This document shows positions 1 through 64,000 of a stretch of 64,000 bases of DNA, one piece after another. The stretch's first letter is position 1, and the number at the start of each line of letters is the position of its first letter. The translations under genes and the position numbers were made by a program. The notes beneath the pieces were generated by a model. That model did not search any database and was not told the origin of the DNA. It saw nothing but the letters and a program-made list of their open reading frames with translations. The stretch is from Sphingobacterium detergens (lineage in GTDB: Bacteria; Bacteroidota; Bacteroidia; Sphingobacteriales; Sphingobacteriaceae): the NCBI RefSeq assembly GCF_003610355.1, contig NZ_RAPY01000002.1, positions 806,001-870,000 of the forward strand, written 5' to 3'.

Positions 1-693
1 AAAATGTTAGCTTGATACACATTGGTGGAAAAAATATAGGAACATCGTCTTGTACTACACAAAAAGTAGGATTTTTAGAATAGCCCGCAGTGCGGAGGAG
101 GGAATGGTATGGAAAAGTATTTATAATTTATTAGCTAAAAACTACCACTACCGTGCCACTATTTATTTTATATTTTTTACTTATTGTCTTAATCGGATTT
201 GTTTGTTAAATGATTCTACACATCCCAAATATATTGAGTCCATAAGATCAAAATTTGACCGAAACGGTAAAATGAGTTGACCATGTGTGCCTTTTTTACT
301 CCAGCATTAAATATCCATATACAGGATTTTAGGGGAAATTCTTACGTCGTGTGAGAAATACAGACACTTTCGGAGAAAGTAGGACAAAAATCGAGCATGC
401 TTGCACTGAACAATGGCTGTATGACTCTATATTCTTTTTTATTTACTTGTGTTTGTTGGCCTGATCAATTCAAAGATAGTATAGGATTTTTGGCTAAATG
501 CGTACATAGTTGAGTTTATTTTGTCTGATTTCTTATGTTATAAGAAGTATGAGACTTCTGAAAGATTATGAATTAGTTGATTTTAGAAAACATAACAATC
601 CTCCAAACTATTTGGCAGATTAATAATTACTGACTTGTGATTTTTAGGTTTTAGTTTTTCCATTTTCTTTTTTAAAATCCGTATCTTCGTGCA
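1..693. other. Intergenic stretch without a convincing gene
   Basis: I see no supportable gene here. The only open frame of note (50-280, plus) encodes 76 residues with no recognisable domain, and it overlaps short hairpin-forming AT-rich sequence. The stretch ends in the dnaX promoter region, where a TATCTTCG box at 682-689 lies five bases before the dnaX ATG. The upstream neighbour lies outside the window. Confidence 0.5.
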
Positions 694-2550
694 ATGGATA
701 ATTTTATTGTTTCTGCACGTAAATACCGCCCGATTACCTTTGATTCGGTTGTAGGTCAGCAACACATTACAGGTACCCTAAAGAATGCAATTCACAACAA
801 TCAGTTGGCGCAGGCATTTTTATTCTGTGGGCCACGTGGTGTTGGTAAAACTACTTGCGCCCGTATTTTGGCCAAAACAATAAATTGTGAACAGATCTTA
901 CCTGGAACTGAGCCTTGTGGCGAATGTGATAGCTGTAAATCCTTCCAAAACGGCAATTCTTTCAGCATTCACGAACTCGATGCCGCATCCAACAACTCGG
1001 TAGATGATATCCGTAATCTCATTGATCAGGTCCGTATACCACCTCAGGCAGGAAAATACAAGATCTATATCATCGATGAGGTGCACATGCTCTCACAGGC
1101 CGCTTTCAATGCATTCTTGAAGACATTGGAAGAACCACCTTCTTATGCAATTTTTATCCTTGCAACAACCGAGAAACATAAGATTTTGCCAACAATTCTT
1201 TCACGTTGTCAGATTTTTGATTTCAACCGTATAAAGGTGGAGGATATGGCAGGCCATCTGGCGAGAATAGCTGACCGCGAAGCGATCGCTTATGACCAAG
1301 ATGGTTTACATATCATTGCGCAAAAGGCAGACGGTGGTCTTCGTGATGCATTGTCTATGTTTGATCAGATTGTCAGTTTCTCGAATAAAAATGTAACCTA
1401 TCAGGCTGTTATTGACAACCTGAATATTCTGGATTACGATTATTATTTTAAGCTAACGGATTCGATCTTGGCTGAAGATGCTGCACAAACGCTCTTGACA
1501 TTTAACGAGATTTTGAACCATGGCTTCGATGGAAGTCATTTCATTGCTGGTTTGTCAGCTCATTTCCGTAATCTGCTGGTGGCCAGAGAGCCCGCGACAT
1601 TAAAATTATTGGAAGTTAGCGATAGCATACGTCAAAAATACTTACAACAAGCGCAGAAAGCTTCTTCGGGATTTTTATTGTCCGCATTGAATATCTCAAA
1701 CCAGTGTGAAATAAATTACAAAACAAGTAAAAACCAACGCTTACAGGTAGAACTTGCTTTGTTGAAAATGTGTCACATCGCAAGTGCCATTAAGTTAAGT
1801 CAGCTCGGTTCTATACAGGTTCCTTCAGCAGCTGAAGGAGTAAAAAAAAAACTCCCTGAGTCTGTAGTCTCGCAGGCAAAGGAAAGTCCTTCTGCGGCAG
1901 CATCTTCCGGAAATACAGTACAAAATGCGACACCAGCATCCGTTGTATCAACTCCTACACCTGTATCCAACCCACAAACAACAGTTTCCAATCCCCAGAC
2001 TTCGGCTGTTAAACCCGAGGTAAAAAATGATCCCGTTTCAAATGTACCTCCAAAAGTAAAAAAAGGAGGATGGGGGGCAGCTGCCTCAGCGATTATTCCA
2101 TCATTGCCAGATTTGAACACCATTTATGACAACAACTCGGTTGCCAAAGAAGGTGATGAACCTGAATTAATAAGAGGTACTGAACAACGTGAGGTAGGCT
2201 TTAATCAATTCATAGCCATTTGGAATGCCTATGCTGAGCAGTTGAAGACAGAAAATAAAATCAACCTGTATACGATGATGACGACTACGCAACCTCGTTT
2301 GAACGGTACATTGATCGAGATTGATGTCGAAAATGGTGTACAGATGGATGTACTGCAAAGCGCGAAAGTGGATGTGTTGAATTATCTTCGGGTAAAGCTG
2401 CAAAATTTTGCGCTAGATCTACAAGGTGTTATGATGGAATTTACGGTTTCCCGCAAACCGTACACTTCGCAGGAAAAGTATCAGGCTATGGTAACCAAAA
2501 ATCCGCTTTTAGATACTTTGCGTAAGGAGTTTAACTTAGGTTTAAGCTAA
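694..2550 (+). CDS. dnaX: DNA polymerase III subunit gamma/tau
   Basis: This is the clamp-loader ATPase of the replicative polymerase, which opens the sliding clamp and loads it on primed DNA. The 618-residue protein shows the full signature: Walker A GPRGVGKTT (residues 46-54), a four-cysteine zinc module (Cys65, 75, 78, 81), Walker B with IDEVH (about 127-131), the ATTEKH segment, and the sensor SRC near 170. A proline-, serine- and threonine-rich linker (about 385-460) separates the AAA+ part from a C-terminal tau-like domain. A run of nine A at 1842-1850 lies in that linker; I did not establish whether it causes a programmed frameshift producing gamma. The ATG at 694 fits the usual N-terminus, beginning a few residues before SARKYRP. 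Confidence 0.96.
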   Translation: MDNFIVSARKYRPITFDSVVGQQHITGTLKNAIHNNQLAQAFLFCGPRGVGKTTCARILAKTINCEQILPGTEPCGECDSCKSFQNGNSFSIHELDAASNNSVDDIRNLIDQVRIPPQAGKYKIYIIDEVHMLSQAAFNAFLKTLEEPPSYAIFILATTEKHKILPTILSRCQIFDFNRIKVEDMAGHLARIADREAIAYDQDGLHIIAQKADGGLRDALSMFDQIVSFSNKNVTYQAVIDNLNILDYDYYFKLTDSILAEDAAQTLLTFNEILNHGFDGSHFIAGLSAHFRNLLVAREPATLKLLEVSDSIRQKYLQQAQKASSGFLLSALNISNQCEINYKTSKNQRLQVELALLKMCHIASAIKLSQLGSIQVPSAAEGVKKKLPESVVSQAKESPSAAASSGNTVQNATPASVVSTPTPVSNPQTTVSNPQTSAVKPEVKNDPVSNVPPKVKKGGWGAAASAIIPSLPDLNTIYDNNSVAKEGDEPELIRGTEQREVGFNQFIAIWNAYAEQLKTENKINLYTMMTTTQPRLNGTLIEIDVENGVQMDVLQSAKVDVLNYLRVKLQNFALDLQGVMMEFTVSRKPYTSQEKYQAMVTKNPLLDTLRKEFNLGLS

Positions 2551-2580
2551 ATCGACCATTCTAATTCCTGTTAATTTTTG

Positions 2581-2588
2581 TACCTTTG
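2581..2588 (+). promoter_or_regulatory. Bacteroidota-type -7 box upstream of rlmB
   Basis: TACCTTTG matches the Bacteroidota consensus TAnnTTTG exactly and lies 35 bases before the rlmB ATG. I see no clear -33 TTG element at the expected spacing, so this rests on the -7 box alone. Confidence 0.5.
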
Positions 2589-2623
2589 CAATCTCTTCTA
2601 TTTGGAAGGTAATATTTAGTTTT

Positions 2624-3418
2624 ATGATGCAAGGAAATTTTCAGAGACGTGATCGCGATCACGGCGAAAAACGTGAAGTAAATCAGATGGTATTCGGTAT
2701 CCGTGCCGTCATCGAAGCGATCGATAGTGGTAAAGAAATTGAATCGTTATTTGTGCAACGCGGATTAAGTGGTAGCTTGATTCTGGAACTGAAATCCTTA
2801 TTGAAAGAACATGATATTGCTTTTCAGCAAGTGCCTATTGAGAAACTGAATCGTATCACACGGAAAAACCATCAAGGAGTAATTGCGGTTATATCGCCAA
2901 TTACCTATCAAAGTATTGAAGATCTCTTACCTCAGATCTATGAGAAAGGTGAAACTCCTTTACTTTTGATGTTAGATGGTGTAACTGACGTTCGTAATAT
3001 GGGGGCTATTGCACGTACGGCTGAATGTTCAGGTGTGCATGCGATCATTGTGCCGAAAAAAGGATCTGCTGAAATAAATCCGGATGCAATTAAAACATCC
3101 GCTGGAGCATTGTATAAAATTCCGGTCTGCCGCCATGATAGCCTTTCGAAAGTGGGTAAATTTCTGATAGATTCAGGAGTGCAATTGGTTGTGAGTACAG
3201 AAAAAACAACGTCGAGTATCTATGACGTGGATTATACAGCACCTACCTGTGTCATCATGGGCGCCGAGGATGTCGGTGTATCGAATGATTTAATCCGTAT
3301 CGCGGATAATCTTGCCAAGATACCAATGTATGGCGAAATAGGTTCTTTGAATGTGTCTGTATCGGCTGCGGTTGTTATTTATGAGGCAATTCGTCAACGT
3401 CTGCCTAAGAAGTCGTAA
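2624..3418 (+). CDS. rlmB: 23S rRNA (guanosine-2'-O)-methyltransferase, TrmH/SpoU family
   Basis: Probable RlmB, which 2'-O-methylates a guanosine (G2251, E. coli numbering) in the ribosomal peptidyl-transferase region using SAM. The 264 residues show an N-terminal substrate-binding domain (VFGIRAVIEAI, about 23-33) and the C-terminal SPOUT knot. The three SPOUT motifs are visible as DGVTDVRNMGAIARTAE, IIMGAEDVGVS-like sequence and IPMYGEIGSLNVSVSAAV. The first 20 residues are charged and rich in Arg and Asp, with two adjacent ATGs as possible starts. A second TrmH-like gene lies at 53378-54127, so the exact rRNA target is inferred from length and domain order. A strong terminator follows. 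Confidence 0.88.
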   Translation: MMQGNFQRRDRDHGEKREVNQMVFGIRAVIEAIDSGKEIESLFVQRGLSGSLILELKSLLKEHDIAFQQVPIEKLNRITRKNHQGVIAVISPITYQSIEDLLPQIYEKGETPLLLMLDGVTDVRNMGAIARTAECSGVHAIIVPKKGSAEINPDAIKTSAGALYKIPVCRHDSLSKVGKFLIDSGVQLVVSTEKTTSSIYDVDYTAPTCVIMGAEDVGVSNDLIRIADNLAKIPMYGEIGSLNVSVSAAVVIYEAIRQRLPKKS

Positions 3419-3437
3419 GAACAAAATTCTGCTATAT

Positions 3438-3474
3438 AAAATAGCCTTTGTCAGAGACAGAGGCTATTTTTTTG
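3438..3474 (+). terminator. Rho-independent terminator after rlmB
   Basis: A hairpin with a stem of about 14 bp (AAATAGCCTTTGTC pairing with GACAGAGGCTATTT, one G-U pair, loop AGA) followed by a T-run. Confidence 0.85.
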
Positions 3475-3622
3475 AATATCGATCTTAATGATTTTTACGT
3501 TAATATCTAAGCAAGAGGGCTTGCTCCAATTTTATACTGATCTAGTCGACTCTTATTTCAATCTGCAGACGAAAGTCTGATCCAGATCCCAACATCTTAC
3601 ATGCTTTATTGTTTGTCCCTGA

Positions 3623-3642
3623 TAAATAGATTTGTCTATTTA
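3623..3642. terminator. Short palindrome downstream of the acyl-CoA ligase gene
   Basis: TAAATAGA-TTTG-TCTATTTA forms an 8-bp AT-rich hairpin six bases beyond the ligase stop codon. There is no U-run on the minus strand, so it may only stabilise or slow the transcript end. Confidence 0.4.
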
Positions 3643-3647
3643 TTTAA

Positions 3648-5411
3648 CTAAGTATTGTAAATCGCCTCAACCTCTTTTTCATACTTCTGAAGAATGATTT
3701 TTCGCTTCATCTTTAAGGTGGGGGTTAATTCACCCGTCTCTATTGTCATTTCATTTGGAATAATTGCAAATTTCTTGATCTGCTCCCAGTTACCAAAATT
3801 TTGATTGATGCGATTGAGTTCGGACTCAATCTGCTGTCTAACTTCAGGATGGTTCAGGAATTCTATTTTTGACAATTTTGCCAATGAAGGAGCGGAGTTC
3901 TTGCTCCATTCCAAAAGATTGACATAATTTGGAACAATTAAAGCTGCTGGGAATTTTCGGGATTCGCCGATCACCATGACCTGTTCAATAAAAGAAGATT
4001 CTACGATCTTGGACTCAAGCTGTTGGGGAACAATATATTTGCCGCCAGAAGTCTTGAACATCTCTTTCTTGCGGTCTACTATTTTCAGAAACTTGCCGTC
4101 AACCCATTGACCGATATCTCCAGTATATAGCCAACCATCTTTGAGTACCTCAGCAGTGGCTTCTTCATTTTTATAATAGCCAAGCATATTGTTTTCACCT
4201 TTGGTGAGGATCTCCCCATCTTCGGCAAGTTTGATTTCAATATTAATCAATGGTAGACCGACTGTACCGATTTTCATTCCTCTTTTAAAGCAGTTTACAG
4301 CAATACAGGGGCCTGCTTCGGTTAGACCGTAACCTTCATAAATAGGGATTCCGGCAGCCATATACAAGCGGATTAATCTTTCTTGTAAAGCAGCACTGCC
4401 CGATGCAACCCCTTTGATGTCCCCTCCCAAGGCCTCCCGCCATTTTGAAAAGACGAGTTTTCTTGCAATACTTAATTTGATAGCATACCACCAAGAACGG
4501 TTCTCTAATGTGTATTGTTCACCGACACGAAGAGACCAGAAGAATATCTTGCGTTTGAATCCAGTCAGTTTTTCACCGGTTGCAATAATTTTTTCATATA
4601 CTTTTTCAAGTACACGGGGCACAGCTGAAAAGATATGTGGTCGGACTGATTTGAAATCTTCTCCAATGGTATCAATCGACTGGGCAAAAAAGATTGTTAA
4701 ACCCTTATACATATAGACATATTGGAAGACACGTTCGTAGGCATGGCAAACGGGCAGAAAGGAAAGCGCTCGGTCTCCGCGTCCGACAGGGAAGGAGTAC
4801 TCACTACTCATGGTATCGGCCAATAGATTGCGGTGGGCCAGCATAACTCCCTTCGGATTTCCGGTTGTACCTGATGTGTAAATGATGGAAGCGAGGCTCT
4901 CGGTACCAACGGCATTTCGAAGTGTCTCAAGCTGCTCATCAGTGATGGAAGCACCATCAGCAACGAAACTCTGCCAATGCGGTATATCCTCTTCTATGTC
5001 TAAACTAAAAATATGTTCAAGGAGTGGACATGAGTCTCTGATCGAAGTGATCTTCGTATATAGCTTTTTTGAGCTTACGATACAATTTTTAATCTCAGCA
5101 TGGTTGAATATAAAGCTGTAATCTGATTCAGAGATATTCGGATAAATCGCGACAACCACAGCACCAATCTGTTGGATTGCAAAATCAAGAACATTCCATT
5201 CGATGCGGTTTTCACTGATTAAAGCAACTTTTTCACCTACTTGGACACCGTGGGCAATCAGACCTTTGGATACCTGATTGACACGTTCAATAAATTCTGT
5301 ATTACTTACCGCTACCCAATTCGCTCCGTCTTTGTAGGAAAACATAGGAAACCCAGGTGCAGTTTCTTGTTGCAAATAGGCTAAATCAAATAATCTTGTT
5401 GCTGTTGGCAT
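3648..5411 (-). CDS. Long-chain fatty acid-CoA ligase (AMP-forming)
   Basis: A member of the ANL adenylating superfamily that activates long-chain fatty acids to acyl-CoA through an acyl-AMP intermediate. The 587 residues include the P-loop-like motif YTSGTTGNPKG (about 180-190), the GYGLTEAGP motif, and YTGDIG followed by VDRKKEMFKTSGGKYIVP, which is the hinge region of FadD/Faa-type enzymes. Length and motif order fit the long-chain acyl-CoA synthetase group common in Bacteroidota (COG1022 type). No signal peptide is present, so it is cytoplasmic or membrane-associated. It is monocistronic and lies between two terminators. Confidence 0.92.
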   Translation of the reverse strand: MPTATRLFDLAYLQQETAPGFPMFSYKDGANWVAVSNTEFIERVNQVSKGLIAHGVQVGEKVALISENRIEWNVLDFAIQQIGAVVVAIYPNISESDYSFIFNHAEIKNCIVSSKKLYTKITSIRDSCPLLEHIFSLDIEEDIPHWQSFVADGASITDEQLETLRNAVGTESLASIIYTSGTTGNPKGVMLAHRNLLADTMSSEYSFPVGRGDRALSFLPVCHAYERVFQYVYMYKGLTIFFAQSIDTIGEDFKSVRPHIFSAVPRVLEKVYEKIIATGEKLTGFKRKIFFWSLRVGEQYTLENRSWWYAIKLSIARKLVFSKWREALGGDIKGVASGSAALQERLIRLYMAAGIPIYEGYGLTEAGPCIAVNCFKRGMKIGTVGLPLINIEIKLAEDGEILTKGENNMLGYYKNEEATAEVLKDGWLYTGDIGQWVDGKFLKIVDRKKEMFKTSGGKYIVPQQLESKIVESSFIEQVMVIGESRKFPAALIVPNYVNLLEWSKNSAPSLAKLSKIEFLNHPEVRQQIESELNRINQNFGNWEQIKKFAIIPNEMTIETGELTPTLKMKRKIILQKYEKEVEAIYNT

Positions 5412-5556
5412 TGTGAAAATCCAGTTCGTGTAATTAAGCTAATTTACATTTTTTTGCGGAGATTAAGGCATGTGAAAAATGGAATAAGACGCATTAAGGT
5501 AGCGAGAAGGTGGAGGGGATTTAGGTTTTGGATCCGCCTGAAGTACTATAAATGAA

Positions 5557-5602
5557 AAAGACTCTGATCTGCAAAGCCGGGGCTTTCCAAATCAGAGTCT
5601 TT
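5557..5602 (-). terminator. Terminator of the DEAD-box helicase gene
   Basis: A long hairpin. The outer stem AAGACTCTGAT pairs with ATCAGAGTCTT, and an inner AAAGCC/GGCTTT stem sits in the loop. On the minus strand it is followed by a T-rich tract. Confidence 0.85.
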
Positions 5603-5625
5603 ATACGCTTATCTAAATACTAAAT

Positions 5626-7497
5626 CTAGTATTTGCTTTTAGATTCTTTACGTTTACCTGAGAAATCACGGAAACCTCCGCCATTGCTACTACCACGGTC
5701 ACGTTTTTCGCCGCTGAATCCGCCTTCACGTCTTCCGCCACGATCACCGCCTCCGTATCCACCTTCACGTCTTCCACCGCGATCACCACCACGGTATCCG
5801 CCTTCGCGTCTTCCGCCACGATCACCACCACGACTTCTTCCACGATCACCACCACGGCCTTCGCTTCTAGCTTCACCAGATACTTCGATACGTACTTGAC
5901 GACCGTTGTAATCTACACCTTGGAATCCTTGGAATACTTTCTCAACTTCAGCATCTTGTACTTCAAAGAATGTAAACACACCTTTTAAGTCAATTTTACC
6001 GATAGATTTTCCAGAGATATTCGCGTTGTTACAGATAAAGCCTAACATGTCTCCACGAGAGAACTCATCTACAGAACCTAAGTTCATGAACAAACGGGTA
6101 TAACCTTTTGAACCTTCACGAGAACGACCATCACGTCTATCGCCACGATCTTCACGAGAACCTTCGCGGGCTTCGATATTTAAATCTGGAGCGTTTTTAT
6201 AATAATCTAAGAAACGGTTGAATTCAAGGGATGCAAATCTTTTGATGATATCTTCTTTTGAAAGAGATTCTAGATTTTCCATAATTGCAGGCAAGAATGG
6301 ACTGATTTGCTCATCATTTACTTCAACGTTTTCAATCTTTTTAACGATAGAGAACAATTGTTTTTCGCATACTTCAGCACCTTGAGGAACTTGTTTTTTC
6401 TCAAAAGGTTTACCGATGATCTTTTCAAGATGACGGATTTTGCTGAGTTCTTTTACGTTTACCAAAGAAAGAGAGATACCAGTTTTACCTGCACGAGCAG
6501 TACGACCTGAACGGTGTGTATAGTTTTCTGTTTCATCAGGCAAAGAGAAGTTGATAACGTGAGTTACGTCACTTACATCAATACCACGAGCAGCTACGTC
6601 TGTTGCGATCAATAATTGTAAACTACGGTCACGGTAACGTTTCATTACTTTATCACGTTGTTGTTGGGACAAGTCACCGTGCAGCGAGTCTGCATTGTAA
6701 CCATCTTTGATCAACGCTTCAGCGATATCCTGTGTTTCGATTTTTGTACGACAAAATACGATACCAAAGATATCAGGGTTTGAATCCACAATACGTTTGA
6801 ACGCAGCATATTTATCTTTTGCTTTGATCAAATAATAGTGGTGTTCAATGTTGGCATTACCGGTGTTTTTTGTACCTACAGTAAGCTCAACAGGATCGGT
6901 CATATAATTTTTCGCGATACGACGTACCTCAGAAGGCATTGTCGCCGAAAATAACCAAGTTTTTTTCTCGTCAGGAGTTTCTGACAAAATGTTGTTGATG
7001 TCTTCTTTGAAGCCCATATTGAGCATCTCATCCGCTTCATCTAATACAACATATTTAACATTTGAGAAATCAATTGCATTTCTGCCAATGATATCCAACA
7101 TACGACCTGGGGTCGCAACTACAATTTGCACTCCACGTCTAATTTGACGTAGCTGGTCTGAGATATTTGCACCTCCATATACAGCAACAACATGTACGTT
7201 GTCAACGTATTTAGCAAATTTTTCTAAATCTTTTGAGATTTGTAAACATAATTCCCGAGTAGGGCAAAGGATTAATGCCTGTGGGTGTTTTTGAGAAAAG
7301 TCTAATTGCTCTAATAATGGAAGACCAAATGCCGCGGTCTTTCCTGTGCCAGTTTGGGCTAATCCGACAAAATCGTCGTTACCAGTCAATAAAACAGGAA
7401 TGGCTTTTTCCTGAATTTCAGAAGGTTTTTCGAAACCTAATTCTGAGATGGCATTAACAACTTCCTCACGGATTCCCAGTTCTAAAAATGGGTTCAT
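5626..7497 (-). CDS. DEAD-box ATP-dependent RNA helicase with DbpA-like and RGG tail
   Basis: An ATP-dependent RNA helicase of the DeaD/CsdA type, with probable roles in ribosome assembly, mRNA turnover and cold adaptation. The 623 residues show the Q-motif region, AQTGTGKTAAF (motif I), PTREL (Ia), DEAD within VLDEADEML (II), SATMP (III) and HRSGRTARAG (VI). A DbpA-like RNA-binding domain follows (about 460-530, starting YTRLFMNLG). The C-terminus of about 90 residues is rich in Gly, Arg and Asp and includes three copies of a 13-residue RGG-type repeat. Such tails bind RNA non-specifically and can drive condensation. Long antisense open frames over this repeat come only from its codon bias. 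Confidence 0.95.
   Translation of the reverse strand: MNPFLELGIREEVVNAISELGFEKPSEIQEKAIPVLLTGNDDFVGLAQTGTGKTAAFGLPLLEQLDFSQKHPQALILCPTRELCLQISKDLEKFAKYVDNVHVVAVYGGANISDQLRQIRRGVQIVVATPGRMLDIIGRNAIDFSNVKYVVLDEADEMLNMGFKEDINNILSETPDEKKTWLFSATMPSEVRRIAKNYMTDPVELTVGTKNTGNANIEHHYYLIKAKDKYAAFKRIVDSNPDIFGIVFCRTKIETQDIAEALIKDGYNADSLHGDLSQQQRDKVMKRYRDRSLQLLIATDVAARGIDVSDVTHVINFSLPDETENYTHRSGRTARAGKTGISLSLVNVKELSKIRHLEKIIGKPFEKKQVPQGAEVCEKQLFSIVKKIENVEVNDEQISPFLPAIMENLESLSKEDIIKRFASLEFNRFLDYYKNAPDLNIEAREGSREDRGDRRDGRSREGSKGYTRLFMNLGSVDEFSRGDMLGFICNNANISGKSIGKIDLKGVFTFFEVQDAEVEKVFQGFQGVDYNGRQVRIEVSGEARSEGRGGDRGRSRGGDRGGRREGGYRGGDRGGRREGGYGGGDRGGRREGGFSGEKRDRGSSNGGGFRDFSGKRKESKSKY
5716..5832 (-). repeat. 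39-bp in-frame tandem repeat encoding the RGG tail
   Basis: Three consecutive 39-bp units, each encoding GGDRGGRREGG plus two variable residues, inside the DEAD-box helicase gene. The units differ slightly at the nucleotide level. Copy number could vary between strains by slippage. Confidence 0.8.
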
Positions 7498-7742
7498 GAA
7501 ATATTATATACAATAGGCACTATTGCCTAAGGCGTTGCAAAGGTAAGAATAATATTTGAATAATCAAAGAATTTAAATGATTGATTTTTAATGAGATTGA
7601 AGATTTCAAATTAAGGGGATAAAAAATTTATTCGCGGTATATAGCTGGTGACTGATTGAAAAGTATTATTTTGATTGTAAACTATTTTGCCTTTTTGTGC
7701 TTTCTTTATTCATTTATTAATAAAAACTTAATATCTCAACCT

Positions 7743-7750
7743 TATTTTTG
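7743..7750 (+). promoter_or_regulatory. Possible -7 box close to the ECF sigma start codon
   Basis: TATTTTTG fits TAnnTTTG. It ends only eight bases before the sigma factor ATG, so a transcript from it would be nearly leaderless. The match could be chance in AT-rich sequence. Confidence 0.3.
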
Positions 7751-7758
7751 GTATTAGT

Positions 7759-8373
7759 ATGGATCAGATACCAATTATATATCAGCAATGGCTAAGGGCT
7801 ATTAAAGAGCGGAATGATACGAATGCCTATGCTGAGTTATATCAGTATTGTTGGAAAGATCTTTATCAACATGCCGCCCGGCGTATTCTTGATTCACAGG
7901 ATGTAGAAGATATTCTTCAGGAACTGTTTGTTCAGTTTTGGGAAAAACGTCATACGATCGATATCCAGATGAATCTTCCAGCCTATCTCAAGGGAATGCT
8001 CAAATATAAAATTATAGATTTTTTCAATTCCAATAAGGCAAAGGATAAACTTCTGGATCATTGGAGTAAACATATTTTTGATTACGTACAACATCATCCG
8101 GAAGAACTTGAAACTTACCTCATGTTAGAAAAGATGCTGGAAGATGAATTGGAAATTATGCCGCATAATATGCGGCAGGTACTCTTGTTGAAGTGGGAGC
8201 ATCTATCAATTCGTGAGATAGCACTGCGGATGGGACTCTCTGAACAAACTGTAAAAAATAACCTTACCGAAGCATCTAAAAGACTGAAGAAAGCGATTAT
8301 CGGCTATCAAAATGTTCAAGATGGCAGTTTTACCCTCCTGCTTATTTTTATTCTGGAGGAGCTCTCCAGGTAA
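7759..8373 (+). CDS. RNA polymerase ECF sigma factor, FecI-like
   Basis: An extracytoplasmic-function sigma factor of 204 residues. Region 2 is visible around DVEDILQELFVQFWEKR (about 50-66). Region 4 contains a helix-turn-helix in LSIREIALRMGLSEQTVKNNLTEASKRLK (about 150-180). The family recruits RNA polymerase to promoters of outer-membrane uptake genes after release from a membrane-bound FecR partner. The next two genes are a FecR-like anti-sigma factor and an STN-domain TonB receptor, the standard FecI-FecR-FecA-type arrangement, so this sigma factor probably controls the receptor at 9588. Confidence 0.92.
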   Translation: MDQIPIIYQQWLRAIKERNDTNAYAELYQYCWKDLYQHAARRILDSQDVEDILQELFVQFWEKRHTIDIQMNLPAYLKGMLKYKIIDFFNSNKAKDKLLDHWSKHIFDYVQHHPEELETYLMLEKMLEDELEIMPHNMRQVLLLKWEHLSIREIALRMGLSEQTVKNNLTEASKRLKKAIIGYQNVQDGSFTLLLIFILEELSR

Positions 8374-8502
8374 ATGGCAGCCGTCTGGCGGCCATTGCAG
8401 CATTAAAAAATCAATTTAACAATTCTTTTATGAAACGTTAACCATTTATTGAAGTACTTTCCGGCTTTTTTGAAGACTTGTATATAAACAGCAGGCAAAA
8501 AA

Positions 8503-9465
8503 GTGAAAAGAAGAATTTTTGAATCCTTAATCTATAGATATCAGCAGAGCAAAGCCAACAAGGCTGAGCAGTCCCTGATTGATCGCTGGTATGATACGCT
8601 TGATCAGGAAGAACTTCCTGCAGGGAAGCTAGATGAGGTTCAGTTGTGGAATAGCATAGAGCAACGGATCGGAAGTACTGCTCCTAAAAAATCAACGGCT
8701 CGGAAAATAATCTATTGGAGCGGAGCAGTTGCCGCAAGCCTGCTGTTGTGCTTTGGTATTTTATTTTGGAAAAAACAGCATGATCTGAATTTCTCCCGAA
8801 GAGAAGCGAATTTAAAACCGGGGTACCGGATTTTTGAAACAGGGGCCTCGCAACGTAAACGGGTACTTTTGGCCGACGGATCAACCGTTGTAATGAATGC
8901 ATATTCCAAAATTAAATTGGATACCGTCTCTTACGATAGGCGGGACCGGGTTGTGGAGCTTATGGCTGGAGAGGCATTTTTTGAGGTCAAGAAAGATTCT
9001 ACGAAAGCTTTTATTGTGAATGCCCAACAAATACAGACAAGAGTATTGGGTACCTCATTTACCGTGAAAAACTATGCGGAATTGGATGATATATCGGTGT
9101 CTGTATTTACAGGTAAAGTGCAGGTCACTGCCAATAATAACCCACTGGGTGTGCTGACCCGTGGGGAACAGATTCGGTATACCAAAAATAACCATAATAG
9201 CAATCAGGAGACTTTTGATCTGACGACACGTAATAGCTGGATTGAGGGAAGAGTTTACCTTAAGCAAAGCAGTTTTGCAGAGTTGGCACTGGCGGTTAAA
9301 AATATCTATGATGTAGATATTAAAACTGACGACCAGCGGATTGCTCAACAACGGTATAGCATGCCGATATCAAAGCAGCTGTCCTGGACGGCAACCCTCG
9401 AAAGTATCAAAGCAATTCATCACAATAAATCCAGGAAGGAGGGCAGGATAGTGCATATTTACTAG
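8503..9465 (+). CDS. FecR-family anti-sigma factor
   Basis: An inner-membrane anti-sigma regulator that senses the N-terminal STN domain of its partner receptor and controls the ECF sigma factor. The 320 residues have a cytoplasmic N-terminal part (1-67), one membrane helix (about 68-89, WSGAVAASLLLCFGILFW), a periplasmic FecR domain (about 105-215, containing ADGSTVVMNAYSKIKLDT and GEAFFEVKKD) and a C-terminal DUF4974-type STN-like domain ending in VHIY. The start is GTG at 8503; no ATG gives the expected KRRIFESLIYRY opening. It lies 129 bp after the sigma gene and 122 bp before the receptor. Confidence 0.88.
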   Translation: MKRRIFESLIYRYQQSKANKAEQSLIDRWYDTLDQEELPAGKLDEVQLWNSIEQRIGSTAPKKSTARKIIYWSGAVAASLLLCFGILFWKKQHDLNFSRREANLKPGYRIFETGASQRKRVLLADGSTVVMNAYSKIKLDTVSYDRRDRVVELMAGEAFFEVKKDSTKAFIVNAQQIQTRVLGTSFTVKNYAELDDISVSVFTGKVQVTANNNPLGVLTRGEQIRYTKNNHNSNQETFDLTTRNSWIEGRVYLKQSSFAELALAVKNIYDVDIKTDDQRIAQQRYSMPISKQLSWTATLESIKAIHHNKSRKEGRIVHIY

Positions 9466-9480
9466 TTTGGGGATAAAAAA

Positions 9481-9508
9481 AGAGCTGACGACGGCCATCG
9501 TCAACTCT
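9481..9508 (+). promoter_or_regulatory. Hairpin between fecR and the TonB receptor
   Basis: AGAG-C-TGACGA-CGGCCA-TCGTCA-A-CTCT forms an imperfect 10-bp stem without a following U-run. It may attenuate transcription or protect an mRNA end, so that fecR and the receptor are expressed at different levels. A weaker hairpin (ACCAT/ATGGT) follows at about 9519-9534. Confidence 0.45.
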
Positions 9509-9587
9509 GAATCATACACCATTTGGAGATGGTATAAATAACATATACAACAACTTATAGAGATATTATATATACGTATACAAATTT

Positions 9588-12500
9588 ATGAAATTTAAGC
9601 AATACGTTACGCAAAACGGTATTAAGTTTATGATAAGGACATCGTTGGTAGGTTTACTTCTTTCGATCGGATCGGCCGAAATGCTTTTAGCTTCGGGCGC
9701 ATACGGCCAGTTACTCAATAAAAAGATTACAGTTTCTTTTAGTGAATCCAATATTCCAGCGGCTTTCGAACGTTTGGAATCCCAAAATATACATATCGCT
9801 TTCGATGCTGCGAAATATAATTTGGCAAAGAAAAAGGTAGATGCCAAGATTTTTAAAAGTAACAGCGTTCGGGATGTCATGCGTTATCTGCTCAGGGAGA
9901 CTGACCTGATGGCTCAAGACAACGGTGTTTATATTACATTGGTCGAAAAGCCGGTACAGCAGGATGGGCGCATCTCAGGTAAAGTTATTGATGATCGCGG
10001 TCAGCCTTTGGCCAATGCCAGTATCAAACTGATCGGTGTCAATAAATCAACACAGAGCGGTATCGATGGTAGCTATCTTTTGAATGCTGAACCGGGAACC
10101 TACATACTGGAAGTCAGTTATCTCTCTTACCAGACCCAACGTATTGAGGGGGTCAAAATACAGGCTGGACAAAGGACTGGATTAAATATTGCCATGAAGA
10201 CGTTGGTAAATGCGCTGGAAACGGCTGTTGTCAGCGTATCGTTTAAGAAAGCTTCCGTAGCTGGATTGTATGCGGTACAAAAAAATGCAGCTTCGGTGAC
10301 GGATGGAATATCCGCCGAACAGATCGCCCGCACACCAGACAATGATATGGGGCAGGTTTTAAAACGTGTTACCGGATTGACGACTGTCAATAACCGGAAC
10401 GTCATTGTACGGGGGATGTCCGACCGCTACAATCAGGCCATGCTGGATGGGGTGGTGATTCCGAGTACTTCGCAGAATAGACGTGATTTTTCCTTTGATA
10501 TTATTCCGACAGAGATGGTGAGCTCAGTGGTGGTCAATAAAACGGCAACACCGGATGTATCCGCTGAATTTTCGGGTGGACAGGTTTCTGTGAATACATT
10601 GGATATTCCGGAGAAGAATTTTACGACAATACAATATGGGATAGGTGGTAATTCCCGTACAACTGGCAAAGACTTTTATCGGCTGGGGGAACGGCATACG
10701 AGTGAATATTTCGGTTTCTTTGACAAATCGTCTAAAATGCCCGATGAAATAAAAACTTGGCAGTGGAACAGTCGGGCGATACAATTGGATGCGCCTCCCG
10801 GCTATATTTTGACTGATCCCGAATTGAACAATACCCCTTTAAATCCAACGGAGTTTGGCGATGCAGTGAAATATAACGATTTAGATGCTATCGCACAGTC
10901 CAAGCGTTTTAATAATGATGCATTGCGACAATATAAGTATAAAGCATACCCCAATCAGAATATGCGTTTTTCGCTTGGACGGGTTCACGAATTAAATAAT
11001 GGACAGCGATTAGGGTTTGTGGCATCCGCAAATTTTAGAAACGAACAAAACATTACTGCATTTAATAATGTACGTAATTCGGTAAGTATCAATAATTACA
11101 TTGATAGTATAGGTCTCGGTGACAATGGAGCAGGAACATCCTATCGCTTCAATAGCAGTGGCGGATTAATGGCCAATATGGGTTGGCAGGGACAGGTTTT
11201 TAAAGTTTCCTTAAAGAACATGTATGCGCGTACGTACAGTGATATTTATAATGAGTCTATTCAAAAACCTTATAGTGATTCTAATCCTGAAGTAAGCAAA
11301 CTGATTTATCAATTGCCTGAAGCAATGTCTTTGCAGCAACACCAATTGGTAGGAGAATATCAATTGCCGTGGGCAATAAAAGCTGAAGGAATGATTACTG
11401 TTAACAAAATCAAACAGCAAATTTTAGATGAACGAAAACTTTCCTATAGGGTAACCACTATGATAGATGATATTCCTTATTTTCAAACCCCGGGGCTATT
11501 AACTCACCGTAGTTCATCTGTGGTGGGGATTTTCAGGGACTCTCGAAGATGGACAAATATCGATGAGACAGATTATAATTGGAGCGCGGCTTTTTCGCGA
11601 AAATTCAACGAAAATACAGCTGTTCCAACGTTGGTGAAATTAGGCTATCAGGCCTGGTCTAAGAAGAGAGCGTTGGATTTATTTAATTTTGTCCCTTGGA
11701 CGAGAGCATGGGCAGAGGGTACTACGAATCAATTGCCTCCCGAGATAGAAATCCCTTATGCTCAGTTATTCAGCGCTGATAATATTGGAAATGGAAACGG
11801 GCAGGCCTATTACTACGCAGATGCATTGGGCGGTCGATATTATGATGGTAAAATGTCTTCACAAGCAGTGTATCTGATGGCAGATCAAATGCTATGGCAT
11901 AAATTGCGTTTGGTATATGGTGTTCGTGCAGAATATTTTAATTTAAACTCTAAGCAGGAAGAATTATATAGGAGAACTTATCAGGATGAGCCAGATCCCA
12001 ATGACGTCCAAAGGCATCGTTTTGGTGTAAAAGAAAATAACTGGCGGTTTTTGCCCTCTATTAATGCTACCTATAAGGTAACATCCGATTTCAATATTCG
12101 AAGTAGTTATTCAAGGACAGTAGTTAGGCCAGATTTTAGAGAAGTGGGCATGTTTGCCATGTATGATTATGAGTTAGACGGTTACGTTTATGGAGAGCAA
12201 GTTAAATCCACCTTGATCGATAATGTAGATCTTCGATTTGAATGGTATCCATCTCCGGGGGAAATAATTTCAATAACAGGATACTATAAATACTTGGATA
12301 AACCCATAGAACTTGTTCATAGCGGGGGGAACACGTATACTTTCGCCAACATGGAAAATGCGAAAAATCTTGGCCTTGAAATGGAGATTAGGAAAAATTT
12401 GACATTTATATCGGATCAGGACTGGTTAAAAGACCTATTTATATATGCCAACGGAACATTGCTCAAATCGAAGGTTAATGTCTTAAGTCATTGGGAATGG

Positions 12501-12965
12501 ATTAATAACCCTGAAACTCAGGTTGCTGAGCGTATTCAACAACGCTACCCCAATCAAGATAGGCCACTTATGGGGCAATCACCCTGGTTGGTGAATTTAG
12601 GCGTAGGATATTGGGGGGAGCTTTTCGGGGTAACGGCAAGCTATAATCATCGGGGGTATCGCACAAATTTAGCGAATGTTAATATGAACAATGTCGAATA
12701 TGAGTTGGCCCCAAAACAATTGGATGCACAACTTTATACGCGTTTTCTAAAGGGAAAGATGGAAGTAAAATTCAATATGGCCAACCTATTTGATGAATGG
12801 ACGCGGTATTATATGAATATTCAAGATTATGAACAAGATGATACAAAATTTTATGTATTGAAAAAAGGTAAATCTATAAAATATAATAAAGGAGAGGGGG
12901 ATATTATCACCTATCGCAGAAGAGATGGGCGAAGGTTTAATCTCTCATTGACTTATAATTTTTAA
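9588..12965 (+). CDS. TonB-dependent receptor with N-terminal STN domain
   Basis: An outer-membrane active transporter and signal transducer of 1125 residues. After a signal sequence (about 1-41) come an STN domain (about 46-118, KITVSFSESNIPAAFERLE), a carboxypeptidase-like regulatory domain (about 127-205, ISGKVIDDRGQPLANASIKL), a plug domain (about 225-330, including VLKRVTGLTTVNNRNVIVRGM) and a 22-strand-type barrel. It ends FNLSLTYNF with a C-terminal Phe, as expected for BAM insertion. The STN domain and the upstream sigma/FecR pair show that it signals across the envelope as well as transporting. The ligand cannot be read from the sequence; siderophores, haem, glycans and peptides are all used by such receptors. 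Confidence 0.93.
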   Translation: MKFKQYVTQNGIKFMIRTSLVGLLLSIGSAEMLLASGAYGQLLNKKITVSFSESNIPAAFERLESQNIHIAFDAAKYNLAKKKVDAKIFKSNSVRDVMRYLLRETDLMAQDNGVYITLVEKPVQQDGRISGKVIDDRGQPLANASIKLIGVNKSTQSGIDGSYLLNAEPGTYILEVSYLSYQTQRIEGVKIQAGQRTGLNIAMKTLVNALETAVVSVSFKKASVAGLYAVQKNAASVTDGISAEQIARTPDNDMGQVLKRVTGLTTVNNRNVIVRGMSDRYNQAMLDGVVIPSTSQNRRDFSFDIIPTEMVSSVVVNKTATPDVSAEFSGGQVSVNTLDIPEKNFTTIQYGIGGNSRTTGKDFYRLGERHTSEYFGFFDKSSKMPDEIKTWQWNSRAIQLDAPPGYILTDPELNNTPLNPTEFGDAVKYNDLDAIAQSKRFNNDALRQYKYKAYPNQNMRFSLGRVHELNNGQRLGFVASANFRNEQNITAFNNVRNSVSINNYIDSIGLGDNGAGTSYRFNSSGGLMANMGWQGQVFKVSLKNMYARTYSDIYNESIQKPYSDSNPEVSKLIYQLPEAMSLQQHQLVGEYQLPWAIKAEGMITVNKIKQQILDERKLSYRVTTMIDDIPYFQTPGLLTHRSSSVVGIFRDSRRWTNIDETDYNWSAAFSRKFNENTAVPTLVKLGYQAWSKKRALDLFNFVPWTRAWAEGTTNQLPPEIEIPYAQLFSADNIGNGNGQAYYYADALGGRYYDGKMSSQAVYLMADQMLWHKLRLVYGVRAEYFNLNSKQEELYRRTYQDEPDPNDVQRHRFGVKENNWRFLPSINATYKVTSDFNIRSSYSRTVVRPDFREVGMFAMYDYELDGYVYGEQVKSTLIDNVDLRFEWYPSPGEIISITGYYKYLDKPIELVHSGGNTYTFANMENAKNLGLEMEIRKNLTFISDQDWLKDLFIYANGTLLKSKVNVLSHWEWINNPETQVAERIQQRYPNQDRPLMGQSPWLVNLGVGYWGELFGVTASYNHRGYRTNLANVNMNNVEYELAPKQLDAQLYTRFLKGKMEVKFNMANLFDEWTRYYMNIQDYEQDDTKFYVLKKGKSIKYNKGEGDIITYRRRDGRRFNLSLTYNF

Positions 12966-13178
12966 AAAATACTAACTGCGCGAGGCAGGTTCATTCTAAC
13001 CCATAAATACATTAAGCAGCGTTCCAAGACTTGTCCATTAGCACAATCTGGAAGATATTAAAATTTATCATAATGGGGGAATGAAAAACTATGCAACTAT
13101 AGGAATAGCTATCCGCTATAGAAGCATAGTCTAAAAAGTGATCTTGTGATGGCTAAGTTATGTAAAAGTTAACAAAAA

Positions 13179-14540
13179 ATGAAAAAAATCTTAACGCTAG
13201 CAAGTGTATGCGCAATCGCATTGGCATCTTGTAACAAGGACAACTTGGCTCCGGTAAATGGTTCAACAGCTGGATTACCATCTTTACCTCAAGCAACAGT
13301 TCCAACTGATGCTAATGGTGTAATCACTGCAACAACCCTTACTTCGGATAAAGTATGGAAAATCGATGGCGTAGCTTTTGTAAAACCCGGTGCAACATTG
13401 ACCATCCAACCAGGTACTTTTATTACTTCTGGGGTAACTAAAGCATATCCAGATCAAATCACTGGTATTACACAAAACATCAAAGGTGTATTGGTTGTTC
13501 CTAAGACTGCAAAATTAATTGCTAATGGAACGGCGACAGCGCCTATTGTATTTACTTCGCCGAATGCAGCTGGATCGCGTAATCCAGGTGATTTCGGAGG
13601 TGTTGTTTTGTTGGGATCATCTACGACAAACCAACCTGCGACCAAAAGAATTGAAGGCATTCCTCAACCTGTAAACGTTGATGTTACGTATGGTGGTTCA
13701 GTACCTGCGGACAATTCAGGTTCGTTGAAATATGTACGTATTGAGTTTGCAGGTTACAACTTGACTGCTGACAATGAAATTAACGGTTTGACTTTAGGTG
13801 GTGTTGGTTCAGGTACTACATTGGAAAATATCCAAGTTTCTTGGGGTAAAGATGATGCTTTCGAATTTTTCGGTGGCACCGTCAATGCAAAAAATTTAGT
13901 GGCACTTTCAAATGATGATGATGATTTTGATTTTGACCATGGTTATACAGGAACAATTCAATATGCTTTATCCTTAAAAGATCCCAATTCAACCAACAGT
14001 ACTTCAAGCGGTAGCTCAGATTCGAATGGTTTAGAATCTGATAACGAAGCAACCTCACCTTGGTCAGCTACACCTAAAACACGTCCAGTATTGAAAAACT
14101 TTACTTTTTTAGGTATTGATAATGCTTCGGTAGCTGGTACTAAATTAAAATTTGGTAACCGTTGGAGAAGAAATACTGAATTAGATATTCAATATTCAAT
14201 TATCGCTGGATATGCTACAGGTGCTGCTTTCCAAGATGGGGCTACTGGAGTATTTAGCAACAATGTGGTTCAAGCTTATACTGCAGCTTTTAGTGGAACT
14301 GCTCCAGGTACGGGAAATTCAACTAATATTGGTGCAACACCAAATAGCTATTTATTATTGGGAGGTGCTGGTATAAATCCTTTTTACACAACAACTGGTG
14401 CAGCTAGTTTTGATGTATGGAACTTAGTGCCGTCTTCAACAAGTCCTGCCGCTGGTGTAAATTACAAGGGTGCTTTTAATCCTGCTGCAACAACTTTGTG
14501 GACAGATAATTGGACGAAATTTACTCCAAAGACTTATTAA
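13179..14540 (+). CDS. Putative surface lipoprotein with beta-helix-like repeats
   Basis: A 453-residue lipoprotein with signal peptide and lipobox LASC (Cys18). The body is rich in Gly, Thr and Asn and contains segments such as VFVKPGATLTIQPGTFIT-type sequence, GGVVLLGSS, LKYVRIEFAGYN and GLTLGGVGSGTTLENIQVSWGKDDAFEFFGGTVN. These resemble right-handed beta-helix rungs. Proteins like this often follow a TonB receptor in Bacteroidota, so it is a candidate surface ligand-capture partner of the receptor at 9588. The function is inferred from position only. A terminator follows. Confidence 0.7.
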   Translation: MKKILTLASVCAIALASCNKDNLAPVNGSTAGLPSLPQATVPTDANGVITATTLTSDKVWKIDGVAFVKPGATLTIQPGTFITSGVTKAYPDQITGITQNIKGVLVVPKTAKLIANGTATAPIVFTSPNAAGSRNPGDFGGVVLLGSSTTNQPATKRIEGIPQPVNVDVTYGGSVPADNSGSLKYVRIEFAGYNLTADNEINGLTLGGVGSGTTLENIQVSWGKDDAFEFFGGTVNAKNLVALSNDDDDFDFDHGYTGTIQYALSLKDPNSTNSTSSGSSDSNGLESDNEATSPWSATPKTRPVLKNFTFLGIDNASVAGTKLKFGNRWRRNTELDIQYSIIAGYATGAAFQDGATGVFSNNVVQAYTAAFSGTAPGTGNSTNIGATPNSYLLLGGAGINPFYTTTGAASFDVWNLVPSSTSPAAGVNYKGAFNPAATTLWTDNWTKFTPKTY

Positions 14541-14561
14541 TCATTATTTCTAACTTCTATG

Positions 14562-14595
14562 ATCCTGCCATATTCCATGGCAGGATTATATTTTT
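14562..14595 (+). terminator. Terminator after the beta-helix lipoprotein gene
   Basis: ATCCTGCCAT pairs with ATGGCAGGAT (10 bp, loop ATTCC), followed by TATATTTTTT. It probably insulates the two downstream genes or allows only partial read-through. Confidence 0.8.
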
Positions 14596-14615
14596 TGTTA
14601 TACTAAAATCATACT

Positions 14616-15422
14616 ATGAAAAGCCAATTAATAGCTTTTATTTTATTTCTGGCATTCTTTATTTTCTCTTGTCAAAAAGGAGAACATATCGAAACTTTCC
14701 AAAAATTCACTAATGTCTTTATCAAAGATATTAATTTATTGATTGGGCCAGACAAGGGTAAATTGTTGATCGATGAGCATGCAGTGTCTGTTAATAACAA
14801 TTCAGTAGTAAAAATAATTTCTGGAGAAAAGAAATTTACACTCTTGGATAGTGCTGGAAATATAATATTTAATGAAACTATCATTATTAAAGACAATACA
14901 GATACGTTGCAATATGTAAAGCTAACAAATGATATTCCCCCAAGTTTGATAAAGATGAAAGCAGAAAGTCGGGTCGAAGGGAAGGTGAAAATTCGAATCG
15001 TAAATGGAAATAATGAGTTGAACACACTATTGGGAGGAAAGAAATTCCACTTGGTTTTCTACCATGTTGTAGAAAGGTTATCAGGGCCACCTTCAAGAAG
15101 AAAAATTGTCTATAGTGCGAAAGGAGATACATTAAAAAATATCGGAAAGACCTTACCTGCAGATTATCAGTCTCTAACGCTGCCGAGTGCAGATGTTCTT
15201 TACAACTATGGTTTTTACGGTAGGGCACAAATCCTTAAAGAAGATTTCAAACCACTTTTGATCAATGGTATGGAGGCTTATTATGGGTATTCTGTAGATT
15301 ATCATAATTATGGTGTCTTAACCTCATTTACCACCAATAACTCGGGAACAGCCAATAGCCCTGCTTCTAATATCCCTACATTTTGGGAGTTTAATGGTCT
15401 AGAGGTTGCATTTGGCAATTAA
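14616..15422 (+). CDS. Hypothetical lipoprotein
   Basis: A 268-residue protein with a hydrophobic signal and a lipobox ending at Cys19 (FIFSC). The remainder is predicted soluble and beta-rich, with no domain I can name. It may have an N-terminal repeat region resembling DUF4397-type lipoproteins (about 30-95) and a C-terminal half of unknown fold (about 115-268). It follows the receptor/lipoprotein pair on the same strand behind a terminator, so it may have its own promoter. It could be an accessory surface protein of the same uptake cassette, but nothing in the sequence proves this. Confidence 0.7.
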   Translation: MKSQLIAFILFLAFFIFSCQKGEHIETFQKFTNVFIKDINLLIGPDKGKLLIDEHAVSVNNNSVVKIISGEKKFTLLDSAGNIIFNETIIIKDNTDTLQYVKLTNDIPPSLIKMKAESRVEGKVKIRIVNGNNELNTLLGGKKFHLVFYHVVERLSGPPSRRKIVYSAKGDTLKNIGKTLPADYQSLTLPSADVLYNYGFYGRAQILKEDFKPLLINGMEAYYGYSVDYHNYGVLTSFTTNNSGTANSPASNIPTFWEFNGLEVAFGN

Positions 15423-15435
15423 AAATATATAAATT

Positions 15436-15750
15436 ATGAAAGGCATAAACGAAATCAAATACCAGCGCTTACTCCATCTGATGATCGAGATGCAGTATAA
15501 GTTGGCATCTGAGGATGACGAGGTGCTGATCAAAAAACTACAGGCTGAAGGTGAGAATTTAAAAGCTTTATACCTTCATTATTTAAAGCTACTGGATGAG
15601 GTAGGTACGGTGGTGAAAAACTATGAGCTCAAAGAACGGCAAGTCCGTTCGGGCTTATTATCTAAACGTATTCGTCTGTTATCAAAAAGAAATGGAACTG
15701 AATCAGTTATTACTTCTTGGGTCTCTGCGATCAATTCCTGTGCACGTTAG
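15436..15750 (+). CDS. Small helical cytoplasmic protein of unknown function
   Basis: A 104-residue protein with no signal peptide or membrane segment. It is mostly charged and helix-forming (residues 5-75 rich in Leu, Glu and Lys, with coiled-coil character) and has a basic C-terminal third (SKRIRLLSKRNG). I do not recognise a family. It starts 13 bases after the preceding lipoprotein stop, which suggests co-transcription. Convergent neighbour genes end 20 bases away. Confidence 0.6.
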   Translation: MKGINEIKYQRLLHLMIEMQYKLASEDDEVLIKKLQAEGENLKALYLHYLKLLDEVGTVVKNYELKERQVRSGLLSKRIRLLSKRNGTESVITSWVSAINSCAR

Positions 15751-15770
15751 TTATTCTTTTTATTTGGTTT

Positions 15771-17126
15771 TTAGTGAATGTTGAGAGGGGATAGAGGAAA
15801 TGTCATAGGTATAGCGCGATAGCTGCTTCCGTAATACGATGAAGTTAACGTTTTTGTACTAGTGTTAGCCTTTCTGTTGATCGATTGAGTTGTCTTGTCC
15901 TGTATGATGTTAAACACTTGTTGTAGTAAAGGGTCTTTTTCATCGCCAAAAGGAAGTAAGGGCAATTGTGCAAACTCATCTGTATGGTAATGCGGGATGA
16001 GTCCAGTACTGTAATCTCCTAATCCATCTTTATTATAAATCTTGTATACCAACGGCATCAGCAACCAAGCACGTTGATTGCCACTGACCTGGGATGGTGA
16101 GGAAAGGGTCGTCGAAGCCATATCCTTGCCCAAAGTTTTTGTACCAATCTGAATGACCTCGATATAAGGTTTTAAACTGTTGATCAACATCTCCGAAGCG
16201 GATCCGGTATTGGGGCCTGTGAGTACAAAAATTCGCTTTAATTGCAGTCCGCTCTTTAGGAGCTCTTCTGCTTGAAAGCTATAACCTTCGGGTTGCTGAG
16301 CTAAAGCAGATTGAAAGGTCTCCTCGCTGTTGCCCAACTTTTTGTTGCCCTTGAATTGGACAAATACATAATTCGGCGCAATATCAGCAAATGTTAATGA
16401 GCAAAAAGAGGCAAAAGCTACTTGTCCTCCAGTATTATAGCGAAGATCAAGAATCAAATCTTGTACTTGGCCAGCTTTAAGTTTTCGGATGGCCTCCAAT
16501 ACCGAATAACCACCGCTGAAATCAAACTGGCTTAAAAATAGGTACCCTACCTTTGTTTGCTTATGAAAGATCTGAGCTGTGTAGACTACTGGTTGGGATA
16601 TATAGGAAGCGGGCAACTTCATTTTCTTCCCATTCTGTAGCTGCAATTGGATTGAAGGTAATTTCAACGCCGCTTCCAACACAGGAGCAAAATTGTATGC
16701 AGCTAAGGGCTGCGCATTGACTTGCTGGATGGTGTCTCCTCTATGCAGGCCAGCTAAGTCGGCTTCTGAATAGGGAACTACCTGTGTCACCAGTTGCATG
16801 GTCTGACCATTGTGCTGAAGCTGAGCTATATCAAACCCAAAGGTATTCGAGAGCGTGTTGCCATAAGTGTCACTGTTGAGCGCTTGTAGAATGGTAGAAT
16901 AACGGTCGTCACGATACAATAGGTTTTTGAAAAAGATATTCGGCTTGTCATCGAGTGTAATTTGATTGGGCAACTTACTGTTCCAATAATAATATTGTTG
17001 CATCTGCTTCAAGGTCCATTGATTGATCGCTTCATTTGACCCCGGTTCGTTCAGGGGCGGGTCTTTTTCACAGGCGGAAAAAATCAGCGAAAAAAGGGCT
17101 AAAACAAGAGTTTGTGGTTTACGCAT
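15771..17126 (-). CDS. S41-family C-terminal-processing peptidase, lipoprotein
   Basis: A periplasmic or surface serine protease of the tail-specific/CtpA group, 451 residues. The signal peptide ends in lipobox FSAC (Cys19). An N-terminal helical part contains a YYYWNSKLP-like motif. A PDZ-like domain follows (about 100-165, SEADLAGLHRGDTIQQVNAQPL), then the S41 catalytic core with DLRYNTGGQV and GSASEMLINSL, whose Ser is the probable nucleophile. A downstream Lys (GTKTLGKD) is in the place of the usual Ser/Lys dyad base. It is monocistronic. Substrates are unknown; family members process or degrade envelope proteins. Confidence 0.88.
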   Translation of the reverse strand: MRKPQTLVLALFSLIFSACEKDPPLNEPGSNEAINQWTLKQMQQYYYWNSKLPNQITLDDKPNIFFKNLLYRDDRYSTILQALNSDTYGNTLSNTFGFDIAQLQHNGQTMQLVTQVVPYSEADLAGLHRGDTIQQVNAQPLAAYNFAPVLEAALKLPSIQLQLQNGKKMKLPASYISQPVVYTAQIFHKQTKVGYLFLSQFDFSGGYSVLEAIRKLKAGQVQDLILDLRYNTGGQVAFASFCSLTFADIAPNYVFVQFKGNKKLGNSEETFQSALAQQPEGYSFQAEELLKSGLQLKRIFVLTGPNTGSASEMLINSLKPYIEVIQIGTKTLGKDMASTTLSSPSQVSGNQRAWLLMPLVYKIYNKDGLGDYSTGLIPHYHTDEFAQLPLLPFGDEKDPLLQQVFNIIQDKTTQSINRKANTSTKTLTSSYYGSSYRAIPMTFPLSPLNIH

Positions 17127-17255
17127 TTTTTAAGATCTTAGCTTAATAAAAATACGGATAATGTAAGTTTTGTTGGTGTTATCTTTTTGTTGTTCAAATG
17201 TTTATTTACTTTAAACACAAGAGAGATGTCGAACTTAGCCTGTTGATTCCACAAA

Positions 17256-17285
17256 AAAAGGCATCACTTAAGAGTGATGCCTTTT
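17256..17285 (-). terminator. Terminator after the first OmpA-family gene
   Basis: AAAAGGCATCACT pairs with AGTGATGCCTTTT around a TAAG loop, a near-perfect stem. It lies directly downstream of the OmpA gene at 17312-18643 on the minus strand. Confidence 0.9.
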
Positions 17286-17311
17286 GGTTTGTATAGATCG
17301 AATATTATCGA

Positions 17312-18643
17312 TTAATAAAGTGTGAACTCTACACGACGGTTTTGTTGACGACCAGCAGCATTCTTATTAGATGCAATTGGTTGGTCAGGACCGTAACCTG
17401 TCGCTTCGATACGTGAAGCATTAGCACCTTGAGATACTAAATAAGCTTTTACTGACTCAGCACGTTCTTTTGATAAACGCATATTCAATTCACGTGAACC
17501 TGTATTATCTGTGTGACCAGCTAATTTCAAGCTAAAGTTTTTCTCGATCAACAATTCTGCAACTTTGTTCAATGTTGCATAAGAAGTAGGACGGATAGTT
17601 GCTTTGCTCAAATCGAATTCTAGGTTTTTGATCGCATCAGCAACAACTTTTTTGTCTGCTTCTGTAACAACAACTTTTTCTACGATTTTAGTTTCGTTTT
17701 TAACAAGAATCGGACAACCTGATCCATCTACCTGTACACCAGAAGGAGTACCTGGACATTTGTCGTATTTGTTGGCTACGCCATCACCATCATCATCTTT
17801 TAAATCACTGTTCAATCCATCCAATTGACTTTGTAAAGCTTGATTCTTAGTATTTAATGCATCATTTTGAGCTTTTAAATCATCGTATTTTAATGTGTAG
17901 TCATTGACTAATGTCGCTACTGGATTTGAGTTGTTCAAGGCTGGTTTGCTACCGCTTCCCAAAGCAAATTCTAGACCACCGTGGATATAAGTGAATAGGT
18001 CATTCTTGTATTGGCCTCCTTGGATACCATCAAAGTTTTGGTTAACCCAATTCAATTGGTAACCTAATTCAAAGTTGATGCCCTTAGCAACTGCAAATTT
18101 GAAACCCATATCTAATGGTACATAGATTTTAGAGATACCATCTGCTTCTACTGATGTAGAACCCGTAGTTAAGGTTGTTTTGCTGTTCATGACACCCACA
18201 CCGATTGATGCATAAGGTTTGATGAAACTATTGAAAAATCTCCAGTTGGTATTTGCTGCTAGGAATTCACCAGATAAAGCTGCCGACCAAGGTGTTTTTG
18301 CTTCGAATGATTGGTCTGCAGTTTTAGCTAAAAATGCACCACCAGTTTTACCACCGAAATAACTTGCTTTAATACCAAATGAAGGGGAGATTTGCTTTTT
18401 GATATAAGCACTGTAACCTAAGTTCCAAGCTAAATCTTCGTATCCCGCACGATTGAAACCAGCGATGTTAGTTTGGTTTGTTACACCTGCACCGATACCG
18501 ATCGACCATGTTCTGTATTGTGTAGCTGAACCAAAAGGAGTTGTTCCTTCTATTGATGCTACCTTTGCAGTTTGAGCAAAAGCGGAATTGGCGAATAAGC
18601 CTGCAGTTGCAAAAGCAAGTGCTAATTGTAAATTTAGTTTCAT
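17312..18643 (-). CDS. OmpA-family outer membrane protein (copy 1)
   Basis: A 443-residue porin-like protein that links the outer membrane to peptidoglycan. A signal peptide (MKLNLQLALAFATAGLFANSAFA) leads an eight-strand-type beta-barrel (about 25-240). A short coiled-coil linker (DDLKAQNDALNTKNQALQ), a thrombospondin type-3 calcium-binding repeat (DDDGDGVANKYDKCPG) and a C-terminal OmpA peptidoglycan-binding domain with LAGHTDNTGSRELNMRLSKERA follow. I chose the ATG at 18643 because the upstream in-frame ATG would add 27 residues ahead of a good signal peptide. It is a tandem paralogue of 18788-20131. Confidence 0.92.
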   Translation of the reverse strand: MKLNLQLALAFATAGLFANSAFAQTAKVASIEGTTPFGSATQYRTWSIGIGAGVTNQTNIAGFNRAGYEDLAWNLGYSAYIKKQISPSFGIKASYFGGKTGGAFLAKTADQSFEAKTPWSAALSGEFLAANTNWRFFNSFIKPYASIGVGVMNSKTTLTTGSTSVEADGISKIYVPLDMGFKFAVAKGINFELGYQLNWVNQNFDGIQGGQYKNDLFTYIHGGLEFALGSGSKPALNNSNPVATLVNDYTLKYDDLKAQNDALNTKNQALQSQLDGLNSDLKDDDGDGVANKYDKCPGTPSGVQVDGSGCPILVKNETKIVEKVVVTEADKKVVADAIKNLEFDLSKATIRPTSYATLNKVAELLIEKNFSLKLAGHTDNTGSRELNMRLSKERAESVKAYLVSQGANASRIEATGYGPDQPIASNKNAAGRQQNRRVEFTLY

Positions 18644-18732
18644 AGAATTTGTTTGTATAAACCGAGGCAAAAGTAATAGGTTAAAAATTAAATTCCTAAT
18701 CGGTTTGTAGTTTAAATATGACAAAATGGTAA

Positions 18733-18767
18733 ATAAAATGGTATTTTATTGAAAAATACCATTTTAT
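18733..18767 (-). terminator. Terminator between the two OmpA-family genes
   Basis: ATAAAATGGTATTTT and its complement form a long AT-rich hairpin just after the stop codon of the upstream paralogue. The two genes are therefore probably separate transcripts. Confidence 0.75.
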
Positions 18768-18787
18768 TGCGTGTAATTTATTAGCTA

Positions 18788-20131
18788 TTAATAAAGTGTA
18801 AACTCTACACGACGGTTTTGTTGACGACCAGTAGCATTTTTATTGGATGCAATTGGTTGGTCAGGACCATATCCTGTCGCTTCGATACGTGATGCGTTAG
18901 CGCCTTGAGATACCAAGTAAGCTTTTACTGACTCAGCACGTTCTTTAGATAAACGCATATTCAATTCACGTGAACCTGTATTATCTGTATGACCAGCTAA
19001 TTTCAAGCTAAAGTTTTTCTCGATCAACAATGCCGCAACTTTGTTTAATGTTGCGTATGAAGTTGGGCGGATGGTTGCTTTACCTAGATCGAATTCTAAG
19101 TTTTTAATCGCATCAGCAACAACTTTTTTGTCGGCTTCTGTGACAACAACTTTCTCGACAACTCTAGTTTCATTTTTCACAACAATTGGACAACCTGATC
19201 CATCTACCTGTACACCGGAAGGTGTGCCTGGGCATTTGTCGTATTTGTTTGCTACACCGTCACCGTCATCATCTTTCAGATCATTGCTAATTCCATCCAG
19301 TTGACCTTGTAAAGCTTGATTTTTTGCATTAAGCGCATCATTTTGAGCTTTTAAATCATCATATTTTACGGTGTAATCATTTACAAGCGTAGCTACCGGA
19401 TTTGAGTTGCTCAATGCGGGTTTGCTACCACTACCCAAAGCGAATTCTAAACCTGCGTGAGCATAGGTGAATAAGTCATTCTTATATTGTTGTGGCGGAT
19501 TTGTATTGTAAAGATTGTCAAATCGTTGGTTCGCCCAGTTCAATTGGTAGCCCAATTCGAAGTTAATACCTTTGGCAACTGCAAATTTCAAACCGAAGTC
19601 TGCTGGGACAAAGATCTTGGAATATGAATCCCCATATTCACCCCGATTTCCGCCAGCAATTGCTGCTGTCTCAGCATTCATTACACCCACACCAATTGAA
19701 GCATAAGGTTTAATGAAACTGTTGAAAAACCGCCAGTTGGTATTGGCTGCAATAAACTCTCCAGACAAAGCTACCGACCAAGGTGTTTTTGTCTCAAAGC
19801 CTACTTGTTTATCGCTGGCCACAAACCCTGAGGTTTTTCCACCAAAATAAGTTGCCTTGATTCCGAATGAAGGTGAGATTTGTTTTTTGATATAGGCACT
19901 GTAACCTAAGTTCCAGTCCAATTTGTCATAACCTCCATTATTGAATTTAGCGATGTTCTGCAAGCTCGTTACACCGGCACCCACACCGATAGACCAAGTC
20001 CTGTATTGTGTTGCCGGACCAAATGGGGTAGTGCCTTCAATTGATGACTGCTTTGCGCTTTGGGCAAAGGATGCGGTGGAGATGATCCCTGCCGCTACTA
20101 GTAATCCTGATTTTTTAAGGCTAATTTTCAT
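18788..20131 (-). CDS. OmpA-family outer membrane protein (copy 2)
   Basis: A 447-residue paralogue of the neighbouring gene with the same architecture: signal peptide ending SFAQ, a beta-barrel (about 25-245), a coiled-coil linker, a TSP3 calcium repeat (DDDGDGVANKYDKCPG) and a C-terminal OmpA domain with HTDNTGSRELNMRLSKERA. The C-terminal ~200 residues differ from copy 1 at only about a dozen positions. The barrel loops differ more, for example around GGNRGEYGDSY and YNTNPPQQ. This pattern fits tandem duplication followed by loop divergence or C-terminal gene conversion. Confidence 0.92.
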   Translation of the reverse strand: MKISLKKSGLLVAAGIISTASFAQSAKQSSIEGTTPFGPATQYRTWSIGVGAGVTSLQNIAKFNNGGYDKLDWNLGYSAYIKKQISPSFGIKATYFGGKTSGFVASDKQVGFETKTPWSVALSGEFIAANTNWRFFNSFIKPYASIGVGVMNAETAAIAGGNRGEYGDSYSKIFVPADFGLKFAVAKGINFELGYQLNWANQRFDNLYNTNPPQQYKNDLFTYAHAGLEFALGSGSKPALSNSNPVATLVNDYTVKYDDLKAQNDALNAKNQALQGQLDGISNDLKDDDGDGVANKYDKCPGTPSGVQVDGSGCPIVVKNETRVVEKVVVTEADKKVVADAIKNLEFDLGKATIRPTSYATLNKVAALLIEKNFSLKLAGHTDNTGSRELNMRLSKERAESVKAYLVSQGANASRIEATGYGPDQPIASNKNATGRQQNRRVEFTLY

Positions 20132-20221
20132 AATGTGTTTTTGTAAAATTTTCTACTATAAAATTCTTGTTAAATTAACTCATTGACCACTCTTGCAATA
20201 AATTTGCCAAAAATTATTTGG

Positions 20222-21064
20222 TCAGCTTACTCGACCGAAAAAATTTGGTACCTCAATTTCAAAAGCCATGTGCTTAACAATATTCTCAGTAAAAATGTTT
20301 TGAAAAAAAGTTTTCCTACTTTTTGTAATCAAAATCACATCAATATCTTCATCTCGAATAATCGTATGTATCCCATTTGCAATGTTCTCTCTTGAACCGG
20401 CAAAATAGCTTGGTGCTTTAACGATATAAGAGATGTCTTCTATACCAGTCTCCGCTATAATCTGTTCAATCCACTTTTCAAGTTTTGATCCTAAAATGTT
20501 GATTTCTAGGTCGTTTTTGTTGATATGAATGAGTTGTAAATGAAAATCTTTTCCATATAATGGGATTGCCTGTTTGAGGACTTCCAGCTCACCAGGTTTA
20601 AAATTTGTCAGCAGTGCGATGTTGTCTTTTTTTAATTTTACGGCATTTTTGGGGATCGCTAATACGGGGATTTTTGACTCTTTAATGACGTCATAAGTAT
20701 TGCTTCCGATCAGTACAGATTCAAGTCCTGTGACTCCTTTTGTACCCATAATCACCGTCTGGTAGTTCTCTTTTATCTCCTGTTTTTCTAATGATTCAGC
20801 TAAAATTCCATTCGTAAATAGGGTCGAAATTTTTATCGAAGGATATTTTTGTAGAAGTTCAGCGACAAGTTTCTCCATCTTACCACGGGCGTCCTCTTCG
20901 GTAGGGTCTATTAAATGCTTCGCATTTGCGAATTTGTTTATATGTGAAGTGAAGGAGTGGAAGAGTGTAATTTCATCATGTGTTTCCTGCGCGATCTGAG
21001 CTGCATAGTTTGCTGCAACTTCCGCATTTTCGGAAAAATCTACGGGTATTAATAATCTAGACAT
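20222..21064 (-). CDS. Universal stress protein, tandem UspA domains
   Basis: A 280-residue protein with two Usp domains of about 140 residues each. The first has the complete ATP-binding signature G-x2-G-x9-G-S in GTKGVTGLESVLIGS, so it probably binds ATP. The second domain (about 147-280) lacks a recognisable copy. It is cytoplasmic, with no signal peptide. It starts 13 bases after the stop of the paralogous gene at 21078-21926 on the same strand, so the two form an operon. Such proteins respond to starvation, redox or oxygen stress. Confidence 0.88.
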   Translation of the reverse strand: MSRLLIPVDFSENAEVAANYAAQIAQETHDEITLFHSFTSHINKFANAKHLIDPTEEDARGKMEKLVAELLQKYPSIKISTLFTNGILAESLEKQEIKENYQTVIMGTKGVTGLESVLIGSNTYDVIKESKIPVLAIPKNAVKLKKDNIALLTNFKPGELEVLKQAIPLYGKDFHLQLIHINKNDLEINILGSKLEKWIEQIIAETGIEDISYIVKAPSYFAGSRENIANGIHTIIRDEDIDVILITKSRKTFFQNIFTENIVKHMAFEIEVPNFFGRVS

Positions 21065-21077
21065 AGCGATATACTTA

Positions 21078-21926
21078 TTATGCTTTGGTAAAAAATATGG
21101 GAACTAAAGGGTGGCTAAATAATGCTTTTGCCACTGATCTGGTGAAAGTACGTTCAAAAAAGGATTTTCTTGAACGTGTTACGAGTAATATCTTGATTTT
21201 TTCGGTATGGATCATTTCATTGATTACTTCGGGGACAGTATCCAGGTCCTCAATGTCGCCTTGTATAGAATCGACTTCGATGGCTATGTTGGTCACGCCA
21301 ATATATTTTTTGATTTTATATTTCCATACTTCCAATTTATCTTCTATCCGGTTTTCCGAAGAATGATCATAATGGACATGCATCAGCTTTAATTCAAAAT
21401 CTTTACCCATTATATTGACGAAATCCTGGACAGTCTGTACTTCTTCTTCTTTGAAGTTGGACAATAAACCAACCTTGTCAACCTGCTCAAACGATGCTTC
21501 TGTTGGAATGGCCAAAACAGGTATTTTTGCTTTTTTGCTAATGACGTAAGTCGTGCTACCAATAAGTTGGCTATCATCATTGGTAATACCTTTTGTGCCC
21601 ATGATGACAAAGTCAAAACGATCAGGTGTGGCCATTTCAGGGAGAGTTTCCGTGATCATGCCACGTTCGCACTGGGTAGTCACATCAAGAGTGGCATGTG
21701 TCGATTTTATCTGCTCTGAAAGATTTTTAATAAGGACATCAGCTTTAAATATGGGGCTTCGCTTTCCAATGGAATCAGTTTCTTCCTCAAATACAGCAGA
21801 AGCAGAGGTATAATTGTGATAAAGGTGGATGCTGTAGCCTTTTTGAATGGCTAGATCCACAGCATAATTTACCGCATTGTTAGAATGAGCCGAAAAATCT
21901 ACCGGTAGTAGAATGTTTTTTTTCAT
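21078..21926 (-). CDS. Universal stress protein, tandem UspA domains
   Basis: A 282-residue double-Usp protein and the first gene of a two-gene operon. It opens KKNILLPVDFSAHSNNAVNYAVDLA, typical of Usp. The N-terminal domain carries the ATP-binding pattern G-x2-G-x9-G-S in GTKGITNDDSQLIGS. The C-terminal domain is degenerate at that site. It is clearly paralogous to the downstream gene, notably in the endings around LLVTRSRKSFFERTF versus LITKSRKTFFQNIF. The pair may form hetero-oligomers, which is inferred only. Confidence 0.88.
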   Translation of the reverse strand: MKKNILLPVDFSAHSNNAVNYAVDLAIQKGYSIHLYHNYTSASAVFEEETDSIGKRSPIFKADVLIKNLSEQIKSTHATLDVTTQCERGMITETLPEMATPDRFDFVIMGTKGITNDDSQLIGSTTYVISKKAKIPVLAIPTEASFEQVDKVGLLSNFKEEEVQTVQDFVNIMGKDFELKLMHVHYDHSSENRIEDKLEVWKYKIKKYIGVTNIAIEVDSIQGDIEDLDTVPEVINEMIHTEKIKILLVTRSRKSFFERTFTRSVAKALFSHPLVPIFFTKA

Positions 21927-21968
21927 CTGTTTAAATTATTTATAAGTGTTGTTCTCATCGGTATAAAT

Positions 21969-21989
21969 GAGCTCGTTTCACTCGGTTTG
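21969..21989 (-). repeat. 21-bp dispersed repeat, left copy
   Basis: Its reverse complement reads CAAACCGAGTG-A-AACGAG-C-TC. It matches 25123-25143 at 19 of 21 positions in opposite orientation, so the two copies flank alaS as an inverted pair. Confidence 0.6.
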
Positions 21990-22351
21990 TTTGTTTAGTT
22001 GTGATGAAGCCATGGTGATGAAGCCATCAGATTTATTTTTCTTAATTTTTTAGAGCCCTCTTTCCCTATCAAATGTAATAAAAACAAACGCAATTGTGAA
22101 TGACTATCAGTCAAAATATTTTTATTGTTTAACGTATTAAATCTGATCCTGATGGTACAAAGGTGGCTAACATTTAATGCTTTTAAAATGTTGCATTTAA
22201 TGCATATTTGTGATTACGGTCATCCTGAAAATAGGACAATCCTGTCTGTCTGAATCTTATGTCCTGATTTTTTTGTTTGAAAAGTCAGTTGACGATGAAA
22301 ACTGGGCATTATTAAAATCATTGTGTCATGGTTATTATCTCGTATTCTACA

Positions 22352-22382
22352 TTGCATAACAGACCAATTTTGAGTAAGTTTG
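22352..22382 (+). promoter_or_regulatory. alaS promoter
   Basis: TTG (22352-22354), a 20-base spacer, then TAAGTTTG (22375-22382) matches the Bacteroidota sigma consensus TTG-N19/20-TAnnTTTG. The expected leader to the ATG at 22404 is about 15 bases. Confidence 0.7.
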
Positions 22383-22403
22383 CACATATTTTTAGATAAT
22401 TAA

Positions 22404-25019
22404 ATGACAAGTAGAGAAATTCGTCAAGCCTTTTTAGACTTTTTTAAAAGCAAGGGGCATCAGATAGTACCTTCAGCACCAGTAGTTGTAAAAAATGATC
22501 CTACATTGATGTTTACCAATGCGGGGATGAACCAGTTCAAGGATTTATTCTTGGGGGAAGCACCGATTAAATTTCCACGTGTTGCAGATACGCAGCGTTG
22601 TCTGCGTGTTTCAGGTAAGCATAACGATTTAGAGGAAGTTGGTATCGATACTTACCACCACACCTTATTTGAGATGTTGGGAAACTGGAGCTTTGGGGAT
22701 TACTTTAAGAAGGAAGCTATTGCTTGGGCTTGGGAGCTGTTGACCGAAGTATATAAACTTGACAAAGATCGTTTATACGTGACTATTTTTGAGGGCGACG
22801 CGAGTGAAGGTTTGGACCGGGATATGGAAGCGTTTGATTTCTGGAAACAGTGGATAGCTGAAGATCGTATCTTGCTTGGTAATAAAAAGGATAATTTCTG
22901 GGAAATGGGAGAGACTGGTCCTTGTGGCCCTTGTTCTGAAATCCATTTTGATATGCGTAGTGCAGACGAACGTGCGCAGGTTGCAGGACAAAGCTTAGTT
23001 AATGCAGACCATCCGCAGGTGATTGAAATCTGGAACTTGGTCTTCATGCAATTTAATCGCTTGAAGGACGGGTCACTACAATCTTTACCAGCTAAACATG
23101 TAGACACAGGTATGGGCTTTGAGCGTCTTGTCAGATGTATTCAAGGTAAAACCTCAAATTATGATACGGATGTCTTTACGCCGACTATTGGTTTTATTGC
23201 GGATAAGTCTGGTATAAAATATGGTTTAGATGAGAAGACTGACATTGCGATGCGTGTGGTATCTGATCATATCCGTGCGGTAAGTTTTGCGATAGCAGAT
23301 GGACAATTACCCTCTAATAACAAAGCTGGATACGTAATCCGCCGCATTTTACGTCGCGCGGTACGTTATGCTTATACATTTTTGGGGTTCAAAACGCCAT
23401 TTATTCATGAGCTTGTTCCAGTTTTAGCGGCACAATTCAGTGGCGTATTTGATGAATTGATCCAACAACAGGATTTTGTTCAGAAAGTAATTTTAGAGGA
23501 AGAAGTATCGTTTTTAAGAACCTTGTCCACTGGGGTACAGCGTTTTGAAAATTACGTGGAAGATAATAGCGTTATTAATGGTGATTTTGCATTTGAACTA
23601 TACGATACATACGGCTTTCCTATTGATTTAACAGAATTGTTAGCACGAGAGAAAGGATTGTCTGTTGACATGGAGGGCTTCAAACAGGCGCTTCAGGTTC
23701 AAAAAGATCGTTCCCGTGCGGCAACAGCAATTGACACTGGTGACTGGATTCTTGTCAATGAGGATGAGGGGTTTGAATTTGTTGGTTATGATACCTTGAC
23801 CGCAAAAACAGAAATCGTAAAATACCGTAAAGTTGTTGCAAAAAATAAAGAGCAGTATCAATTGGTTCTTTCCGTCAGTCCGTTTTATGCTGAAGGTGGA
23901 GGCCAGGTCGGTGATTCCGGTGAACTTGTCTCAGAAGAAACAGGTGAAAAGATCTACATCACAGATACGAAAAAGGAAAATGGAATTTTTGTCCATTTTA
24001 CCAATAAATTGCCTATGGATCTGAGCAGTACCTTTATTGCGCAGGTTGACGCTACCAAACGACTGGATACGGAAAACAATCACTCTGCAACTCACTTATT
24101 GCATGCTGCACTAAAACAGGTATTAGGTACGCACGTGAATCAAAAAGGTTCATTGGTCAATGCTGATATCTTACGTTTTGATATTTCTCATTTTGCAAAG
24201 ATGAGTGAGGATGAGATCAAACAGGTAGAGGATATCGTGAATGCTAAAATTCGGGAGAATATCCCGTTGAAAGAAGAACGGAATGTACCTTATCAGCAGG
24301 CTTTGGATTCAGGTGTGACAGCTTTGTTTGGTGAGAAATATGGTGATTTTGTTCGTGTGATTACTTTTGAAGATAAATTTTCCAAAGAACTATGTGGTGG
24401 TACACATGTGAAAGCGACGGGGCAGGTCGGATTCTTTAAGATTGTTTCTGAGTCAGCCGTTGCGGCCGGGGTGCGTCGTATTGAGGCGATTACAGGAACT
24501 CGCTCAGCGGCGGTAATTCGTGAACATTTTGAATTGGTACAGCATCTAAAAGAACTGATGAATAGTCCGAAGGACTTTGTGTCTGCTTTGGGTAAGATCA
24601 TTGACGAAAATGGAGCGCTGAAAAAAGAAATTGAAAAAAGCATTACAGAAAAATCTTTAGCATTGAAATCGGATCTAGAAGCGAAGATCGAACAGGTTGG
24701 CGATATCAACTTCTTGTCGACGTTGGTGGATCTGCCGAATGCTGAAGCGGTTAAAACCCTAGCTTATGCGCTGAAGGGAGCTGTCAATAATTTATTTTTG
24801 GTTATTGGAGCGGAATTCGATGGAAAGCCAAGTTTGACAGTCGTAATTTCGGATGATTTAGCAAAAGAAAAAGGTTTAAATGCTAGTAACATTGTTCGTG
24901 AATTGGCAAAAGATATCCAAGGTGGTGGAGGGGGGCAACCTTTCTTTGCGACAGCGGGAGGTAAAAACTCAGCGGGATTAAAAACAGCCATTGAACGGGC
25001 GAAGGAATTTTTAAGTTAA
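22404..25019 (+). CDS. alaS: Alanyl-tRNA synthetase
   Basis: Charges tRNA-Ala and edits mischarged Ser and Gly. The 871-residue protein is full length. It opens with the class II catalytic domain (REIRQAFLDFFKSKGH, then LMFTNAGMNQFKD and HHTLFEMLGNWSFGDYF). The tRNA-recognition domain, the editing domain with the HSATHLLHAAL zinc motif and the matching CGGTH Cys/His pair follow. The C-Ala/DHHA1 domain at the end has the glycine-rich signature GGGGGQPFFATAGG. It is transcribed alone from a clear promoter. Confidence 0.98.
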   Translation: MTSREIRQAFLDFFKSKGHQIVPSAPVVVKNDPTLMFTNAGMNQFKDLFLGEAPIKFPRVADTQRCLRVSGKHNDLEEVGIDTYHHTLFEMLGNWSFGDYFKKEAIAWAWELLTEVYKLDKDRLYVTIFEGDASEGLDRDMEAFDFWKQWIAEDRILLGNKKDNFWEMGETGPCGPCSEIHFDMRSADERAQVAGQSLVNADHPQVIEIWNLVFMQFNRLKDGSLQSLPAKHVDTGMGFERLVRCIQGKTSNYDTDVFTPTIGFIADKSGIKYGLDEKTDIAMRVVSDHIRAVSFAIADGQLPSNNKAGYVIRRILRRAVRYAYTFLGFKTPFIHELVPVLAAQFSGVFDELIQQQDFVQKVILEEEVSFLRTLSTGVQRFENYVEDNSVINGDFAFELYDTYGFPIDLTELLAREKGLSVDMEGFKQALQVQKDRSRAATAIDTGDWILVNEDEGFEFVGYDTLTAKTEIVKYRKVVAKNKEQYQLVLSVSPFYAEGGGQVGDSGELVSEETGEKIYITDTKKENGIFVHFTNKLPMDLSSTFIAQVDATKRLDTENNHSATHLLHAALKQVLGTHVNQKGSLVNADILRFDISHFAKMSEDEIKQVEDIVNAKIRENIPLKEERNVPYQQALDSGVTALFGEKYGDFVRVITFEDKFSKELCGGTHVKATGQVGFFKIVSESAVAAGVRRIEAITGTRSAAVIREHFELVQHLKELMNSPKDFVSALGKIIDENGALKKEIEKSITEKSLALKSDLEAKIEQVGDINFLSTLVDLPNAEAVKTLAYALKGAVNNLFLVIGAEFDGKPSLTVVISDDLAKEKGLNASNIVRELAKDIQGGGGGQPFFATAGGKNSAGLKTAIERAKEFLS

Positions 25020-25035
25020 ATTTGAGTATTTAGAC

Positions 25036-25086
25036 CGGAGACTTAGGATGCTTGTTGAATAGACTTCAAACGTAGTGGACGTCTCC
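25036..25086. other. Inverted repeat downstream of alaS
   Basis: GGAGAC near 25037 and GTCTCC near 25080 are complementary across a loop of about 37 bases. There is no U-run, so it is not a classical terminator. Its role is unknown. Confidence 0.3.
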
Positions 25087-25122
25087 TCTAAAATTCTACT
25101 ATATGAAACTATCCTATTTATT

Positions 25123-25143
25123 CAAACCGAGTGTAACGAGTTC
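25123..25143 (+). repeat. 21-bp dispersed repeat, right copy
   Basis: CAAACCGAGTGTAACGAGTTC matches the reverse complement of 21969-21989 with two mismatches. A partial copy (AAACCGAGTGCAAGA) occurs near 25222. All copies are intergenic. Confidence 0.6.
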
Positions 25144-25283
25144 ACTAATTCCGCTGAAGAGCAAATTGTGAATGAATAATCACAGGAGGGAATAAAAGGA
25201 TAGTTTCTTCACTTTAAAAGGAAACCGAGTGCAAGATGTTTATATTATAGATGAACCTATGGCGCTCACAAAACGATATACAG

Positions 25284-26381
25284 ATGAAAAAGGCAATTTT
25301 TTTAGTAGTTGGTGTGGTTGGATTAATGTTTGGTTGCCAGAATAAAGAGCAGTTTACCATCGAAGGAAATATAGAAAATCCTGGTAATATAAAAGTCGTC
25401 TCCTTGTATGAGGGGGATACCAAGCTAGATTCTATGTTTTTTGGTGATAATAACAAATTTCAGTTTGTTCGTCAAGCTAGTCAATCGAGATTGTTGTCGC
25501 TACGTGTCGGTAAAAATCGCTATGACCTGATTGCTTCTCCGGGTGAGACAATTTCATTTAAAGCAGATTTGCATAAGGATGTTAATGATTATCTCGTTGA
25601 AGGGTCTGAATTGTCGAAAACGATCCAGCCATTTGCTAAAGAACGAAATCATCGCGATTATGTACAAGATTCTCTGCAGGGTGTCTTTTCCAAATTAACA
25701 GCAAATTCAACTGCTGATGAAATAGAAAAACTTCGTGCAGAATATAAGGCCAAATTTGCGAATGAACTTCGCGACTATACCAACAAGGCTGTCGATTTTT
25801 CTGCTAAGCATAATGATCTGGCTGGATTTTATGCCATCTCAACCTTGGATCCTGAAGTAGCAGAGGCAGAAATTATTGCTTATGCAGATAAAATTAAAAA
25901 CGAATTCACGGAAAATAGATATGTGACTCAATTTAAGGAGGAAACCCAAAAGCTGAAGAAAATGGCTATTGGTCAACCTGCACCAGAGTTGACGTCATTT
26001 ACGCCTTCTAATAAAGAAGTGAAGTTGTCAAGTTTTAAAGGAAAATATACTTTGGTTGACTTTTGGGCTTCCTGGTGTATGCCTTGTCGTCAGGAAAATC
26101 CGAATCTTGTCAAGTTATATAATGCTTATCATACCAAAGGTTTTGATATCCTGTCTGTTTCATTTGACGATAACCCAGGCTCATGGATGCGGGCTATTGC
26201 GGATGACAAGTTGGCTTGGACACATGTATCTGATTTAAAGGCTTGGAGTTCACCGATAGTCATAGATTACCGTGTCAAGGCATTGCCCACTTCCTATATT
26301 CTCGATCCAAATGGTATTATCATTGCAAAGAATCTGCGTGGCGAAGAGCTAGCTGATTTTTTGAAGAAAACAATTAAGTAA
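25284..26381 (+). CDS. TlpA-like thiol-disulfide oxidoreductase lipoprotein with DUF4369-type domain
   Basis: A periplasm-facing thioredoxin-fold lipoprotein of 365 residues. The signal peptide has lipobox MFGC (Cys18). A beta-rich N-terminal domain (about 24-115, FTIEGNIENPGNIKVVSLYEG) resembles DUF4369. A helical linker and a C-terminal AhpC/TSA-like thioredoxin domain (about 230-365) follow, with active site WASWCMPCRQENPNL (CxxC). It also has the cis-Pro segment ALPTSYILDPNG. Likely roles are disulfide reduction or cytochrome c maturation in the envelope. The ATG at 25284 is chosen because an in-frame start 11 codons upstream would place polar residues ahead of the signal peptide. Confidence 0.88.
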   Translation: MKKAIFLVVGVVGLMFGCQNKEQFTIEGNIENPGNIKVVSLYEGDTKLDSMFFGDNNKFQFVRQASQSRLLSLRVGKNRYDLIASPGETISFKADLHKDVNDYLVEGSELSKTIQPFAKERNHRDYVQDSLQGVFSKLTANSTADEIEKLRAEYKAKFANELRDYTNKAVDFSAKHNDLAGFYAISTLDPEVAEAEIIAYADKIKNEFTENRYVTQFKEETQKLKKMAIGQPAPELTSFTPSNKEVKLSSFKGKYTLVDFWASWCMPCRQENPNLVKLYNAYHTKGFDILSVSFDDNPGSWMRAIADDKLAWTHVSDLKAWSSPIVIDYRVKALPTSYILDPNGIIIAKNLRGEELADFLKKTIK

Positions 26382-26483
26382 TCAATGTGTTATTGTTAAT
26401 TGAAATATTACTTAATAATTTGGTAACATTAGATTAACTGATTGTTATCATTTTGTTCATATTTTAGCAGAAAAATAAGACAA

Positions 26484-27179
26484 ATGAGTTCTTCGAAACA
26501 AAAGATTTTAATTGTTGATGACGAAAAAGATATCTTGGATTTAATTGCATTCAACTTAAATCGTGAAGGTTATCAGGTCTCTACAGCGCAAAATGGGGAA
26601 GAGGCAATACAAGTTGCCAAGCAAGTAAACCCCGATCTGATCATCTTAGATGTGATGATGCCTAGGATGGACGGTATTGAAGCTTGTCGCATTATGCGTG
26701 CTATGCCTGAATTCAAAAGTACCTTTATGGTGTTTTTGACAGCCAGAAGCGAAGAATATTCAGAAATTGCCGGATTTCATGTTGGAGCGGATGACTATAT
26801 CGCTAAGCCAATTAAGCCCCGAGCGCTGATGAGTCGTATTAATGCGATCTTAAGAAGAAACGCATCGGAGGAGTCTGATTCAAACGCACAGGATAAAATC
26901 GAGATAGCTGATCTGGTTATTGATAGAGATTCTTTCTTAGTTTACAAAGGAGAGCAAAAGATTGTGCTTGCCAAGAAAGAGTTTGAATTGCTTTACTTGT
27001 TAGCTTCCAAACCAAATAAAGTTTTCACAAGAGAGCAGATTTTAAAAAGTATTTGGGAAGACTCGGTGGTTGTCACCAATCGGACAATCGATGTGCATAT
27101 CCGTAAGCTCCGTGAAAAAATAGGCGACGATTACGTCACTACAGTAAAAGGAGTAGGTTACAAATTTGATAAAGAATAA
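26484..27179 (+). CDS. OmpR/PhoB-family response regulator
   Basis: A two-component DNA-binding regulator of 231 residues. The receiver domain (1-120) has the acidic pair Asp12/Asp13, the phospho-acceptor Asp56 in LIILDVMMPRMDG and the conserved Lys in AKPIKPRAL. The winged-helix effector (about 135-231) contains LAKKEFELLYLLASKPNKVFTREQIL and VDVHIRKLREKIG-type sequence (here IDVHIRKLREKIG). I chose the ATG at 26484 because SSSKQKILIVDDE is the normal opening; an upstream in-frame start adds 14 unrelated residues. No histidine kinase lies within the window. A strong terminator follows at once, so it is an orphan regulator. Confidence 0.92.
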   Translation: MSSSKQKILIVDDEKDILDLIAFNLNREGYQVSTAQNGEEAIQVAKQVNPDLIILDVMMPRMDGIEACRIMRAMPEFKSTFMVFLTARSEEYSEIAGFHVGADDYIAKPIKPRALMSRINAILRRNASEESDSNAQDKIEIADLVIDRDSFLVYKGEQKIVLAKKEFELLYLLASKPNKVFTREQILKSIWEDSVVVTNRTIDVHIRKLREKIGDDYVTTVKGVGYKFDKE

Positions 27180-27205
27180 AAAAAAAGAGGCTTAGGCCTG
27201 TCTTG

Positions 27206-27233
27206 GTCGGAAGAAAAATCTTCCGACTTTTTT
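27206..27233 (+). terminator. Terminator of the response regulator gene
   Basis: GTCGGAAGA pairs with TCTTCCGAC (9 bp, AAAA loop) followed by a T-run. Confidence 0.92.
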
Positions 27234-27369
27234 ATTTATATAAAACCTATTTTTTATTGATTCGTTTTTTTATAAGGTCTCAATGAGTTCTCTATGTAGG
27301 GTTTATCGGCCATAACGAATCTTCATTCGATTTTTAGAGCTGTTGGTCTCTTGTGAATGCATAATGTTT

Positions 27370-27552
27370 TTATCTCCAGCCTGGATTTTTGCCTCGTTGA
27401 ACAAAAGTTGTTGCACGATCATTCGAACGTGCATAAGGATAAGCTTGATCTATTTTTTGTCTTCTATATTGGGGAACTCTTTGACCGGATAACTTGATAT
27501 CACGGTAACAAATCTTTACTTTTGAAAGATAGCAACGTAAAAAGATCAACAT
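27370..27552 (-). CDS. Doubtful small basic open frame antisense to the pyrC leader
   Basis: A 60-codon frame whose last ~35 residues (RVPQYRRQKIDQAYPYARS, then NDRATTFVQRGKNPGWR) look like real protein: basic, Arg-rich, ending GKNPGWR. The first 25 residues overlap the pyrC promoter and look non-coding. It may be a short unannotated protein with a later start, or the remnant of a degraded gene. I do not recognise a family. Confidence 0.2.
   Translation of the reverse strand: MLIFLRCYLSKVKICYRDIKLSGQRVPQYRRQKIDQAYPYARSNDRATTFVQRGKNPGWR
27494..27524 (+). promoter_or_regulatory. pyrC promoter
   Basis: TTG (27494-27496), then 20 bases, then TACTTTTG (27517-27524), a good TAnnTTTG match. The leader to the ATG at 27551 would be about 20 bases. 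Confidence 0.65.
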
Positions 27553-28888
27553 GTCATCTATTCTTATAAAATCTGCGCAACTTGTTAACGAAGGTAAAGT
27601 TGAGACTGCTGATGTCTATATCAGTAACGGTCGAATCGAAATGATCGCACAGGAGATAAATCATCCTGCGGATCAGGAAATCAATGCTGAGGGACTACAT
27701 CTGTTTCCGGGATTAATTGATGACCAGGTTCATTTTAGAGAACCGGGGTTAACCTATAAAGCGGATATATGGCATGAAAGTCGTGCTGCGGTAGCAGGTG
27801 GGACCACCTCCTTTATGGAGATGCCAAATACAGTTCCCAATACCCTGACGCAGGAATTGCTCCAGGATAAATATGATATTGCAGGAAAGAACGCATTAGC
27901 CAATTATTCATTCTTTATGGGAGCGGCCAACGATAACTTAGATGAGGTATTGAAAACCAATCCACGCGATGTCTGCGGTATAAAGGTATTTATGGGATCA
28001 TCCACTGGAAATATGCTGGTGGATAATGAAAAAGCTTTGGAAGGCATCTTTGCTAATTCGCCTACATTGATCGCTACACACTGTGAGGACGAAGCAACAA
28101 TCAAGGCTAATCTGGCGATATTTAAGGAACAATATGGTGAAGACGGATTGAAGATTGAAATGCATCCGTTGATCCGCTCCGCTGAGGCTTGTTATTTGTC
28201 TTCATCCAAGGCTGTGGAATTGGCCAAAAAGCATGATACAAGATTACATATTTTACATATATCAACAGCAAGAGAGATTGAACTATTCCGGAATGATATC
28301 CCATTAAAGGATAAGAAAATCACTGCTGAAGCTTGTATCCATCACTTATGGTTTTCTGATCAGGATTACGTAACAAAGGGGAATTTTATCAAGTGGAATC
28401 CAGCTGTTAAGACGGCCAATGATCGTGACCATATTCTTAAAGCTGTATTGGATGGACATATTGATGTGATAGCGACAGATCATGCCCCACATACTATCGA
28501 AGAAAAAACACAGCCATATGCATCGGCTCCTAGCGGTGGCCCCTTGGTTCAACATGCTTTACAAGTATTATTGGATATGGTCAAAGCAGGTAAAATGACC
28601 TTGGAACAATTGGTTCAAAAGTCTGCGCATAATACAGCGATACTATTTCAGATTGAAGATCGCGGCTATATTCGTGAAGGCTATTGGGCGGATCTGGTAC
28701 TCGTGGATCTGAATAAGCCATATACAGTTTCCAAAGAAAATATCCTTTCTAAATGCGGATGGTCTCCATTTGAAGGACACACGTTTAGTTCAACCATTGA
28801 ACATACCATTGTATCTGGTAAAGTCGCATTTTCTAAAGGACAAATTATTGAGAAAGGTGCTGGTGAGCGTTTGTTGTTCAACAGATAA
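27551..28888 (+). CDS. pyrC: Dihydroorotase
   Basis: An amidohydrolase that cyclises carbamoyl-aspartate to dihydroorotate in pyrimidine synthesis. The 445 residues show the amidohydrolase opening LFPGLIDDQVHFREPGL, a metal-site segment near GIKVFMGSSTGNML, IATHCEDE, LHILHIST and the catalytic Asp in VIATDHAPH. The usual HxH metal pair is QVH here (Gln59, His61), as I recall for other Bacteroidota enzymes such as the Porphyromonas gingivalis homologue. The metal site is therefore changed and dihydropyrimidinase-like alternatives deserve thought. The next gene begins 11 bases later, suggesting co-transcription with the two peptidases. Confidence 0.88.
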   Translation: MSSILIKSAQLVNEGKVETADVYISNGRIEMIAQEINHPADQEINAEGLHLFPGLIDDQVHFREPGLTYKADIWHESRAAVAGGTTSFMEMPNTVPNTLTQELLQDKYDIAGKNALANYSFFMGAANDNLDEVLKTNPRDVCGIKVFMGSSTGNMLVDNEKALEGIFANSPTLIATHCEDEATIKANLAIFKEQYGEDGLKIEMHPLIRSAEACYLSSSKAVELAKKHDTRLHILHISTAREIELFRNDIPLKDKKITAEACIHHLWFSDQDYVTKGNFIKWNPAVKTANDRDHILKAVLDGHIDVIATDHAPHTIEEKTQPYASAPSGGPLVQHALQVLLDMVKAGKMTLEQLVQKSAHNTAILFQIEDRGYIREGYWADLVLVDLNKPYTVSKENILSKCGWSPFEGHTFSSTIEHTIVSGKVAFSKGQIIEKGAGERLLFNR

Positions 28889-28899
28889 GTTGTCATAAT

Positions 28900-29955
28900 A
28901 TGCAAAAAAGGGCTTTTATAAAATCAATTGCTTTGGGGACATTGGCCATTCCGGTATTGGGAGCTGGTCGCGCTACTGCAATCGTAGCGGAGCTTGCGGG
29001 AGCGGCTACTTTGCTGGCAAAGAAGCTATACCCAGGGGATACTATAGGGTTGATAACTCCAGCAGGTGTATTGGACGATGAGGAATCGATCATTATCGCA
29101 TGCGAGATCTTTGAAACGTTGGGTTTTAAAGTGAAGGAAGGAAAACATATCCGTAGCCGTTACGGTAATTTGGCGGGGACAGATCAGGAACGTATTGCTG
29201 ACATACATGATATGTTTGCTGATAAGGCTGTCAAAGCAATAGTCTGCATAAGGGGAGGTTCGGGAACTTCCCGTCTTTTGGACAGACTTGATTATAAGAT
29301 GATTGCTCAAAATCCTAAGATTTTGTTGGGATATTCTGATATAACTGCGTTAATCTTGGCTTTGTATGCGAAAACTGGACTTGTTACTTTCCATGGTGCG
29401 GTTGGTATAAGCACTTGGACAAAGAAGCTGGCCGAGGCCTTTAATGCACAATTTGTAGCGAATAAGCCTGCGGTATTTGAAAATCCCAAATTGAAGGGAG
29501 ATAATATTGTACAGACTAAAGACCGGATAGCTACAATCTCCCCAGGTGTTACTGATGGGGTGTTGCTGGGCGGGAATATGACCGTATTGACGGGCTTATG
29601 TGGTACTCCTTATTTACCAGACTTTAAAGATAAGATACTTTTTATTGAGGAGGTCGATGAAGATATGGAACGCGTCGACCGGATGTTTTGCCAGTTGAAA
29701 AATGCAGGGATATTGGCAATGATCAAAGGTTTTATTTTTGGGAAATGTACCAATTGTAAACCATCAGGAGGCTATGGCTCTGTGACATTGGATCAGCTAT
29801 TCAATGATTATATTAAACCCTTAAATGTGCCTGCTTATAGCGGAGCTGTCATTGGGCATATTGCGGAGCAATTTATCCTTCCGGTAGGTGCAAAGGTGAG
29901 AATGGATGCATCACAAGGAACGATTACCTTAATTGAGGCAGCCTTAAAAGATTAA
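28900..29955 (+). CDS. S66-family LD-carboxypeptidase (muramoyl-tetrapeptide carboxypeptidase, YkfA/LdcA-like)
   Basis: Removes the terminal D-Ala from murein tetrapeptides during peptidoglycan turnover. The 351 residues include CIRGGSGTSRLLDRLDY, the nucleophile elbow GYSDIT (Ser146), the probable catalytic Glu in FIEEVDEDMERVDRM, and the His in GAVIGHIAEQFILPVG. Together these make the Ser-Glu-His triad of the S66 family. The N-terminus (MQKRAFIKSIALGTLAIP, then an Ala-rich stretch) resembles a Tat-type signal with a KR pair, so it may be exported. That is less certain than the family call. It starts 11 bases after pyrC and ends one base before the M14 peptidase gene. Confidence 0.9.
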   Translation: MQKRAFIKSIALGTLAIPVLGAGRATAIVAELAGAATLLAKKLYPGDTIGLITPAGVLDDEESIIIACEIFETLGFKVKEGKHIRSRYGNLAGTDQERIADIHDMFADKAVKAIVCIRGGSGTSRLLDRLDYKMIAQNPKILLGYSDITALILALYAKTGLVTFHGAVGISTWTKKLAEAFNAQFVANKPAVFENPKLKGDNIVQTKDRIATISPGVTDGVLLGGNMTVLTGLCGTPYLPDFKDKILFIEEVDEDMERVDRMFCQLKNAGILAMIKGFIFGKCTNCKPSGGYGSVTLDQLFNDYIKPLNVPAYSGAVIGHIAEQFILPVGAKVRMDASQGTITLIEAALKD

Positions 29956-29956
29956 C

Positions 29957-31360
29957 ATGAATTTAGTGAAAGAAGATTTTATCAAAGCCTTTTCTTTATA
30001 TGAAGAAAAGGCTTTGCAGCATAGACGATTTAAGCACGCTGATATCTTGCCACTTTTGCAAGGAAAAGAGGTCAGTAAGCAATTTACTGTTGAAGAGATC
30101 GGACGGTCAGTGGAGGATCGTTCAATTTTTAGATTGAAATATGGGCAGGGACCGATAAAGGTACTGTTGTGGTCGCAGATGCATGGCGACGAGCCTACGG
30201 CAACAATGGCGCTATTTGATCTGTTTAATTTTTTTAACGGGGAGGTGGATGGCTTTGATACCTTTCGAAAGGAAATCGCGGAAAAACTGACTTTATATTT
30301 TATTCCAATGTTGAATCCTGACGGCGCGGAGCGTTATCAGCGGAGAACGGCGATGGATGTGGACATGAATCGCGATGCACGTGCAGTCGCTACCGTGGAG
30401 GGGGCTTTGTTGAAAGCGCAAGCGATGTTGTTGAAGCCAGATTTTGCTTTTAATCTTCATAATCAGAATAATTACTATAATATTCCAGGTACCACTACCC
30501 CAGTAACAATTTCCTTGCTGGCCCCGGCATACGACTATGCGAGAAGTGTTAATGCTGTTAGGGCAGATGCCATGCGGGTAATTGTGGGAATCAATAAGAT
30601 ATTACAGGAATTTATCCCGAATGCTGTCGCGAAATATGACGACGAGCATACCCCACGTGGTTTCGGAGACAATTTCCAAAAATGGGGTGCCAGCACCATT
30701 CTGATTGAATCAGGAGCCTACGCCGGTGATCCTGAAAAGCTGAAAGTTCGAAAATATAATTTCATTGCGCTATTACAGGCCTTTCAGGAAATCGCTTCGG
30801 GATCTTATTCGGAACATGATATTGCTGATTATAACGCGATTCCTTTTAATGATGAACAGCTCCATGATGTTCTGATCCGAAACCTATCTATCGAAAAAAA
30901 TGGTAAGAAGATGCTGGTGGATGTAGGTATTCGGCAAAATGAAAAAACTGTGATAGACGACTATTACGTAGAGGGAGTAATTGAGGATATTGGTGATTTG
31001 CAGGATTTCTATGGATATACTGATCTCGATGTTGAAGGACTCCACTTTATTCCAGCAAAATTGTATTCGGACCGGATATTTTCACTGGCGGAATTAACTT
31101 TACCAATGATAGGTGATTTGTTGAAACAGGGCTTTGCGGCAATAATGATTTCCGATGTGACTGAAGGTACAAAGGTGCATACTTTCCCAATTCAAACCAG
31201 GTGGGATGCTAACTTTCAAGGTGCAGCGAGTCCCATTATAGGAGATCAAGCGGACTTTTTTATTGGCACCGAAGATGAAATTCGATATGCGTTGATCAAC
31301 GGTTACTTGATTGATTTCATGTTACCATTGGATCTTAATATGAAAAATAAGATGAACTAG
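29957..31360 (+). CDS. M14-family zinc carboxypeptidase
   Basis: A metallopeptidase of 467 residues with the M14 zinc site: HGDE (His76, Glu79) in WSQMHGDEPT, the second zinc His168 in FNLHNQNNYY, MNRDAR (about 138-142, the substrate-binding Asn-Arg pair), and catalytic Glu251 in ILIESGAYAGD. No signal peptide is visible, so it probably acts in the cytoplasm. M14 relatives include gamma-D-Glu-diaminopimelate endopeptidases and MpaA-type murein peptide amidases. Its position one base after the LD-carboxypeptidase stop supports a muropeptide substrate. A C-terminal ~150-residue part (about 310-467) is not recognised. A terminator follows. Confidence 0.85.
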   Translation: MNLVKEDFIKAFSLYEEKALQHRRFKHADILPLLQGKEVSKQFTVEEIGRSVEDRSIFRLKYGQGPIKVLLWSQMHGDEPTATMALFDLFNFFNGEVDGFDTFRKEIAEKLTLYFIPMLNPDGAERYQRRTAMDVDMNRDARAVATVEGALLKAQAMLLKPDFAFNLHNQNNYYNIPGTTTPVTISLLAPAYDYARSVNAVRADAMRVIVGINKILQEFIPNAVAKYDDEHTPRGFGDNFQKWGASTILIESGAYAGDPEKLKVRKYNFIALLQAFQEIASGSYSEHDIADYNAIPFNDEQLHDVLIRNLSIEKNGKKMLVDVGIRQNEKTVIDDYYVEGVIEDIGDLQDFYGYTDLDVEGLHFIPAKLYSDRIFSLAELTLPMIGDLLKQGFAAIMISDVTEGTKVHTFPIQTRWDANFQGAASPIIGDQADFFIGTEDEIRYALINGYLIDFMLPLDLNMKNKMN

Positions 31361-31395
31361 CATATTCTTGATACGGATGAGATGGTTTACGGTTT

Positions 31396-31430
31396 ATGCC
31401 CATAATGTTTTTTACATTATGGGCATTTTA
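31396..31430 (+). terminator. Terminator between the M14 peptidase and SusC
   Basis: ATGCCCATAATGT pairs with ACATTATGGGCAT (13 bp, loop TTTTT), followed by TTTAATTTT. It separates the peptidase operon from the SusC/SusD transcript. Confidence 0.9.
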
Positions 31431-31528
31431 ATTTTGTAAATCACAGTTTATATTTATTGTGTTGTTTTCATTTTTTTTAAAATTTTGATGAAAAAATAGC
31501 AGAAATTTTACATTTACTTCTATTTATT

Positions 31529-31536
31529 TATATTTG
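31529..31536 (+). promoter_or_regulatory. -7 box of the SusC/SusD operon
   Basis: TATATTTG fits TAnnTTTG exactly, 58 bases before the SusC ATG and just after a terminator. The -33 region is AT-rich without a clear TTG. Confidence 0.5.
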
Positions 31537-31594
31537 CCCCCGTAGTAATCTACTTAAAATAAGAACGACTAACTTAAAACTATCCTCACGAATT

Positions 31595-34500
31595 ATGTCA
31601 AGAAAAACAAAACTATTTTTCGTATTGACTTTAGTTGCTTCAAGTGGTACCTCATTCGATTTACAGGCGAGATCGAATACTGAAAGTCCAATTGAACATC
31701 ATGTCATCCAGCAAGAAATTACCGGTCTAGTCAGCGACAAGAACGGACCTATTGTAGGAGCATCGGTTGCTATAAAGGGATCCGCTATAGCGACCTATAC
31801 AGATCAGCAAGGCCATTTCAAAATCAGTAAGTTAAATCCAGGAGCAATTCTGGTTGTTTCCTATGTTGGTTACAAATCTCAAGAATTGAAATATGAGGGT
31901 CAAAAGAATCTTTCCATTGTTTTGGATGCGACATCCACCGATCTAGACGAGGTGATTGTTGTTGCTTACGGCACTGCAAAAAAATCGACCTTTACAGGAT
32001 CTGCAACGGTAGTTAAAAAGGAGCAGCTGGAAAAAATAGGGGGATCCGGATTTGCTGAAACTCTTCAGGGGATGAGCCCTGGCGTCAGTGTAACCAACAA
32101 TGAAGGTAATCCCGGCGGCGATTCTCGTATTCAGATCCGCGGGATCAGTTCCATGAGCGGTTCATCCAATCCATTGTATGTCGTGGATGGAATGCCATAC
32201 GACGGTCAGCTAACATCTATTGCTCCTTCAGATATCGAATCCATTACTGTATTGAAAGATGCCGCAGCTTCTTCGCTGTATGGATCCAGAGCGGCCAATG
32301 GTGTTATTGTGATCACCACCAAGAAAGGTAAAAGTACCAAGCCTACCCTGAATTTTAAGTCCGCTTGGGGAACCTCGGATAATGCTGTTGGCAATCCCAC
32401 CAAAGCCACACCTGAAGAACAACTGTTGAATACTTGGGAGGGTATGTATAATGACCAGTTTTACCGTTATAACAGAACTTCGAAAGATGCAGGAGATTGG
32501 GCATCTGAGAATGTACTGGGTAAGCTACTGAAAAAAAGCAGCGCCGGTGTTTACGTATCGCCATTTAAAGATATCTATGAAAATTATGTACTTCATGATG
32601 GAAATGGAAATGCGTATATCAACCCCAAATTGGAAAAGATCTGGAATGAGTCGGACTATGACTATTATGGTGCTGTATTCTCACGCAAATTAAGACAAGA
32701 GTATAATCTGGATGTGAGCGGTACCGCTGGCGATGGCAAAACTAACTATTTCCTGTCTTCGAATTATTTGGATGACAAAGGTTATGCAATGGCTCAGTAT
32801 TTTAAACGTTATGGCTTTAGGGCTAATGTGACATCACAGGTGACCGATTGGTTGCAGCTTGGTGGAAATATGTCGTTCTCCTCTTCTAAACAGAATCTCT
32901 CCGGAGCCAGTAGAGCCCTAGACTTTAGTACAACCCTGACGTCGCCGTGGCTACGTAATGCTGACAATACAGATTGGGTGTATTCCGAGAAGACGGGACG
33001 TCGTATGTTTGATTATGGTACCTATGGAAATAATTTTTTTGGTATTCATGTATTGAACAATGGTGGTGACTACTGGGATAATCCGAATGATGAAGGATTT
33101 ACCAACAACCAGCGCAACATGATATCAGCACGCTACTTTGCTGGAATAAAATTGCCATACAATTTAAACTTTAAGTCAAGCATTAGCATAGATAATAATA
33201 TTTATAAAGAATTTACCTATGGTTCAGCTGTGCATGGGCCTGGACAACAAGCGCCTTACGGAACGAGTGTATTGACCAGTGGTGGAAATGCGGGGCGTAG
33301 AAATGATGAAACTCGTGCTGTCACTTTCAATAATATCCTGAGTTGGGAGCAGGATTTCGGAGCACATCATTTGTCAGCATTGGCTGGTCAGGAATCCTAT
33401 ACTAGAAATGCTGTTGGGGATAATGGTTACGGTGAAGGTATTATGCAGCTCGGGCAATATGAATTGGCATCTACAACTACCAATTGGTCTGTCGGTTCTT
33501 ATAAAGATCGCTATGCCTTGTTATCGTATTTGGCTAAAGTAGATTACAACTATAATGATAAGTATTTTGCTTCGGTCTCTTTCCGTCGGGATGGATCGTC
33601 ACGTTTTCACCCAGACAACCGTTGGGGTAATTTTCTGTCCGGTGGGCTTTCCTGGAAGATATCAAAAGAGAACTTCTTAAAAGATGCGACTTGGTTGGAT
33701 AATTTATCATTCCGAAGCAGTTACGGTACCACCGGAAATGACCGGTTGATCCGACGCAATGGACAAGGAGTGGCTACCGATGAGATTCTTTACGGCTATC
33801 AGGCATATTATAGTGCTGATAACCTCTATGGACTACCGGGATTAAAACCTAATACTGTTGCAGCACCTGATCTGCAATGGGAAAAAAATAAGCAGTTTAA
33901 TATTGCTGCAGATTTTGCTTTCTTAAAACGTTTTTATGGAACAATAGAATATTATTCAAGAAATTCTTCCGATCTCCTTTTTTACAGGGAGTTCCCTCTT
34001 TCAGCACAAGCGGGAAATGCGATTGGACAAAACTCAAATCTTGGAAATTTGAAAAATAGTGGTTTTGAATTCTCATTAGGTGCTGATATTTTTAGAAAAG
34101 ATCATTTTAGCTGGAAAGTTGATGCCAATTTATCAACCCTAAAAAATGAGATCACTTATTTACCAGGCGGTGCTCTTACGTTTAATAATCGCGGTGCCGG
34201 TTATCGTCTAGAAGAAGGACATTCATTGTACGATTTCTACATGGTGAAGAATGCCGGCGTTAATCCGGATAATGGGAATATGCAATATTGGGTGAAGGAT
34301 GATAAAGGGGGCTGGAAAATTTCCGAAGACTATGTTGGTGAGGTCACATCTGATGATTATCAGTGGATCGGTTCGGCATTGCCAAAAGTATATGGTTCAT
34401 TGACCAATAGTTTTAAATTACATGGACTGGATTTCTCCTTTATGTTCTATTATTCGCTTGGCGGGAAAATGTATGATTACTCCTATTCTGAACGTAGTAC

Positions 34501-34894
34501 ACTCCGCGGTGGTGTGGGGGTGACGCAGGATCTGGTACAGGATCGTTGGCGTAAACCGGGTGACCAGGCCCTATTGCCAAAATGGTCGGATGATAATTAT
34601 GCTGCGACACGCAGGGCTTCTGACTTTTATATTTTTGACAACGATTATCTGCGTTTGCGGAATATCACACTGGGTTATTCCATCCCGAAAAATACCTTAC
34701 AAAGAATAGGATTATCCAATGTCCGGTTTTTCGTGTCAGCAGATAATTTATTGACTTTTGGTTCTGCCAAAAATCGGTATACCGAACCAGAGACCGGCTT
34801 GTCGGGTAATAACTATAATGGTAATGCGGATACGGATAATGGTCGGCAAGGAGCAAGGAGAATCTATACTGGTGGCTTGCAGGTTACATTCTAA
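31595..34894 (+). CDS. SusC-like TonB-dependent transporter (pair 1)
   Basis: The outer-membrane barrel of a SusCD importer, 1099 residues. A signal peptide (1-25) is followed by a carboxypeptidase-regulatory-like domain (about 42-115, ITGLVSDKNGPIVGASVAIKG), the SusC-family motif VVAYGTAKKSTFTGSA, and a plug domain (about 125-240) with LYVVDGMPYDG and VLKDAAASSLYGSRAANGVI. A 22-strand barrel follows and ends GGLQVTF with C-terminal Phe. No STN domain is present, so it does not signal through FecR. It is followed by its SusD lipoprotein partner. Nearby peptidases suggest a peptide or muropeptide cargo rather than a glycan. Confidence 0.95.
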   Translation: MSRKTKLFFVLTLVASSGTSFDLQARSNTESPIEHHVIQQEITGLVSDKNGPIVGASVAIKGSAIATYTDQQGHFKISKLNPGAILVVSYVGYKSQELKYEGQKNLSIVLDATSTDLDEVIVVAYGTAKKSTFTGSATVVKKEQLEKIGGSGFAETLQGMSPGVSVTNNEGNPGGDSRIQIRGISSMSGSSNPLYVVDGMPYDGQLTSIAPSDIESITVLKDAAASSLYGSRAANGVIVITTKKGKSTKPTLNFKSAWGTSDNAVGNPTKATPEEQLLNTWEGMYNDQFYRYNRTSKDAGDWASENVLGKLLKKSSAGVYVSPFKDIYENYVLHDGNGNAYINPKLEKIWNESDYDYYGAVFSRKLRQEYNLDVSGTAGDGKTNYFLSSNYLDDKGYAMAQYFKRYGFRANVTSQVTDWLQLGGNMSFSSSKQNLSGASRALDFSTTLTSPWLRNADNTDWVYSEKTGRRMFDYGTYGNNFFGIHVLNNGGDYWDNPNDEGFTNNQRNMISARYFAGIKLPYNLNFKSSISIDNNIYKEFTYGSAVHGPGQQAPYGTSVLTSGGNAGRRNDETRAVTFNNILSWEQDFGAHHLSALAGQESYTRNAVGDNGYGEGIMQLGQYELASTTTNWSVGSYKDRYALLSYLAKVDYNYNDKYFASVSFRRDGSSRFHPDNRWGNFLSGGLSWKISKENFLKDATWLDNLSFRSSYGTTGNDRLIRRNGQGVATDEILYGYQAYYSADNLYGLPGLKPNTVAAPDLQWEKNKQFNIAADFAFLKRFYGTIEYYSRNSSDLLFYREFPLSAQAGNAIGQNSNLGNLKNSGFEFSLGADIFRKDHFSWKVDANLSTLKNEITYLPGGALTFNNRGAGYRLEEGHSLYDFYMVKNAGVNPDNGNMQYWVKDDKGGWKISEDYVGEVTSDDYQWIGSALPKVYGSLTNSFKLHGLDFSFMFYYSLGGKMYDYSYSERSTLRGGVGVTQDLVQDRWRKPGDQALLPKWSDDNYAATRRASDFYIFDNDYLRLRNITLGYSIPKNTLQRIGLSNVRFFVSADNLLTFGSAKNRYTEPETGLSGNNYNGNADTDNGRQGARRIYTGGLQVTF

Positions 34895-35005
34895 GGATAA
34901 ATTAAATCGAGGAAAATTATAGGAACCGGCCATCTGACTGACGTATAGATCAAGTGAAACAGGTCTATGCAGGATGATAAGGTTGCTAGTATAAAAAAAA
35001 TATTA

Positions 35006-36595
35006 ATGAAAAAGATATTCAAGACCATAAACTTTACAATTTTAGCATCTTCATTGCTGTTCATGGGGAGCTGTAAAGACTTTTTGGATGCCAATACCTC
35101 TGTCGATACCGAAGAGGGGACGGCTTTATCCAGTGCAGGGCAGTTACAAATGGTGCTGACTTCTGCTTATAGGCAACTATATTTTAATGATCAAGGTGCA
35201 GACCGTGTTTATGCGGGATTACCGGGATTGCAAATGTATGTGGATCTAGGTGGAGCAGATATTGTCAGCCATACCAACATGGGGGGAAATCAGGTTGATA
35301 CGTATAAATATGAGGCAGCAAGGACGCAGACTACAGGCACTTCGGATGCAATTTGGTCAATGATGTATAAAATTATCAATCAGACCAATAAAATTATCCA
35401 CGCTGTGCCTGCAGCACAGGGAGATGAAGCAATTAAGAATCAGATTTTAGGACAAGCTAAAGCAATTCGGGGAATCTGTTATTTTCATTTGATCCAGAAC
35501 TATCAACAAACCTATATGATCGCCAAAGAAAAGAAAGGCGTGATATTACGTTTGGATCCGAAGGAAGACCTTAACTTGCCTAGGGCTACCGTACAACAGG
35601 TCTATGATCAAATCCTGGCTGATCTTGGCGAAGCGAAAGCACTGTTAAAAGGATTCGACCGTCCGGATAAATGGACCATTAATGAGGATATTGTTTCTGG
35701 AGAATTGGCACGGGTCTACTTGGTGATGAACAACTGGCAAGGCGCATTAACTGAAGCTACAGCTGTGTATAATAAATACAGCCAACTGATGACACGTGAT
35801 CAATACCGTAGTGGTTTTGATGACGCCATTACCAATGCTTATCCGGAAGTGGTTTGGGCGATGAAGTTTACAACAACGAATAATTTAGGGGGCGGTACGC
35901 AGTTTAATTTCTGGTATAACCAAGATGAAAAATATGGTGAGGGGTATACAGATGGACCGATTTATGCCTTCTTGGATTTCTTCGCAGATGGACAGTACGA
36001 AAAATTGTTTGAAAAGACCGAAGATCGTTACCAATTCTGGAAGCGTACGAAAAATGCAAATAAAGAATGGTCCACCAAATGGGCTTATGATAAATACAAA
36101 CATTATGGCGATGCTAATGGTGCTGTACAAGGAAACACGAGACCTGAAGTTACGCTGATGCGTGGATCCGAGATGCTCCTGATTATGGCGGAAGCTGCGG
36201 CGCATTTAAATAATGGAATGGGGCTCACTTACCTTAATCGTTTACAAACAGCTAGGGGGGTTAAAAATTTAACTAAAGCAGCTACGGGCAATCCTCTTTT
36301 AGAGGCAATTTACGTGGAACGGCGCAAAGAATTACTTTGTGAAGGTGTGACTGGTTTATATGACCTGCTTCGCTTACAAAAACCTTTGACGCGTATTCAG
36401 GAAACTCCTACTTATGTGGAGGGACATTATACTTGGGGAATGACCAACCTGGATGGTTATGATCCAAAGAGCTCAAACCCGATCGGGACATTACCTTCTA
36501 ATGATTACCGCTTTATCTGTCAGATTCCACAGTTAGAAATGACAAGAAATACACAGTTAAAAGAAAGTGATCAAAATCCGTTTAAAGGACAGTAA
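35006..36595 (+). CDS. SusD-like surface lipoprotein (pair 1)
   Basis: The surface lid and ligand-binding partner of the preceding SusC, 529 residues from the ATG at 35006. The lipobox is MGSC (Cys near residue 23), followed by KDFLDA, the usual SusD opening. TPR-like helices (about 60-260) and a C-terminal SusD/RagB domain with ERRKELLCEGVTGLYDLLRLQKP support the call. An in-frame ATG 13 codons upstream gives a worse signal peptide. It begins 111 bases after the SusC stop. A strong bidirectional terminator follows. Confidence 0.93.
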   Translation: MKKIFKTINFTILASSLLFMGSCKDFLDANTSVDTEEGTALSSAGQLQMVLTSAYRQLYFNDQGADRVYAGLPGLQMYVDLGGADIVSHTNMGGNQVDTYKYEAARTQTTGTSDAIWSMMYKIINQTNKIIHAVPAAQGDEAIKNQILGQAKAIRGICYFHLIQNYQQTYMIAKEKKGVILRLDPKEDLNLPRATVQQVYDQILADLGEAKALLKGFDRPDKWTINEDIVSGELARVYLVMNNWQGALTEATAVYNKYSQLMTRDQYRSGFDDAITNAYPEVVWAMKFTTTNNLGGGTQFNFWYNQDEKYGEGYTDGPIYAFLDFFADGQYEKLFEKTEDRYQFWKRTKNANKEWSTKWAYDKYKHYGDANGAVQGNTRPEVTLMRGSEMLLIMAEAAAHLNNGMGLTYLNRLQTARGVKNLTKAATGNPLLEAIYVERRKELLCEGVTGLYDLLRLQKPLTRIQETPTYVEGHYTWGMTNLDGYDPKSSNPIGTLPSNDYRFICQIPQLEMTRNTQLKESDQNPFKGQ

Positions 36596-36617
36596 ATCCA
36601 AAGCGTATTTACAATCA

Positions 36618-36646
36618 AAAAAGCACCCCGTTTCGGGGTGCTTTTT
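36618..36646. terminator. Bidirectional terminator between convergent SusD genes
   Basis: AAAAAGCACCCCG pairs with CGGGGTGCTTTTT (13 bp, TTT loop). Terminal A/T runs let it act on both strands. Confidence 0.95.
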
Positions 36647-36669
36647 CATTGTAGAGATTGGCTATACAG

Positions 36670-38139
36670 CTAGTAACTCGGGTTTTGTTGATTTGCGATA
36701 GCCGGATTCGCATTCATTTCATCTAAAGAAATTGGAAGAATCGTTTTGAAAAAAGTTCGGTCAATTGTCTTTGGTCTATTGGTTGTGCTGATATTACCAA
36801 GATCATCGTCAAATGTGATCGACTTATTCCAGCGCATCATATCGAAGAATCGATGGCCTTCACCTAAGAGCTCTTTGCTTCTTTCGTCAGCTATCATATC
36901 CAAAGTAACTGTATTGGAGGTTGCGGCATCCAGTTTTGGAGATCTTTGACGAATAGCATTCAAATAGGTTGCTGCAAGGTTTTTGTCTGGAGATGGTTTC
37001 AGTAATGCGGATTCAGCAGCGATGAGGTACACTTCTGAAAGGCGAATGACTTTGACATTCACGGCAGTACTATTTGCTGGTGAATTTTTGTCTCCGGCAA
37101 GGGTAGTGCTTCCACTATACTTGTACAAAGCGCCCAGATGTGTGCTGCCGACCTCATCAGATCCCATTACTCCCCATCTCACATCAGTGTCGTCAGTTTT
37201 AAGTTTCGTTAGGAATGGGTCTGCAGCGATAAAATTTCCCAAAATAGCCGCACTTCCATGTCCTTTCCTACGAAACATTGCCCCAAGAGAATTTACACCC
37301 CCATCGGCTTCATTGGGATAGACACCAAGTTCAAAAATTGATTCTGTACCAAACATGCTAGTCCAGGATTTTACCCAGTCAGCATTGCTGTACAAGGTAT
37401 ACATTTTGGAATCGATTATCTCCTGAGCAGCTTTTAGCGCGTTGTCATAATCGTTCATATAAAGATAGACACGTGCTTGCAATGCTTTATTCGCGAAATA
37501 GTTAATATATCCGTTTGCCTTTGATTTAGACAATAAGCTTTCTGAATCTTTAAGATCTTGGAGAATCTGCTTATAATTTTCATCGACAGAGACGCGTTTT
37601 TCCTGTGCGTTGTATTCAAGTACTTTGGTTACATTGGGAATACCCAAGGATGACTTATCCATATTATATGGCTTGCCATATAATCTCACCAGATCAAAAT
37701 TAATTAATGCTCTAGCTGTTAATGCTTGTCCTTTATAGGAAGCAAAATCTTCCGTTGAACCGGCGTTGACCAGTTTATCTATATTTGCAAGGAGATTATT
37801 AATTTGTACCAGTGAGTGAAATCCTTGGATCCAAATGTTAGCATAGGGATTTGATGATGCAGAATGATTAAATACGTATAAGTAATCGTAACCACGTCCT
37901 TGCGAGGCGATCGTAAAGTCCCCACCTTTTGCATCCGCATAAAGTGGGAAATTTCTACCATAATAATCAACATTTGCCATTTTGCTCATTAGTCCATTCA
38001 TAATAACTTTTGCATCGGCTGCAGTTTGTATAGATGTATTGGAATCTCCCATGTTTGTAGGAGTGACATCCAGAAAATTACTGCAGGAGCTAATTGCTAA
38101 AGATATAGATATGCACGAGGCGATAAAAAGCTTTTTCAT
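36670..38139 (-). CDS. SusD-like surface lipoprotein (pair 2)
   Basis: The lid partner of the SusC at 38158-41364, 489 residues. The signal peptide has lipobox ISSC (about Cys19), then SNFLDVTPTN. The helical SusD fold continues to a C-terminal region with LNAIRQRSP and DERSKELLGEGHRFFDMMRWNK, the typical SusD/RagB ending. It begins 18 bases after the SusC stop on the minus strand, so the pair is co-transcribed. It differs substantially from the SusD of pair 1, so the two pairs are probably distinct importers and not a recent duplication. Confidence 0.93.
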   Translation of the reverse strand: MKKLFIASCISISLAISSCSNFLDVTPTNMGDSNTSIQTAADAKVIMNGLMSKMANVDYYGRNFPLYADAKGGDFTIASQGRGYDYLYVFNHSASSNPYANIWIQGFHSLVQINNLLANIDKLVNAGSTEDFASYKGQALTARALINFDLVRLYGKPYNMDKSSLGIPNVTKVLEYNAQEKRVSVDENYKQILQDLKDSESLLSKSKANGYINYFANKALQARVYLYMNDYDNALKAAQEIIDSKMYTLYSNADWVKSWTSMFGTESIFELGVYPNEADGGVNSLGAMFRRKGHGSAAILGNFIAADPFLTKLKTDDTDVRWGVMGSDEVGSTHLGALYKYSGSTTLAGDKNSPANSTAVNVKVIRLSEVYLIAAESALLKPSPDKNLAATYLNAIRQRSPKLDAATSNTVTLDMIADERSKELLGEGHRFFDMMRWNKSITFDDDLGNISTTNRPKTIDRTFFKTILPISLDEMNANPAIANQQNPSY

Positions 38140-38157
38140 ATTACTGTTTTTTGTCCA

Positions 38158-41100
38158 TTAAAAACTAAATTCAACACCAAAAGTGTATGTTTTTGCCAGT
38201 GGTGTTTCCCAACCGCGGGTACCAAATTGATTCACCTCAGGATCCATGTATTTGTACTTGGAAAGCGTGAGCAAATTACTGCCATTAAAATATAGTCTAG
38301 CATTTGAAATTCCGGCTCGACTCAATAATGTATTTGGTAATCTATAGCTTAGAGAGATATTTTTTAGTCTGATATAGGAGGCGTCAAATAATTGTCTACT
38401 GCTAATCTGGTTGACATCTTCTAGATCTCTACCAGTTACCATGGGATAAGTTCCCCCTGTGTTGGATGGTGACCAAGAGTCTTCAACAAAGTATTCTGAA
38501 TGGATCCGTTCCCAATAATAACCATCATCTGCGACATCTTTTGATGTAGCATCATATAGTTTGCCGCCTATCTTGTAAGCAAAGTTCAATCCCAATGAAA
38601 AGTTTTTATAGTCAATATCCGAATTTATACCACCATATAATTTAGGATTGGCATTTCCAATAATTGTCTGCTTTGCATTTTTATAATTATAAGTTGCAGC
38701 TTTTCCATTAAACATGAATTCACCTGTGGTGCCATCATTGGTATACCATACATTTTTTCCATTGGTTTGGTCCGTGCCAGCCCATTCCAGTCCGAAGAAA
38801 GACAACACAGACTCACCTTCACGGTATACGTACCTTGCCCTATTATCTCCACCGGTAGGGTCAAACCAGACAATATCTTGTCCACCGTATAGTTTTGTCA
38901 CTTTCGATGAAATAAAAGTCGCATTAGCACTTAAAGTCCATTTCCAATTTTCATTTTTCACAATATCGGAGCCCAGTTCTATTTCTAATCCTTTGTTGTT
39001 CATCTCACCCACGTTTCTCAGGATAGACTTAAAACCCGTGATTGTAGATATCGGAACATCCTGTAGCAGACTTTTTGAATCCCTATTGAAATATTCGAGT
39101 GTACCAAAGAGTTTGTTGTTAAATAACCCGAATTCCAAAGCGATATTGGTCTGGTAATTTAGCTCCCAGGCGACGTCCGGATTACCCAGGTTATTTAACC
39201 CACCGCCAGGTTGTGTCATATATTTATTGGAATAACTGGTCAAGTTTCTCCAGGCATAGTTACTTGTGGGTAAAGTTCCGTTAGTTCCGTAAGAACCTCT
39301 AAATCTCAGGTTATTGATTTGTTCAATGTCCTTGATAAAAGATTCTTTTGCTAAATTCCATGAAGCTGCAACCGACCAAAAATTACCCCATCGCGGACCA
39401 GGCCCTAATCGTGATGCACCATCTCTTCTAAAGGAAGCTGAGGCAAAATACCGTTCATCAAAATTATACTCAGCTCTGGATAAAATGGACATCATGTTGA
39501 AGCCTTCTGAATATGCAGAGGCATCCAAAATACCAGCAGTAGCGACTGTATGAAGTGATGAAGAGGGAAGATCTTTACCTGTGGCACGAATAAAATCTGT
39601 GGTGTTTTTTTCAGCCTCGAAACCTGCCAATAAACTCAAATTGTGTAGCCCGAAGCTTTTGTTATAATTGGCAGTTGTTGATGAGACTAATTTCTCGATG
39701 GATGTAGAAACTTCGGTGACACGACCGTTGTCTGCCATACCATTATAATGTTTGGCACTGTAGTAAATATGATCTTTAACCTCTGTATTATCGTAAGAGA
39801 AAATCGTTTTCAGGGTTAGCTCTGGTAAGAGTTTTAAGGTCAAGGATTCTATGGCGGAAATTTTGCTCGTTTTTGATGAGTTCTCCCATTCTTTATTGTA
39901 GTATAATGGGTTATAAGCTAGACTTCCATAGCGGGCAGTGTATTCTTTGCCTGTTTTATAATCAGTTGGCCAATACATCTGCCATAAAAGATTGCGCGTT
40001 TGATACAGGTAATTTGTTCCTGTATTTCGCGTATCGTTCATGCCGATTAATTTGTTCTTTGCGTAGTTGATATTGGATCCAAATTCTAGGTATTTTCCGA
40101 TTTTCTGTGTCAAATTGACCCTTCCATTAATGCGGTCAAAATTATTTTCAATAACCCTGCTTTTATCTTGTGTATAGTTCAAGGATGCATAATAGTTTGT
40201 TTTCTCCGTTGCTCCACTGACCGATATATCGTTGGTATTGAATATACCTGTTCTAAATAATGCTTTATTCCAATCGTAATATTTTCCGTCCCGGTTTTCC
40301 ATTCCGTCAGTTTTTCCGGAAATATGGACATTCTCCCATTGTGATGTGCCATCGGTACTAAATTGGTAACCATGGATACCAAATCCATAGGCAGGATTTG
40401 GTTTGCCATAATTTGCAGAATTGGGATTCCATTCCAATGAATTCAGGCGGTTGAGTGTATTCTTGTTTGCTTGCTCTGCTGTCTGGCCTGATGCTATCCG
40501 AGAATCATATAGGATGCTATAGAGCATATTGATTTGATCTTGGACAGATGCAGGCTCATTATTTTTTGTGGCCCAGGATGGGCTTATGCCGATTGAGGAT
40601 TTAACATTGATCTTTGGGTCGCCATTTTTACCTCTTTTTGTTGTAATGATGATTACTCCATTAGCTGCCCGAGATCCATACAAGGAGGATGCAGCAGCAT
40701 CTTTCAGTACAGAGATGGATTCGATATCACTTGGATTCAATGTGCTCATTACATTGTTTGTATTGACGATGTAATCGCCCATTTGCCCAACGCTTCCGGA
40801 GATAACTGGGACGCCATCAATCACATATAACGGGTCGTTGGACGCATTCATCGACCCAATTCCTCGGATACGTATGGCCGAGGTAGCCCCCGCTTGACCT
40901 GATCCATTTGATAGTTGCAAACCAGCGACACGTCCAGTTAATGCTTTTTCAAAAGATGTGACCGGTTGTTTATCTATTGCATCAGATTTTACCTGTGCAG
41001 CCGAGCCTGTATAAGTGCTTTTTTTTGCAGTACCATAGGCAATGACGATAACCTCATCTAAGGCTTGTTCGTTGCTGACGAGTGTAATGCTGATGGTTTT

Positions 41101-41364
41101 TCGGCCATTGACCTGAACCTCCTGCGCATTATAGCCAACAGCAGATAGGATTAGTGTGGCATTCGAATTTGCATTGAGCGTGAATAAGCCTTGTTCGTTG
41201 GTTGATGTTCCTTGGCTGGATCCTTTAACATTTATGGTAACTCCACTGATGGGATTTCCATTGCTGTCGGTGATTTTTCCAGCAATCTGAATCTGTTGCG
41301 CGTATAGTGACTGCATCGAACTACAGGCTATGAGACACAACGTTGTGAGCACATGTTGTTTCAT
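38158..41364 (-). CDS. SusC-like TonB-dependent transporter (pair 2)
   Basis: A SusCD importer barrel of 1068 residues. After the signal peptide (about 1-22) come a regulatory domain (about 25-100, IAGKITDSNGNPISGVTINVKG), the box VIVIAYGTAKKSTYTGSAAQ, a plug with LYVIDGVPVISG and VLKDAAASSLYGSRAANGVIIITT, and the barrel ending TYTFGVEFSF. No STN domain is present. The gene lies 125 bases downstream of the dipeptide epimerase on the same strand, behind an inverted repeat. The neighbouring C40 peptidase and epimerase point to a peptidoglycan-peptide cargo. Confidence 0.95.
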   Translation of the reverse strand: MKQHVLTTLCLIACSSMQSLYAQQIQIAGKITDSNGNPISGVTINVKGSSQGTSTNEQGLFTLNANSNATLILSAVGYNAQEVQVNGRKTISITLVSNEQALDEVIVIAYGTAKKSTYTGSAAQVKSDAIDKQPVTSFEKALTGRVAGLQLSNGSGQAGATSAIRIRGIGSMNASNDPLYVIDGVPVISGSVGQMGDYIVNTNNVMSTLNPSDIESISVLKDAAASSLYGSRAANGVIIITTKRGKNGDPKINVKSSIGISPSWATKNNEPASVQDQINMLYSILYDSRIASGQTAEQANKNTLNRLNSLEWNPNSANYGKPNPAYGFGIHGYQFSTDGTSQWENVHISGKTDGMENRDGKYYDWNKALFRTGIFNTNDISVSGATEKTNYYASLNYTQDKSRVIENNFDRINGRVNLTQKIGKYLEFGSNINYAKNKLIGMNDTRNTGTNYLYQTRNLLWQMYWPTDYKTGKEYTARYGSLAYNPLYYNKEWENSSKTSKISAIESLTLKLLPELTLKTIFSYDNTEVKDHIYYSAKHYNGMADNGRVTEVSTSIEKLVSSTTANYNKSFGLHNLSLLAGFEAEKNTTDFIRATGKDLPSSSLHTVATAGILDASAYSEGFNMMSILSRAEYNFDERYFASASFRRDGASRLGPGPRWGNFWSVAASWNLAKESFIKDIEQINNLRFRGSYGTNGTLPTSNYAWRNLTSYSNKYMTQPGGGLNNLGNPDVAWELNYQTNIALEFGLFNNKLFGTLEYFNRDSKSLLQDVPISTITGFKSILRNVGEMNNKGLEIELGSDIVKNENWKWTLSANATFISSKVTKLYGGQDIVWFDPTGGDNRARYVYREGESVLSFFGLEWAGTDQTNGKNVWYTNDGTTGEFMFNGKAATYNYKNAKQTIIGNANPKLYGGINSDIDYKNFSLGLNFAYKIGGKLYDATSKDVADDGYYWERIHSEYFVEDSWSPSNTGGTYPMVTGRDLEDVNQISSRQLFDASYIRLKNISLSYRLPNTLLSRAGISNARLYFNGSNLLTLSKYKYMDPEVNQFGTRGWETPLAKTYTFGVEFSF

Positions 41365-41437
41365 AAAAGTGTGAATTGATTAATTTAGTTTGTTAATATC
41401 TTGGTAAAATTGGCTATTGGTTACAACTCCGATAGCG

Positions 41438-41483
41438 ATTCAATACAATGTTTTTCTTTAAGACAAAAAACATTGCATTGAAT
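41438..41483 (-). promoter_or_regulatory. Strong inverted repeat between epimerase and SusC
   Basis: ATTCAAT-A-CAATGTTTTT and AAAAACATTG-C-ATTGAAT pair over about 17 bp with one mismatch around a short loop. There is no U-run after it on the minus strand. It could be an attenuator, an RNA-processing site or a regulator-binding palindrome that sets different levels for the enzymes and the importer. Confidence 0.55.
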
Positions 41484-41489
41484 ATAATG

Positions 41490-42545
41490 TTATTTTCTTA
41501 AAATTCCAATTCCAGGGCGATCCGGCAAGATGCAGTTTCCGTTGATTACTGTCATTCCGTCGTAGATATCATTATCGATCAGTAGTGCCCCATCTAGATC
41601 TGCCCAGTCGGTCAATGGTGCTAATTGCGCTGCGGCGCTGATAGCACATGAGGTTTCAGTCATGCAACCGATCATTACTTTCATTTCGAGAGAACGTGCA
41701 AGTTCGGCCATTCGTTTGGCTTCACGCATGCCTGTGCATTTCATAAGTTTGATGTTGATACCACTGTAAACTCCTTTTAGTGCAGGCACATCAACTAAGC
41801 GTTGACAGCCCTCATCCGCAATTGTCGGTATTGGACTATGTTCCGTCAGCCAGGCATTATCGTCAATCTGTTCTTTGGGCATGGGTTGTTCAAGGAAAGA
41901 TACATTTCGCTCAGCGAGCCAATGTGCCATTTCCAATGCTTCTTCCCGCGTTTTCCAACCTTGATTGACATCTGCACATAATGGACGGTCAGTGACCTGA
42001 CGAATGGTGTCAATGATCATCTTATCGGTATCCAGCCCCAATTTTACTTTTAGGATCTTAAATTGATCTGCTTCAGCAACCTTTTTACGGATCATATCCT
42101 CCGTATCGATGCCGATGGTGTAGGAAGTCGGTGGGATAAGATCGGGGTTTAATCCCCATATTTTATAAAACGGCTGACCCATAATCTTACCAAGCACATC
42201 GTGTAATGCGATATCGATTGCTGCTTTTGCTGCAGTATTTTTTGTTGTTACTTGATCTATATAGTGTAAGATCTCTTCGGTTTGGAAAGGGGAGTTGAAT
42301 GCTGATAGATCAATTTGATTTAAAAAAGCGATAACACTTTCCTGTGATTCACCAAGGTATGGTGGCATACTGGCCTCTCCATAACCTACAATGCCATCGT
42401 ACTCCAATTCGGTCAATACAACAGGTGTTGTACTTCGGCTGTAGGAAGCAACGGTGAAAACATGCCGCAATGTTAACGTATATGGACGGAACCGTAATTT
42501 AAAAGCCCCAAAGTCTTTGCTGATCCATTCAGATTGGTTGCTCAT
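41490..42545 (-). CDS. Dipeptide epimerase, L-Ala-D/L-Glu epimerase type (YkfB-like)
   Basis: An enolase-superfamily enzyme of 351 residues that probably converts L-Ala-D-Glu from murein into L-Ala-L-Glu for catabolism. The catalytic KxK pair is Lys166/Lys168 (ILKVKLG). Metal ligands are Asp192, Glu219 and Asp244, and the opposing base is Lys266 (NIKLMK). A DxD motif at 316-318 (WADLDG) is where the family holds the dipeptide amino group. It starts six bases after the C40 peptidase stop. That adjacency strongly supports the murein-dipeptide role over other dipeptide epimerase specificities. Confidence 0.9.
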   Translation of the reverse strand: MSNQSEWISKDFGAFKLRFRPYTLTLRHVFTVASYSRSTTPVVLTELEYDGIVGYGEASMPPYLGESQESVIAFLNQIDLSAFNSPFQTEEILHYIDQVTTKNTAAKAAIDIALHDVLGKIMGQPFYKIWGLNPDLIPPTSYTIGIDTEDMIRKKVAEADQFKILKVKLGLDTDKMIIDTIRQVTDRPLCADVNQGWKTREEALEMAHWLAERNVSFLEQPMPKEQIDDNAWLTEHSPIPTIADEGCQRLVDVPALKGVYSGINIKLMKCTGMREAKRMAELARSLEMKVMIGCMTETSCAISAAAQLAPLTDWADLDGALLIDNDIYDGMTVINGNCILPDRPGIGILRK

Positions 42546-42551
42546 CTTGAT

Positions 42552-43778
42552 TTATTTGTTGATGTAATAATTGTTTTCAGCGATTTTTTGAATTGCACTA
42601 TCCTTGGCTCCAAGGTAACGACGGGCTGCTACCACAGTACGTGTCTGGAAGTCGTCGTAATCTGGTGAATCTTTTAGCATGCTGTTTATACGAACTAAGC
42701 CTGCAGCGTGAATAAAGGTACCATTACCAATATAAAGGGCTACATGGGTTACCCGAGCGTTGGGATTACTATTTTTACCTGCAGCAAAGAACAATAAATC
42801 TGCTGGTTTAAGGTTTTTGAGCGCTTTGCTCGCATCGAAATGTCCCTCATTGTCTAGAATATCTATCTTCTCGCCGGCCAGTACCTGTTGCGATGCATCT
42901 CTGGGTATAACAAAACCATTCATAAAGAAACTTGTTTTGGTAAAACCACTGCAATCGACTCCTTTAACGGATGTCCCTCCCCATAGGTAAGGCAGTCCCA
43001 ACATCGTTTTTGCGCTTGCGATAATATTGTCGGCGGTAGGGGTACGTGTATCCAACCAGTTTTTTAAGGTTAGACTTTCAGATTTCTTGATATATCCTTT
43101 TCGGCCATCGGGATAAGTAACCGTATAAAAGTTGCCTTTCTGTCCTGTTAATTTTAAGATGTCGCCATAAACTAAATCCGATACCCGTTGGCTCTTCTCA
43201 TTGGCTTCGGAATAAGATTTGCCATATTCATTGGTGTAGATCAGCTTGTCCGCTTGCTTCCAGCTGGCAATTTCAGTTTTATCCATTACAGCTATTGAAG
43301 AGCTAGGTACCCATGCGATATAACCGTCGGGTGTCCGTACACGGTATTCACCACTTTTTTTCTGCAATAAATCTACTTGTGTGCCCAGTAAGACTTGGCT
43401 TGTCAATTCTGCAGCATTATTCGGATCGGTACGCATGTTGGCAACTGACAGTGTGATTACGCCGTTAGTTTTACCTTCGACACTTGCATCAGGCAACAAT
43501 TGGATTTGGATATTAGCGGATATTTCTTTCGCTTTTTGTTCGAGTACGAACTTCGCATCTTTTTCGGTTGTTTCGAGGATATATTGATTTTGTGGGATAT
43601 CCGCTTTCTGAATAGCCACAATTTTCGTTCTGCGATCTGGTGCAAATTCACGTTTTACGTTTTCTTGCAATTCTTTGATTTTGAAATATGTTGTGGAATC
43701 TACCTGCTGTGCATGGCCATGACTTGTGCCAATAAGACTTGCACATGCTAAAATCGCGAATTTTAGTGTGTTTTTCAT
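42552..43778 (-). CDS. C40 NlpC/P60 peptidase with SH3-like domains (YkfC-like)
   Basis: A probable gamma-D-glutamyl-L-diamino-acid endopeptidase that releases L-Ala-D-Glu from murein peptides. The 408 residues begin with a signal peptide (about 1-24, ending HAQQ), so it acts in the periplasm or outside. Two bacterial SH3-like domains (about 100-165 and 175-235) precede the NlpC/P60 domain (about 245-385). Its catalytic residues are Cys276 (GVDCSGF), His345 (THVALYIG) and His357 (FIHAAG). It is first in the operon C40-epimerase-SusC-SusD. A possible promoter box lies just upstream. Confidence 0.92.
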   Translation of the reverse strand: MKNTLKFAILACASLIGTSHGHAQQVDSTTYFKIKELQENVKREFAPDRRTKIVAIQKADIPQNQYILETTEKDAKFVLEQKAKEISANIQIQLLPDASVEGKTNGVITLSVANMRTDPNNAAELTSQVLLGTQVDLLQKKSGEYRVRTPDGYIAWVPSSSIAVMDKTEIASWKQADKLIYTNEYGKSYSEANEKSQRVSDLVYGDILKLTGQKGNFYTVTYPDGRKGYIKKSESLTLKNWLDTRTPTADNIIASAKTMLGLPYLWGGTSVKGVDCSGFTKTSFFMNGFVIPRDASQQVLAGEKIDILDNEGHFDASKALKNLKPADLLFFAAGKNSNPNARVTHVALYIGNGTFIHAAGLVRINSMLKDSPDYDDFQTRTVVAARRYLGAKDSAIQKIAENNYYINK

Positions 43779-44314
43779 GCTGATTAGTTTGTTTCTAAAG
43801 ATAGGATTAATTCACAATATAAATCAATGTTTGTTGTCGATTTTTAAGTGATTTGAATATTGTATTGCTAAAAAACGAATCTTTAGGCCTAATTTTAATT
43901 AATTTGTCTATTTGCTAAAACCATTTTGTATTATTGCTTATTGATAGCGAAATCAGTTTCTTTTTTTGATGACTCTCTGTCTGAAGATAAGTCGGTGAGC
44001 GATGGAGGTGCTTTTTGGAGCCAATACGCGTACTAAAAAAGAATATTGTCAAGTTTTTGGTAATTTCGGGGTCGGTTGATAATAGGGTAAAAAAAGAAGA
44101 TATTCTTGTTCCCGATTTCGTTGGATTGCAAGCGTAATTGTGCGGTTTTATCATGCAATTGTTACGATGATCCAATAGAAGGTAGGAGCATCTTAGAATC
44201 AATCGTTATGGATGCATTATTCTGCTCATGAGAATCAAAAAATAGTATATCCATGTTTGGACGGTAGGACGCTACTCAAATAAAATGGGGTGTTAAAAGA
44301 TAAATAATTTACAT
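43779..44314. other. Intergenic region between divergent C40 and glycosylasparaginase genes
   Basis: No gene is supported. Minus-strand open frames here have no protein-like features. The left end probably contains the C40 promoter: on the minus strand TATCTTTA near 43796-43803 follows a TTG about 21 bases upstream. The rest is AT-rich and unexplained. Confidence 0.45.
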
Positions 44315-45343
44315 ATGAGTTCTAGACGTAATTTTATTAAGCAAGGTTTTATGGCTGCTACGGCTATAGGTACCTTGAGTGCATTCGATACAAAAGGGTT
44401 GACGATTGCATCTAGTGTCAAGGTGAAGAAATATCCTATCGTGATATCGACATGGGATTTTGGGATAGCGGCAAATAAAGCTGCATGGGAGATCTTGTCG
44501 AAAGGTGGAAAAGCTCTTGACGCTGTCGAGCAGGGTGTACGTGTACCCGAAGCGGATTTGAAAAATATGACTGTAGGAAAAGGGGGATATCCGGATCGTG
44601 ATGGACATGTGACCCTAGATGCCTGTATTATGGATGCCGATGGTAATTGTGGCGCTGTGGCTGGTATGGAAAAAATTGGTCATCCGATCTCCGTGGCCCG
44701 TCTAGTGATGGAGAAAACACCACATGTCATGCTTGTTGGTGAAGGTGCCTTACAATTTGCATTGGAAAACGGTTTTCAAGAAGAGAATTTATTGACTCCT
44801 GAGGGAGAGAAAGCTTGGAAAGAGTGGTTAAAGGAGAAGAAATACAAGCCAGTCGTTAATATCGAGAATAAAACTTTTGCTGCAGAGCGCCTACCCGGCA
44901 ATCAATACAATCACGATACCATAGGTATGTTAGCCTTGGATGCCAACGGAAATATCTCCGGAGCCTGTACGACCAGCGGAATGGCATTTAAGATGCATGG
45001 CCGGGTAGGGGATAGTCCGATTATCGGAGCTGGACTCTATGTGGATAATGAAGTTGGAGGGGCTACTTCGACCGGTGTCGGTGAAGAAGTTATTCGAAAT
45101 GTTGGTAGTTTTTTGGTGGTCGAGTTAATGCGCCAAGGATATTCACCTGAAGATGCCTGCAAGGAAGCCGTGATGCGTATCGTGAAGAAAAAGCCCGCAA
45201 TTGCCAAAGAGATACAAGTTGGATTTTTGGCGATCAATAAAAAAGGGGAGTATGGAGCTTATGCATTGCAGGAGGGATTCTCTTACGCCGTTTGTGACAG
45301 CAAACAGCAAGATCTATTGATCAAAGGAAAACATTATTATTAG
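44315..45343 (+). CDS. Glycosylasparaginase (N4-(beta-N-acetylglucosaminyl)-L-asparaginase)
   Basis: An Ntn-hydrolase that cleaves the GlcNAc-Asn bond after glycoprotein digestion. The 342-residue precursor should self-cleave before Thr202 in HDTIGM. The substrate-site segments ACTTSGMAFKMHGRVGDSPIIGAG and DNEVGGATSTGVGEE closely resemble, from memory, the enzyme of Elizabethkingia meningoseptica. The N-terminus SSRRNFIKQGFMAATAIG is a textbook Tat signal (SRRNFIK), so it is exported folded to the periplasm. It is transcribed alone, divergent from the C40 operon. Confidence 0.93.
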   Translation: MSSRRNFIKQGFMAATAIGTLSAFDTKGLTIASSVKVKKYPIVISTWDFGIAANKAAWEILSKGGKALDAVEQGVRVPEADLKNMTVGKGGYPDRDGHVTLDACIMDADGNCGAVAGMEKIGHPISVARLVMEKTPHVMLVGEGALQFALENGFQEENLLTPEGEKAWKEWLKEKKYKPVVNIENKTFAAERLPGNQYNHDTIGMLALDANGNISGACTTSGMAFKMHGRVGDSPIIGAGLYVDNEVGGATSTGVGEEVIRNVGSFLVVELMRQGYSPEDACKEAVMRIVKKKPAIAKEIQVGFLAINKKGEYGAYALQEGFSYAVCDSKQQDLLIKGKHYY

Positions 45344-45648
45344 TAATTAGATATGAGATTTTAGATGTGAGATTTGAGACAAAGGATCAGGGACTGGTTT
45401 AACAAGCGTTCGGATTTGATGTTCAGCCGTAAATCTTTATTCTTTAATCCTGATCTTATGTTCCATAATCCTTACCCCTTATTCTTTAGTCTCTTTTAGA
45501 ATATGGATTTAGATAGAAGTATAAATTTATTATTGATTATCTTTGTATAAGCGACGTTAGCGTGAGAAAAATGAGATAACAAGTACGTCAAGGGCTTTTA
45601 AAATTAAAGTCTAAGTTCTCAATACTCATTACTAAATACAATAAAAAT
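45344..45648. other. Low-complexity intergenic region before msrA
   Basis: It contains degenerate purine-rich near-repeats (AGATATGAGATTTTAGATGTGAG type, 45350-45383) and a related pyrimidine-rich stretch (45430-45500). I see no gene. TATCTTTG at 45538-45545 is a candidate -7 box for msrA, about 100 bases before its ATG. Confidence 0.45.
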
Positions 45649-46164
45649 ATGAAAGCAACATTTGGAGGTGGATGTTTTTGGTGTACGGAAGTGATTTTCC
45701 AAAACACTGAAGGAGTAACATCCGTATTGCCTGGATATATGGGAGGTCATATAGACCATCCTACTTATGAGCAGGTCTGTACAGGTACAACAGATCACGT
45801 AGAAGTGGTGGAGTTGGAGTATGATGATGAGTTGGTTAATTATGAGGATCTGTTGAAAATTTTCTTTAAGACACATAATCCGACAACATTGAACCGTCAG
45901 GGTAATGATGTGGGGACGCAGTATCGTTCTGTGGTCTTCTATCACAATGAAGAACAGGAAATCTTAGCAAAAAACTTTATTGATGAATTGGAAAACGAGG
46001 ATGTCTATGAAGATCCAATAGTAACAGCGGTTGAACCGGCATCAACATTTTGGCTTGCTGAAAATTATCATCATAATTATTTTAATGATCACCCTGAGAA
46101 CCCGTTCTGTTCGGTGGTCATTGCGCCGAAACTCCAAAAATTCCTAAAAGAATTTAAAGCCTAA
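45649..46164 (+). CDS. msrA: Peptide methionine-(S)-S-oxide reductase
   Basis: Repairs oxidised methionine in proteins. The 171-residue cytoplasmic protein has the catalytic motif GGCFWCTE with Cys9 as nucleophile. Other MsrA segments follow: VLPGYMGGHIDHPTYEQVCTG, HNPTTLNRQGNDVGTQYRSVVFYHN and the end region FWLAENYHHNYF. No MsrB domain is fused. It shares a bidirectional terminator with parC downstream. Confidence 0.96.
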   Translation: MKATFGGGCFWCTEVIFQNTEGVTSVLPGYMGGHIDHPTYEQVCTGTTDHVEVVELEYDDELVNYEDLLKIFFKTHNPTTLNRQGNDVGTQYRSVVFYHNEEQEILAKNFIDELENEDVYEDPIVTAVEPASTFWLAENYHHNYFNDHPENPFCSVVIAPKLQKFLKEFKA

Positions 46165-46290
46165 AAGCTTTATATAGGAGTTTTGTGTCAAGCATAGCGA
46201 ATTGATGGTGGACTGTTTATTAGAGGGGGAGGAGGATTGAAACAAGTCCTTGGTTACCTTTGAGAACTAACAGCGATCAATAACAATATA

Positions 46291-46321
46291 AAAAGGCTCG
46301 AATATCATATTCGAGCCTTTT
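46291..46321. terminator. Bidirectional terminator between msrA and parC
   Basis: AAAAGGCTCGAATAT and ATATTCGAGCCTTTT are almost perfectly complementary around a minimal loop, with A and T runs at the ends. Confidence 0.9.
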
Positions 46322-46352
46322 CTTTATGCGGATTACTTATTGAAAAATGCTG

Positions 46353-49085
46353 TTAAAACATTTCCATTTGCCCTTTGTCATCAATTTGGATGTCGTCAGG
46401 ATTAGTGATCTCTAATTTGATGTCATCTTCTTTTTTATCATTAGATGCATCTGTTGCTGTTTCAGCCGTTGAAGCCTCCACTTTTGTCTCATCGGATTTT
46501 GTTTCTTCATCTACAGAAGCTGCCTCCGTTTTTTTCTTTCCTTTCTCACTGAGATCCTCATCTACAGTAATTAAGGCCACAGATTTTACGGTATGGAAGG
46601 ATAGACGATTACCTTGCGCCTTTATGCCTTTGACATCAATGATTTCAGTCAATGGTTGTTCCAGCGTTTCCTCCGTTTGAGATTTACCTTTTAGAATATC
46701 TAATTTGACTATAGGTTCAGCCGCATTACTCATTAGAACTAGTTTTGAACCGGGTTCTTCATTGATAAACGAAATGCGTTTACCAATAGGCTGGTCATCA
46801 AATTTAAAACGTTTGACGAAATAGGTCCCGCTCTTACCATCTTGATGTACTACGGTATAAACATGTTCCGGATAGAATTTCTCAATACGGATCATTTTCT
46901 CATCAAAGTGGTTGCTAAGATCGAAGTTCGATAACTCGTAGCTACCATCAGAAAGTACAACCAATATTTTATCATCACCATCAAATTCGCCTAAATATTG
47001 GCCACGTTCATCTGCATTTAAGCGTTTCATGATAGTGTCGTACCAAATTTTTCGTCCTGCAAGTGTTGAAATACCTGAGCTTTTGAAGGCGATTTTCTTG
47101 ACCGGGTATTTGGAGACAATATTTCCTTGGGATGCACGACCTTTGATGGCAATTTCAGCGAAATCCATATCGAAATTCAATTTGCGTAATTTCGTGTGCG
47201 GTTTGAGCTGTATATTGACAACTTCTGCTTCGCCGTTTGGATTAGCAGTGAAATACAGAACCTTTGATCCTTTAGATCCTTTGGATACGTCGTATTCCTT
47301 GTCACGGGTAACGCCAACAACAGAAAAACGTTTGATATAACTTGTACCAGTTTCGCCTTCTTTATAGATGACATTGTATATGGTACGTTCGTCACCTTTT
47401 TTGAAGACCGCTACATGAATAATCCCTTTACCAACAAATACCTTGTCTTGGATTTTGCTGACGACATATTTGCCATCTTCGCGGAAAACAATGATATCGT
47501 CTATATCCGAGCAATCGCATACGAACTCATCTTTCTTCATTCCTGAACCGATGAAACCTTCTTCACGATTGACATATAGTTTGGCGTTGGCTAATGCAAC
47601 TTGTGTTGCCTCAACCTTATCAAAGATGCGTAATTCTGTTTTGCGCTCACGATCTTTGCTATATTTTTCGCGTAGTTTTTCATACCAGGCAATGGCATAT
47701 TCGGTCAACTGACGCAAATGACGTTTAACTTCTTTGATCTCATTTTCGAGCGTCTTCATCGTTTCATCTGATTTTTTTACATCGAAACGTGTAATGCTAC
47801 TCATTGGTTTATCGATCAATTTCTTATAGTCCTCAGGAAGAATTTCACGATAAAACTGATCAAAGAATGGCTCAAACAAGCGATTTAAAACCTGCACGAC
47901 AGTATCAAAGTCACCGGCATTTTCATAATCGGCATGTTTGTACATCCCTTCTTGGATGAATATCTTTAATAAACTATTGAAGAAGATTTTTTCCTGAAGA
48001 TCATTTAAACGAATCTCCAGTTCCCGCTTCAATAGGTTTTTTGTGTTTTTTGTGTTTTCAATCAAGATGTCATTGACACTCATAAAATGAGGTTTCTCAT
48101 CCTTGATGACACAGGTGTTTGGAGAGATAGAAACCTCACAAGCTGTGAATGCGTATAGTGCATCGATCGTAACATCAGGAGATATTCCCGGTGCTAAATG
48201 CACGATGATTTCAACATTTCCAGCCGTGTTATCTTCGATTTTCTTGATTTTGATTTTACCTTTTTCATTCGCCGTGACAACACTTTCGATAAGTCCGCCA
48301 GTGGTGGTGCCAAAAGGAATCTCGGTGATTGCTAAAGTCTTTTTATCCCGCTCCTCGATTTTAGCACGCACACGGATCTTTCCGCCACGTTGACCTTCGT
48401 TGTAGTTAGACACATCGGCCATACCACCTGTGGGAAAATCGGGAAGAATATTCGGGCGTTCGCCGTTCAGTACCTGAATTGAGCCATCAATGAGTTCAAT
48501 AAAGTTGTGCGGCATAATCTTCGTTGCTAAACCTACAGCAATACCTTCTGCTCCCTGCGCCAGAAGCAAAGGGAATTTAACAGGTAAAGTGACTGGCTCA
48601 CGGTTACGTCCATCGTAGCTCTGTTGCCATTCCGTCGTTTCGGGATTGAAGACAACTTCATTTGCAAATTTAGAAAGTCGTCCCTCAATATAACGTGGTG
48701 CCGCCGCCGAATCGCCAGTAATAGGGAAACCCCAGTTACCTTGACAGTCAATCAATAGATCTTTTTGTCCCAGTTGTACCATGGCATCTCCAATGGAAGC
48801 ATCTCCATGCGGGTGATACTTCATGGTATTACCAATAACATTGGCGGCCTTATTATATCGTCCGTCATCCATTTCCTTTAGGGAATGGAGAATACGGCGT
48901 TGTACGGGTTTCAAGCCGTCATTTATATGGGGTACAGCTCTATCCAAGATAACATAGGACGCATAATCCAAAAACCAGTTCTCGTACAGTCCAGATAAAG
49001 GTATTGTCTGACTTCCGCCCTCTGTTTTTCCTGATCCTAATTCTTCTTGGTTATCTTCCGTTGGGAAGTTTGTTTCGTCACTCAT
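46353..49085 (-). CDS. parC: DNA topoisomerase IV subunit A (GyrA/ParC family)
   Basis: The breakage-reunion subunit of a type IIA topoisomerase, which decatenates daughter chromosomes. The 910 residues include the winged-helix region (HPHGDASIGDAM, about 91-102), the catalytic Tyr132 in APRYIEGRLS, the tower and coiled-coil parts, and a C-terminal beta-pinwheel with degenerate repeats. It lacks an obvious canonical GyrA box, which together with the divergence favours ParC over GyrA. The last ~75 residues are an acidic Glu/Asp/Lys/Thr-rich tail ending QMEMF. ParE is not adjacent in the window. Confidence 0.88.
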   Translation of the reverse strand: MSDETNFPTEDNQEELGSGKTEGGSQTIPLSGLYENWFLDYASYVILDRAVPHINDGLKPVQRRILHSLKEMDDGRYNKAANVIGNTMKYHPHGDASIGDAMVQLGQKDLLIDCQGNWGFPITGDSAAAPRYIEGRLSKFANEVVFNPETTEWQQSYDGRNREPVTLPVKFPLLLAQGAEGIAVGLATKIMPHNFIELIDGSIQVLNGERPNILPDFPTGGMADVSNYNEGQRGGKIRVRAKIEERDKKTLAITEIPFGTTTGGLIESVVTANEKGKIKIKKIEDNTAGNVEIIVHLAPGISPDVTIDALYAFTACEVSISPNTCVIKDEKPHFMSVNDILIENTKNTKNLLKRELEIRLNDLQEKIFFNSLLKIFIQEGMYKHADYENAGDFDTVVQVLNRLFEPFFDQFYREILPEDYKKLIDKPMSSITRFDVKKSDETMKTLENEIKEVKRHLRQLTEYAIAWYEKLREKYSKDRERKTELRIFDKVEATQVALANAKLYVNREEGFIGSGMKKDEFVCDCSDIDDIIVFREDGKYVVSKIQDKVFVGKGIIHVAVFKKGDERTIYNVIYKEGETGTSYIKRFSVVGVTRDKEYDVSKGSKGSKVLYFTANPNGEAEVVNIQLKPHTKLRKLNFDMDFAEIAIKGRASQGNIVSKYPVKKIAFKSSGISTLAGRKIWYDTIMKRLNADERGQYLGEFDGDDKILVVLSDGSYELSNFDLSNHFDEKMIRIEKFYPEHVYTVVHQDGKSGTYFVKRFKFDDQPIGKRISFINEEPGSKLVLMSNAAEPIVKLDILKGKSQTEETLEQPLTEIIDVKGIKAQGNRLSFHTVKSVALITVDEDLSEKGKKKTEAASVDEETKSDETKVEASTAETATDASNDKKEDDIKLEITNPDDIQIDDKGQMEMF

Positions 49086-49228
49086 TTACTCAGCAATAGA
49101 TTAAATTGTACAATACAGAAATGTTCAAAATTTTATTTTATTCGAACGTGTAAAAATACAAAACCATTTTGTTTTATCCCAGTGAAACTATGAAAAGTTA
49201 AAAAAATTAGTTTTTAAAGCTAACATAA

Positions 49229-49777
49229 TTAGTTTGATTTAGCATCTTCGGCCAGATCATACCAAAAACAACGAATATCCCAACGGTCGAAATGAAACTC
49301 TTCGGTAACCTGAAAACCCACTTTTTCTAATACATGTCTTGATCCTTCGTTTTCGGTATGGGTGATGGCATGGAGCTCGAAATGAGTCAGATGCTCACGG
49401 TAATACTGCATGCAGGCTAATGCCGCTTCAGTAGCATATCCTTTGCCCCAGGATTCCATCCTGAAACGATAGCCGAGGTCCAGGAATCCGATACGTCCAT
49501 TTTCCAATTCATCAATATATTTAAATCCCGTCCAGCCGATCCATTGATTGCTTGATTTTTCAATGACTCCTAGTCGGCCAATACCATATTTTTCATATTG
49601 TTGCTGAATGAGAGCGATCGCTTTTTCCATATCTTCGATGGATTGAACAGGCTCTTTATTGAGAAAGGTATGTACCTCAGGCTGTGAATCCATAGCAAAA
49701 AAATAGTCCTTATCGTCCATGCTTATCGGACGGATGATTAACCGTTCGGTTTCTAATGTGGGTAGGTATTTTTCCAT
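49229..49777 (-). CDS. GNAT-family N-acetyltransferase, RimJ/RimL type
   Basis: A 182-residue acetyltransferase that moves acetyl from acetyl-CoA to an amine. It opens LETERLIIRPISMDD, the standard RimJ/RimL start, and has YRFRMESWGKGYATEAALACMQY, which holds the acetyl-CoA-binding Q/RxxGxG/A-type loop (here WGKGYATEA). HAITHTENEGSRHVLEKVGF follows. The substrate cannot be read from sequence; ribosomal proteins, antibiotics and metabolites are all possible. It lies 27 bases downstream of the ABC ATPase and may share its transcript. Confidence 0.88.
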   Translation of the reverse strand: MEKYLPTLETERLIIRPISMDDKDYFFAMDSQPEVHTFLNKEPVQSIEDMEKAIALIQQQYEKYGIGRLGVIEKSSNQWIGWTGFKYIDELENGRIGFLDLGYRFRMESWGKGYATEAALACMQYYREHLTHFELHAITHTENEGSRHVLEKVGFQVTEEFHFDRWDIRCFWYDLAEDAKSN

Positions 49778-49804
49778 CTTATTTGTTTTGAGTTTTACAG
49801 GGCT

Positions 49805-50482
49805 TCAAAGCCAGAGTTTATCGATATCTTTTTTTAATATTTTTTCCTTCATTTCTTCTTCAAAATCACCAAACTGTTCTTTTTTGACAGATTTGCTAAT
49901 CCGGCCTTCTTCAAGGACCAAGATCTCATCACAGGTATCCTTTAATGTCGAAAATATATGCGATGAGATCAAGATGGTTTTGTTCATGGCTTTTAGGCGT
50001 AGTATAATTTCGGTTAGGATAATACTGCTTTGTAGATCTATTCCGTTAAAAGGTTCATCCAGAATGTAGAAACTGTTGTCCTGAAGCAGGGTTGCTGTCA
50101 GCGCCAGTTTCTTTTTCATTCCTGTAGAATAGGAACTTGCATACTCTTTTAATGGTAGCTCGAAGATATTTCTTTCATCGATGTTTTTAATGCTTTTCCC
50201 ACGGGCATCAGTAAGGAGATAGATATACTCTTCACCTGTCAGTTTTGACAAGAAATACGGATCTGATGTCAGATAACCCAGATGGTTCTTAAGTGGCTGT
50301 AGGTTCGCACTGATTTTTCCTGATGCTGTTTCCAAACCTGCTATACAACGAAATAAGGTTGTTTTTCCAGCACCGTTTTCGCCTACGATACCGTAGACTT
50401 TTCCGTCCTCAAAAGTAAAGGTGACCTCGTGCAAGACCTGATGCTGACCAAAGGATTTACTGATATGAATAAGCTCGATCAT
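49805..50482 (-). CDS. ABC transporter ATP-binding protein
   Basis: A 225-residue ATPase with Walker A GENGAGKTT, the signature YSTGMKKKL in place of LSGGQ (typical of the exporter/permease-regulating class), Walker B YILDEPFNG and the switch-His region ILISSHIF. The start chosen (50482) overlaps the permease stop by four bases (ATGA), which is strong evidence for translational coupling. An upstream in-frame start would add 27 residues from within the permease gene. Cargo unknown. Confidence 0.92.
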   Translation of the reverse strand: MIELIHISKSFGQHQVLHEVTFTFEDGKVYGIVGENGAGKTTLFRCIAGLETASGKISANLQPLKNHLGYLTSDPYFLSKLTGEEYIYLLTDARGKSIKNIDERNIFELPLKEYASSYSTGMKKKLALTATLLQDNSFYILDEPFNGIDLQSSIILTEIILRLKAMNKTILISSHIFSTLKDTCDEILVLEEGRISKSVKKEQFGDFEEEMKEKILKKDIDKLWL

Positions 50483-51393
50483 AAATAGTTTTTTAGATTT
50501 TTGAGGGCTTTCAAGTAATAGAAAGGTAATAGTGCCAATATCAGTGGATAGAAGCTGAAACATAATGCCAGTGCAAAGCCCTCGGGGAAATTGATCTCTC
50601 GCGGATAAGCGACATACTTTAAGGTAATAGCAAAAGGAAGGAGAAAGAAAATACCACCCAAAACAATTAAAGCATTAAACCATTCGGATGAAAAAACAAC
50701 GGCATATATCAGTAGAAGTGGAAAAACAAATAAAAGGCATTGCAGTATTCCACGTCTAAATTTACCCAGGAGGAATCTGGTCGGTGTTTCTCTACTGTTC
50801 CAAAGATAAAATACGGGTTCTGGTAGCTGATAATAGAACATGGAGGTTAGTGCTATACTAACTACGCAAAATAGAACGAGGTTGGGGTTGGTCACATAGA
50901 AACCAATTGCTGCTAGCATATACAAAACGAGAATCAGCAGGTAGCTCCTTCGGAACCCGATAATAAATTCAAATGGTTTCTTTGCAAATGGAGTTGGGAG
51001 GGATTTACCAAAAGTTTTAAAGACCAAAAAAGCAAATATAACAGCTAAGGCAATTAGCGCGACGCCATATAACCATAGCCCTCGAAATATAAAAATAGCA
51101 AGCGTTGGTAAAATGACGATACTATTTTCCAGTAGTCTGATCGTGTAAAAATCCTTTTTACTAAAGGTGTTTTTTAGAAAATCGTTCCTGTTTTTTTCGG
51201 TCAGGAGAAAGAGTAATTGGAAGTTGCTAAGCAGTAGGGCATAGCTCCCAAAAACAGGATACTGTAGCAGCAGGTAATAGGCCAGATAACAGGCTCCCAG
51301 TAACAAAAGTGGCGCAACCATTATCGGAAGACCAGTCGCCTTAAAATGGCGTGTCAACAATTTATATTGAAGCTTTAAATAGCTGTTTATCAT
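50479..51393 (-). CDS. ABC-type integral membrane permease of unknown cargo
   Basis: A 304-residue membrane protein with about seven hydrophobic helices (for example 24-50, 93-128, 150-185 and 218-290). Most of it is helices and short loops. It overlaps the downstream ATPase by four bases, so the two form a transporter of the ABC-2 kind. I recognise no substrate-specific motif. Homologous pairs in Bacteroidota are generally annotated only as hypothetical. Confidence 0.75.
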   Translation of the reverse strand: MINSYLKLQYKLLTRHFKATGLPIMVAPLLLLGACYLAYYLLLQYPVFGSYALLLSNFQLLFLLTEKNRNDFLKNTFSKKDFYTIRLLENSIVILPTLAIFIFRGLWLYGVALIALAVIFAFLVFKTFGKSLPTPFAKKPFEFIIGFRRSYLLILVLYMLAAIGFYVTNPNLVLFCVVSIALTSMFYYQLPEPVFYLWNSRETPTRFLLGKFRRGILQCLLFVFPLLLIYAVVFSSEWFNALIVLGGIFFLLPFAITLKYVAYPREINFPEGFALALCFSFYPLILALLPFYYLKALKNLKNYL

Positions 51394-51544
51394 GTGCTAT
51401 CTTTTTATAAATAGTCATACAAGCGATGCTGGTGTCGGCTAATTGTACTAGCTATAGATCTGATGATTCTTATTTGTGCTACTCATTGTAAAATTTTTCT
51501 CGATTTATAAAAATCAAACTCATATCCTTAATCTTATATCAAAA

Positions 51545-52708
51545 CTAAGATTTTCTTTGCCAATTTAGCATATAGAGTAAAGCGACCACGAGTACGACGG
51601 CATTTGCATACATAATTTGCGGAATGCGGAGAATGATATCGGCATAATATAATCCAGCGAGGAGCGCTCCAAGGCCAATTCCCGCTTCGAGTGAAATATA
51701 CATGGTTGCGACCGCTTTACCGCGATGTTCAGGGATACTTAGATCAATAGTCCAGGCGTTAACTGCGGGAGATAATATACCGGTGCCAATACCATAGATG
51801 CTCGCTCCAATCATCATACCGATAAAGCTATCCCCAAAACCAATCACCACCAAAGCAATGGCAATAATCACGATGCCTGTAATAATAACTTTTGGCCTTC
51901 CATAACGATCAGAAACCTTTCCCGAAACAAAACGTATCATGACGGATGCGATCGTAAATGCCAGGAAAAAAAGACCTTTATTTTTAAGTCCTAGGTGTTC
52001 ACTCCAATCTGGTATAAGGGTCAGGATTACACCGTATGCCGTATAGGATAGAAATGTAACTATTCCAGCAGGAAGTGCACGCCATTCAATGATATCCTTT
52101 CGGTCTATTTTTAGCATGGAAAGGTTGAATTTCTCTTTTTTGACAAGGGTTTCCTTCATATTGATGACGATGAGGATTGATAATAAAGCCATGAAGGAAG
52201 AGGAGTAGAACATGACATTAATCCCAAAAGCGTCAAAAATAGCGCTTCCTATTGCCGGACCTACTGCAGTGCCGACACTGAAAGCAAGCCCATGCATTCC
52301 CAAGGCTTCGCCCCATCTTTTTTGGGGAACAAGATCCGCAACATAAGCTGAGGTGGAGGTCGGCTTAAAACCGGTAGAGAAACCGTGGATCAACCGCAGA
52401 AACAGAAAGCCCGCGACGGAAGTTAAGATCGGATAAAGAAAACCACAGATAAAACAGACGATGGATCCGATGGCCATGACGGGGACACGGCCCCAGCGAT
52501 CGGTCAGCTTACCGCTGAAAGGTCTCGAAATTCCGGCAGTCAATGTAAATAATGCGATGATCAGCCCCTTGTATTCAGCCCCACCCAAACTACTCAGGTA
52601 ATTAGGGAGCTCCGGAATAATCATATTGAAACTCGAGGAGAATAGGAGTGAGCTCAGGCAGAGTAAAATAAATTGAAGCGTATAGATGGATTTCTGTTCA
52701 GATGGCAT
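51545..52708 (-). CDS. MFS transporter, drug efflux-like
   Basis: A 12-helix major facilitator protein, 387 residues from the ATG at 52708 (an ATG seven codons upstream is equally possible). The loop 2-3 motif GKLTDRWGRVPVM matches the MFS motif A (GxLaDrxGrkxxl), repeated in the second half as GKVSDRYGRPKVI. An Arg in the fourth helix region (LRLIHGFSTGF) and a GPAIGSAIFD-type motif C in helix 5 suggest a proton-driven exporter of the DHA1 kind. Cargo not determinable. It is monocistronic. Confidence 0.9.
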   Translation of the reverse strand: MPSEQKSIYTLQFILLCLSSLLFSSSFNMIIPELPNYLSSLGGAEYKGLIIALFTLTAGISRPFSGKLTDRWGRVPVMAIGSIVCFICGFLYPILTSVAGFLFLRLIHGFSTGFKPTSTSAYVADLVPQKRWGEALGMHGLAFSVGTAVGPAIGSAIFDAFGINVMFYSSSFMALLSILIVINMKETLVKKEKFNLSMLKIDRKDIIEWRALPAGIVTFLSYTAYGVILTLIPDWSEHLGLKNKGLFFLAFTIASVMIRFVSGKVSDRYGRPKVIITGIVIIAIALVVIGFGDSFIGMMIGASIYGIGTGILSPAVNAWTIDLSIPEHRGKAVATMYISLEAGIGLGALLAGLYYADIILRIPQIMYANAVVLVVALLYMLNWQRKS

Positions 52709-52971
52709 TTTAAAACAATTGTCGTGCATGAATATTTCTTCAAGTATGCGATACCGTGGAAGATACCTGTACTTTTTGAAGAGTAGGTCAAATGTACAGC
52801 TTTTGAAACGATTAAACTTTTTCTTTTGTTCGAAATTTTTAAAATCCTTTCAATGGTAATATAAAAATAATCATCCGGAAATCCGCTTGACACAAATTTG
52901 TATATTTGATCTTTGCCGCCGATAAAAAACTCTTTTATTGGCTGAACATTAAAAAACCTCCAATTGGTCGT

Positions 52972-53355
52972 ATGTCAAAAGAAAAAAGAAATCCAGGGGT
53001 CTATTTTGAGATTCCTGTACTAAATATGGAGCGGGCAGTTCATTTTTACAATGAGTTGTTTGCCTTTACCTTTGATCAGGAAGAATTTGATGGAATTCAG
53101 ATGGCTTATTTCCCTTTTGAGGAAAAGCTGTCAGGGATTACCGGTGCGCTGGCAAAAGGAGAAATCTATCAGCCTACACATCAGGGGGTACTGCTTTATT
53201 TGCATACCGAAGATCTGGAAGATACCTTAAAAAGGGCAGAAAAAGTTGGTGCAAGGATATTATATCCTGCCACCTTTCACAAAGATCTAGGCTTTGCAGT
53301 CGCTGAAATAGAGGATTCTGAAGGAAATCGGATCGGACTTCATCAACGGTTATAG
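52972..53355 (+). CDS. VOC-family (glyoxalase/bleomycin-resistance fold) protein
   Basis: A 127-residue single-domain VOC protein with two beta-alpha-beta-beta-beta units: GVYFEIPVLNMERAVHFYNELF and the second starting near HQGVLLYLHTEDLEDTL. The ending IEDSEGNRIGLHQRL carries the late metal-ligand position of the fold. Related proteins act as lyases, dioxygenases or binding proteins, so a specific reaction cannot be assigned. I chose the ATG at 52972 because the alternative upstream start adds 22 residues not typical of the fold. A TATATTTG box at 52901-52908 may be its promoter. Confidence 0.85.
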   Translation: MSKEKRNPGVYFEIPVLNMERAVHFYNELFAFTFDQEEFDGIQMAYFPFEEKLSGITGALAKGEIYQPTHQGVLLYLHTEDLEDTLKRAEKVGARILYPATFHKDLGFAVAEIEDSEGNRIGLHQRL

Positions 53356-53377
53356 GGTGCTTTTGGAAATAAATTCG

Positions 53378-54127
53378 CTAAACCAGCTGCCGCCGGGCGA
53401 TCTCACTGCAAAATATCGTTGTTGCCACGGCAACATTCAGCGATTCCGCTTGGCCGATACGGGGTATGGTCACTGCTTGATCTATTAATGTTATAATCTC
53501 TTCACTAATACCATTGCCTTCATTTCCCATGACGATCAATCCTTCTGTACTCCATTCGGTCTGGTAAATGGATTGCCCATTGAGCAGTGCACCATAGACC
53601 GGTAGATCTGTTGAAGAGATAAATTCATGCAAGTCTATATAATGAACCTGTATTCTTGCCAATGAGCCCATTGTGGCCTGCACAACTTTTGGATTATAAG
53701 CATCTACTGTACCAATGGAGCAAATGATATGTTTGATCCCAAACCATTCCGCTGTACGAATAATGGTTCCCAAATTACCGGGATCTTGTACATCATCCAA
53801 TACGATATTGTAGCAATTTCTTAGATCACTTATTTCGATCTGTTGTTGTTTCGGAAGTTTCACCAGGGCAAGAACACCCTGAGGAGATTTTAGGGTACTA
53901 ATCTTTTGGAATTCAGCCTCCGTCAGTTCATGGGATTTTATATTATGCGAGATTTTACCCACTTTTGTGTTTGCGTCGTCTGTATAGAAAATGGACTCAA
54001 CCTGGTAGCTCGATGAGATAAATTCCTTGACGGACTTTATGCCCTCAACGATAAATAAACCATGTTGTTTTCTATACTTTTTGTTTTGTAGAGACGTTAT
54101 TAGACTGATTTGCGCTTTTGACAACAT
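53378..54127 (-). CDS. TrmH/SpoU-family RNA 2'-O-methyltransferase
   Basis: A 249-residue SPOUT methyltransferase with an N-terminal RNA-binding part (SLQNKKYRKQHGLFIVEGIKSVKEF, about 10-34) and the knot domain. Its three motifs are VLDDVQDPGNLGTIIRTAEWFGI, IVMGNEGNGISEEI and IPRIGQAESLNVAVATTIFCSEIARR. It is shorter and distinct from the RlmB-like gene at 2624, so the RNA target (rRNA or tRNA) is not certain. Its start lies eight bases from the start of the divergent Omp85 gene. Confidence 0.9.
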   Translation of the reverse strand: MLSKAQISLITSLQNKKYRKQHGLFIVEGIKSVKEFISSSYQVESIFYTDDANTKVGKISHNIKSHELTEAEFQKISTLKSPQGVLALVKLPKQQQIEISDLRNCYNIVLDDVQDPGNLGTIIRTAEWFGIKHIICSIGTVDAYNPKVVQATMGSLARIQVHYIDLHEFISSTDLPVYGALLNGQSIYQTEWSTEGLIVMGNEGNGISEEIITLIDQAVTIPRIGQAESLNVAVATTIFCSEIARRQLV

Positions 54128-54135
54128 TTTTATTG

Positions 54136-56487
54136 ATGATTAAGTACCCTCGTTTTATCGGATTTGCAAGTATAATGCTTTTGACGCTATTTTTTGCATC
54201 TTGCCGATCTTCAAAATATATAGATGACGACCAAGCCCTGGTTACAAAAATACAGATTTCCGGCGTTTCACCAGCATTGAAAGAGTCTTCCGAAACCTAT
54301 ATATCCAATCAGATAAAACCTAATTCGAGGGTCAATCTATTTATTTACAATACCTTCAATACTACAAAAGGGCGCTATAAGACCAAGAAAATTCGAAATG
54401 TAGGCGAACCACCCCATTTGCTTGACTCAGCAATGGTTGACCTTTCCGCTAATCAGATCAGACGTTTTTTGTTTACTAAGGGATATTTTAATGCCAAAGT
54501 CAGTCCTGAGATTTCAGTTAACAAAAAAAGGGCGCATATCAATTTTAATGTCGATGAAGGAAATGCATATCAAATTAGGAACATAGAACGTAAATTTGAA
54601 GATGGGGATGCCAAATGGTTATTTGATCGGGATATCCTACCAAAAACTAAAGTCAAACCCAATACACAATATGATGCCGCCAAATTGCTGGAGGAACGGG
54701 AAAAGTTATATGTTGTTATGCGTAACAATGGGTATTATGACTACTTGAGGCAATATATGCGTGTCGGTATTGACTCTACATTGAGTGGAAACTTGATCGA
54801 TTTAAAAATAAATGTAGAAAATCCCAGTGATTCAACGATACATAAAAAGTATCAAATTGATAGTGTATATATGACTATTAGGAATTATGGGGCAATGTCA
54901 AAGAAACCAGCTCGCCGTATAACTGATTCTGCAAAACGACTTCTTTTTGTGGATGAAACAAATAGCTTTCGCTGGAAACCATTGGAAAGGTATATGTACC
55001 TACGATCGGGAAATTATTATTCGTTGGCCGAGGAAAATAAGTCTTATGATCGGCTTTATGAGATGAACGGTTTTCGGTCTGTAAAAGTGCAGTTTGTGAA
55101 AAAAGATTCCAATAAACTCGATGTTCATTATGATTTCGTCCCGCGACCACGAATGGGTAACCAGATCGAAGGAGAGTATACTTTTAGTTCGGGGATGAGT
55201 GGTTTTAATATCGGAAATACGTTTTCACAGCGTAATATTTTTGGTGGCTCTGAGCAATTGGAGGTGAAGTTGCGGTATGGTGTGCTATTTGATCCTCGTT
55301 TGGCAGGGGGGCTTTCGAGTAAGATATTCAATAATGATTTTCAGGCGGGTGTCAATTTAGTAATTCCACGACTCATGGTACCTTTCCATATTAATCCAGG
55401 TGGGAAATTTGGTTTACCAAAAACAACATATTCGATGACTCTTCAGTTGTTTGATCAGGATCGTACTTATTCCAACCGCTATTTTATTACTTCACTGAAT
55501 TACTCCTGGTATGAAACAGAGAACAAATATCATAGCTTTACCCCGATAGTATTGGAATATCGGGATGGGAGGTTAGATTCAAATTTTCGAAAGAATCTCG
55601 AACAGGAGGGGTATCAATTGTATGTACGTAGTAATGATCGTCAATATTTCGGATTAGGAACGCAATACACCTTCATTCTGAACGGAAAAAAGCTGACGAG
55701 CAAGGAAGATTTTCAATATTTCCGTGGAACCGTAGATGTCAGCGGTAATGTGTTGGATTTGATCAGTAGTATTGCTAAACTACCGGCAAATGCCGATGGT
55801 GAGAAAAAAATCTTTGGAGTACCGTTCTTGCAATATGCGAAAACCGAATTTGATTATCGTTTGTACCGTAACTTTGGCGGAAATAGACAATTTGTTTTCC
55901 GCTTTAATCCGGGGATCGCAATTCCGTATGGTAACAATTCGAAGTTACTGATATTTGAAAAGAGTTTTTATAGTGGAGGGATGAATGGTATACGGGCTTG
56001 GCAAGCACGAACCCTAGGGCCTGGTGCATACAATAGACAAAATTTGAGCGAAGATCTTCGTCTGAATCTAAGGAATTTAGATCAGTTAGGAGAGATTAAA
56101 TTGGAGGCTAATGCTGAGTATAGATTTCGCATCTTAAATAATTTTTTGGGGGCCAAGATGAACGGAGCAACGTTCGTTGATATGGGGAATGTCTGGCGGC
56201 TAAAAAAAGATGACGATTTAAATCCTGGCGGCGAATTTAAATTCAACAAGTTTTTGGGACAGGTAGCCATTGGTACCGGTTTTGGACTACGCTTTGATTC
56301 AGATTACTTTGTGATCCGTTTGGATGCAGGATTAAAGGTAAAAGACCCACAGTTTTCAGGAAGCAATCAATGGGTCATCAAGAATTTCTTCGATTCAAAA
56401 GAATTTAAGGAGCAATATTATCAGACCCATAAACCGGACCGTTATAACTTTATACAGTACAATTTTGGGATAGGTATGCCGTTCTAG
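54136..56487 (+). CDS. Omp85-family outer membrane assembly protein (BamA/TamA-like lipoprotein)
   Basis: An outer-membrane protein of the BamA/TamA superfamily, 783 residues. Unusually for BamA, it has a lipobox (FFASC, Cys23) and is probably a lipoprotein. POTRA-like repeats occupy about 35-310 (for example NQIRRFLFTKGYFNAKVSPEI), then a C-terminal surface-antigen barrel (about 370-783) with IRAWQARTLGPGAYN near the lid-lock region. It ends YNFGIGMPF with terminal Phe. The lipidated TamA-like form is common in Bacteroidota next to the TrmH-type gene. ATG 54136 is used; a TTG six codons upstream is less likely. Confidence 0.9.
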   Translation: MIKYPRFIGFASIMLLTLFFASCRSSKYIDDDQALVTKIQISGVSPALKESSETYISNQIKPNSRVNLFIYNTFNTTKGRYKTKKIRNVGEPPHLLDSAMVDLSANQIRRFLFTKGYFNAKVSPEISVNKKRAHINFNVDEGNAYQIRNIERKFEDGDAKWLFDRDILPKTKVKPNTQYDAAKLLEEREKLYVVMRNNGYYDYLRQYMRVGIDSTLSGNLIDLKINVENPSDSTIHKKYQIDSVYMTIRNYGAMSKKPARRITDSAKRLLFVDETNSFRWKPLERYMYLRSGNYYSLAEENKSYDRLYEMNGFRSVKVQFVKKDSNKLDVHYDFVPRPRMGNQIEGEYTFSSGMSGFNIGNTFSQRNIFGGSEQLEVKLRYGVLFDPRLAGGLSSKIFNNDFQAGVNLVIPRLMVPFHINPGGKFGLPKTTYSMTLQLFDQDRTYSNRYFITSLNYSWYETENKYHSFTPIVLEYRDGRLDSNFRKNLEQEGYQLYVRSNDRQYFGLGTQYTFILNGKKLTSKEDFQYFRGTVDVSGNVLDLISSIAKLPANADGEKKIFGVPFLQYAKTEFDYRLYRNFGGNRQFVFRFNPGIAIPYGNNSKLLIFEKSFYSGGMNGIRAWQARTLGPGAYNRQNLSEDLRLNLRNLDQLGEIKLEANAEYRFRILNNFLGAKMNGATFVDMGNVWRLKKDDDLNPGGEFKFNKFLGQVAIGTGFGLRFDSDYFVIRLDAGLKVKDPQFSGSNQWVIKNFFDSKEFKEQYYQTHKPDRYNFIQYNFGIGMPF

Positions 56488-56559
56488 GGAACACTATTTT
56501 TTATAAAAAGCTCATTAACTTAGATTACGACTTTGATGTACTGATATTGAATGCTAGCC

Positions 56560-57087
56560 CTAGCCTAAGAGGTTCTTTAGACTGGAGAAAATTGAGTCGA
56601 AGATCTTACTTAAATCCAATCCTTGTGAGTGATTGAATATAAAGAAAACAATTGCCAGTGCAATGGCTGTCATGATGACTTTTTTAAACATGTAGGCGAT
56701 ACCTAATACAATAGCGGGGATGATCAAAAACATCAATCCACTGATGGCAAAGGGGGAAAGCCCATTATCAGTCTTATAGACATAAAACAGGCGGCCTTTA
56801 GATTTCTCTTGGTTTTTGTGATTAAAAAATACAAAGGTAGAGGATTCGATTTTTTGATTTGGAACAGCTACACCATCGTGAAATTGGAGCGCCTGAGAGA
56901 AACCGTTGATGGTAAACATGTAGTTTCCATTGATAGTCTCATTGGTATTGCCGACTGAATCCAAAGCGACGACCGCAAGTTTTCCGTTTTTCGAAAGATT
57001 CTCTTTTATGACAAAGTCTTGGATATTTTGCTGCTGAGCACTTGCCCAGAAAGGTATCAGTAATAGAAAAAATAGAACCTTTTTCAT
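56560..57087 (-). CDS. Hypothetical secreted/membrane protein
   Basis: A 175-residue protein with a signal peptide (MKKVLFFLLLIPFWASA), a polar domain of about 100 residues (about 20-115) and two hydrophobic helices near the C-terminus (about 113-152, FAISGLMFLIIPAIVLGIAYMF and MTAIALAIVFFIF). It ends in an amphipathic segment. I do not recognise a family. It is convergent with the Omp85 gene and seems monocistronic. Confidence 0.65.
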   Translation of the reverse strand: MKKVLFFLLLIPFWASAQQQNIQDFVIKENLSKNGKLAVVALDSVGNTNETINGNYMFTINGFSQALQFHDGVAVPNQKIESSTFVFFNHKNQEKSKGRLFYVYKTDNGLSPFAISGLMFLIIPAIVLGIAYMFKKVIMTAIALAIVFFIFNHSQGLDLSKIFDSIFSSLKNLLG

Positions 57088-57256
57088 CTTATTTATATGC
57101 TTTTAAATTTTAACTCACCTGTAACAACAGGTCTGACTTATTCCCTTATATCCAGATCTACTATGGAGATAAGTTAATACCGGATGTGTTAAAGCAAGTC
57201 CAGTCAAAATGAGAATGCAATTTTAGGAATTTTAATCTTCTTTTGGAAATCTTAAA

Positions 57257-57367
57257 TTATTCGAGGACTGATTCTAATCGAAAACTTCCTTTTTTTCTTC
57301 TTGGATCTTGCTGCCAATATTGAGCCGCCCAAACTTGGTCCCCTGTTTTGCTTTCGGTTAGTTCATG
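57257..57367 (-). pseudogene. Possible degraded coding fragment
   Basis: An open stretch of about 36 codons without a start codon reads HELTESKTGDQVWAAQYWQQ and continues DPRRKKGSFRLESVLE to a stop. It is in the same frame as the end of the 219-residue gene upstream, separated by two stops. The residue mix looks like real protein. It may be the old C-terminus of the neighbour gene or the tail of a lost gene. Confidence 0.3.
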
Positions 57368-57385
57368 TTAAATTCCTCGGAGAGA

Positions 57386-58045
57386 TTACTCCTTTTCATT
57401 CCGTCCCCAGATTAAGATATTTGCGATACTTTCTGTGTTGAATTCTGCTGCAAGCGTGTCTAATTTTTTTGAAAAAAGATGCAATTGATTTAACAAGATT
57501 ATAAAGGCATTTTTTGTAATTTGATAATTGAGCTCAATTTGATTATTTGAAAAATAGGGGTAGAAAGGCTCGCCCTCGTCGTTGCAAAAAATAATAATTC
57601 TTTCCTTATTTTTCGTGATTACAGGGGAAGGGTGGCACTCCAATAGTGAAAAATCTTCGAAATTTTCATTTAATATATTTTTCCATTGTTGGATTTCTTC
57701 CATTAGACCACAGCATTGCGGATATAGTGCAATCTGTCCATTAATGGAAATTGCGTACCCGCCAAATAGTGAGCAAGCGTCTTTTATGGGCATGTCTCCA
57801 ATATGTAGTTTGATTAGTGTTTTTAAATCTTCGATTTTAATGTCAAAAAGTCTATATTGATAAATTCCTGTTGTGATTGGACGGGGGATATCAATATAGT
57901 TTTTCCTTAATTCAATTTCTTGATATAGATCCCATTCTTTCGTATTTGTAAAGGAAGTTCCCTCAGGCACTCTATTGTTTTGGGCTCCCTTTGTGGTAGG
58001 AAGTTCAATCAGCGGTATAAAATCTATTTTGTCCGTTAACTTCAT
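57386..58045 (-). CDS. Hypothetical protein next to the Y RNA array
   Basis: A 219-residue cytoplasmic protein with no signal or membrane segment. I recognise no domain. Visible segments include GGYAISINGQIALYPQCCGLMEEIQQWKN and IIFCNDEGEPFYPYFSNNQIELNY. These loosely resemble SMI1/immunity-type folds, but that is a guess. It starts about 95 bases beyond the U-run that ends the Y RNA array, on the same strand. It could be a functional partner or an unrelated orphan. AT-rich codon use and restricted features suggest accessory DNA. Confidence 0.65.
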   Translation of the reverse strand: MKLTDKIDFIPLIELPTTKGAQNNRVPEGTSFTNTKEWDLYQEIELRKNYIDIPRPITTGIYQYRLFDIKIEDLKTLIKLHIGDMPIKDACSLFGGYAISINGQIALYPQCCGLMEEIQQWKNILNENFEDFSLLECHPSPVITKNKERIIIFCNDEGEPFYPYFSNNQIELNYQITKNAFIILLNQLHLFSKKLDTLAAEFNTESIANILIWGRNEKE

Positions 58046-58140
58046 TTGTATTGAATCTCATATATCCTAGTCTTTTGGGAGGACTTACAATCAAAAGTAC
58101 AATGTAAGAGAATACATTGTACTTAACAAATTTCTAGTTT

Positions 58141-58151
58141 AAAAAACAGAA
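58141..58151 (-). terminator. U-run terminator at the end of the Y RNA array
   Basis: The closing stem of the third RNA (TTCTG pairing with CAGAA) is followed directly by TTTTTT on the minus strand, a natural intrinsic stop for the array. Confidence 0.65.
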
Positions 58152-58275
58152 GCAAAAAGCAACAATAGTGGGGGCTAGTCATTGCCGGATTCGAACCGGA
58201 TAATCTTGTTGATTTTACAACTTCATTATTCCTCCCCTTAACGGTGACGAAGTAACTATCGTTTACGGCATTCTG
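58147..58275 (-). ncRNA. Y RNA-like non-coding RNA 3
   Basis: A predicted 129-nt RNA. The outer stem pairs CAGAA (58271-58275) with TTCTG (58147-58151). After an internal loop holding the shared TGCCGTA, a 9-bp helix pairs AACGATAGT (58255-58263) with ACTATTGTT (58161-58169). The common motif AGTTACTTCG follows (58248-58257). The inner module has a GGGG/CCCC stem (58234-58237 with 58170-58174), a GTTG/CAAC hairpin and a T-arm-like hairpin CCGG-TTCGAAT-CCGG (58185-58199). The D arm is not recognisable, so this is a divergent Y RNA rather than a clean tRNA mimic. It ends in a U-run. Confidence 0.6.
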
Positions 58276-58280
58276 TTTAG

Positions 58281-58411
58281 AATCAGAAAGGCAACTGACG
58301 AAAAGAGTTTTTTCCGACGTTTTCGATATCGTCTATCTAGAACTGATCGGAAGCAGGATTTGAACCTGCCATTGGACCGAAGTAACTCTTTTCTACGGCA
58401 CTTATCCAATT
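58281..58411 (-). ncRNA. Y RNA-like non-coding RNA 2
   Basis: A predicted 131-nt RNA. The outer helix pairs AATTGGATAAG (58401-58411) with CTTTCTGATT (58281-58290), with one bulged U. An internal loop with TGCCGTA follows, then a perfect 10-bp helix GAAAAGAGTT/AACTCTTTTC (58384-58393 with 58300-58309). The conserved AGTTACTTCG (58378-58387) overlaps this. The module keeps a perfect 5-bp T arm, GCAGG-TTCAAAT-CCTGC (58353-58369), and a closing TTCCGA/TCGGAA stem. The D arm is degenerate. It starts eight bases after RNA 1 and ends five bases before RNA 3. Confidence 0.65.
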
Positions 58412-58419
58412 TTATCATA

Positions 58420-58557
58420 AAGCAAGGTAACTAACGAAAAGAGACTGTTTTTCCTGCTCTACCAACTGAGCTACTCTATATACCTATAGAGACAGGACTC
58501 GAACCTGTGACACGGGCAACCCAAATGCGAAGTAACTCTTTTCTACGACACTTGCTT
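58420..58557 (-). ncRNA. yrlA: YrlA-type Y RNA with circularly permuted tRNA-like module (RNA 1)
   Basis: A predicted 138-nt RNA. The terminal stem pairs AAGCAAG (58551-58557) with CTTGCTT (58420-58426). After an internal loop containing TGTCGTA, GAAAAGAG (58536-58543) pairs with CTCTTTTC (58436-58443). Inside, in 3'-half-first order, lie a T arm ACAGG-TTCGAGT-CCTGT (58492-58508), a 7-bp acceptor stem CTCTATA/TATAGAG closed by a GGTA tetraloop (58474-58491), U8-A9, and a D arm GCTC-AGTTGGTA-GAGC with the GG pair (58456-58471). There is no free CCA end. This is the architecture of YrlA RNAs, which tether Ro/Rsr proteins to partners. It lies just downstream of the TROVE gene. Confidence 0.85.
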
Positions 58558-58577
58558 ATTTTATTCCTTTGATTAAT

Positions 58578-58599
58578 CCCGCAGCCAAATTACTGCGGG
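58578..58599 (-). promoter_or_regulatory. Hairpin between the TROVE gene and the Y RNA array
   Basis: CCCGCAG pairs with CTGCGGG (7 bp, 8-base loop) seven bases after the TROVE stop codon, with no U-run behind it. It may be an mRNA-end stabiliser, a leaky terminator or a processing signal that separates Y RNA from mRNA. Confidence 0.5.
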
Positions 58600-58605
58600 A
58601 TGATC

Positions 58606-60123
58606 TTATATTTCCACTTGATGGATCTGTTTGACTGCAGATAGGGCATTGTCCATGCCAGAAAGTATATCAAATACTTTATCCGACCAGCCTGCTAACA
58701 GATAAACATCATTTTGTTTAACATCTATGGGCTGTTTTCCATATCCCGCCAAATCGAATAGGTAGAGTTTCGCCGTTGGAGCTAAACTTTTGTAATTATT
58801 CCATGACTTCTCTAAAGAATTGCCATTATGATTACTATCCCATAATTGACAGTCAGTAAATATCATTACTTTATCCACAATCTTTTTTCTACGGATTAGA
58901 TCGTCCACGACCAGGTATCCATTTGTCGAATAACCCACTTCACCTTCTCGTTTGTAATACTCCATTACATTCGTCAGCACCTGATGTTTAGGCATATTGA
59001 TTATTTTGTATGTATCACCGAATATCCCTGTTGTTACATCTTTACACTGTGATTGTAATAGCATCGCTAACATTAGGCCCACATCATACAGTAAAACCGT
59101 ACTTTTTGCCGAAATAGGCTTTTGCATAGATCCTGAAACATCACAGGCAATCACAACCGAAGTCTCAAAACCGAAGCCTTTTATATTTCTGGCACTGCAT
59201 AATGTGGCATCTTCTAGTGCAGTCAATACAGTTGATGTTAAACCCGATTTCAGCACTTTCAACTCTCTATAAGCTGAAAGAAATCTGAACGGAAGTTGCC
59301 TAGAGTTGAGTACTGCTTGCTCATTCGATAGATAATTGCAGACCATCAACACATGTTGTGCTGATACGTTAGCCTCCAGTATATTACGGAGATTTCTGAG
59401 CAAAGCCATATACCCCATTTTTTTACTTTCGATCAACTCTTCCCATTTTCTGGCGAAAGCATCAGATCTGGCCAGGGTGTTATCAAAATTTTCCTGACCC
59501 AATTTAGAAAGTTCCGTTTCCCAAGTATAGGCGGTCGAAAGATTATCCGCTGCGATTCGGTTAAAAATAGCCTGCTGTTGATCGTTCTTAGGACTAGGGT
59601 GTACAAGAAAAAGCGCATCTTTTAACTTAATTTCAGCTTCCCTGTTATATTTTGCAAATTGGTATTCATCAAATCTGTTAAAAGAGGCTACAAGACCTTT
59701 TTGGATTTGCTTGGAAAGTCTACTTAACTTTTTCGCTCCATTTCTGTTATTTGCAATCTGGTAATAGGCCAGAAGTTCAGTTATCTCGTCAGCACGCAAT
59801 ACTACCCGGCTCACTGTTTTACTAACGATCGACTCGCCAGAGGCTTTCTTCGCTAATTCGACAGCTAGTACTATCGGGATGGACCTTAAGTTCATCACTG
59901 TACGTGCATAGACGGCGAGTTTGGCAACAAATATCGATTCGCATGTCATGACCAACTCCTTGATTCGATTTAATCTACTGTTGCCGCTTTCATAAAATGA
60001 ATCATTCAATCCAGTTGTGACTACCGTAGTATACAATTCCAGTTCTGGTGTCATGAGATAAGCCTTTGCTTTTTCATGATTCGTAACCAGCTGTTTTTTT
60101 GTGTTGAGGAAGTTGAATTTCAT
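58606..60123 (-). CDS. rsr: TROVE domain protein, Ro60/Rsr orthologue
   Basis: A ring-shaped RNA-binding protein that holds Y RNA and misfolded or damaged RNA ends. From the ATG at 60123 it has 505 residues. The helical TROVE repeats (about 10-320) include KLKDALFLVHPSPKN and YMALLRNLRNI, conserved family segments. The C-terminal vWA domain (about 320-495) has an intact MIDAS, DVSGSM, with a later TDCQLW. The chosen start gives MKFNFLNTKKQLVTNHE, the usual opening; an upstream in-frame ATG at 60174 adds 17 residues. Three Y RNA-like genes follow on the same strand. No RtcB ligase, RtcA cyclase or nuclease is adjacent in the window. Confidence 0.93.
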   Translation of the reverse strand: MKFNFLNTKKQLVTNHEKAKAYLMTPELELYTTVVTTGLNDSFYESGNSRLNRIKELVMTCESIFVAKLAVYARTVMNLRSIPIVLAVELAKKASGESIVSKTVSRVVLRADEITELLAYYQIANNRNGAKKLSRLSKQIQKGLVASFNRFDEYQFAKYNREAEIKLKDALFLVHPSPKNDQQQAIFNRIAADNLSTAYTWETELSKLGQENFDNTLARSDAFARKWEELIESKKMGYMALLRNLRNILEANVSAQHVLMVCNYLSNEQAVLNSRQLPFRFLSAYRELKVLKSGLTSTVLTALEDATLCSARNIKGFGFETSVVIACDVSGSMQKPISAKSTVLLYDVGLMLAMLLQSQCKDVTTGIFGDTYKIINMPKHQVLTNVMEYYKREGEVGYSTNGYLVVDDLIRRKKIVDKVMIFTDCQLWDSNHNGNSLEKSWNNYKSLAPTAKLYLFDLAGYGKQPIDVKQNDVYLLAGWSDKVFDILSGMDNALSAVKQIHQVEI

Positions 60124-60174
60124 AATCATTACATTATCGTTAAACATTTGTGCCAGACTATTCTGAACTGACAT

Positions 60175-60664
60175 TACAAAATTGCAAGCTGACCTACGCG
60201 TTATATGTGCGCAATTAGAGGTTAATGTGTGATTAATGTTTATTTTGCTGATTATTAGATTTTTATTTTTTTTTATTTCGAAAATAAAATGGCTTTGGAT
60301 AAATGAGTACGCAGATTTATTGCGTAGTTATCTTGTGGGGTAGCGCTAATTGATATAACAACTTTAGGTTATTACTTGTTTTGTAGGGTAAATATGCCAT
60401 TAGAAAAAAAATATGGTGGATATATAATACTTTGTAAGCTAGGGGTAGTTCTTTGAATATGTAAAAGGATAAATATTCAGAATACTGACCTGAGCTTAGC
60501 TCGTATTTTTTGATAATTCCCACCCTTTTGGGTAGAATGCTAATAAATTGGTTAATGTTCAGGAATAGATATCGAGCAATAAAAACGAGTTAGTGCCCCA
60601 ATATGGGATGGTGTTACGATAAGCTAGACATTGCATTTATTCAACAGAGTCAAGAGCATGTTCA
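60175..60664. other. Intergenic region upstream of the TROVE gene
   Basis: I see no gene. Weak hairpins are present (ACGCA/TGCGT near 60310-60325; ACCC-TTTT-GGGT near 60523-60534). The sequence is AT-rich, with a T-rich tract near 60260-60285. I found no convincing TAnnTTTG promoter on the minus strand, so the TROVE operon promoter is unassigned and may use another sigma factor. Confidence 0.4.
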
Positions 60665-61825
60665 TTAGCGGATAAAGTTACCCGTTGTATTTTTTGCTTT
60701 GTTTTTTCTTCGTTTGCCCCACCAGATTAAGAAACCAGTGATGGGCAACGTTGTACTGATGAGTCCGGCTATAAAGGTAGAAAGCTTCCCAATCTGACCA
60801 AACCATTGCCCCATATGGAGTTGCCATACCCAATTCTCCACCTTATTGTGTATATGCTCTTCTTTTTTTATAAGATAGGGGGATCCGGAATATTTGTCAA
60901 AGTAATAAGTATAATTGTTTTCGTCGCTTTTCAAGCCAGCACGATCTGCAAGATTGAAGGCAAATACGCCTGATTTTTTGTAATCATATACCCAATATTT
61001 GATCACTTTTTTCTGTGGTTGTACTTTAAATAGTTGATCCATCAGTGGGAAAGCATCTATAAAATGTTTGGTCTTATCCGTTTTTGGGAGATCACGATGC
61101 CAATCGACAGCGGTAGCTCCAAGAGATTTCATTGTCAGGTTCATCATGGGTTGAAAGAAAATAATTAATCCGGTCATCCCAAGTATAAAACATAAAATTA
61201 AGGAGTAGAAACCAAAAACATTGTGGATGTCATAGTTAAATCGCTTGAATTTGGCTTTCCATCGTACGGTAAAGCTGGCTTTTCGGGTGGTTTTGGTCCA
61301 ACGTCTGGGCCACCAAAGAATTAACCCCGTTAATGTGCTAATGACGAAAATAATGGTCGATAAAATGACAATCCAACCCCCAATAGATCCTAACTTCATA
61401 TGGGCGTGCAGATGTGCCATAATAAAGAAAAAATGAATTGTCTTGTCGTATTTCAGGATCTCACCGGTATATGGATTCATGTAGATCATCGATAGCCGGA
61501 TATTCTTGGGGTCGAAACCGTTGATTATAACACTACGGTCGGGGGCATTGTAATAAAGGACATAGGATGGCAAGATCCCTGGTATTTTTTTCTTCTGTAT
61601 CTCCAGCAGTTGTTCTAATGTCAGCTTTTTTTCCGCGTTTGGTGTGATATACTTTGCTGATCCTGCAGAAGCTTCGATGATCTCGTCCGAATATACGATA
61701 ATGGTGCCCGTGAGGCATACAAAAACCACAATCAAGCCCGATACCACACTTGGCCAGAGGTGTAACCAATTGACCAAGCGTAATAACGTGCTTTTCTTCT
61801 TTTCTTTTTTCTGATAAGCGTTCAT
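60665..61825 (-). CDS. PepSY-associated membrane protein (iron-siderophore reduction type)
   Basis: A 386-residue inner-membrane protein with four main helices: NWLHLWPSVVSGLIVVFVCLTGTI, GGWIVILSTIIFVISTLTGLILWW, NVFGFYSLILCFILGMTGLIIFF and a C-terminal FIAGLISTTLPITGFLIWW. Histidines placed at helix ends (WLHLW, AHLHAHM, DIHN, QLHMGQ) fit the PiuB/FpvG-like family thought to reduce ferric siderophores or bind haem. It lies six bases after the TonB receptor stop, so the two form an iron-uptake operon. The reducing role is inferred from family and context. Confidence 0.87.
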   Translation of the reverse strand: MNAYQKKEKKKSTLLRLVNWLHLWPSVVSGLIVVFVCLTGTIIVYSDEIIEASAGSAKYITPNAEKKLTLEQLLEIQKKKIPGILPSYVLYYNAPDRSVIINGFDPKNIRLSMIYMNPYTGEILKYDKTIHFFFIMAHLHAHMKLGSIGGWIVILSTIIFVISTLTGLILWWPRRWTKTTRKASFTVRWKAKFKRFNYDIHNVFGFYSLILCFILGMTGLIIFFQPMMNLTMKSLGATAVDWHRDLPKTDKTKHFIDAFPLMDQLFKVQPQKKVIKYWVYDYKKSGVFAFNLADRAGLKSDENNYTYYFDKYSGSPYLIKKEEHIHNKVENWVWQLHMGQWFGQIGKLSTFIAGLISTTLPITGFLIWWGKRRKNKAKNTTGNFIR

Positions 61826-61831
61826 AGAAAC

Positions 61832-64000
61832 TTAAAATCGATAAGATACGGTTCCCAATATGGTTTTTGTAGGTTGTGCATACAACCAGAAATTGGTGGT
61901 CATATAATGTACATTTGTTAGGTTGTTGCCTTTTAAGCTTAGCCTGAACTGATCCCTTTCGTAAAAGAGATTGGCATCCAACAAAAAGTAGCCCGGCATT
62001 TTAAAGGTATTGAAATCGTCTCCATAAAAACCATCGGAATAGTTACCGCCGACCCCCAATCCAAATCCTTTCAGATGTCCGGATTGAATGCTATAGCTCG
62101 TCCAGAAGTTGCCTACGTTGAATGGGGTGCCCTGAGGTCTATTGCCTATGGTCTTTTCATCACCTTCGGTAAATTTGGAGTCGTTATAGCCGTATCCCAA
62201 AATGAGGTGAAAGCCTGCAAATGGATTGGCCGTAATGTCAAACTCGAACCCGCGACTTAGTCGTTTGCCATTCTGAACGGTCGATGTTTTGCCATTTTCA
62301 GCTACAACAGAGAAAGGTACATTCTTTACGTTGATATTATAGTAAGAGGCATTACCATGTAGTTTTTTATTAAAGAGTTCGTATTTAAAACCAAATTCAT
62401 ATTGATTGGCCTCCTGTGGTTTGATCGTTGCAGCATTGAATTGCACACTCTCGATCATTAAATAGCCATTGTTGAAACCGTTGGTATAATTCCCAAATAG
62501 GGAAAGCTGATCCGAAAGAACCTCATAAACGGCACCAAATTTTGGAGAGAAATAAGTTTCTTCGAAATCAGATACTAAATTTTTATAGCGGTCCATACGT
62601 AGTCCTGCATTCAGGTGAAGACGATTGTTCAGGCTGAAGACATTTGAGAGGTATACCCCATAAGTCTGAAATTTTGTGTTGATTTCGCTTTCTGCCGCAG
62701 AACCAAACATTGTCTCAACCTTGGACATATTAATTGTAGGTGTGGTTCCAAAGCGGTCTACCTTGTCATAAAAATTCAGCATCTTACGTGTCGTTAGATA
62801 TTTATCGTTGTTGTAGTCTACACCGATCAATATCTTATTTTTCCAACTTTCGCCGGTATAAGTGCCTACAAAATTTTGTTGTAAACTGGTTGAGACGAAA
62901 TGGCTGGGGATACGCATAATTCTTCGCCCAATGGTATCTTGTGTTAAGGGAACTACAAAGAGATAATCGGATTTGTTCGTTGTATTTGCACTGGATACAA
63001 CAGTCTGTGAATTCCAATGATCGGACATTTTATAGTCCGCAGTGGCCAGCATATTCAGTACATTGGATTTCATGGTCAGGTCATTGGAAGAAAATGATTT
63101 CTTGACATCCCAGTTGAAATCCTTCAAGCTATTGAATCCCTTAGGAAGATAGCCAACAGCAATCATGTTACGCTCGTTCTGGCTTAATTCAGCTTCGATA
63201 TTTAAGGTCAACCTATCGTTGACTAGAAAGCGGAGGGCGGGCGCAATGAAAGTGGTGTTGTCTAATCCAAAATCTTGGAAGGTCTTCCCACGTTGGAATG
63301 CGCCGTTCACACGAAATAAGACGGTTTTACTATCATTGACAGGGGTATTGAAATCAAGGGTCAATCGGCTTAGATCATAAGCACCGTAGCTCAAACTCAC
63401 ATCACCAAAAGTGTACGGCTTGGGTTTCTTGGTCACCAAATTGATCATTCCACCATAAGAGATCTCTGTGCTACTTCCAAATAGCGTGCCCGCAGGGCCT
63501 TTAATGACCTCGATAGCCTCTATGTTAGCGAGGTCAGCCATCGTCGTTGTACTGGTCCGATAGCCATTTCGTAATGAGCCTGCCCCCGTGGAAAAACCAC
63601 GCATCCGCGCGATTACGGTGAACCCGCCTGCACCTAAGCCATTCGTTACATTGGCAATACCAGGTGCTGCTAGCAACGCTCCTTTCATATCAGTCACTGA
63701 ACGTTCCTTGAGCAATTCGCTAGGGATAATATTATAAGTCTGTGAGGTTTCTAAGTTTTCCTGTTCGACCTTACCTACTGTGTTGGTTTGCTTTTCGGCA
63801 AATTTCATTGAAGCACTTACGGTAATCTCATCCAAAAGGTGATGTTTATTTCCGATATAGACAGTATATTGTTTTAAACCATTGAAAGATAGCTTCTCTT
63901 CATAACTCTCGTTGTTGTAACGAATCAACAAAGTGTAAGGTTTGAATTCTGTAAATTCTAATTCCATCCGACCGTTCTTGTCTGTTACTAGTTCTTGATT
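61832..64000 (-). CDS. TonB-dependent siderophore-type receptor (N-terminus outside window)
   Basis: An outer-membrane siderophore receptor. The reading frame stays open to the window edge (the residues before the first in-window Met read VTDKNGR), so the true start lies beyond 64000. At least 722 residues are present. An N-terminal carboxypeptidase-regulatory-like tail precedes the plug (about 60-200 of the visible part) with LLAAPGIANVTN, ARMRGFSTG and VIKGPAGTLFGSST. A barrel follows and ends TILGTVSYRF with C-terminal Phe. The short SusC-specific motif is absent and the length fits siderophore receptors. The downstream PepSY gene supports iron uptake. Confidence 0.9.
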   Translation of the reverse strand, partial: NQELVTDKNGRMELEFTEFKPYTLLIRYNNESYEEKLSFNGLKQYTVYIGNKHHLLDEITVSASMKFAEKQTNTVGKVEQENLETSQTYNIIPSELLKERSVTDMKGALLAAPGIANVTNGLGAGGFTVIARMRGFSTGAGSLRNGYRTSTTTMADLANIEAIEVIKGPAGTLFGSSTEISYGGMINLVTKKPKPYTFGDVSLSYGAYDLSRLTLDFNTPVNDSKTVLFRVNGAFQRGKTFQDFGLDNTTFIAPALRFLVNDRLTLNIEAELSQNERNMIAVGYLPKGFNSLKDFNWDVKKSFSSNDLTMKSNVLNMLATADYKMSDHWNSQTVVSSANTTNKSDYLFVVPLTQDTIGRRIMRIPSHFVSTSLQQNFVGTYTGESWKNKILIGVDYNNDKYLTTRKMLNFYDKVDRFGTTPTINMSKVETMFGSAAESEINTKFQTYGVYLSNVFSLNNRLHLNAGLRMDRYKNLVSDFEETYFSPKFGAVYEVLSDQLSLFGNYTNGFNNGYLMIESVQFNAATIKPQEANQYEFGFKYELFNKKLHGNASYYNINVKNVPFSVVAENGKTSTVQNGKRLSRGFEFDITANPFAGFHLILGYGYNDSKFTEGDEKTIGNRPQGTPFNVGNFWTSYSIQSGHLKGFGLGVGGNYSDGFYGDDFNTFKMPGYFLLDANLFYERDQFRLSLKGNNLTNVHYMTTNFWLYAQPTKTILGTVSYRF

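Follow-up and report, generated by a model that had tools for sequence, protein, structure and literature searches.

In 2014 Chen reportedly described probable Y RNAs close to Ro60 in over 250 species, with at least one RNA per species carrying a tRNA-like domain. Published work describes a division of labour within the RNA: the basal stem tethers Rsr and PNPase is bound by the tRNA-like part, and in Salmonella the operon is turned on by broken tRNAs, according to passages in two accounts (PMC8394870, PMC7790460). As portrayed in the same passages (PMC7790460, PMC8394870), the Salmonella rsr-yrlBA-rtcBA operon encodes Ro60 (Rsr) together with at least two Y RNAs, one of them the tRNA mimic YrlA, and has a link to RtcB. 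Ro60 and multiple Y RNAs, one with a YrlA-type part, recur in the window analysed here, a stretch of 64,000 nucleotides from Sphingobacterium detergens, for which a link to RtcB is suggested. Unlike the Salmonella operon, the window has three Y RNAs, and RtcB is non-adjacent; in place of the sigma-54 activator RtcR of Salmonella there are a predicted WYL regulator and a palindromic site. Rsr of Deinococcus radiodurans, which works with PNPase in RYPER, shares with the window the Ro60 fold (PDB 2nvo) and the stem-plus-insert layout of its RNA, although the Deinococcus_Y_RNA model reaches only E 0.26 on RNA3 of the window. The Ro60 protein of Thermus phage phiLo (9l5y) matches that of the window by sequence. 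TROVE loci on four viral contigs (L088–L091) also carry RNAs of the window's type (matched by model R1, described below), but there the RNAs lie upstream of the TROVE gene. A connection with lupus has been drawn for the Ro60 ribonucleoproteins of commensal bacteria (Greiling et al. 2018, as cited in PMC8394870), and their RNA partners are therefore of wider interest. In a literature search, no paper describing multi-Y arrays in Bacteroidetes was recognised; part of what follows may already be in print.

The Ro60 gene and its adjacent RNAs

The 522-aa ORF of the locus (Table 1) matches Pfam TROVE at 8.9e-30 and vWA_Ro60 at 3.7e-8. Its AlphaFold model, built on an alignment of 43 sequences, has a mean pLDDT of 81.9, and each of the 13 PDB matches to the predicted fold at E ≤ 0.001 is a Ro60/TROVE structure, including 9kop, 9l5y, 1yvp, 2i91 and 2nvo, the last being the D. 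radiodurans Rsr. At the sequence level, the PDB matches are 9l5y and 9kop only. Residues D345, S347 and S349 of the DVSGS motif are invariant across the 43 aligned sequences, and the nearest TROVE protein among named genomes, that of Sphingobacterium puteale, is 96% identical. By Pfam, the predicted structure and the PDB comparison, the product is a Ro60/Rsr protein with a TROVE domain, a vWA domain and the Ro60 fold, in agreement with the clear TROVE/vWA gene recognised in an earlier note on this DNA.

Table 1. Features of the Ro60 locus, with positions in the window
Feature	Position	Strand	Evidence
Rsr/Ro60 (TROVE + vWA) protein, 522 aa	58606..60174	-	Pfam, AlphaFold model, PDB matches
Y RNA 1, 138 nt	58420..58557	-	fold; YrlA match; model R1 39.0 bits
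Y RNA 2, 131 nt	58281..58411	-	fold; model R1 33.6 bits, E 8.8e-5 for one genome
Y RNA 3, 133 nt, class-C, U-run at end	58145..58277	-	alignment A4; model matches
12-bp hairpin past the array, candidate terminator, T tail weak	58095..58124	-	hairpin scan
Palindromic operator-like site, 1 mismatch to ACTRCGCA-N7-TGCGYAGT, proposed WYL site	60306..60328	.	pattern search
Second, weaker operator-like site, 3 mismatches	60193..60215	.	pattern search

Three Y RNAs lie on the minus strand downstream of this gene, as the earlier note had proposed, and folds, covariation, conservation and genome-wide co-occurrence all speak for them. RNA1 follows the TROVE gene after 48 bases, and the gaps within the array are 8 bases (RNA1–RNA2) and 3 bases (RNA2–RNA3), not the 5–8 bases first given. 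The array ends, as had been seen, at one U-run, which belongs to RNA3 and is followed by the 12-bp hairpin, present in the window and in four Sphingobacterium loci aligned to it. All three RNAs share a lower stem, an internal TGYCGTA, an 8-bp upper stem with TTACTTCG after it, and a loop on the 3' side; the length of this loop was 9 bases for 277 of the 339 well-paired cases among relatives in the stem pairing test. The marks of bacterial Y RNAs are thus found together: a long covarying stem uniting the 5' and 3' ends, a place beside rsr and, in at least one RNA (here RNA1), a tRNA-like domain.

The inserts differ from one RNA to the next. In RNA1, a Ro stem of 7-bp and 8-bp parts encloses a permuted tRNA module of the YrlA type, with a T-arm (58492-58508), an acceptor hairpin (58474-58491) and a D-arm (58456-58471). 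RNA2 has a bulged lower stem, an 8-bp upper stem, a T-arm (58353-58369) and a second hairpin; no D-arm was seen on inspection of its fold. RNA3 holds GGGGAGGAAT, a small hairpin (58208-58221) and the T-arm TATCCGGTTCGAATCCGGCA (58185-58199), then CCCC, so that GGGG and CCCC flank the insert. Both are near-invariant in the alignment, and covariation therefore gives their pairing no support; in the minimum free energy (MFE) fold they are not paired as a single helix. The T-arm context of RNA3 differs from that of RNA1 and RNA2, and RNA3 belongs to a separate conserved class. The description of three like RNAs enclosing a T-arm module thus stands for the folds, each of which is as described, and not for the inserts.

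Rfam at gathering scores has no match anywhere in the window. With a lax cut-off, YrlA (RF02553) matches RNA1 over 58453-58515 with 39.2 bits and E 3.8e-7, against a gathering score of 69; the alignment spans model positions 24-84 and takes in the T-arm, acceptor and D-arm, whereas the outer stem of RNA1 is left unaligned. Deinococcus_Y_RNA (RF01053) on RNA3 attains 21.4 bits, against a gathering score of 80, and is not significant. Besides these two there are six further lax matches, the best being VrrA (E 0.078). The covariance-model check suggested in the earlier note has thus yielded a lax YrlA match on RNA1 and nothing at gathering scores. In 11 array loci of relatives, Rfam at gathering score likewise leaves every Y RNA unnamed; its five matches there comprise three to Flavo-1, one to Acido-Lenti-1 and one to tRNA, the last of which covers two array units in L045.

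Folding and pairing of the stems

RNA1 and RNA2 fold with z scores of -2.5 and -2.3 (3 and 4 of 200 shuffles equally good, respectively). RNA3 has a z score of only -1.4, with 19 of 200 shuffles equally good, so that the evidence for RNA3 is comparative and not energetic. The whole 472-nt stretch has a z score of -3.2, with 0 of 100 shuffles as good, and in its MFE structure the 5' half of RNA1 is joined to the 3' half of RNA2. Such a fold would fit one long structured RNA, for example a 3' UTR element or an attenuator, in place of three Y RNAs, and so would the narrow gaps (8 and 3 bases) and the one terminator-like hairpin on the minus strand. The whole-array fold is misleading, however, because the upper stem is identical in RNA1 and RNA2. 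Each half finds a much better partner in its own region than in the other RNAs of its locus, and the number and type of units differ among loci, so that a single long RNA is a quite improbable account.

The pairing of the halves was measured on half-RNAs collected by their 5' motifs alone, for which the best partner region was sought with an ungapped 7+8 stem score, in 81 sources comprising 80 TROVE loci and the window. The 392 halves thus collected, from 80 of the 81 sources, reach a score of at least 11 with their own 3' region in 86.5% of cases, compared with 4.6% for regions of other loci, 5.7% for other RNAs of the same locus and 1.0% for shuffled sequences. RNA1 scores 15.0 with its own region (11.4 and 9.4 with those of the other two RNAs), and RNA3 scores 14.6 (7.4 and 9.2). 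RNA2, whose own lower stem is bulged, scores 11.0 with itself against 12.0 with the 3' region of RNA1, its own score being understated by the ungapped test. The proposal that each stem is complementary only to itself is therefore upheld for RNA1 and RNA3 but not, in the ungapped test, for RNA2. In alignment A5, changes on both sides occur at 31 of 34 pairs (28.5 in shuffles), and cells with double changes number 1204, against 368 in shuffled alignments and 147-213 when the alignment is slid; A5 was fitted to the model, and its covariation is not taken as the main proof. Together with the motif-only halves, it confirms that the pairing is backed by covariation.

Linkage of the RNAs to TROVE

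Covariance model R1 was trained on 18 RNA3-type sequences, which match it by construction; among the three RNAs of the window, only RNA3 was in the training set. In 87 sources, mostly TROVE neighbourhoods, R1 has 292 matches, the 18 training sequences included, and 291 of them lie on the TROVE strand; RNA2 is absent from the matches of this search at E ≤ 0.01. The RNA3 class appears above 90 bits in 26 other loci, 17 of which were in the training set; another 3 are near-identical Sphingobacterium loci, the remaining 6 being new. The 6.7-Mb genome of S. detergens itself contains, at E ≤ 0.001, exactly three matches, which are the three RNAs (RNA3, 2.4e-34; RNA1, 3.0e-6; RNA2, 8.8e-5).

Across 151 genomes of the order, R1 matches were found in 22 and Pfam TROVE in 21, all of the latter being among the former (genome-wide search with stricter filters, 21 candidates scored per genome). 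Every one of the 21 genomes with TROVE thus has the RNAs, against 1 of the 130 without it. The one exception, genome G135, has five R1 matches (L092, C2:90500-96500), no Pfam TROVE and an ORF for a DDE transposase nearby, and it is also outside the set of genomes with the WYL ortholog considered below. One TROVE-bearing genome, G056, has two more weak R1 matches on another contig (L093, C17:736695-736932).

Arrays beside related TROVE genes

A stem scanner was applied to the loci of the best 80 of 170 relatives, a choice that tilts the counts toward near relatives; the survey also took in four viral contigs. At least one adjacent Y RNA was detected in 80 of the 80 TROVE loci and at least three in 67, with a median of four, when only matches up to 3.5 kb downstream were counted and enclosing matches, which inflate the counts, were dropped. 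Array size peaks in Chryseobacterium, where the matches at a score of at least 22.5 number 10 in one locus and 11 in another. A layout with several RNAs is general in the sampled related loci. The earlier note suggested looking for the same layout beside the TROVE genes of relatives, where it is indeed found; its view of a tight triple array as unusual in Bacteroidota is not borne out among these relatives.

The scanner gave 349 matches and misses degenerate members: in L011 about eight are visible by eye against three at the cut-off, and L004 appears without RNA2. As a strand control, 163 minus-strand matches compare with 524 on the TROVE strand at a score of at least 15.5. Above 22.5 the minus strand has one (L031 13338-13466), which is also matched by the covariance model and so may be a real RNA. 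Y RNA matches also occur upstream of TROVE, in L024:2499-3190, L059:1529-1757, L033, L044, L045 and L048. Among the viral contigs, L088 and L089 each carry three Y-like RNAs at 4494-4974 upstream of the TROVE gene, and L090 and L091 each have one R1 match upstream of TROVE.

The inserts appear to be varied, among them the permuted tRNA mimic, class C, a T-arm only, and a bare hairpin of about 72 nt. By a simple motif test, 116 of the 349 scanner matches lack a T-arm, as do 53 of the 56 RNAs shorter than 82 nt. These counts bear on the idea that the Y RNAs serve mainly as decoys for tRNA-cutting nucleases and not as gates of Ro60 or tethers of PNPase. Hughes et al. are cited in its favour, and many loci do have several RNAs bearing tRNA-like parts, but the part shared by all is the stem, and a T-arm is missing from the 116 matches. 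Decoying is compatible with gating or tethering, with no mutual exclusion between them; as the main role of the RNAs, it is unlikely.

ARAGORN was run on 79 of the 80 loci (all but L081). In 3 of the 79, tRNA genes lie within or around the TROVE/Y RNA islands: 17 in L011:3515-10038, 10 in L012:134-6264 and 9 in L034:7767-9073. A tally by position places inside the island 10 of the 47 Rfam tRNA matches of the L034 genome and 18 of the 51 of the L011 genome, and from this share they look like extra tRNA sets. Arrays of this kind might be decaying clusters of ordinary tRNA genes whose T-arms are leftovers, a thought to which the T-arm and D-arm motifs, and the real tRNA genes of these three islands, lend some colour. 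It was rejected and is hardly credible: ARAGORN finds no tRNA within the window, the acceptor strands of RNA1 are in permuted order, a covarying stem lies outside the tRNA part, the RNAs are linked to TROVE across genomes, and nearly all of the short RNAs counted above have no T-arm by the motif test.

A palindrome near TROVE, WYL and RtcB genes

Among 81 regions upstream of TROVE, 76 contain the palindrome ACTRCGCA-N7-TGCGYAGT with no more than 3 mismatches, compared with 17 of 893 control segments. Apart from the two sites of Table 1, the window has a third match, with 2 mismatches, far off at 11812-11834, the chance expectation being 0.36 matches. The shorter form CTRCGCAN7TGCGYA, which was made degenerate after the window's own site had been seen, has three perfect sites in the genome, near TROVE, near the gene of a WYL regulator and near a Band_7-RtcB pair. 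At up to one mismatch, there are 19 entries (some of them double readings of one site) against 6 for the reversed control, and for this reason only the perfect sites were used.

The WYL protein beside the perfect site is 54% identical to the regulator of L011. Its ORF as listed overlaps the palindrome, which is upstream only if a later ATG is the start. All 21 genomes with TROVE encode an ortholog of it (E ≤ 1e-60), as do 57 of the 130 without, and WYL domains are found by Pfam in 22 of 61 proteins upstream of TROVE in relatives (61 of 76 ORFs having been covered). The protein would bind the palindrome. On the RtcB side, the site lies about 860 bases before Band_7 and about 130 bases from a divergent 198-aa ORF with no Pfam match, so that it may serve that ORF instead.

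Downstream of the arrays of relatives, RlaP was found in 15 and RtcB in 13 of 72 proteins scanned, these being chosen ORFs of which several share one locus. In the window, neither an upstream WYL gene nor a downstream RlaP or RtcB gene adjoins the TROVE locus; RtcB has no tblastn match in the window and is not among the three neighbouring proteins scanned, and RtcB is thus not adjacent to rsr, as it would be in an rtc RNA-repair operon. The array is therefore without RtcB locally, as the earlier note had it, but the genome has two RtcB genes, both outside the window, one of them behind the same palindrome as TROVE. This palindrome suggests a tie between the TROVE locus and RNA repair. In our reading, TROVE, WYL and Band_7-RtcB may form one scattered RNA-repair regulon, the parts of which would have moved apart.

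The RtcB neighbourhoods (L086 and L087) have no full Y motif and no R1 match. In L086:10250-11130 (minus strand; C1, about 1.100 Mb), a leader of several hundred bases separates the perfect palindrome from Band_7-RtcB. It contains a pair of tRNA-like modules in permuted order (YrlA 35.1 bits, E 9.5e-6, short of the gathering score; fold z -4.3), and the full Ro-stem motif was not found in it. The leader is matched in 14 of 14 loci of the same genus (L097-L110), with Band_7 in 13 and, in L102, RtcB beside the leader; the strict palindrome is present in 8 of the 14. Matches to the leader in 51 of 60 genomes include a separate interspersed repeat (query 23-114).

Proposed organization and significance

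We regard the locus, with a probability of roughly 0.85, as encoding a Ro60-Y RNA ribonucleoprotein, in which one promoter would lie under the palindrome, the Y RNAs would dock on the Ro60 ring, RtcB would be a partner and a WYL protein the regulator. Transcription probably starts at a promoter that the palindrome at 60306-60328 controls and takes in rsr and the three RNAs as a single unit; the transcript would end after RNA3, and the Y RNAs would then be cut out. Some close relatives have a hairpin between TROVE and RNA1, which is deleted in L003 and L004, and rsr and the RNAs could for that reason be separate units. Each Y RNA would bind the exterior of the ring via the common two-part stem, and the differing inserts (permuted tRNA mimic, T-arm with hairpin, class-C module) might gate the ring or bring a partner such as PNPase, by analogy with other bacterial Y RNAs. 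Together with the RNA ligase RtcB, the locus would act on damaged RNA, and its regulator would be a WYL-domain protein whose gene lies elsewhere.

A more general proposal, which we hold tentatively and at somewhat less than even odds, is that Ro60 in Bacteroidota is a single ring served by swappable Y RNAs, each with a constant docking stem and one of many inserts, within a WYL-controlled, scatterable regulon under one palindromic operator. At 81 TROVE loci, over 300 candidate Y RNAs emerge from a simple motif search and from a covariance model, and Rfam at gathering scores names none of those in the window or in the 11 loci scanned. The palindrome is a concrete candidate for a regulatory route to Ro60 and RtcB outside RtcR systems. 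With a constant Ro-binding stem and many inserts, the notion of Y RNAs as interchangeable adaptors becomes testable; if it is true, one Ro60 protein would have several adaptors, differing in what they bring or block.
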